A stretch of DNA of 25,467 nt from positions 1 to 25,467 of IMG/VR virus record IMGVR_UViG_3300023180_000362; one strand, 5' to 3'. Every line of letters starts with the position of its first letter. Position 1 is the stretch's first letter. A program made the position numbers and the translations under genes. Source of the DNA: a virus. Below, in pieces: positions 1-25,467 of the stretch. The notes under the pieces were generated by a model that saw nothing but the letters and a program-made list of their open reading frames with translations, ran no database searches and had not been told where the DNA came from.

Positions 1-6
1 TGCCAT
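1..6 (-). CDS. 5' end of the next late gene (partial, two codons)
   Basis: An ATG at 6-4 followed by GCA is preceded on the minus strand by CAGAGGATTA, a good SD at normal spacing. A TATAAATA late-type promoter lies 35 nt upstream. Only Met-Ala is inside the window, so the product cannot be named. By position after the tail tube gene it should be another tail gene, perhaps a tape measure chaperone or baseplate protein. This is an inference from gene order only. Confidence 0.5.
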
Positions 7-8
7 TA

Positions 9-78
9 ATCCTCTGTTTAATTAGAAGATTTGACATAGGTATTTATACAGAATAATGTAGAAAGTTAAACAGAGGAT
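9..78 (-). promoter_or_regulatory. Inverted repeat that would hide the SD of the gene at position 6
   Basis: A perfect 13-bp inverted repeat has arms at 66-78 and 9-21 (ATCCTCTGTTTAA and TTAAACAGAGGAT on the minus strand). The downstream arm contains the whole SD (AGAGGAT) of the gene starting at position 6. A late-type promoter lies in the loop. Transcripts reading through from the tail tube gene could fold and block translation. Transcripts starting at the loop promoter would lack the first arm. T4 lysozyme gene e is regulated by this logic; its use here is inferred. Confidence 0.5.
41..48 (-). promoter_or_regulatory. T4-late-type promoter element (TATAAATA)
   Basis: The minus strand reads CTGTATAAATACC here, in the gap between the tail tube stop and the next start codon. 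TATAAATA is the -10 element used by T4 late sigma gp55 and needs no -35 box. Transcription would start about 6-7 nt downstream and give a leader of about 30 nt with a free SD. The same GTATAAATAC core precedes the 946-residue fibre gene. No gp55 homologue is inside the window. Confidence 0.5.
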
Positions 79-96
79 AACCTCGTGTTTGTTTTA

Positions 97-603
97 TTAT
101 GCTCCAGGAATACCTGGGAGTCTGACTAAGTGTGTTGCATCGAATGTGCATTGAACACCCATCATAGACCCTCTATCAACAACGATATTCTGAGAAGAAA
201 CACGGCAACCATGGATTTCATACATTGCAACTTCTTCACCAGCTCTATTGTTGTGATTATCATAAACAACAACCTTGAAAGGAACTCTGTTTAAAACTTC
301 ATCAGTTCGGACTTCGTCAGTTAAGTTTGAAGAAGCTGAATTTACTACTGCTTCTTCGTCTGTTTCACCTTGTGCGATGTTTTCATATAATCCATCATTC
401 TGATTTGCGAAAACTCTGATAAAGTTAATTGTTCCACTAACATTACGTCCGATAGGAACAACCTCACGAGTATCGATAAATCCTAAGGAATCAACACGTC
501 CGTTGAAGGTAACTTCAGATATCGAGATACCTGTAGCGTAGCCCGCAACATCGTCATCTATTTTAATAATGGCTTTAGCGCCTGTAATTACATTTACACC
601 CAT
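97..603 (-). CDS. Putative tail tube protein
   Basis: This 168-residue protein directly follows the sheath gene after a 19-nt gap, the usual place of the tube gene in contractile-tail phages. The sequence is beta-rich with the regular strands expected of a tube fold: an N-terminal ITGAKAIIKIDD segment, a central VGRNVSG-like loop region near residues 50-60, and a C-terminal strand pair (MYEIHGCRV, GVQCTFDATHLV). The length fits tube proteins (about 140-200 residues). The start is supported by AAAGGATAAACTAAA before the ATG. It would polymerise into the inner tail tube through which DNA passes. The assignment rests on position and size more than on a diagnostic motif. Confidence 0.62.
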   Translation of the reverse strand: MGVNVITGAKAIIKIDDDVAGYATGISISEVTFNGRVDSLGFIDTREVVPIGRNVSGTINFIRVFANQNDGLYENIAQGETDEEAVVNSASSNLTDEVRTDEVLNRVPFKVVVYDNHNNRAGEEVAMYEIHGCRVSSQNIVVDRGSMMGVQCTFDATHLVRLPGIPGA

Positions 604-622
604 TTTAGTTTATCCTTTCTAA

Positions 623-2410
623 TTATTCAAATTTTCTTTCGATATGTGCAGTAACACGAATAAAGTTTATATTCTTTGTAGGCATCATGTCATAACTGAT
701 ATAAGCTACGTCATCCTCAATCGAAACCACAACATTTCTAAAGTCGTTAATAATAGCACGAGACCTATGAAGTGAAAGACGTTGTTCAGTCAATCCTTTT
801 AATTTATCAGCAGTTGCTGCAGTGATTGTAGAACCCAATTCTTGCGATAAGAATTTACGTAAATCACGAGAAGAAGCATCAATGCTTTCTCTAACTCCAA
901 CTTCGTTATTCTGAGGAAGATTATCTTTAACATAAGATGTTAATGAGCGGATACATTGTAGTTGGTTATTATCACTTAAAAGAACACCCCAGATATTTCT
1001 CTTTGCAATCTGATGTTTGTCTAATTCTCTATTCCATGACTCATTTGTTTCAAGAAGTGAAAGATTCTTTGAAGTAGCAGCAGCTCCGAATGGTAAAGCA
1101 CCGTGAGCAGCCATTGCTAAGAATGCCATGTGAGTTGTATCACCAACGTATCTATTGTTTTGATAATCACTGAAGATAGCATCTTGTCCGACAACAGAAA
1201 TCTGAGCTGAAGAACGTGGTTTGACATATAGTAAGAATATATCATCATAACCTAAGTTAGATGGTGTAGGAACGAATCCGTTTCTTTCTTTTTGATTGTT
1301 GTATGAAGTCTCAAGATAATCCTGAAGTAATTTATGGACAGAAGATTGTGTGTCCATAACTGCGACAGAAGTAAAGTCTTTACCGAGGATAGCACCATCA
1401 GTTAAAATACTTCTATATTGAGCAACAGTAGCAGAACTTTGTGTAGCATCAGTATCACGGTCTTCGAATGTAAGTGGGTCAGCATCTGCATCACCTGCAG
1501 TTGGAGCAAGATGACGATAACGGTCATCAACTAATTCTAACTCATAAGGAATTGCGTAAGATAGTGAATCGATACCACTCTTAAGTGCCCATACGTGAGC
1601 GTGAAGTGAGACAACAACTGGTGTGTTAGGTGCTCCATCATCATTAAAGGTGAAAACACCTTCATCTAACTGAGCTGCAGTTGGTGAGTAATCTAAAACA
1701 ACAGCTTGAAATTGTGGTGCTGCTGCTTCGATTGCTTCAACTAATTCATCTAATGATGAGAAGTCCGCAAGTGAATGAGTAACATCTACTGTATCTCTTT
1801 GAATACGGATAGTGCCTTGTGCGATAGTGATAGTTCCATCAACATCACCTGCAGTATCATCTGTATATGTAATTTGTAATACATTTGGCATACCGAATTC
1901 ACGAGAAGCTCTTTCTGCACCACTCCCACTCGCAACAACACGATAATAGTTTTCAGTAGCTGAAAGACCGATACCTGCTGGGTCTCCGGTTGGTGTGTCT
2001 GGAGTTTCAAGTCTAACTCTTAACAAGTTTCCTTTAAGACCATAGTATCGACTTTTGAAAGTCGCACCTTGAACAGCAGCATCTGCCGCAGTTTGAATCT
2101 CAAATTCAGCTTGTGTTGAGGACCCACAGTTAATAAATGATAGTTTCTGTGCAAATCCATCGATTCCGTCTAATGGTGTTTTCCATAATTTAGACAGATT
2201 TTGGATATCTGGTATATTTGGATATGCGTCCTCAACGAGTGAGCCACCTTTTATTGAAGTATATACCTCACCTGGTTTGAGTTCTGGGAAATCTCCGAAA
2301 ACAGCCAAGGACTTTTCAAGGGCAGAAGGCTCAACGCGCTCATTTTGCACATCCATAATGGTTTCAGGAGCAAAGAATGTTACTCCGTTAATTGTCTGAA
2401 ATGTTGGCAT
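623..2410 (-). CDS. Tail sheath protein
   Basis: This 595-residue protein should form the contractile outer sheath. The N-terminus (FFAPETIMDVQ) resembles sheath starts, a middle GLKGNLLRVRLET segment resembles the GxxGN strand of sheath domains, and the C-terminal 200 residues have the typical conserved order: a helix with NRELDKHQIAKRNIWGVLL, a recombined RSLTSYVKDN segment, a helical block with LRKFLSQELGS, then DDVAYISYDMMPTKNINFIRVTAHIERKF, matching the sheath handshake strands. The large variable middle (about 180-360) is the surface domain common in sheaths of this length. The SD AGGAGAATAAA supports the start. The tube gene follows immediately. The 74-residue ORF inside it on another frame has no SD and is not a gene. 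Confidence 0.85.
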   Translation of the reverse strand: MPTFQTINGVTFFAPETIMDVQNERVEPSALEKSLAVFGDFPELKPGEVYTSIKGGSLVEDAYPNIPDIQNLSKLWKTPLDGIDGFAQKLSFINCGSSTQAEFEIQTAADAAVQGATFKSRYYGLKGNLLRVRLETPDTPTGDPAGIGLSATENYYRVVASGSGAERASREFGMPNVLQITYTDDTAGDVDGTITIAQGTIRIQRDTVDVTHSLADFSSLDELVEAIEAAAPQFQAVVLDYSPTAAQLDEGVFTFNDDGAPNTPVVVSLHAHVWALKSGIDSLSYAIPYELELVDDRYRHLAPTAGDADADPLTFEDRDTDATQSSATVAQYRSILTDGAILGKDFTSVAVMDTQSSVHKLLQDYLETSYNNQKERNGFVPTPSNLGYDDIFLLYVKPRSSAQISVVGQDAIFSDYQNNRYVGDTTHMAFLAMAAHGALPFGAAATSKNLSLLETNESWNRELDKHQIAKRNIWGVLLSDNNQLQCIRSLTSYVKDNLPQNNEVGVRESIDASSRDLRKFLSQELGSTITAATADKLKGLTEQRLSLHRSRAIINDFRNVVVSIEDDVAYISYDMMPTKNINFIRVTAHIERKFE

Positions 2411-2451
2411 TTTATTCTCCTAATTAAATAGTTTAACTTTTATTATTGACG

Positions 2452-3030
2452 CTATGTTATGTTTGGCGGGTTAAGCACCCAAGGTATTTCTAAGTCGATG
2501 TTTTCTGGTAAAATTGGTTTGACGGATATTTCCTTAGTTGCAACATACATCAAAGTTCTACCATAAACAACGGTCCCCTTCCCAATAATGTCGTCGTCGG
2601 GTTTGAGGTCTCCAGAATTATCAAATTCTATATTTAAGTATCCGCTTGCTAAGAAACTTTTCTTAAATAATAACAGAGAAGCTTGACAAAGTCTGTGTAA
2701 TACCCTTAATACATCTTTATCTGTCGCATAGACATAAACGGTGCATTCTTGATTTAAAAACAAAACATTGCTATTGTTGAAACCCCTATTGCCCAATACT
2801 TGATTGGCGTTAGGTGAGCTTTCGTTTATAGAGGTCGTAATAAGAGGGTAGTCATTATGATTCTTTGAATAAGAATTATCGAAATGGACTTCGACTGTAT
2901 TAATTTTATCAAACAACCTATCAGCATAACTTTGGGAAACGTCTGAAAAGACTCCTCTAAATGCATCTCTATCACTTTTATAATGTTTTATTCCGTTAGA
3001 AATACCGTGAATGAAATGTAAATCAATCAT
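2452..3030 (-). CDS. Putative tail completion or tail terminator protein
   Basis: This is a 192-residue protein of unknown family. It overlaps the upstream neck-like gene by 8 nt and has the SD GAGGTAGCAA, so the two are translationally coupled. It lies immediately before the sheath gene, where many myophages encode the tail terminator that caps the tube and docks the tail to the head. Visible features are an aromatic N-terminus (LHFIHGISNGIKHY), a central beta segment (ECTVYVYATDKDVLRVLHRLCQASLLLF) and a Pro-rich C-terminus ending PWVLNPPNIT. I recognise no signature motif, so the role is an inference from order. Confidence 0.5.
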   Translation of the reverse strand: MIDLHFIHGISNGIKHYKSDRDAFRGVFSDVSQSYADRLFDKINTVEVHFDNSYSKNHNDYPLITTSINESSPNANQVLGNRGFNNSNVLFLNQECTVYVYATDKDVLRVLHRLCQASLLLFKKSFLASGYLNIEFDNSGDLKPDDDIIGKGTVVYGRTLMYVATKEISVKPILPENIDLEIPWVLNPPNIT

Positions 3031-3814
3031 TTGCTACCTCCATTTTTGCTTCACATTGGACAAGCATTGGGGTAAAAACTTCTACGTTTTTTATCCTTAA
3101 GAATGTATCACGTATTGTATGAGGATATTCTATAACAGTATAAACAGGATTTGAATAATATGCAATACTTAATGAAGTTCCTTCAGCAGGTCTGTTAGCT
3201 GGGTTAGTGAATTGAACGGTGCCGTTAATTATTGTCATATCTGATTGTGGAATATCAATTAATAGACCATTACCGCTTGCGTCTGTTTGTTGGACGTATA
3301 AAACTCCAACCGTTTCTGGACCGTTTAATAATTCTAAGTTTCTGGCAACAATCGGACGACTTGTTGTGAGTGTATCACCAGCTGGCATCTTTAATGTTTC
3401 TCTCCATACTATTACAGAGTTTTTAAGAATAAATCTATCTCCGTATGATGGAAGATGTTCTGGCTCTAATGTAAATTTTATTTTTTCCTGCTTGAGAAGT
3501 CCGTATTTACCGACTGTTTCTTCACCTTCAGCAGAAGTTGCAATAGCTTTTATATCCTGAATTGAATGTCTGATTAATCCTGTCCCACCACATGCACCAC
3601 AATCTGGTCTTCTACCACCTCTATTTGCATCTTCGTCAGCCACGTTTCTTAAATCTAATCCGTAATCAACTGAAGATTGTGCTGAGCAAGGACATTCTAT
3701 GGTTTGTTCCCATGATAATACAAGACCTTTTTGTTTGATAAGTTTTCTAAACTCAACAATATTAAAGTCTGCACGTCCTTTAACTAAGCTTTGTTCTGGA
3801 GTTGGTAATAACAT
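3023..3814 (-). CDS. Putative neck protein with a zinc-ribbon-like Cys cluster
   Basis: This 263-residue protein has four cysteines arranged as CPC at 41-43 and CGAC at 72-75, followed by GGTG. This looks like a metal-binding ribbon or knuckle and resembles the CxxCxGxG style of DnaJ-like zinc modules. The rest is beta-rich (SLSIAYYSNPVYTVIEYP). It lies between the connector-like and tail-completion-like genes, so a head-tail joining role is likely. The SD AGGATTCTAAA precedes the ATG and overlaps the end of the upstream gene. I do not recognise the family. A structural zinc site is inferred from cysteine spacing only. Confidence 0.5.
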   Translation of the reverse strand: MLLPTPEQSLVKGRADFNIVEFRKLIKQKGLVLSWEQTIECPCSAQSSVDYGLDLRNVADEDANRGGRRPDCGACGGTGLIRHSIQDIKAIATSAEGEETVGKYGLLKQEKIKFTLEPEHLPSYGDRFILKNSVIVWRETLKMPAGDTLTTSRPIVARNLELLNGPETVGVLYVQQTDASGNGLLIDIPQSDMTIINGTVQFTNPANRPAEGTSLSIAYYSNPVYTVIEYPHTIRDTFLRIKNVEVFTPMLVQCEAKMEVAND

Positions 3815-3815
3815 T

Positions 3816-4814
3816 TTAGAATCCTGCTGCTATTTTAGATGTTTTATATTTATGTTTAAGACTTTTCAGTGTCATAGAAAGTTGTCTCTCATAACTTAAA
3901 ATTCTCGCACCATATCCAGCAGAAGTTGCTGAAGATGTTGAAGCTATGTTTTGACTTAATCCATCAACTGATAAACTTAATTGTCCTATACCTGCACCTA
4001 AAAGTAAATCACCAGCTGTATCTAATGGAAGCATCGCAGCAATATATAATATTGATTTAATTAATGCAGGTGGAAGTGTATGAATCTTAACTGTAATTGT
4101 TGCATCACCTAAAAGAGGAGTTGTTGCCATTCTAACAGAATATTCTTCATCTCCTAAGTCGAATGCTTTAACATCATAAGAGATACCTCCTACGTTGCCG
4201 TTTCCATCATCGACCACTGTGAATATAAAATTAGGTTTATCAACTAAAGTTTCACCAAACAGCAAACCAGATACCTCATTTGTATTCTGAGGAATGGTTA
4301 TAGTCTGTTCTATGAAGTTGAATCCTGCTGTATAATCAAATTTAAAGTATGCAGGAACTCTATTATACTGGCCATAGTTTGATATAGGGTCAATTAATAA
4401 GGGTAAAACGTTGTTAAATCTGAATGTTCCTATAGATTCTGCAGTCGGAATCAAAGAAACACTTCCCGCTTCAGGAGAAGTAATGTTTAACCATGGGTCA
4501 GGAATATCTACAGGAGTGTAATTACCGTATGATACTTGTAATTTATTAACTTGTTGTAAAGGTCTTCTATCGAGTTGTGTTCCATACCAAGCTCTACGTT
4601 GGTCGTTATCCAAATCGTGTCTCTCACCTTTTACTTTATATTTGTCAAGAGTAATTTCTAACTCTTCTTCTATCATTGAAATACTTTGGTCAATGGCAGC
4701 ATCAAATAACTCATCAGGATATGGATTACCTTGGTCATCTGTTAAGTCAATACCAACTAACAAAGTTTTCTTTAATAAGTCTGTTGTTATTATGTCTTTG
4801 ACTGTTAAAGCCAT
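3816..4814 (-). CDS. Putative head-tail connector or head completion protein
   Basis: This 332-residue protein has an N-terminal helical region (residues 1-60, with DELFDAAIDQSISMIEEELEITL), as in gp6-like adaptors that bind the portal ring. A central beta domain (about 70-235) follows, then a C-terminal helical region (LIKSILYIAAMLPLDTAGDLL and a Lys-rich end). The segment near 65-110 (WYGTQLDRRPLQQVNKLQVSYG) is also typical of adaptor proteins. It is the first gene after the MCP terminator and starts after the SD AAAGGTTTTGAA. It probably closes the portal after packaging. Its length is about twice that of simple gp6 adaptors, so it may be a fusion or a different completion protein. Confidence 0.55.
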   Translation of the reverse strand: MALTVKDIITTDLLKKTLLVGIDLTDDQGNPYPDELFDAAIDQSISMIEEELEITLDKYKVKGERHDLDNDQRRAWYGTQLDRRPLQQVNKLQVSYGNYTPVDIPDPWLNITSPEAGSVSLIPTAESIGTFRFNNVLPLLIDPISNYGQYNRVPAYFKFDYTAGFNFIEQTITIPQNTNEVSGLLFGETLVDKPNFIFTVVDDGNGNVGGISYDVKAFDLGDEEYSVRMATTPLLGDATITVKIHTLPPALIKSILYIAAMLPLDTAGDLLLGAGIGQLSLSVDGLSQNIASTSSATSAGYGARILSYERQLSMTLKSLKHKYKTSKIAAGF

Positions 4815-4842
4815 TTCAAAACCTTTCTTTTTTTGAGGTCAT

Positions 4843-4889
4843 AAAAAAACAGCCTCGTTAGACCGGGAGAGAAAAAATCTGCGGAGGCT
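4843..4889 (-). terminator. Intrinsic terminator after the major capsid gene
   Basis: On the minus strand AGCCTC (4889-4884) pairs with GAGGCT (4856-4851) and is followed by G and seven T residues. The loop is unusually long, 27 nt, and holds a poly-T and a CUCUCCCGG segment. Placement after the MCP would let capsid protein be made in excess over downstream connector and tail genes. Confidence 0.65.
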
Positions 4890-4964
4890 CAAAAAAACTT
4901 AATATAGAATCCAGTTTTTTTAGAATTCATGTGTCAGCCACATCACAGAGGATGTAAGACTGAA

Positions 4965-6491
4965 TTATCTACCGACGTTACGAAGGACGTAATTCTTCTT
5001 AGCAACTTTAACACTCGGAGCACCGAAGAGCATAAGAAGGAATTGTTTCGCTGCACCAACCTCAGCAAGAGGACGACGGATGAAGTCGAGAAGACGTGCG
5101 AACTCAACAACACTTTGGTCCATTTGTGAGATAAGAACTGGGTCAGCATCAAGTCTCTCGAATCCTGCGTCTAACCATTGCTCACCGATGATGTTAGCAG
5201 CTGGAACTTCACCGATAAGCTGAGCTTGACGGAGAGTCTGTGCATCACTTAATTCACCAGCACAACGATAGATACGAACGTAATCAACGCTACCAGCAAC
5301 AGCAGCAGCTAACTGAAGACGTGGAATAGCATCACTATGAACGTCAGCGAAAGTGTTAGCAGTTGAGATAACTGGAGCAGAATAACCGAGTTTATTAACA
5401 CCAACAACAACATAACGGAATGCACCATCATGTCCAGCACCAGTTCCTTGTGCGTCCCAACCCTGTGCGTCATCATAACCGGCACCGTTATTACCTGCAG
5501 CAGCATCAACTACGAACTGAGCGTTTGTACGAAGGTCCTCAACAGCAAAACCATTGCTTAGGTCGATAGTATTACCAGCAGAAGCTGCACGAGGAGGAGA
5601 AAGACGACGACTGATGAATGGTGCCGCAACAACAGGGACTGGACCCATAGGACCCATGATGTGGATACGAGGACCAGCACCAAGAGTATGAACACCTTGG
5701 TCGCCTTTATCAACCAATACCATAGAATCATGACGACCGTTCTGAGCACTGTCAGCGATTAATTTACTGTATGCCTTAGGAGACATAAAGATTGCGTCAG
5801 GACTACCGAAACGAGGAGCACTGTAAAGCTCACCAAGAACTTCGTGAAGTTTAGCACCTGAAAGTGATGCACCTTGTAAATCCTCTTGATTATCAGAGAA
5901 ATCACGACCGAAACGGAATGGAGAGTAATCAGCTGCGTCGCCTTCACGCTCGATTTGCTTAAGAACACCGTCGAAAGCAAGGTCATTTACATCTTCATCA
6001 CCGTGGAAAAGCTGAACTTCCATTTTACGAAGAAGACTCATTGTTCCTCTTTCAGTCTCTTCAGCTAAAGCATCAGCGTTAGGACCAACGATACCAACAA
6101 GAGTAGCAACGTCAGAAACGCTTCTTTTCTCTGCCATGTATTTGATTTTAACTGATTTTCTCTCATACTGAGAAGCTGAGCTACCGAATGAAGAATCACC
6201 ACCACCCTCAGAGATGAATGGGTCAAGGTCTTCACCGTGGTCGCTAATTACTGCATACTCATGAAGAGTGTTAGTAGCTTGGACCTTAGGAAGCATAGGC
6301 CATAGTGCAAGGTCTCTCATTGTATGCGCAGCACTTGCGAGAGTTCCTTCAATTGACTGTGGAACGATAGGTGCGAGTGAAGCACCACCGCTAAAGGCAT
6401 CTTGATAACCAACGTTTGAGTTTTTACGTAGGCTGTCGTTTAGACGAGTTAGTTCGTTAATTGTAACGTTTTCATTGATATTTGGTAACAT
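4965..6491 (-). CDS. Major capsid protein with a probable Ig/FnIII-like insertion
   Basis: This 508-residue protein follows the scaffold gene by 12 nt and has the SD AAGGAGAAACACT. The first 330 residues fit an HK97-fold MCP: an N-terminal arm (1-50), a region with VQATNTLHEYAVISDHGEDLDPFISEGG-type residues (70-97), a basic strand ERKSVKIKYMAEKRSVSD (110-127), a spine-helix-like stretch 140-165, and an A-domain region with PDAIFMSPKAYSKLI (231-245). Residues about 355-450 (FRYVVVGVNKLGYSAP, then VDYVRIYR) have the Tyr/Asn/Gly pattern of a fibronectin III or Ig-like domain. The C-terminus 455-508 returns to capsid-like sequence ending in a basic tail. The coding DNA looks less AT-rich than its neighbours, as in highly expressed genes. 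It is not recognisably gp23. Confidence 0.82.
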   Translation of the reverse strand: MLPNINENVTINELTRLNDSLRKNSNVGYQDAFSGGASLAPIVPQSIEGTLASAAHTMRDLALWPMLPKVQATNTLHEYAVISDHGEDLDPFISEGGGDSSFGSSASQYERKSVKIKYMAEKRSVSDVATLVGIVGPNADALAEETERGTMSLLRKMEVQLFHGDEDVNDLAFDGVLKQIEREGDAADYSPFRFGRDFSDNQEDLQGASLSGAKLHEVLGELYSAPRFGSPDAIFMSPKAYSKLIADSAQNGRHDSMVLVDKGDQGVHTLGAGPRIHIMGPMGPVPVVAAPFISRRLSPPRAASAGNTIDLSNGFAVEDLRTNAQFVVDAAAGNNGAGYDDAQGWDAQGTGAGHDGAFRYVVVGVNKLGYSAPVISTANTFADVHSDAIPRLQLAAAVAGSVDYVRIYRCAGELSDAQTLRQAQLIGEVPAANIIGEQWLDAGFERLDADPVLISQMDQSVVEFARLLDFIRRPLAEVGAAKQFLLMLFGAPSVKVAKKNYVLRNVGR

Positions 6492-6502
6492 AGTGTTTCT
6501 CC

Positions 6503-7048
6503 TTAAAATTCGACTTTATCAATGGATACGCCCGCCTCTAAACGACTGATGGCTTTGAAGAGTTGGGCTTTTCTATTTGTATCTTTAGTTTCTGTAATTT
6601 CTGCGAGTGCTTTAGTAATAAGGTCCTGACGAGTAGCTTTAGGAGCTTCCTCTTCAACAACTTCTACTTTTTCCTCAACAACAACGGTTGCAGACTTAAC
6701 AACTGGCTCATTTTCAAGTTCTTCAACTTTCTTAGCCAATGTTTCAGTCTTCTCTTCGACTTGAGCTTCAACAGATTTGGTAATCTCTTCTGCTTTAACT
6801 TCAATAGCTTTCTCAATTTCCTCTTGTGTAGGAATGTTAAGAGCTGAAATGGAATTAATGATTCCGTCAAGTTTCTCTGAAAGAGCTTCAACACTTTTGT
6901 TAAGTGCTTCAAACTTCTCGAGTTGTGAAGCAACCATAGCATCTGCGCTTTTAGCAATTTCTTCAGAAACTTTATTTTCTACGGCAAGACTATCCTTTAT
7001 GTCGTTTAAGATAGCCTCTACCTTGTCTTGGGTCTCGACATTTGACAT
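6503..7048 (-). CDS. Scaffold (prohead core) protein
   Basis: This 181-residue protein is strongly charged and almost wholly helical, rich in Glu, Lys and Val-Glu heptads (for example EEIEKAIEVKAEEITKSVEAQ near 75-95). This is typical of scaffolding proteins, which fill the prohead and are removed on maturation. It sits between protease and MCP genes, the standard place. I chose the ATG at 7048 because AAGGAGAAAAACA precedes it. The longer reading from 7144 would translate that SD as codons and add a basic, Cys-containing segment unlike the rest. The C-terminal 45 residues (RQDLITKALAEI to the end) are less repetitive and could be the capsid-binding end. Confidence 0.75.
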   Translation of the reverse strand: MSNVETQDKVEAILNDIKDSLAVENKVSEEIAKSADAMVASQLEKFEALNKSVEALSEKLDGIINSISALNIPTQEEIEKAIEVKAEEITKSVEAQVEEKTETLAKKVEELENEPVVKSATVVVEEKVEVVEEEAPKATRQDLITKALAEITETKDTNRKAQLFKAISRLEAGVSIDKVEF

Positions 7049-7362
7049 TGTTTTTCTCCTTAATTGAAAATAATAGTTTAATTTATGTTTTGTGCGACGA
7101 CATTTTAGGATGAGTCTTGTAAATAAAAGTTGCGCACCAAACATAACACACAGTCAAGTGCTCGCCATTATCTCAATTCTCAAGCAAGAGTGCTTTACCC
7201 TATAGATATATATATGTCATTGTATTCATTTTTATCTAAATTTTTTATTAGATATATTAGTTTAGAGGTCAAGTTTTAACAATAACTAAAAAATGATTAC
7301 ATATTGTAAGTTTTTATTGATATTATGTAAAATTATTTTTAATTATTGTTAAACTTTTTTTG
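7049..7362. other. 314-nt gene-free region between protease and scaffold genes
   Basis: No ORF with an SD was found here on either strand. It holds a large imperfect palindrome (7271-7356), a small AAGCA-CTCT-TGCTT hairpin near 7181-7194, several TA-rich tracts and weak sigma70-like pieces on the minus strand (TTGACC near 7265-7270; TTGCTTGAG followed by GATAAT near 7160-7185). It probably contains the start site of the scaffold-MCP transcript, but I cannot point to one promoter. Confidence 0.5.
7271..7356. repeat. Long imperfect inverted repeat (33-nt arms)
   Basis: The arm at 7271-7303 and the reverse complement of 7324-7356 match over about 33 nt with one gap and a few mismatches. The outer AACAATAA/TTATTGTT and inner TTACATA/TATGTAA parts are exact. 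The loop is about 20 nt. The plus strand carries a T-run directly after the stem (CTTTTTTT, 7354-7361), so it could terminate plus-strand transcripts. On the minus strand no T-run follows, so it could act as an RNA processing or stability hairpin after the protease gene. Confidence 0.6.
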
Positions 7363-8580
7363 TTATTTGTGAGAATATCTTCGAATATATTCTTTAATCA
7401 TCTCAACAGGAAGATTTAATTTAAACATTTCCTTCAGTAATTCTTTTAATTCTTCCATAGTAAGGCCTTCTAATTCGATTACTTTTTCTTTTTCATCTGA
7501 ATCGTCTTCACCCATATTCATTTTAGGACCTTCGTCTGCGATATCGTCTTCTAAAGATTCTGGTTGAATAGCTGAAAGGTCGGAGAATTTATCCATACAT
7601 TCTTCACAGTCTTCTTTTTTATGTGTTTCACATTGCTCTTTCTTAAGACCTTCAAGGAAACGGACATATTCATATATTTCTTTTCTGTCCATTTTATCCA
7701 TATCTTCTTTAGAGTATTTATATGCCTTTTCCATTTCAAATTTCTGAGGATAATCATTATCTCTATCTAAATCAGGAACCTTAACATCTTCAGGTGAAAC
7801 AACAGATTCTTCTTCCAAACTATCTAAATAGTCAGGATTAACATCTTTTTTCATTTCTTCCTCAAGATAGTGATAAGAAGCTTGCATATATTCTTTACAT
7901 GTGTTAATTTTTGATTGGACCCATTCAGGTAAATCAACATCATCTGGCTTTCCTTCAAGTAAAGAAACCATTTTTTCTGCATAATCACAAATTAATTTAC
8001 TTTGTCTGAGAGACATAGGTTTGTCTTGGTATTCGTCAGATTTATTCATTTCTGTTTTATTCTCCATAGATTTTAATATGTTTTTAACCAACTGAACAGT
8101 TGCTTCCTGATTAGCTGGTTGATGTGTTAAGGATACGTTAAGAACTTTTGCACGAGTTATAATCTTAGGATTCTTTCTGTCTCTTTCCATTACCTGACCT
8201 TCAATACTGAATCCTAAACTTCTTCCACTCTTTGTTGAGCGCATAAGTTTAACATTTTCAACTAAATCTTTAACAATTTGTTTATCTCCATAGAGAATTC
8301 CACTAATCTTTGTTGCAGATTTACCGTTATGTTTTACCTTCTCAACACTCTGTGGAGCACCGAGAATATGTGCAGGTAAGTTTGAATGGTCATAATTGAA
8401 ACTTCCACTCTTTAAACAGTAAGACCAATCTATTCCATTTTGTAGAATAATTTCTCCTGCAGTATCAGTGTGTTCAGTTGTTGCTATACCACTAATTTTA
8501 TAAACTTTTCCTCCGTCCTCTGACTTAATAAGTTTGAGGTCGAGTGGCTGAAAAGTGCTAAATACGTCTAATTTACTCAT
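7363..8580 (-). CDS. Prohead serine protease with long C-terminal extension
   Basis: Residues 1-170 match the HK97/XkdF-type prohead protease: the His in FNYDHSN (His65), the Ser in GRSLGFSIEG (Ser125), and the closing VSLTHQPANQEA strand (149-160). It cleaves scaffold and itself inside the prohead. Residues 175-405 are an added, highly charged, helical region with a CETH-x5-CEEC cluster (about 318-329) and an acidic end. Such extensions often serve as built-in scaffold. The start ATG overlaps the stop of the 144-residue gene by 4 nt (ATGA), so translation is coupled. The Cys/His cluster suggests possible metal binding. The catalytic pair is seen; the third catalytic residue was not identified. 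Confidence 0.8.
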   Translation of the reverse strand: MSKLDVFSTFQPLDLKLIKSEDGGKVYKISGIATTEHTDTAGEIILQNGIDWSYCLKSGSFNYDHSNLPAHILGAPQSVEKVKHNGKSATKISGILYGDKQIVKDLVENVKLMRSTKSGRSLGFSIEGQVMERDRKNPKIITRAKVLNVSLTHQPANQEATVQLVKNILKSMENKTEMNKSDEYQDKPMSLRQSKLICDYAEKMVSLLEGKPDDVDLPEWVQSKINTCKEYMQASYHYLEEEMKKDVNPDYLDSLEEESVVSPEDVKVPDLDRDNDYPQKFEMEKAYKYSKEDMDKMDRKEIYEYVRFLEGLKKEQCETHKKEDCEECMDKFSDLSAIQPESLEDDIADEGPKMNMGEDDSDEKEKVIELEGLTMEELKELLKEMFKLNLPVEMIKEYIRRYSHK

Positions 8581-9011
8581 TTTTCTTCCTCATAAGGTGT
8601 ATCTAATGCAGTATTTAAATCAATACCACTATTCAATAAATGCTTCAGTTTATCTAAAGCATACGACCCAACTATATGCCAGTCCGGACGTTTAGGATTG
8701 TATCTCTCCTGAATCTTAAAAGCTTTACTGAGTTGTGAGTGTGTAATATGTTGTCTATCTAAACTCTTTGCAATTCTTAAAGAAGAATTAGTTCCTTTTG
8801 ATAGTTTTTTATATTTTATCACTGACTCTCTACTCTGTCTAATAATCGCATCACCTAAGGCCTCTATTTTAACTTCTGTTAAAACTTCTTCCTCAACAGG
8901 TGTATTTATATTCGTCTCCTCTTCTTGTTTAACAGAGATAACATCAGAATTCTTTTTTAAATTCATCTTAGCTTCTTCACGAGCTTTTGTTAGTATCTCC
9001 ATAAAACTCAT
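8577..9011 (-). CDS. Hypothetical head-module protein, 144 residues
   Basis: I do not recognise this protein. Residues 1-55 are charged and low in complexity, rich in Glu and Lys. Residues 60-135 look folded and basic (RESVIKYKKLSKG, SLDRQHITHSQLSKAFKIQERYNP, then WHIVGSYALDKLKHLL). Both ends overlap neighbours by 4 nt: its start with the stop of a 36-residue ORF and its stop with the protease start. This four-gene coupling (portal, 36 aa, 144 aa, protease) points to a role in head assembly, perhaps as a core or portal-associated protein. A TATAAATA sequence lies inside at 8903-8910. Confidence 0.65.
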   Translation of the reverse strand: MSFMEILTKAREEAKMNLKKNSDVISVKQEEETNINTPVEEEVLTEVKIEALGDAIIRQSRESVIKYKKLSKGTNSSLRIAKSLDRQHITHSQLSKAFKIQERYNPKRPDWHIVGSYALDKLKHLLNSGIDLNTALDTPYEEEK

Positions 9012-9118
9012 AGACGATTTCCCTTTGTATGTGTGTATAAATCTAAAATTTTATTGGACTGAAGGTATTCAAACCATTTATCTATTTGTTTTTGTAATTC
9101 TAATTGTTCTTTAGTCAT
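9008..9118 (-). CDS. Small ORF of 36 residues in the head operon
   Basis: This ORF starts at an ATG with the strong SD AGGAGAGACAGTTT and ends in a TGA that overlaps the ATG of the 144-residue gene by 4 nt. The product (MTKEQLELQKQIDKWFEYLQ, then a short polar tail) is an amphipathic helix with no recognised domain. The SD and ATGA coupling are strong signs that it is translated. It may be a small structural peptide, or mainly a device to load ribosomes on the next gene. Its SD lies at the edge of repeat copy A. Confidence 0.6.
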   Translation of the reverse strand: MTKEQLELQKQIDKWFEYLQSNKILDLYTHTKGNRL

Positions 9119-9128
9119 AAACTGTCTC

Positions 9129-9152
9129 TCCTACTTGTTATGCTACATGGTA
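9129..9152. repeat. Dispersed 24-bp repeat, copy A
   Basis: This copy is identical over 24 bp to copy B and shares a 16-nt core (GTAGCATAACAAGTAG on the minus strand) with copy C at 23716-23738. It lies just upstream of the 36-residue ORF, and its end contributes to that ORF's SD. Confidence 0.8.
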
Positions 9153-9203
9153 TATATTATTATATATGTCTTAAGACTTTATTTTATCCAAAAAATTTAA
9201 GAT

Positions 9204-9227
9204 TCCTACTTGTTATGCTACATGGTA
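9204..9227. repeat. Dispersed 24-bp repeat, copy B
   Basis: This is an exact copy of the repeat at 9129-9152, 75 bp away, just after the portal stop codon. The 51 nt between the copies hold a perfect GTCTTAAGAC palindrome and the TA-rich sequence CATATATAATAAT, which recurs near 15275. Confidence 0.8.
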
Positions 9228-9240
9228 ATAATAATAGTTG

Positions 9241-11622
9241 TTAATCTTCTTGTTCTGAAAGAATCTTTTCTGCCCATCTTCTTCCACTATCACCACCCCA
9301 CAATAACCATGAAACATATCCATTATCTTCATGCCATTCTTTACCTTCACCTATTTTCCTATTCTTTTCATGTCTATCAAAGAAAGCTTTCATTCTTTTA
9401 ATTGTTTCTAAAGAAATGTTATCTCTATTAGCAAGTTGTCTTGCTCTAACTCTTCCAACCTGTGTCCCAGCGTCAGAATTATGTTCTTCAATAGCTTTTA
9501 TACCTCTTTGTGCTTCTTCTGCGACTGATTTAGGTGGTATATATGAAGATTTTTCTAATGCAGACTTCTGAGATTCTTTATGTTCTTCCCATAAATCTTT
9601 ATCAGCAGTTGATTGTGTTTTACCACCAGTTAAGAATGAATAGACACGAGCTTTTGCCCATTGTTGTGCTGATGCTCCTGGTCTATGACTTCCTGCCCAA
9701 GCTGCTAATCCTCTATCATATACTTCTTCAATAATTTTCTTTTTAACTCCTGAAACTTTAGAAGCAGCACGAATAAATTCATCTTTACCCGGCTTCTTCA
9801 TTTCTTCTCTAACCTTTTCAGCTAAATCAGTTTTAGAGTATTTAGAAGGTTTTGTTTTAACTTTATCATCTCCTGGCAAAGGTTTGTAATTAGGTTTGTC
9901 AGAATCTTTTCTTCTGTCCATTTCCTTTTCACGTTCTTTTTTCTCTTTGTCAGTTAATTTAGTTCTTTCTTTTTTTTTTGATAAATCTTCGTAATCGAAA
10001 TAATCTATATCATCAAAGACATTTTTTTCAACGTCTAATTCATCAGAATCAGCACTTTCTTTAACGTCTTTTCCTTCTAACTCTTTTTCTTTTTCGTGTT
10101 CTTCATCAATAGCATCTTCTAATTCTTCTTTATTATCATCATCACCATAATGTTCAGCAACTAACGCACCTTCACTTCTTAAAACAGCAGCTTTAAGTGC
10201 TCCGTAATGTGCTGCGATAATGTCTCCATCATCTAATTCTGGTAAATCATGAGAAACACGAATCTCATTAATTGTTTGATATTTCATCTTGTGTTCTTCA
10301 AGACGAATTTTATCATTTATGCTAATACTATCTAAACCCTGAAAAATTAATTCATATCTATCATCTATTTGATTTATTATGTATCTGTTTATCCATACCT
10401 GTAATGACCGAATAAGAGGACGTAATCCTTTTTCTTTACCCATTAAAACACGTGCAGAAGGGTCTGTTCCGAATAGAGAAGAAGATTGTGCTTCTGTCCC
10501 AAAAACAAATCCTATTTCAGCTGGGTCAATCTGATAAATTGAACATGTTACTTTAATTAAGTAATTAATCCAGTCGTTATACTCCATCTCTCTATTAGAA
10601 GAGCCGAGATTTACTGAAGAAATATCCTCTTTCTCATCAGGGTCTAATTGAATAAGAGGAGTTCTTTTAGCATTTGCGACACCGTTTAACATCTGATAGA
10701 ATTCACGTCTAAATGCACGGAATAACTTAGGATTCATTTTACTTTTAACTGCGATAATACCGTTAGCGTTTATACCGTTAGTAAAATTACTTGCGTTATA
10801 TGTTTCTGCATTAAAAAGGTTATTTAAAACAGTATATAGCTCCATTAACTCAGGATTACCATAACCTTGATTCGCCATAGTTGTTCTTGGTCTTCTAATA
10901 CCGAAACATAATTCATCTTGTTTGAATTCTGCAACTACTTTATTATTAATTACCTGAATGTATTTAACACCATCAACTTTTTTTCTTCCACTCTCAATCT
11001 CTTCTTTTGTATGAGGAGCTCGTTTAATTGAAGAAGCGTCAATTGGAAGAAAACCAGTAATTTCTCCTTTTCTGTTTTTAACAATTTCGAAGCAACACTG
11101 GTCAAATACTAAACTATCTCTAACTATTTGTCTTAGAAAACTTTCAAATGTAAGTTCGTAATCTGTTATATGTGTCCCACAATTTTCTAAGAATCTCTGA
11201 ATACTTGCTATGTTTTTCTCATCATCTTCAGTAATTTCAGCTTTTCTATCTTTTAAAACTATTTTATAACCTAAATCTTCATCGTCAGTTGGTATTGCAA
11301 ACTCTGCGACCTGATTTATACGTGCTCCAATGATAGCTGAAATGATTTGATGATTTGCTAACTGTTGTAATACGGTATGATTTAATTTTTGATTCGAAGA
11401 GTTTTCAAAATAATATTTTTTATCACTTCTATCATAAGACTGCATCATATATGCATTACTGTGGTCCATTGGGTCGATTGTATGACTCTGTGCTTCTTTA
11501 GAAAGAAGTTCTAAAACATTGTCATCTTCTTTTGGTTGTTCAACGCTCTTAATGAGTGAAGTTGAATCATTATCAACTTTACCTAAACCAAAAATACGCT
11601 GAAATAAATTTCTTTCTGCCAT
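9241..11622 (-). CDS. Portal protein with two additional C-terminal domains
   Basis: Residues 1-470 of this 793-residue protein are portal-like: an N-terminal wing region, a central segment (QVINNKVVAEFKQDELCFGIRRPRTT) and the long helical stem (about 330-400, with IYQIDPAEIGFVFGTEAQSS). It forms the dodecameric ring through which DNA enters. An acidic linker (about 480-550) and a Lys-rich linker follow. Two further modules come next: one with VYDRGLAAWAGSHRPGASAQ and ARVYSFLTGG (about 620-675), and one with VGRVRARQLAN, IKRMKAFFDRHEKN and WLLWGGDSGRRWA (about 710-790). I recognise both as modules that recur in other phage structural proteins, but their role is unknown. Portals are usually 450-600 residues. 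The SD GGAGATTAATCG supports the start. Confidence 0.78.
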   Translation of the reverse strand: MAERNLFQRIFGLGKVDNDSTSLIKSVEQPKEDDNVLELLSKEAQSHTIDPMDHSNAYMMQSYDRSDKKYYFENSSNQKLNHTVLQQLANHQIISAIIGARINQVAEFAIPTDDEDLGYKIVLKDRKAEITEDDEKNIASIQRFLENCGTHITDYELTFESFLRQIVRDSLVFDQCCFEIVKNRKGEITGFLPIDASSIKRAPHTKEEIESGRKKVDGVKYIQVINNKVVAEFKQDELCFGIRRPRTTMANQGYGNPELMELYTVLNNLFNAETYNASNFTNGINANGIIAVKSKMNPKLFRAFRREFYQMLNGVANAKRTPLIQLDPDEKEDISSVNLGSSNREMEYNDWINYLIKVTCSIYQIDPAEIGFVFGTEAQSSSLFGTDPSARVLMGKEKGLRPLIRSLQVWINRYIINQIDDRYELIFQGLDSISINDKIRLEEHKMKYQTINEIRVSHDLPELDDGDIIAAHYGALKAAVLRSEGALVAEHYGDDDNKEELEDAIDEEHEKEKELEGKDVKESADSDELDVEKNVFDDIDYFDYEDLSKKKERTKLTDKEKKEREKEMDRRKDSDKPNYKPLPGDDKVKTKPSKYSKTDLAEKVREEMKKPGKDEFIRAASKVSGVKKKIIEEVYDRGLAAWAGSHRPGASAQQWAKARVYSFLTGGKTQSTADKDLWEEHKESQKSALEKSSYIPPKSVAEEAQRGIKAIEEHNSDAGTQVGRVRARQLANRDNISLETIKRMKAFFDRHEKNRKIGEGKEWHEDNGYVSWLLWGGDSGRRWAEKILSEQED

Positions 11623-11650
11623 CGATTAATCTCCACTTCTGTTATAGATG

Positions 11651-11803
11651 CTATTTTATGTCTTTTTTATATTTTTTGTCAATTTCTTTAATAGATTTGA
11701 AATATTTCTCTATAACCGTAATACATGTATCACAGTGTTTTTGACATTCTTTTACGTCTTCTTTGATAGATTTAAATAAATCTTGTCTTTCTTTTTCAGT
11801 CAT
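11651..11803 (-). CDS. Small charged ORF of 50 residues with a Cys cluster
   Basis: The ATG at 11803 is preceded by AAGGAGATTTCAA, a strong SD, and the stop is 28 nt before the portal start. The product is Lys/Glu-rich and helical with cysteines as CQKHCDTC (residues 20-27), a possible metal site. I recognise no family. It lies between the membrane coiled-coil gene and the portal. SD quality and position support a real gene. Confidence 0.55.
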   Translation of the reverse strand: MTEKERQDLFKSIKEDVKECQKHCDTCITVIEKYFKSIKEIDKKYKKDIK

Positions 11804-11857
11804 TTGAAATCTCCTTTTTAATTAAATATATCGAAAAGACGTAAATTTCTAAATTTT

Positions 11858-12115
11858 TTATCCGTTTTGCATTAGATGTGTAATGTTTGTATCAACGCGA
11901 GCTAATGTAATTTTCATTGTGCTCATATCTTCACGTAAGTCAGTTAATTCTGTTTTTAATTCTCTGATATCTTGACGTTGTTCCCTAAGTTGTAATACTT
12001 CAGTCTCGAGCTTCTGAATCTGTTTAGCTGTTTCTTTACTATCTTTATGCCACTGATAAACAAAAGTGAGGAGAGCAATAATCGTTCCTACACTGACTGC
12101 TATTTGACTGTCCAT
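11858..12115 (-). CDS. Membrane-anchored coiled-coil protein, 85 residues
   Basis: The product starts MDSQIAVSVGTIIALLTFVY, a single N-terminal membrane segment (about 4-21), followed by a basic flank and a heptad-patterned coiled coil (about 28-75: KQIQKLETEVLQLREQ, IRELKTELTDLRED, MKITLARVDTNIT). This shape is seen in small lysis-related proteins (holin partners, XhlA-like hemolysins, spanins). It could equally be an adsorption or superinfection-exclusion factor. I chose the ATG at 12115, preceded by AAAAGG. An upstream GTG at 12187 would add 24 residues and run through the GC-rich hairpin element without an SD, so I rejected it. Confidence 0.6.
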   Translation of the reverse strand: MDSQIAVSVGTIIALLTFVYQWHKDSKETAKQIQKLETEVLQLREQRQDIRELKTELTDLREDMSTMKITLARVDTNITHLMQNG

Positions 12116-12147
12116 ATTGATTGCCTTTTCAGATAAGTCTATACTAA

Positions 12148-12210
12148 TTAACAGGCTCCACCTCCTGTATTCCACCGAAGTGGCCACCCCATACGACAGG
12201 GGTATCTCAT
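12148..12210 (-). CDS. 20-codon ORF within a GC-rich element (possible micropeptide)
   Basis: The ATG at 12210 opens a frame for MRYPCRMGWPLRWNTGGGAC, ending in TAA 32 nt before the coiled-coil gene. The SD is modest (AGAAGTTAA). The peptide is rich in Trp, Cys, Gly and Arg, which is odd in an AT-rich genome, and the DNA is clearly GC-richer than its surroundings. The composition may reflect selection on a peptide, on RNA structure, or both. I cannot tell which from one sequence. Confidence 0.35.
   Translation of the reverse strand: MRYPCRMGWPLRWNTGGGAC
12148..12210 (-). ncRNA. GC-rich element with three consecutive hairpins
   Basis: On the minus strand three short stems follow each other: ACCCC-N8-GGGGT, CCAC-TTCG-GTGG (a UUCG tetraloop) and ACAGG-N8-CCTGT, whose loop holds AGGTGGAG. 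The element sits in the leader of the coiled-coil gene. It may be a structured leader or a small RNA. The prediction is by eye and overlaps the 20-codon ORF. Confidence 0.4.
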
Positions 12211-12225
12211 TTAACTTCTGTAAAA

Positions 12226-12275
12226 CTTTCTAAAAAGACACATTAAAACATAAAGGTCAAAACAGAAAGTTCATT
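12226..12275 (-). terminator. Possible stem-loop after the 946-residue fibre gene
   Basis: On the minus strand AACTTTCT and AGAAAGTT form a perfect 8-bp inverted repeat with a loop of about 34 nt, just downstream of the fibre stop codon. A T-run lies inside the loop end, not after the stem, and the loop is long. It may only slow or stabilise the 3' end. Confidence 0.3.
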
Positions 12276-12292
12276 CTGCATCAACCTCGTTA

Positions 12293-15133
12293 TTAGAAGG
12301 TGCTTAGTGCAACTCTCTTCCAAGTATCTGTTGCAACACAGATATAAATGTATGAGCTATCATAACGAATATCACCAGCAGTTCCTGTATCTGAAGAAGA
12401 AGTCGGAGCAGTTCCTTCGAGCTTAATTTCACCAGCAACTTCACCGACACAGTCGATAGAAGCCACCTCAAGTGCGCCAACTTCCATAGCTGCTGGAGTG
12501 TATGACCCAACAGTAGTTGTAGGCTCACCAGTAGAGGTGAATGCGATGAATTTGTCTGTGCTCTCATCGAATGCCACACCAGCGAATCCATTACTTCCAC
12601 CGATACCATCACCACGTTGTCCATAGAATCCGATATCTTCAAGGTCAGTGTTATTTACACCTAATTCGATAAGGTTATCACTGAAGGTAACGTTAGCACC
12701 TGTTGCAGTAAGACCACTTGCAGAGATATTACCCGTGATTGTCGCATTACCACCAACTGTAAGACCGCTACCAACATCAAGGTTAGTTGTGATATTCACA
12801 GAATCTGGAAGACCGAATGTGAATTTATTAATTGAAGGAGAGTAAGCAACATCAACCTCATTTGATGTTCCACCGAAATATACTGTGCTTCCAAGTGCAA
12901 GTGCTTCACTATTACCACTAACGTCTGCGAAAGTAATACCACTGTTAGCAAGCATTGAGTTATCTACTGAGCCAGATTGGATAGTCGCAGTTAAAGTCGC
13001 ATCTGCACTTCCGTCGATACTAACCGAACCACCTAAATCTCCACCAAGTGTAATTGTTCTTGAAGAAGCCCAAGCACTTGCTGTAGAAGCGTTTCCATTT
13101 ACTGCTGCTGTGATTGTTGAAGGAAGACCGATGGTGAATACACCACCTGCATTAGAAACCTCAACTTCATTCGATGTTCCTCCGATAGTTAAGCTTCCAC
13201 CAAGAGAAATGTTTGTAGGTGTGCCAACATTATCATCAACAGAAATAACACTGTTTGCCAACATCGCATTTGAAATAGCGCCGTTTGCGATACTTGAAGT
13301 TAAGCTAACTGCACCTGTTCCATCAAAGCTAACTGCTGAAGCAGTAACTGGACCACTACCAATGCTAAAGTTCTGTGAAGAAGCTAAAGCAGTTGCAGTT
13401 GCAGCATTTCCAGAAGTATCAACGTTAATTGTTGAAGGAAGACTGAAGGTAAGGTCATTACCAGCAGCACTGTATGCGATATCGATTTGGCTTGAAGTTC
13501 CATTAAAGTCAAGAGACTGACCTAAGTTAATGTCCTCTTGTGCCGTTCCATTAAGTGATAGTCCCCATCCGTCATTTGCTAACATCGCGTTAGAGATTGC
13601 TCCGTTTGCGATAGCTGAAGTTAGAACGACGTTTCCGGTGCCGTCGAATGAAGCAGCTGCTGCTGTAACAGGACCAGAAAGGATTGAGAATGTTCTTGAA
13701 GTTTCAAGTGCAGTAGCAGTCGCTGCATTACCACTTGTATCATTCTGAATTGTAGAAGGAAGACCGATAGTGAATGTTCCATTACTTTCAGCAACTTCAA
13801 CTTCGTTTGCTGTTCCTTGGATTGTTAAACTTCCACCGAGAGCGATAGCAGATGTATTACTTCCATCACCGAATGTAATAGAAGAATTAGCTAATTTACT
13901 ATTTGCAACACTTCCTGTAGTAATAGAAGCAGCGAGCGCGACGTTTCCTGTTCCGTCATACGAAACACCAGTAGCAGTTACCTCAGAGCCTGTAATTGAG
14001 AAAGTTCTTGCAGTCTCTTGTGCGGTAGCTGTTGCTGCGTTTCCACTTGTATCAACATTGATTGTTGATGGTAAGCTGAAGGTAAGGTCGTTGTTTGCTC
14101 CACTATAAGTAATAGCAACTTGACTTGCTGTTCCATTAAAGTCTAAACTATCACCAAGTGCGATAGCCTCACCACCGGTCCCATCAACTGTAAGAGTCCA
14201 ACCACTATTAACAAGCATTGAATTCTCAACTGAAGAAGATTGAATGGTCGCTGTTAGAGTAGCATCTGCGCTACCATCAATACTAACAGACCCGCCTAAA
14301 TCACCTCCGAGTGAAAGAGTTCTTGCAGACTGCCAAGCAGAAGCGGTCGAAGCATTACCAGTAAGAGCACCGGTAAATCCAGTAGCAGATACAGAAGTTA
14401 GACCACTGATTGTTGATGGTAATCCGATTGTAAATTCACCAGGAGAGTATGAAACTTCAACTTCGTTAGCTGTTCCTCCGATTTCGAGTGTGTTACCTAA
14501 ATTAATGATTGCAGGAGTTCCACCACTTTGACCAACGTAAAGTCCTGGATTCTGAATCATTGAGTTTTCAACAGCTTGAGACCCGATAGTAATAGCGATA
14601 TCTGCATCTGCACTACCGTCAAATGAAACGCTACCACTTGCATCACCAGAGATACTTAGTGTTCTTGATGTTTCAAGAGCAGAAGCAGTATCAGCATTAC
14701 CAGTTAATGCACCAGTAATATTACCGTCAAGGTCAGCAACGATTGTTGCTTTGTTTCCTGCTGAAAGTGTTGGAAGAGTTGTTGAAGGCTCTGTTTGTAA
14801 ATCTTTTACAAGATAGAATTTACCGTCGTCAGCATCTCTTGCTAAACCATGGTAATATGTTGTGGCTCCACTAACAGTTTGTCCATAGAAACCAACGTCA
14901 ATCGCATCACCAGTATTTCCTCTGGCAAGTTTGATAAGTGGGTCTTGTGCCTCAACTGTAGAGACCTGAAGAGAAGTTTGTGTGCCGGTAACTGTTAGAT
15001 TACCTTGAATTTCTACGTTGCCGGATGTTGTCATTGTCTCGGCTTGGACATCACCGACGTGGAGTGTGCTCCATTTAATCGAGCTTGTTCCTAAGTCGTG
15101 TCCTTTATTTGAATCTGGTCTTAATGCAGACAT
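12293..15133 (-). CDS. Repetitive tail fibre or baseplate structural protein, 946 residues
   Basis: The core holds six repeats of about 105 residues, each running GNAxTAxA, a strand with xSRTxSI, SFDGxGxV, NxMLAN, GGTxNEVEVxY and xFTIGLPSTI. The flanks are related to each other: DVGFYGQ...GLARDADDGKFYLV near residue 80 and DIGFYGQ...GVAFDESTDKFIAF near 830. The C-terminus ends GDIRYDSSYIYICVATDTWK, a motif frequent in phage fibre and virion proteins. The Gly/Ser/Thr/Ala-rich beta composition and repeats fit a long trimeric fibre that contacts the host. The SD AAAGGAAAAAATT and a TATAAATA promoter precede it. No fibre chaperone gene is seen nearby. Confidence 0.7.
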   Translation of the reverse strand: MSALRPDSNKGHDLGTSSIKWSTLHVGDVQAETMTTSGNVEIQGNLTVTGTQTSLQVSTVEAQDPLIKLARGNTGDAIDVGFYGQTVSGATTYYHGLARDADDGKFYLVKDLQTEPSTTLPTLSAGNKATIVADLDGNITGALTGNADTASALETSRTLSISGDASGSVSFDGSADADIAITIGSQAVENSMIQNPGLYVGQSGGTPAIINLGNTLEIGGTANEVEVSYSPGEFTIGLPSTISGLTSVSATGFTGALTGNASTASAWQSARTLSLGGDLGGSVSIDGSADATLTATIQSSSVENSMLVNSGWTLTVDGTGGEAIALGDSLDFNGTASQVAITYSGANNDLTFSLPSTINVDTSGNAATATAQETARTFSITGSEVTATGVSYDGTGNVALAASITTGSVANSKLANSSITFGDGSNTSAIALGGSLTIQGTANEVEVAESNGTFTIGLPSTIQNDTSGNAATATALETSRTFSILSGPVTAAAASFDGTGNVVLTSAIANGAISNAMLANDGWGLSLNGTAQEDINLGQSLDFNGTSSQIDIAYSAAGNDLTFSLPSTINVDTSGNAATATALASSQNFSIGSGPVTASAVSFDGTGAVSLTSSIANGAISNAMLANSVISVDDNVGTPTNISLGGSLTIGGTSNEVEVSNAGGVFTIGLPSTITAAVNGNASTASAWASSRTITLGGDLGGSVSIDGSADATLTATIQSGSVDNSMLANSGITFADVSGNSEALALGSTVYFGGTSNEVDVAYSPSINKFTFGLPDSVNITTNLDVGSGLTVGGNATITGNISASGLTATGANVTFSDNLIELGVNNTDLEDIGFYGQRGDGIGGSNGFAGVAFDESTDKFIAFTSTGEPTTTVGSYTPAAMEVGALEVASIDCVGEVAGEIKLEGTAPTSSSDTGTAGDIRYDSSYIYICVATDTWKRVALSTF

Positions 15134-15166
15134 AATTTTTTCCTTTCATAGTGCTATCTATGTGCG

Positions 15167-15174
15167 TATTTATA
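15167..15174 (-). promoter_or_regulatory. T4-late-type promoter before the 946-residue fibre gene
   Basis: CTGTATAAATACG lies 34 nt upstream of the fibre ATG and downstream of a terminator, so the fibre gene has its own late start. The core matches the element at 41-48 over CTGTATAAATAC. Confidence 0.55.
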
Positions 15175-15261
15175 CAGTTTTGATAAATCTCTTTAGATGC
15201 AATGCTTGTAATTCTATATATTAAGCAAAATATGTTTTTCGTTAAATTATTTTGAGGTCTT

Positions 15262-15298
15262 TTCTCAAACATACATTATTATATATGCAGTTTGAGAA
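15262..15298. repeat. Perfect 9-bp inverted repeat around a TA-rich loop
   Basis: TTCTCAAAC (15262-15270) and GTTTGAGAA (15290-15298) are exact inverted copies. The 19-nt loop contains CATATATAATAAT on the minus strand, the same 13-mer as between the repeats at 9156-9168. It could be a protein-binding operator or an RNA hairpin in the gap between the two fibre genes. Confidence 0.5.
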
Positions 15299-15310
15299 GT
15301 TTTTACAGAT

Positions 15311-15338
15311 AAAAAACGTGATAGGTGTATGACCTATC
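15311..15338 (-). terminator. Intrinsic terminator after the 1374-residue fibre gene
   Basis: On the minus strand GATAGGT-CATAC-ACCTATC forms a 7-bp perfect stem with a 5-nt loop, starting 9 nt after the stop codon and followed by ACGTTTTTT. This is a textbook rho-independent shape. Confidence 0.8.
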
Positions 15339-15346
15339 TATAACTC

Positions 15347-18300
15347 TTAGGCGTATTTACCTTTGAAGATAACGTCTCCAGTTGTTGGATGGACGTCAAA
15401 GTGTCGGTCTCCATCTCTTTCAGCGACTGTATCATACATGATTAAGTCTGTTGTTGCTGAAGAAGAAGCAACCAAAGCTCTGATATATCCATTTGCTCCA
15501 CCTAATTTAACTTCGAATGGACCGATATGTGATTTGAAATCTTCCAATGCGAATCCGTAATAAACTTCATCGTTATTAGAATCATCCATCCATAATCCAC
15601 CACCAGCTTGCTCGATTTGAGTTAATCTTAAATCAAGTGCTGAAACTGTAGTTGAATTAGCTTTAGTAGCAATGTTATCAGCATTTGTTTTGACCTGAGT
15701 ATCAAGAGCAGTAATCTCTCCAACAACGTTAGTTGCACTGTCGAGATAGTTTGTTCCACTTCTTGAAACATAATCACCATTGCTTGCGAGACCAACACCA
15801 GTTTGTGTATCATCTAATTCAGTCTGGAGAGCAGCAATGTTTGAGCTTCCCAATGAAGAGATAGATGAAGCATTCGAACTAACTTGTGTATCAAGCGCTT
15901 CGATAGCAGCTTTAAGTGAAGAAGCAGAGCCAATGTAGTTTGTAGAACTAAATGTTCCTAACAAACCTGTTGAGCCACTTCCAACCGTTCCACGTAAATT
16001 ATCCTGAACATCTCTTAAGTATTTCTGATTTGTATCAAGTGTATCTAAAGCTGCAACAACAGTTGATGATGAGTTTAGATAGTTTGTTCCAGTAATACTT
16101 AAGCTTCCGTCTGGTTGTAATCCAACACTCGCTTCAACAGTATCGATTTTACCACTTAGAGTTGTATCATCTGCTGCTCTTGTTGTCGCTTCAGAATCTA
16201 TATTATCCTGACGTGATTTAATCGCAGCATCTAATAACTCTATAGCACCCTTGATAGTTGTTGCAGAGTTGATGTAATTCTGACCACTGAAGGAAGAGAA
16301 TGTTCCATCACTTGCTAATCCAACCGCAGTTTCAACAGAATCAACTTCTGTTTGAAGCGCAGAAACACTACTTGAAGAAGCCTTAAGTGCTATTGCGTCC
16401 GCATTCGTTTTAACTTGTGCGTCCAACAGAGTAGCTTCTCCAACAACAGATGAAGCAGTATCAAGGTAATTACTTCCACTTCGACCAACATAAGCACCAG
16501 CAGTTGATAATCCAACACTTGCCTCAATAGTATCAATCGCAGAAACGTTAGTCGCGATATCTGTATCATTTGATGCAATATTATCTGCATTTGTTTTAAC
16601 CTGAGTATCTATACCACTAACTGCACCCTTTAGAGTTGAAGCAGTGTTATAGTTTCCAGTCAATGCAGTATAACTTCCATCAGAATTTAATCCAACACCA
16701 GTTTCTATCGCATCAACTTCAGTTTGTAATGCAGAAACTGTAGATGAAGAAGCTTTAGTAGCAACATCACTTTGTAGAGATGAGATATCAGAATCATTAC
16801 TTGCGATATTATCTGCGTTAGTCTTAATTTGAGTATCTAATGCATCATCAGCTGCTTTCAGAGAAGAAACTGAAGAAATGTAATTAGCACCTGAGTTAGC
16901 AACATATGCTCCAGCAGAAGTAAGTCCTGCACCAGTTTGTGTAGCATCAACCTCACTCTGAAGAGTTGAGATAGTGCTATTTACTGAAGAGATAGCAGAA
17001 GCACGTGTTGTTGATTCCGCAGAGATAGCATCAGCATTAGTTTTAACCTGCGCATCTAATTTATCATCTGCATCTTTAAGACTTGTCGCAGCTGTAAGGT
17101 AATTACTTGAAGAATTAGCTGAATAAGCTCCTGTTGAGGATAAACCTGCTCCGGTCTGTGTATCATCTAATTCAGTTTGAATACCACTTAATCCACTTCC
17201 ACCACTAAGAGCAGCAATGTCTGAAGCATTAACTGCGATAGCGTCTGCATTTGTCTTAATCTGTGTATCTAATAAACTATCAGCACCCTTCAATGAAGTT
17301 GCAGTGCTTAGGTAATTAGAAGAAGTTGGTGCAGAGTAAGCACCTGCTGAAGATAATCCTGCTCCAGTTTGAGTTGCATCTAACTCAGATTGAAGTGCAG
17401 TTGTAACCGAAGTATCAGCTTTTCCACTCTGTAAAGAAGAAATATCTGAATCATTAGATTGTATAGCTGAAAGGTTTGCTGCGATATCTGAAGTATTTTG
17501 TGAAATATCACTTTGTGCAGTTGAGATATCAGATTCATTAGTAGAAACACGAGATGTTAATGAAGTTAAATCACTTGAAGAAGCCTTAAGTGCAATGTTA
17601 TCTGCATTTGTTTTAATCTGTGCGTCAAGTTTATTATCAGCATCTTTTAACGAAGTTGCAGCAGTTAAGTAATTACTTCCACTATTCGCAGCGTAAGCAC
17701 CAGTTGTTCCTAATCCTGCTCCTAATTGAGTTGCATCTACTTCACTCTGTAATGATGCGATATCCGAAGCATTTGAAGAACTTCCACTTGTTAAAGTAGA
17801 AACAGTAGAAGAAAGATTAGAAATATCACCAGCATTCGTAGAAACTTGAGTATCGAGAGCATTAATTTCTCCTCTAACCGAAGTCGCAGACTGGATATAG
17901 TTTCCTCCGGAGTTAGCAGTGAAAGACCCGTCTGAATTAATCCCAATAGATGTCTGAGTTGTATCAACTTCAGATTGAAGAGTAGATACAGAAGTCGAAG
18001 AAGCTTTACCACTAACATCACTTTGGAGTGTTGCGATAGCAGCTTCTGCAGTATCTAAATCACTTTGTGTAGTATCTAATTGAACGTCAAGAGCATTAAT
18101 CTCACCTCTAACAGAAGTTGCTGTTGAAATGTAATTACCAGATGTATTTGCTGAGAAAGACCCATCTGCATTAATACCGACACTTGCTTCGATAGCATCA
18201 ACTTCTGATTGGTTAGGAGCACCTGTCTGAAGATTAGAAACGGTTGTCTCTAATGTATCAAGGTCATCCTGAGTTGATTTAAGTTGTGTATCTAATTGTC

Positions 18301-19471
18301 CGACAGCAGCTTTAAGAGTTGATGACGACGTCGCATAATTTGCTCCACTAATCGCAGAATAACTCCCGTCAGTATTTAATCCGACTGAAGCTTCGATAGT
18401 ATCTATAGCAGAAACATTGGCTGCGATATCTGTGTCGTTAGATGAGATAGCGTCTGCATTACTTTTAACTTGTGTATCTAACGCAGTAATTTCACCAACA
18501 ATACTTGTTGCACTGCCAAGATAATTTGTTGAAGTGCTTCGTGAAACATATGTCCCAGTTGAAGAAAGTCCAACAGCAGTATTCTGCGCTGTATTATCAG
18601 ACTGTGCTTGGACTGCCACACCATTTACTGTAAGAATGTCAGAAGCATTTCCTGATACTTGACCATCTAATGCTTCAATAGCACCTTTAATAGATGCAGA
18701 TGCAGAGTAGTAATTAGTCGAAGCCCATGTTCCTAAAGTCCCATCAGTCTGAAGACCAACTGCTGATTGAGTATCGTCTAATTCTGATTGAAGAGCTGTA
18801 ATAGCTGAAGAACTTCCGAGACCCGCAATAGCAGCAGTATTTGTTGCGACCTGTGAATCAACACCTTCAACAGCTTCTTTGATTGTCGCAGAAGCTGAAT
18901 AATAATTTGTATTTGCCCAAGTTCCTAACGTTCCATCTGTTTGTAATCCGACAGAAGCTTGAGTATCATCTAATTCTGACTGAAGATTAGCAATAGTTTG
19001 GGAAGTTCCCATTGTCGCAATTGCTGCAGTATTTATAGCGATTTGTGCGTCTAATAAACTATCAGCATCTTTTAATGAAGTTGCTCCGGATAGATAATTC
19101 GAAGTTGAAGGCGCAGTATATGACCCGTCGCTTGCTAATCCAGCTCCAGTTTGTGTGTCATCAATCTCTGTTTGAAGACCACCGATATTACCACCTGCAA
19201 GAGTATTGATTTGTGTCTGTAAATCTGCAAGTTCTGTATTAACTGTAGCGAAGAAGTTGGCATCATCATTCATTGCTGCGGCTAACTCGTTGAGCGTATC
19301 TAACGCGGCAGGAGCTCCATCAACAAGTGCGTCGAGAGCGGCTTTTAGTCCAGCAGGTGTAACTGCTAAGTCATCTCTGAGTCCGTCAGAAGCTTCTACG
19401 TCGGTGGAGAGCCTAACTGGACCCGCGAGGGAGGTAGAGCCTGTTGTCTTTTTGCTTGTTAAAATTGCCAT
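15347..19471 (-). CDS. Giant repetitive fibre protein, 1374 residues
   Basis: The N-terminal region contains DGAPAALDTLNELAAAMNDD (about 52-71), a motif common in tail fibre N-termini. About 17 degenerate repeats of about 65-70 residues follow, each with TQTGAGLxxxGxY, SxxNYLxxATSL and LDxQIKTNADxI. The repeats alternate a short beta loop with a helical heptad stretch, so a long trimeric coiled-coil shaft is likely. The last 105 residues are non-repetitive (GGGLWMDDSNNDEVYYG to HFDVHPTTGDVIFKGKYA) and may be the tip. The SD AAGGAATTAATTTAAA supports the start. The repeats are also similar at DNA level and could change number by recombination. Adhesion is inferred; no carbohydrate-binding or enzyme domain is visible. 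Confidence 0.72.
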   Translation of the reverse strand: MAILTSKKTTGSTSLAGPVRLSTDVEASDGLRDDLAVTPAGLKAALDALVDGAPAALDTLNELAAAMNDDANFFATVNTELADLQTQINTLAGGNIGGLQTEIDDTQTGAGLASDGSYTAPSTSNYLSGATSLKDADSLLDAQIAINTAAIATMGTSQTIANLQSELDDTQASVGLQTDGTLGTWANTNYYSASATIKEAVEGVDSQVATNTAAIAGLGSSSAITALQSELDDTQSAVGLQTDGTLGTWASTNYYSASASIKGAIEALDGQVSGNASDILTVNGVAVQAQSDNTAQNTAVGLSSTGTYVSRSTSTNYLGSATSIVGEITALDTQVKSNADAISSNDTDIAANVSAIDTIEASVGLNTDGSYSAISGANYATSSSTLKAAVGQLDTQLKSTQDDLDTLETTVSNLQTGAPNQSEVDAIEASVGINADGSFSANTSGNYISTATSVRGEINALDVQLDTTQSDLDTAEAAIATLQSDVSGKASSTSVSTLQSEVDTTQTSIGINSDGSFTANSGGNYIQSATSVRGEINALDTQVSTNAGDISNLSSTVSTLTSGSSSNASDIASLQSEVDATQLGAGLGTTGAYAANSGSNYLTAATSLKDADNKLDAQIKTNADNIALKASSSDLTSLTSRVSTNESDISTAQSDISQNTSDIAANLSAIQSNDSDISSLQSGKADTSVTTALQSELDATQTGAGLSSAGAYSAPTSSNYLSTATSLKGADSLLDTQIKTNADAIAVNASDIAALSGGSGLSGIQTELDDTQTGAGLSSTGAYSANSSSNYLTAATSLKDADDKLDAQVKTNADAISAESTTRASAISSVNSTISTLQSEVDATQTGAGLTSAGAYVANSGANYISSVSSLKAADDALDTQIKTNADNIASNDSDISSLQSDVATKASSSTVSALQTEVDAIETGVGLNSDGSYTALTGNYNTASTLKGAVSGIDTQVKTNADNIASNDTDIATNVSAIDTIEASVGLSTAGAYVGRSGSNYLDTASSVVGEATLLDAQVKTNADAIALKASSSSVSALQTEVDSVETAVGLASDGTFSSFSGQNYINSATTIKGAIELLDAAIKSRQDNIDSEATTRAADDTTLSGKIDTVEASVGLQPDGSLSITGTNYLNSSSTVVAALDTLDTNQKYLRDVQDNLRGTVGSGSTGLLGTFSSTNYIGSASSLKAAIEALDTQVSSNASSISSLGSSNIAALQTELDDTQTGVGLASNGDYVSRSGTNYLDSATNVVGEITALDTQVKTNADNIATKANSTTVSALDLRLTQIEQAGGGLWMDDSNNDEVYYGFALEDFKSHIGPFEVKLGGANGYIRALVASSSATTDLIMYDTVAERDGDRHFDVHPTTGDVIFKGKYA

Positions 19472-19508
19472 TTTAAATTAATTCCTTTCTTGACGTTTTT
19501 AATTTAGA

Positions 19509-19871
19509 TTAATTCTTTATGAAACCCACATATAAATCAACATCAACGGCTTGAACACCACTGAAAACAATCTTAAGTGCGTCAAATAATGGGTCTTCAT
19601 CACGTCCTATAATAACAACGTCTTCTCCTGCTCCTGCGTTTTCACCTTCTTGTGAAACGAATGGAAGGAAAAACGAACTATCAGCACCAGCAGGTCTGAA
19701 AGCAACGGTGAATGTCCCAGCAGCATCATATTCATTACATGCAATCTGAGCACGTGAAAACTCCTGACTTGGATTGAATCCTAAGTTTGAAGCGTCGAGT
19801 GTGATTTCGATTTGGTTATTTACAGCTTCTGCTGCTTCGAGAGTAAATCTTCTAACTTTTACACCAGCCAT
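19509..19871 (-). CDS. Small putative virion protein, 120 residues
   Basis: I do not recognise the family. The sequence is beta-rich and acidic, with strands such as KVRRFTLEAAEAVNNQIEITLDA, GTFTVAFRPAGA and FDALKIVFSGVQAVDVDLYVGF, and no Cys-rich or catalytic motif. Length, compact beta character and the position between KTSC and fibre genes fit a small structural protein, such as a fibre base or a head decoration protein. The SD AAAGGACTTTAAAA precedes the ATG. Confidence 0.6.
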   Translation of the reverse strand: MAGVKVRRFTLEAAEAVNNQIEITLDASNLGFNPSQEFSRAQIACNEYDAAGTFTVAFRPAGADSSFFLPFVSQEGENAGAGEDVVIIGRDEDPLFDALKIVFSGVQAVDVDLYVGFIKN

Positions 19872-19934
19872 TTTTAAAGTCCTTTCTATGTAAAAAATGT
19901 TTTAGTGTTGCAACTCTATAAGAGTGTGCGTGAA

Positions 19935-20195
19935 TTATGAATCTAATTTTTTATACGGATAATTCCCAACAATCTTTCTTGCTAAGAATCGTCCTTTACT
20001 TTCAGCAGATAAAAACTTTCTTCCGACACTATGTGGGACTGAAGAATATAAATATACTCCGCCTCCAGAGAATTTTACTATTAATGTATAAGTATATCCG
20101 CAATATTTTATATTATCTATATTGCTACTGTCTATTTTATTCTCTTCTCCATCAGAAAATGAATACAAAGAGGGGTTTATAGTGAATAATGACAT
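19935..20195 (-). CDS. KTSC domain protein
   Basis: This 86-residue protein has the KTSC pattern: an N-terminal strand with SSNIDNIKYCGYTYTLIVKF, then GGVYLYSSVPHSVGRKFLSAESKGRFLARKIVGNYPYKKL, matching the family's VYxYxxVP, A-x-SKG-x-F and YPY elements. KTSC domains are found in small phage and bacterial proteins, sometimes fused to lysyl-tRNA synthetases, and their function is poorly known. The start ATG has only a weak SD (GGGTG). The upstream region is very TA-rich and holds TATAAATG, close to the late element, 12 nt before the ATG. Confidence 0.72.
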   Translation of the reverse strand: MSLFTINPSLYSFSDGEENKIDSSNIDNIKYCGYTYTLIVKFSGGGVYLYSSVPHSVGRKFLSAESKGRFLARKIVGNYPYKKLDS

Positions 20196-20366
20196 TTATG
20201 GCACCCAATACATTTATACATATCATATATTATATATCTCATAACTTTAGTTTTTATTATATTTTTTTGTATTTATTTTAACGTTTATTGAAAAGAAAGT
20301 ATAATATGTATATATTTATATGCAGAACAGTTAAAAAACTTGTAAAATAATTACAGAGGAGAGTTT
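20196..20366. other. 171-nt divergent intergenic region
   Basis: This region lies between the KTSC gene (minus) and the plus-strand gene. It has no ORF, and it is almost entirely A+T with several TATA-type elements on both strands. It must hold the promoter for the plus-strand gene and perhaps one for the KTSC gene. Confidence 0.6.
20300..20305 (+). promoter_or_regulatory. Candidate promoter of the plus-strand gene (-10 TATAAT)
   Basis: A perfect TATAAT lies 61 nt before the plus-strand ATG. The sequence 17 nt upstream (TTTAAC) is a poor -35, so the call rests on the -10 and the need for a promoter here. Confidence 0.35.
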
Positions 20367-20630
20367 ATGAGTAAAAATAAATATGTTGTTGATGAAGATT
20401 ATGTCCCATATAAAAATGTCGCTGAGAAGGCAACTGAAATGGGTTATAAAATGAATACTGCAACTGCGAGACATGTGTTTTATCGTGGATTAGAAAAAGT
20501 TGCATACGGTATGTTAGTTGATAGTGGTATGTTCAGTCCATCAGAAGCTAAAGAAAAATGTAAAGAAGTGGCTAAATCTATTCACTTTCAACATGTAATT
20601 AGAGACATTATGGACGAATCAATCGAATAA
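20367..20630 (+). CDS. Lone plus-strand small protein, possible helix-turn-helix
   Basis: This 87-residue protein has the excellent SD AGAGGAGAGTTT and is the only gene read left to right. Residues 13-50 (PYKNVAEKATEMGYKMNTATARHVFYRGLEKVA) have the spacing of a helix-turn-helix: a helix, a short turn at GYKMN, then a basic recognition-like helix, as in small sigma region 4 or repressor-like proteins. The second half is helical and charged. Its last 12 nt overlap the 3' end of the terminase gene, tail to tail. Transcription against the main late direction suggests different timing, perhaps early, and a regulatory job. The DNA-binding role is inferred and no family is recognised. Confidence 0.65.
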   Translation: MSKNKYVVDEDYVPYKNVAEKATEMGYKMNTATARHVFYRGLEKVAYGMLVDSGMFSPSEAKEKCKEVAKSIHFQHVIRDIMDESIE

Positions 20631-22307
20631 ACCTGTAAAACGACTTGCGAATGGGTCGTCAGAATCAAACTTCTCAGTTTTGGTAATTCCTATTCCTCTC
20701 AATGCTTCTGTTATAACATCGTTATTAGTTTCTTCTTCAACTATATTTCCCATATGGTCGAGAACTTTGTTTCCAACGGCAATAACGTATGTATTCCCTA
20801 CTTTCTTTACTGCATCTAATGCATGGACTAATGAAGTTAATGTATCATCATGAGCAGCGCGTGGATATCCGACAGCTTCATCACACATTATATCTATTTT
20901 CTTTTGACAGTAATTATCACCATAAGGTAATCTAATCAATTGATTTTCAAATAAAACGGCGATATGATGGATTGAATTACGTAAAGCATTTTTTGCTGTC
21001 ATAACAACAGGTTTGACTGGTAATGATGTTTTCTGAAGTTGTTGAACATATAACGCACCGAAAGAATTTTTTTCTACCCATATTTCTTTAACATAATCAG
21101 ACCATTTCTCATACATAGAAACTATTGCATCCATAATCTGTTGTTGTGTTATACCACGTTCATGAAACATATCTAAAATCCATATAACACCATTTTTATC
21201 TCTTGCTAAAGTCCAACCACAGGTATAATCCGTATCTTTGGTTTGGGCTTTCTTTTTATCTCCTTCAATAGATAAATCCCAACCACATACTACTGTGCAT
21301 TCTTCTAAATTTATAGGAGGATTTAAATCAAAAGAATAACTACTTCTTTTAGCTATATCTACCCAATCTCTTTTAATTATTGCATCATCTTCAGATTGGA
21401 CTTGATTCTGCATCTCTCTTGCGAAAAGATGAGAACCCATACTTCTTCTTTCCATAAGTAAATATTCTATAGGTCTAAATTCAGGCCATAGGACTTGATA
21501 TTCCCCTTTAACTGAAACTTTATCTAAGTATTCATTGCCTTTATCATCTACTTTTGTTACGTAATCATAACTTTCTGGCCACTGAAGGATTGCGTTATCT
21601 TCGATTACTCTGTAAGTTGGGTCAGTTTTCATATGTGCATAAACATCTTGTTCGTGTTTTCTTGTCCCAATTACTAACATCATTCCACCTTGATTCAGAA
21701 TAGGTGTTACTGTCGCAGCTAACCAATCTCTTGTTTTCTGTCGAACACCTGGAGAAGCTGTAGTTAAATCATCTTCTAAGTCGTCAATAACAACAACATC
21801 CACGTGCGCTCCTGTTATTTTACCACCACTACCAATAGCTTCTAAGGTCGGGTCTACGCCTGTTCCGTCTCTTTTAACGTATAACTGTGTTGATGTCCAT
21901 TTAGTATCTTCACCTTTAAACGTCGGAATATCCTCACCGTTTGCCCAATCTTCTTTTATTTTATCAGAATCAAGGAATTGTTTTATTAATCTAACTCTCT
22001 TTTCTGCCTGACCTGCAGATGCTGAAATAAATAGGATTGATACGTTTCTATTCATACAGATTTGTCGGACACAATAACTAATCGCAAGTAATGATTTACC
22101 ATGACCACGAGGTGCCAAAACTAATAATTTCTGTTTTTCATTAGTTTCTTCCGCTTTTTTTTGCATCTCTTCAATAGTATTTATCCAGTTATTTCTATGG
22201 TCAGCTGCTTGCATTCCAAGATAATATGAGTCGAAGAATACAGGAGAAGCTATAGATAAAGCTCTTCTACCTTCAGAAGAAGCTAATAACTCGGATATAT
22301 TAGTCAT
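20619..22307 (-). CDS. Terminase large subunit
   Basis: This 562-residue ATP-driven packaging motor and nuclease has Walker A (APRGHGKS, 65-72), Walker B (VVVIDDLED, 171-179), a coupling motif (VIGTR, 212-216) and an RNase H-like nuclease with Asp344 (CGWDLSIEGD), Glu412 (WVEKNS) and Asp487-Asp488 (AAHDDTLTSLVHALDA). I chose the ATG at 22307: it has GAGG at good spacing and overlaps the stop of the NUMOD-like gene by 8 nt. The alternative GTG at 22349 would add 14 residues unlike a terminase start. No small terminase subunit was found in the window. It may lie outside or be one of the unassigned ORFs. Confidence 0.92.
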   Translation of the reverse strand: MTNISELLASSEGRRALSIASPVFFDSYYLGMQAADHRNNWINTIEEMQKKAEETNEKQKLLVLAPRGHGKSLLAISYCVRQICMNRNVSILFISASAGQAEKRVRLIKQFLDSDKIKEDWANGEDIPTFKGEDTKWTSTQLYVKRDGTGVDPTLEAIGSGGKITGAHVDVVVIDDLEDDLTTASPGVRQKTRDWLAATVTPILNQGGMMLVIGTRKHEQDVYAHMKTDPTYRVIEDNAILQWPESYDYVTKVDDKGNEYLDKVSVKGEYQVLWPEFRPIEYLLMERRSMGSHLFAREMQNQVQSEDDAIIKRDWVDIAKRSSYSFDLNPPINLEECTVVCGWDLSIEGDKKKAQTKDTDYTCGWTLARDKNGVIWILDMFHERGITQQQIMDAIVSMYEKWSDYVKEIWVEKNSFGALYVQQLQKTSLPVKPVVMTAKNALRNSIHHIAVLFENQLIRLPYGDNYCQKKIDIMCDEAVGYPRAAHDDTLTSLVHALDAVKKVGNTYVIAVGNKVLDHMGNIVEEETNNDVITEALRGIGITKTEKFDSDDPFASRFTGLFD

Positions 22308-22683
22308 TACAACCTCGTTTTGGACAACTTCCGATGTATTTATCTCCACAATGGAAACATGTTTTCTGATTCAGATGAGATAGAGTTCCGAATTCCCACC
22401 CTTGGTCTAACCATTTATCAACAGTTGATGTCAGTTTATGCATATGTATTGTTCCATCATTCATATAAACTCTATTACTTTTAAAAAACCATCCTTTATC
22501 TAAGTAATCTGAAATATCTTCATAACTAACTTTATGTTGAGCTCCGTCTTTAACCATCTTAACACCTCTAACAGATTTAGAGTTTTTCTCAGAAATAGCT
22601 TTTTTAGTTTCTAAGGTATGTGTATTCCCAGTATTACAACGTGAGATATGGTCCTTTTGTGCTTGTGTTAATGTTCTTCTCAT
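22300..22683 (-). CDS. NUMOD-like protein with C-terminal zinc-knuckle-like motif
   Basis: This 127-residue protein has an N-terminal block (THTLETKKAISEKNSKSVRGVKMVKDG, about 21-47) like the NUMOD-type DNA-binding helices found at the ends of GIY-YIG and HNH homing endonucleases. It is followed by two copies of a tail-associated motif, YLDKGWFF (61-68) and WLDQGWEFG (90-98). No HNH or GIY-YIG catalytic block is present. The end, CFHCGDKYIGSCPKRGC (about 109-125), has four cysteines as a possible zinc knuckle. The SD AGGAGAGACATATT is strong, and the stop overlaps the terminase ATG. It could be a remnant of a homing endonuclease or a recruited DNA-binding factor for terminase. A small-terminase-like role is possible but unproven. 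Confidence 0.55.
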   Translation of the reverse strand: MRRTLTQAQKDHISRCNTGNTHTLETKKAISEKNSKSVRGVKMVKDGAQHKVSYEDISDYLDKGWFFKSNRVYMNDGTIHMHKLTSTVDKWLDQGWEFGTLSHLNQKTCFHCGDKYIGSCPKRGCND

Positions 22684-22721
22684 AATATGTCTCTCCTTTA
22701 TTTATATTATATATATATTTT

Positions 22722-24101
22722 TTACAGTGTATTAATTTTTACGTTAAAATTGATTTTTTTATTCGGTAATTCGGTCATTATAACTCCATCGTGTCTCCAA
22801 CAAAGTAAATTATCCCAACCTCCACAGGCATCAATAATCGTTTCAGTTCGATTCACTTCTTCGTTATAGATAACGTTATATACTTCTTCACCTAATAAGT
22901 TTTTGAGGTCTTTTAATAAGGAATTAAATCCTTGAACGATTTTCCATAAAGCTGGATGACGTTTTGCATGGTATTGATTAATATGACCATAACATGTTGA
23001 GAGAATACAACGTGTTTTAACAGTATTCTTTCTCATTTTAGCTTCTATACAGATTTGATTAATTATTTCATCTTTATTAGAGATATATTCATTTACGTCT
23101 TTATTAAAGATTCCGAATTCTCCAGCTAAGTCTCTGATAATGGTTGGATGAGATGTTGATTGGTCGATTTCATATCCATTACCCCTAAAAAGTGTTTTAA
23201 GAATAGATGAAGAGAAATTCTGTAAGGTCATGCCGACTGAAAAGAAACGGCCACATGATGTTTTACGGTAAAAGTCAATATAATAACCACCATTACTGTA
23301 AATCTCATTACAATAATCTCTCATTCTTTCGATATGTAATAATCTTCCTCTTCTCTTAAGAGGAGTTTTTAATCTTTCAGCACCCTTTTCAAGAGTATTT
23401 AATTTCTTTAAACATCTTTCAATCCATTTAGTTGGAGCCTTTTGTAAGATTCCATAGATGTTATTCGTTGTTCCTCTGTTTTCATTTCTTTCTACATCTA
23501 ATATATTACCACCATTGATGCAAACCTGTTTAACAGAAGTCAAACCGTATAGTGGAATCGAACCCTTCTCAGACTTTTTATTCCAAGAAATTCCTTTGAT
23601 TCCCTCAGTTAATAAAACTTCTTTCCAATTACGTCCTTCAACTCCCATATAGTTTTCTAATCTAATAGCTTCCCATAGAAGTGGGTGTAAGTCGTATGTA
23701 GATTTACAAGAAGTGCTACTTGTTATGCTACTTGGTGAATGGTATTTGTATGAATTATCTCTCTTAAGAAAAGTATTCATTAAAACATTTTCCATACGTC
23801 CATTAGTTGTATAATTACCTTTTGAATTTTTAGGTTCTTTGCCTCTGAAACGACTGATAAATGTGTAAATATATTCGTTTGAGATTGCCCAAGTATCTTT
23901 ATTAATTGTATGTTGGTGGTCAATTGATATTGTTGTAGCAACAGCTTTAATGAATCCTTGAATATAAAGTTTTGTATTAGATTCACTCATTGAGAGTTTT
24001 TTAGATTTATCTAATACTAATTTATACATCTCCTCAACAATTCTTTCAGCTTCTAATGTTTTCACCTCGTTCTGTGTGAAATTAAAATTTAGATGTGTCA
24101 T
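22722..24101 (-). CDS. Compact superfamily A-like polymerase (DNA polymerase / single-subunit RNAP type)
   Basis: The C-terminal half of this 459-residue protein has polymerase landmarks in the right order: GRFFSVGMTLQN (284-295), like the TGRLSS...LQN block of family A; EIDQSTSHPTI (311-321), like motif A with catalytic Asp313; RKNTVKTRCILSTCYG (357-372), like the O-helix/motif B R-K-YG pattern; and CWRHDGVIM (434-442), like motif C with His437-Asp438. The residue at the ribose-gate position is His318, not the Gly of T7-type RNA polymerases. The N-terminal 200 residues are helical and unassigned, and no 3'-5' exonuclease or helicase motif is seen. In organisation it recalls the TV-Pol lineage described from mobile elements and Sputnik-like viruses. 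The SD GGGAGATAAAT supports the start. An in-frame copy of the dispersed repeat codes for a Ser-rich stretch at 122-131. Confidence 0.6.
   Translation of the reverse strand: MTHLNFNFTQNEVKTLEAERIVEEMYKLVLDKSKKLSMSESNTKLYIQGFIKAVATTISIDHQHTINKDTWAISNEYIYTFISRFRGKEPKNSKGNYTTNGRMENVLMNTFLKRDNSYKYHSPSSITSSTSCKSTYDLHPLLWEAIRLENYMGVEGRNWKEVLLTEGIKGISWNKKSEKGSIPLYGLTSVKQVCINGGNILDVERNENRGTTNNIYGILQKAPTKWIERCLKKLNTLEKGAERLKTPLKRRGRLLHIERMRDYCNEIYSNGGYYIDFYRKTSCGRFFSVGMTLQNFSSSILKTLFRGNGYEIDQSTSHPTIIRDLAGEFGIFNKDVNEYISNKDEIINQICIEAKMRKNTVKTRCILSTCYGHINQYHAKRHPALWKIVQGFNSLLKDLKNLLGEEVYNVIYNEEVNRTETIIDACGGWDNLLCWRHDGVIMTELPNKKINFNVKINTL
23716..23738. repeat. Dispersed repeat, copy C (inside the polymerase-like gene)
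   Basis: The minus strand carries AAGTAGCATAACAAGTAGCA here, sharing 16 exact bases with copies A and B, and a TACCAT stands just before it, as in those copies. It lies in frame and codes for a Ser/Thr-rich stretch. The 12-mer AAGTAGCATAAC is itself partly repeated, so it is iteron-like. Confidence 0.7.
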
Positions 24102-24116
24102 ATTTATCTCCCTGTT

Positions 24117-24145
24117 TATATATATTATGTAAAGTTAGAAACTTG
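24117..24145 (-). promoter_or_regulatory. Shared upstream element of the polymerase-like gene
   Basis: The minus strand reads CAAGTTTC-N6-TACATAATATATATA, the same as at 24723-24751 with no gaps (23 fixed positions). CATAAT could be the -10 box, giving a short leader with the SD before the ATG at 24101. The CAAGTTTC box is upstream of the -10, roughly where an activator of a middle promoter would bind. Confidence 0.45.
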
Positions 24146-24168
24146 TATAATTTTTTTTGATTATTTTT

Positions 24169-24687
24169 TTAGCATGTTTCCCAATCGATGTAAAATCCTT
24201 TCGTAATAACCTCATCCCATTCATTACTATAACTGTCGTAGCTGAAAATTAACGGACAATCTTCTTCAATATCCTTAGGCATATCAGATAATTTACCTTG
24301 CCATACGATATCGTCCCATTGTGGCTGAAAATCATATGAAATATTATCTAAATAATCAACCATCATCTGTCTTGAGAAAGAAGCAGAATATTCACAGTCA
24401 TCATCGTCTTTATTTCTCCATACGATAACTTCGCAATCTTTTAATTCACAACCAACCAAAGCATTTACTGCAAGTTTTTGCCATTCTGTAATCTCTTCTA
24501 ACTTAGAGTTTTTCCATGCAATAACTTCATCAGAATTCGGTCCCCATGAATCATATCTTTCAGCAATTTCATCATTTATAATCTTCATCATTGGTGCATA
24601 AAGATTCCATACAGCAAGATTTCTTCTTGCATTATCTTCAGTATTTTCAGTAATTAAGTTAGCATTTAGTGTTTGGATGTAATTCAT
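24169..24687 (-). CDS. Acidic hypothetical protein, 172 residues
   Basis: I do not recognise a family. The protein is strongly acidic along its whole length (for example NKDDDDCEYSASF near 111-123 and MPKDIEEDCPL near 155-165) and rich in Trp and Tyr (about ten Trp). There is no signal peptide or membrane segment. Such composition occurs in DNA-mimic anti-restriction proteins (Ocr- and ArdA-like), but no family signature is visible and the idea is only compositional. The SD AAAGGAACTTGTT supports the start. It has the same upstream element as the next gene, so the two are probably switched on together. Confidence 0.6.
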   Translation of the reverse strand: MNYIQTLNANLITENTEDNARRNLAVWNLYAPMMKIINDEIAERYDSWGPNSDEVIAWKNSKLEEITEWQKLAVNALVGCELKDCEVIVWRNKDDDDCEYSASFSRQMMVDYLDNISYDFQPQWDDIVWQGKLSDMPKDIEEDCPLIFSYDSYSNEWDEVITKGFYIDWETC

Positions 24688-24722
24688 AACAAGTTCCTTT
24701 CGATTTTTTATTTGTTATATAA

Positions 24723-24751
24723 TATATATATTATGTATTATAGGAAACTTG
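24723..24751 (-). promoter_or_regulatory. Shared upstream element of the acidic-protein gene
   Basis: The sequence CAAGTTTC-N6-TACATAATATATATA lies 35 nt before the ATG at 24687 and downstream of an intrinsic terminator, where a new promoter is needed. It matches the element at 24117-24145 without gaps. Confidence 0.45.
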
Positions 24752-24793
24752 GAAAAAAATTACACTTTTTTTTAAATTTTTTTTTATTCTAAT

Positions 24794-24819
24794 TAAAAAG
24801 TGAGCAGAATATGCCCACT
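24794..24819 (-). terminator. Intrinsic terminator ending the phoH transcript
   Basis: On the minus strand AGTGGGC-ATATTCT-GCTCACT makes a 7-bp stem with one G-U pair, followed by TTTT. It lies 8 nt after the stop of the 65-residue gene. Confidence 0.75.
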
Positions 24820-24826
24820 AATCTAA

Positions 24827-25024
24827 TTAAATCGGACACCTGCCTGACGACATTCCTGTTTCTGAAGGTGTTAAATAAGATGCATTTAAATAACGACCCA
24901 TCTCTGTTAAATTACGATTGTTATTTATTTCATTTTCTTTTGTTTTCAGAAGATGCAAAACACTTTCGTAAGTAAGATTCGGGTTTTCTTCAATATATTT
25001 AATTAATTTTGTTTTCTCATCCAT
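24827..25024 (-). CDS. Small hypothetical protein after phoH, 65 residues
   Basis: I chose the ATG at 25024, which follows the phoH stop by 4 nt and has GGATTAAAACA upstream. The ATG at 25045 lies inside phoH with no SD. The product begins MDEKTKLIKYIEENPNLTYE and has a helical first half and a polar second half ending SSGRCPI. No family is recognised. Coupling to phoH and the terminator after it make a two-gene unit. Confidence 0.6.
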   Translation of the reverse strand: MDEKTKLIKYIEENPNLTYESVLHLLKTKENEINNNRNLTEMGRYLNASYLTPSETGMSSGRCPI

Positions 25025-25028
25025 TGTT

Positions 25029-25467
25029 TTAATCCAATAATTCATCTGCTTCAGAAGCTAAACGACTTCTATAACCTTTAGTAAAGTGTATATGGCCGGA
25101 TAACTTGCTCTTTTTAAATCTATCTGAAACTATTGTAAGTCCGTTTGAAGATTCGTTTAAATAAACTGTATCGATTTGTTTCGTATCACCTATTAAAACT
25201 ATTTTAGAGTGTTCAGCAACACGAGTAATTATTGTTTTTAACTCATGAATAGTTGCATTCTGGGATTCATCAACAATAATAAAACAATTCTTTAAACTTC
25301 TACCACGAATAAATGAAATAGGAGCAATATCTATCTGACCTTTATCTCTCATAATATGATAATAATCTAAATTACCGAAAGCATTCTGAAAATTATCTTC
25401 TATAGGAGCGAGATAAGGTGCATATTTTTCATCAATGTCGCCGGGGAGGAACCCCAGCCCTTTATCT
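25029..25467 (-). CDS. phoH: PhoH-like P-loop ATPase (partial, N-terminus outside the window)
   Basis: The last 145 residues are present and the frame stays open to the right edge, well upstream of the internal Met at 25352. Diagnostic pieces are GLGFLPGD and EKYAPYLAPIEDNF at the start, SFIRGRSLKNCFIIVDESQN (Walker B, with Ser in place of the usual Ala), and KIVLIGDTKQID. The Walker A motif must lie outside. PhoH proteins are RNA/NTP-handling ATPases that are widespread in phages, especially marine ones, and their exact phage role is unsettled. The end is short and acidic (ASEADELLD). Confidence 0.88.
   Translation of the reverse strand, partial: DKGLGFLPGDIDEKYAPYLAPIEDNFQNAFGNLDYYHIMRDKGQIDIAPISFIRGRSLKNCFIIVDESQNATIHELKTIITRVAEHSKIVLIGDTKQIDTVYLNESSNGLTIVSDRFKKSKLSGHIHFTKGYRSRLASEADELLD

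Follow-up and report, generated by a model that had tools for sequence, protein, structure and literature searches.

A Compact A-Family-Like Polymerase Next to the Terminase Gene of an Uncultured Tailed Phage, a Possible Primase-Polymerase of the TV-Pol/divPolA2 Branch

Locus and Gene Neighborhood

The window analyzed here is the whole stretch of 25,467 bases of an IMG/VR virus record from an uncultured tailed phage. The features at its right end, all on the minus strand, are as follows.

20619–22349, minus strand: terminase large subunit, TerL (PHROG 38, E 1.7e-82; 74–80% identity in relatives; last syntenic gene)
22300–22683, minus strand: NUMOD3-like protein of 127 aa between the polymerase and TerL, with a weak homing-endonuclease accessory motif (Pfam NUMOD3 E 0.015; PHROG homing endonuclease E 0.0022)
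22722–24101, minus strand: compact A-family-like (TV-Pol/divPolA2-like) polymerase of 459 aa (ORF; hhalign match; rank 2 of 124 proteins; Pol I-like core model)
22776–22799, minus strand: motif C, residues 435–442, WRHDGVIM, including H437 and D438 (both residues unchanged across the 57 sequences aligned; a hairpin in the model)
22986–23033, minus strand: finger helix/motif B region, residues 357–372, RKNTVKTRCILSTCYG (region of the R...K column of TV-Pols, one residue out of register)
23115–23258, minus strand: putative template-arginine hairpin, conserved Gln and motif A, residues 282–329, SCGRFFSVGMTLQNF...GYEIDQSTSHPTIIRDLAGEF, including D313 (the stretch aligning to the TV-Pol/divPolA2 profile)
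23487–24101, minus strand: N-terminal 205 residues of the polymerase, with no detectable relatives (helical in a low-confidence model)
24117–24150, minus strand: promoter-like 34-nt element of putative function upstream of the polymerase gene
24169–24687, minus strand: co-oriented neighbor of 172 aa, an ORF with no family in library searches
24723–24756, minus strand: repeat occurrence of the 34-nt element, preceding the 172-aa gene (the pair 79% identical)
25029–25467, minus strand: PhoH-like ATPase carrying a PIN domain and truncated at the window end (from a whole-ORF scan on contig L002)

The polymerase frame of 459 codons occupies exactly 22722–24101 of the minus strand (the plus strand is closed there), starts with ATG preceded by GGGAG, a ribosome-binding-like site, and runs in the same direction as almost all other genes of the window. 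A second IMG/VR contig carries an identical copy of the ORF within a region of 99.93% identity over 10,257 bases. The motif set comprises GR284–285, Q294–N295, Asp313, a K-rich finger helix and His437–Asp438; the original prediction of a 459-residue protein, made without naming the strand, had placed every one of its named residues correctly. Its motif B (R/K...YG) fared less evenly, since the finger-helix region does contain R357, K362 and Y371 but with a spacing one residue off: K362 lies nine (not eight) residues ahead of Y371, and R357 five (not four) residues ahead of K362, leaving R357-x4-K362 or K358-x3-K362 as alternatives. Judged by sequence, motif B is the weakest of the polymerase motifs and is degenerate. 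The position of the dNTP-selecting glutamate of Pol I (D+5) is taken by His318.

Upstream of the polymerase gene (at higher coordinates) the order is the 172-aa ORF, a 72-aa ORF and the PhoH-like ATPase, and downstream of it the NUMOD3-like ORF and then TerL. Library searches gave no family for the 72-aa ORF, as for the 172-aa one, and no helicase, resolvase, integrase or transposase partner was found within the window. With TerL and PhoH as neighbors, the polymerase does lie beside the terminase and outside a replication cluster, as had been proposed.

The 34-nt element, composed of CAAGTTTC, 8 nt and ACATAATATATATA, probably represents a promoter shared by the polymerase and 172-aa genes, judging from its two positions; no further copies occur in the window or in the examined relatives. 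No recurrent promoter-like motif in the window intergenic regions stood out clearly beyond AT-rich shuffles, and direct or inverted repeats flanking the polymerase gene were limited to weak AT-rich pairs.

Two further observations concern the region to the left of TerL. The near-identical contig L002 encodes a GIY-YIG endonuclease ORF (L002:10912–11262) of which the window keeps only the first codons (15134–15346); the two sequences part at window position 15211, reflecting the presence or absence of a homing-type gene. Between the portal and TerL lie two very long, repetitive fiber-like proteins of 1374 and 946 aa (15347–19471 and 12293–15133, respectively), both built of imperfect coding repeats of 60–100 nt.

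Remote Homology to the TV-Pol/divPolA2 Branch

Conventional searches with the polymerase yielded no significant match in Pfam, PHROG, NCBIfam or PDB sequences, tblastn matched nothing in 50,697 phage and 72,556 plasmid records, and sequence-profile comparison with PF00476 and with the T7 enzymes was likewise blank. Neither an exonuclease nor a helicase is recognized by domain searches, in agreement with the original prediction.

A test profile was assembled from 13 sequences in public records (10 phage divPolA2 and three plasmid TV-Pols). Single-sequence hhalign of the window polymerase against it gave E 8.7e-5 (score 41.9; hhalign E-values here refer to single comparisons) over residues 282–329, a stretch in which the GR hairpin, Q294 and motif A all lie. 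Of 300 shuffled sequences, none did better than E 0.0026 (score 31.5); reversing the protein gave E 0.35. When 124 proteins of related and other phage contigs were ranked against the profile, the window polymerase came second after a genuine divPolA2, followed at ranks 3 and 4 by homologs from two related phages over the same profile columns, with the best unrelated protein at E 0.053. Against a profile of divPolA2 alone the match was E 9.6e-5 over 47 columns (tblastn to divPolA2 being blank), and against 79 bacterial TV-Pols alone it was weak (E 0.068); the affinity is therefore mainly to the phage branch. Confident homology covers 46 columns; the fingers and the N-terminus fall outside the confirmed part.

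A core alignment of 57 sequences (residues 206–459 of the window polymerase, three phage relatives and 53 TV-Pols) contains four invariant columns, which are exactly Q294, D313, H437 and D438. D313 and H437–D438 align to the invariant D and HD of 53–68 TV-Pols, and GR284–285 to a GR present in all 68, after which the invariant Q294 follows. The motif A sequence DQSTSHP had been singled out as unlike standard forms; yet its D-x4-H form is ordinary in the TV-Pol branch, with H in 52 of 68. Profile A8 finds the polymerases at E 1e-34 to 1e-41, but these belong to the A8 alignment and such self-matches were therefore left out of the evidence; against PDB sequences A8 matched none.

Overall, we consider it highly probable that the window protein is a TV-Pol/divPolA2-like A-family polymerase. 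Profile homology and motif set together bear out the earlier assignment to a compact palm of the PolA/T7 RNAP superfamily, and the TV-Pol-like option, one of three offered at the time, is the one to which the profile match points.

Two other searches are recorded here. A consensus for bacterial TV-Pols matched plasmid TV-Pols as well as the phage divPolA2 set (e.g., L031:25469–26761 of Vibrio phage 1.063.O). Scanning IMG/VR with the motif pattern QN...D....HP...HDG returned 117 stretches, only two of which contained an ORF with the right spacing; both were discarded as chance-like.

Predicted Structure of the Polymerase Core

A first AlphaFold model, based on four sequences, was set aside (pLDDT 34). 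The core model reached pLDDT 61 overall and 75–88 over the palm (pTM 0.56), and presents, in order, a strand ending at D313, a helix, helical fingers, a long helix and a hairpin with HD437–438. D313 is the last residue of its strand (core model residues 105–108), and HD437–438 occupies the turn of a beta hairpin (227–231/234–237). The finger region is of low confidence, and possible thumb helices ahead of the palm (core 18–36 and 52–64) reach a pLDDT of only 35–56.

In a VIA-align comparison, the nine best solved structures were all A-family DNA polymerases, with 204–218 residues aligned and Z-scores of 4.2–5.7, a range in which values can be unspecific (KlenTaq 5.7 over 218 residues, Klenow 5.3, phiVC8 DpoZ 4.5). 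No RNA polymerase entries appeared among the structural matches. Foldseek of the core model against PDB and BFVD gave no match with E < 0.001, a result with which the fold is still compatible. The modeled core appears to resemble the Pol I thumb-palm-fingers layout. As to the expectation that Asp313 and Asp438 would lie adjacent in a right-hand fold, only the outline agrees (strand end, hairpin turn and Pol I matches), while Foldseek remained blank. Since TV-Pols are present in the alignment behind the model, it is consistent with the assignment rather than independent proof of it.

Related Phages and the Region Beyond the Terminase

Three related contigs were obtained via TerL (74–80% identity) and a fourth via a homolog search. 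Three of these four encode, near TerL, a protein of 330–336 aa with an equivalent motif set (FR...Q...R..LF.G...D....H/F/N...AK.YRC.L...IHDG), and the remaining one (L003) ends 2.1 kb upstream of TerL. The three proteins are 44–65% identical among themselves, and direct BLAST comparison with the window polymerase shows no link (E 0.17); the window polymerase and all three retain the catalytic aspartates together with the Gln and the His of motif C. A scan for the relatives' WFD.LH.EIE helix returned only the three contigs already known, and nine contigs of more distant phages (TerL 41–47% identical) have no such polymerase near TerL, where the contigs reach it.

All genes tested, starting at the left window end and running up to TerL, match the 62-kb relative G004 at 33–79% identity and in the same order, with the exception of a small plus-strand ORF (20367–20630). 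The five genes beyond TerL (NUMOD3-like, polymerase, 172-aa, 72-aa and PhoH) have no match in G004 or the other relatives tested. From these comparisons it looks as if the polymerase had been exchanged for a distant relative while its neighbors stayed, an exchange of a kind reported for ordinary phage DNA polymerases (PMC11348598).

Other genes accompany the polymerase in the relatives. Directly after it lies a small beta-rich ORF (L004:5008–5352, L016:8993–9226 and L008:4001–4267, minus) with the pattern RGGELI.W...SIFVS...DS..GG..WE..TDG, which overlaps the polymerase by stop/start in two of the three. By analogy, it might be a candidate partner like the MP of CcPol-MP; it is absent beside the window polymerase, and small ORFs of this kind are frequent in phage genomes. 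Near the polymerase the relatives also encode a conserved protein (L004:2516–3274, L008:7322–8071 and L016:6396–7178) of about 250 aa that includes an HTH-like stretch and is separated from the polymerase by a Zn-ribbon ORF in L004 and L016; it is unnamed in libraries and is probably the small terminase.

The ends of the 62,095-bp G004 contig abut inside TerL with one base missing, and the contig therefore very probably represents the whole genome, either circular or circularly permuted. Neither G004 nor the 52-kb relative matched Pfam DNA_pol_A, DNA_pol_B, DNA_pol3_alpha or DnaB_C, and in the G004 searches positive controls were detected each time. The 42 scanned, mainly non-structural ORFs of G004 include a RecU-like resolvase, methyltransferases, a GIY-YIG protein and an endolysin, and no helicase or primase; its only recognizable polymerase is the 336-aa homolog. 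The original prediction had located the main polymerase of the phage presumably elsewhere. For the lineage this is unsupported, given an apparently complete G004 without PolA, PolB, PolC or DnaB; the window phage genome is itself incomplete, and the absence result applies to the relatives.

Discussion

Our preferred reading, held tentatively and with somewhat less than even confidence, is that the window polymerase acts as a primase-polymerase for phage DNA. A-family palms join nucleotides via two Asp-bound metals. By the proposed mechanism, a minimal A-family palm polymerase without an exonuclease, from the TV-Pol/divPolA2 branch, would use two metal ions on Asp313 and Asp438 to polymerize nucleotides along phage DNA as template. 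Template contact would come from Arg285 in the hairpin, and the incoming triphosphate would be bound by the Lys-rich helix near residue 362. Synthesis of the first primers, or of a short stretch, would take place either at an origin of the phage or on intermediates of recombination, with extension left to replisome proteins of the host. Catalysis, priming, the choice between dNTPs and NTPs and the recruitment of host proteins are all parts of this scheme that we infer.

The primase-polymerase reading is favored by controlled remote homology, by four invariant columns that are all active-site positions, by the Pol I-like core model, by the occurrence in G004 of the 336-aa homolog alone, and by TV-Pol precedents. 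A primase-polymerase function was predicted for TV-Pols (PMC2579912), and one of them, CcPol, starts synthesis de novo when paired with MP (PMC10061031, which describes the finding originally reported in PMC7581432). Several points count against priming: the window and G004 lack a helicase partner, with which known priming TV-Pols travel; the CcPol primase needs an SSB-like partner, and none is evident beside the window gene; motif B is degenerate, and His318 takes the site of the dNTP-selecting glutamate of Pol I. The 46-column extent of confident homology and the dependence of the model on TV-Pols weigh in the same direction.

A less probable role, though the foremost alternative, is that of a repair or gap-filling DNA polymerase that extends existing 3' ends, in recombination-dependent replication or in end repair before packaging, without priming. 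The closest phage family by profile, divPolA2, lies in variable neighborhoods beside a regular replicase, and either DNA repair or RNA synthesis has been suggested as its task (PMC11348598); the location beside terminase and PhoH rather than in a replication cluster, and the RecU-like resolvases of the relatives, also fit this role. The barbavirus division of labor fails, however, for the apparently complete G004, which has no recognizable regular replicase. A single-subunit RNA polymerase with T7 RNAP-like chemistry, serving a subset of phage genes, is improbable in our estimate and less likely than a primase-polymerase. T7 RNA polymerase also lacks the steric-gate glutamate (having Gly), and in the window polymerase it is missing at D+5; yet the His found instead is usual in TV-Pols at this position. 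The 34-nt element ahead of the polymerase gene and its neighbor would fit such a role, but it has only two copies and none in the relatives, and no intergenic motif rises clearly above AT-rich shuffles in the window, itself a genome fragment. Besides DNA polymerases, mitochondrial RNA polymerase was among the matches of divPolA2 models (PMC11348598), whereas the window protein is shorter than known single-subunit enzymes, leaves the T7 RNAP profile unmatched and has no RNA polymerase among its structural matches.

Slightly more improbable still is a polymerase of a mobile element or homing cassette that landed beside the terminase, by analogy with transposon-borne TV-Pols. Synteny with three relatives ends exactly at TerL with the five genes beyond it unmatched, the NUMOD3-like ORF adjoins the polymerase, and a homing-type endonuclease is present or absent between near-identical copies of the window phage; against this, no resolvase, integrase or transposase adjoins the gene, flanking repeats are only weak AT-rich pairs, and this neighborhood harbors a different compact polymerase in the relatives, which points to a phage function. 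Least likely of all, and very unlikely, is a palm protein without catalytic activity that acts structurally or as a regulator, comparable to the RRM-only proteins beside some SCC-like elements. Degenerate motif B and the precedent of five putative Pol proteins without catalytic aspartates (PMC10061031) agree with such a role, but neither this protein nor any of the three phage relatives has lost either aspartate, the Gln or the His of motif C.

TV-Pol, divPolA2 and the PolA-SSB primases are known already; the novelty lies in a branch that has diverged further and belongs to a phage lineage not described before, in which it may be the sole polymerase. This extends the smallest known A-family polymerase branch to that lineage, which is seemingly without another polymerase of its own, so that the priming proposal becomes testable without phage-encoded alternatives. 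The polymerase is missed by Pfam, PHROG and NCBIfam, and small phages scored as having no polymerase may thus hide one. A bolder and rather doubtful proposal is that a tailed-phage lineage replicates its 50–60 kb genome with a helicase-free A-family palm of 330–460 residues as sole polymerase, priming and perhaps copying with host factors, and that this palm is swapped for a distant form while the terminase stays 74–80% identical.

Comparison With Known Systems

By sequence, a single family seems to include both TV-Pol and divPolA2, though the literature separates them. Carriers of divPolA2 among Caudoviricetes include Rheinheimera barbaviruses, Vibrio phages 1.063.O and ICP1, and Aeromonas and Pseudoalteromonas phages (PMC11348598); PHROG 4756 is the divPolA2 of Vibrio phage 1.063.O. 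This family, of about 430 aa and thus similar in length to the window polymerase, gives the best profile match and shares with it palm motifs of the GR...Q...D...HD type, an unrelated N-terminal part and the lack of an exonuclease and of a recognized thumb. It differs by the lack of BLAST-level similarity and by motif A, which is D-QSTS-HP in the window polymerase; moreover, barbaviruses encode a regular DNA polymerase next to their divPolA2, and none is recognizable in the relative G004.

With TV-Pols the window polymerase shares the compact A-family core, the active-site Q, D and H-D and the D-x4-H motif A. TV-Pols are frequently associated with a D5-like helicase or a resolvase, integrase or transposase, although stand-alone forms exist; their fingers carry a conserved aspartate and R-x3-K, their thumb consists of two antiparallel helices ahead of the palm, and the template arginine of their beta-hairpin is absolutely conserved (Iyer 2008, PMC2579912). 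By contrast, the window polymerase has no D5-like helicase, resolvase or transposase partner, and its finger R-x3-K motif is out of register; among the non-structural ORFs of G004, none of the D5-like helicase, resolvase, integrase or transposase type was found except the RecU-like junction resolvase.

The CcPol-MP (PolA-SSB) primases of SCC elements share a reduced-size A-family core, which in their case primes (PMC7581432, PMC10061031). CcPol, however, keeps part of the exonuclease domain, and the window gene has the NUMOD3-like, TerL, 172-aa and 72-aa ORFs as neighbors, with no helicase and no recognized SSB partner beside it. Compared with Pol I, T7 DNA polymerase and T7 RNA polymerase, the window polymerase has no recognized exonuclease domain and the steric-gate Glu of DYSQIE is replaced, but the order of motifs is the same and the modeled thumb-palm-fingers layout appears to be shared with them.
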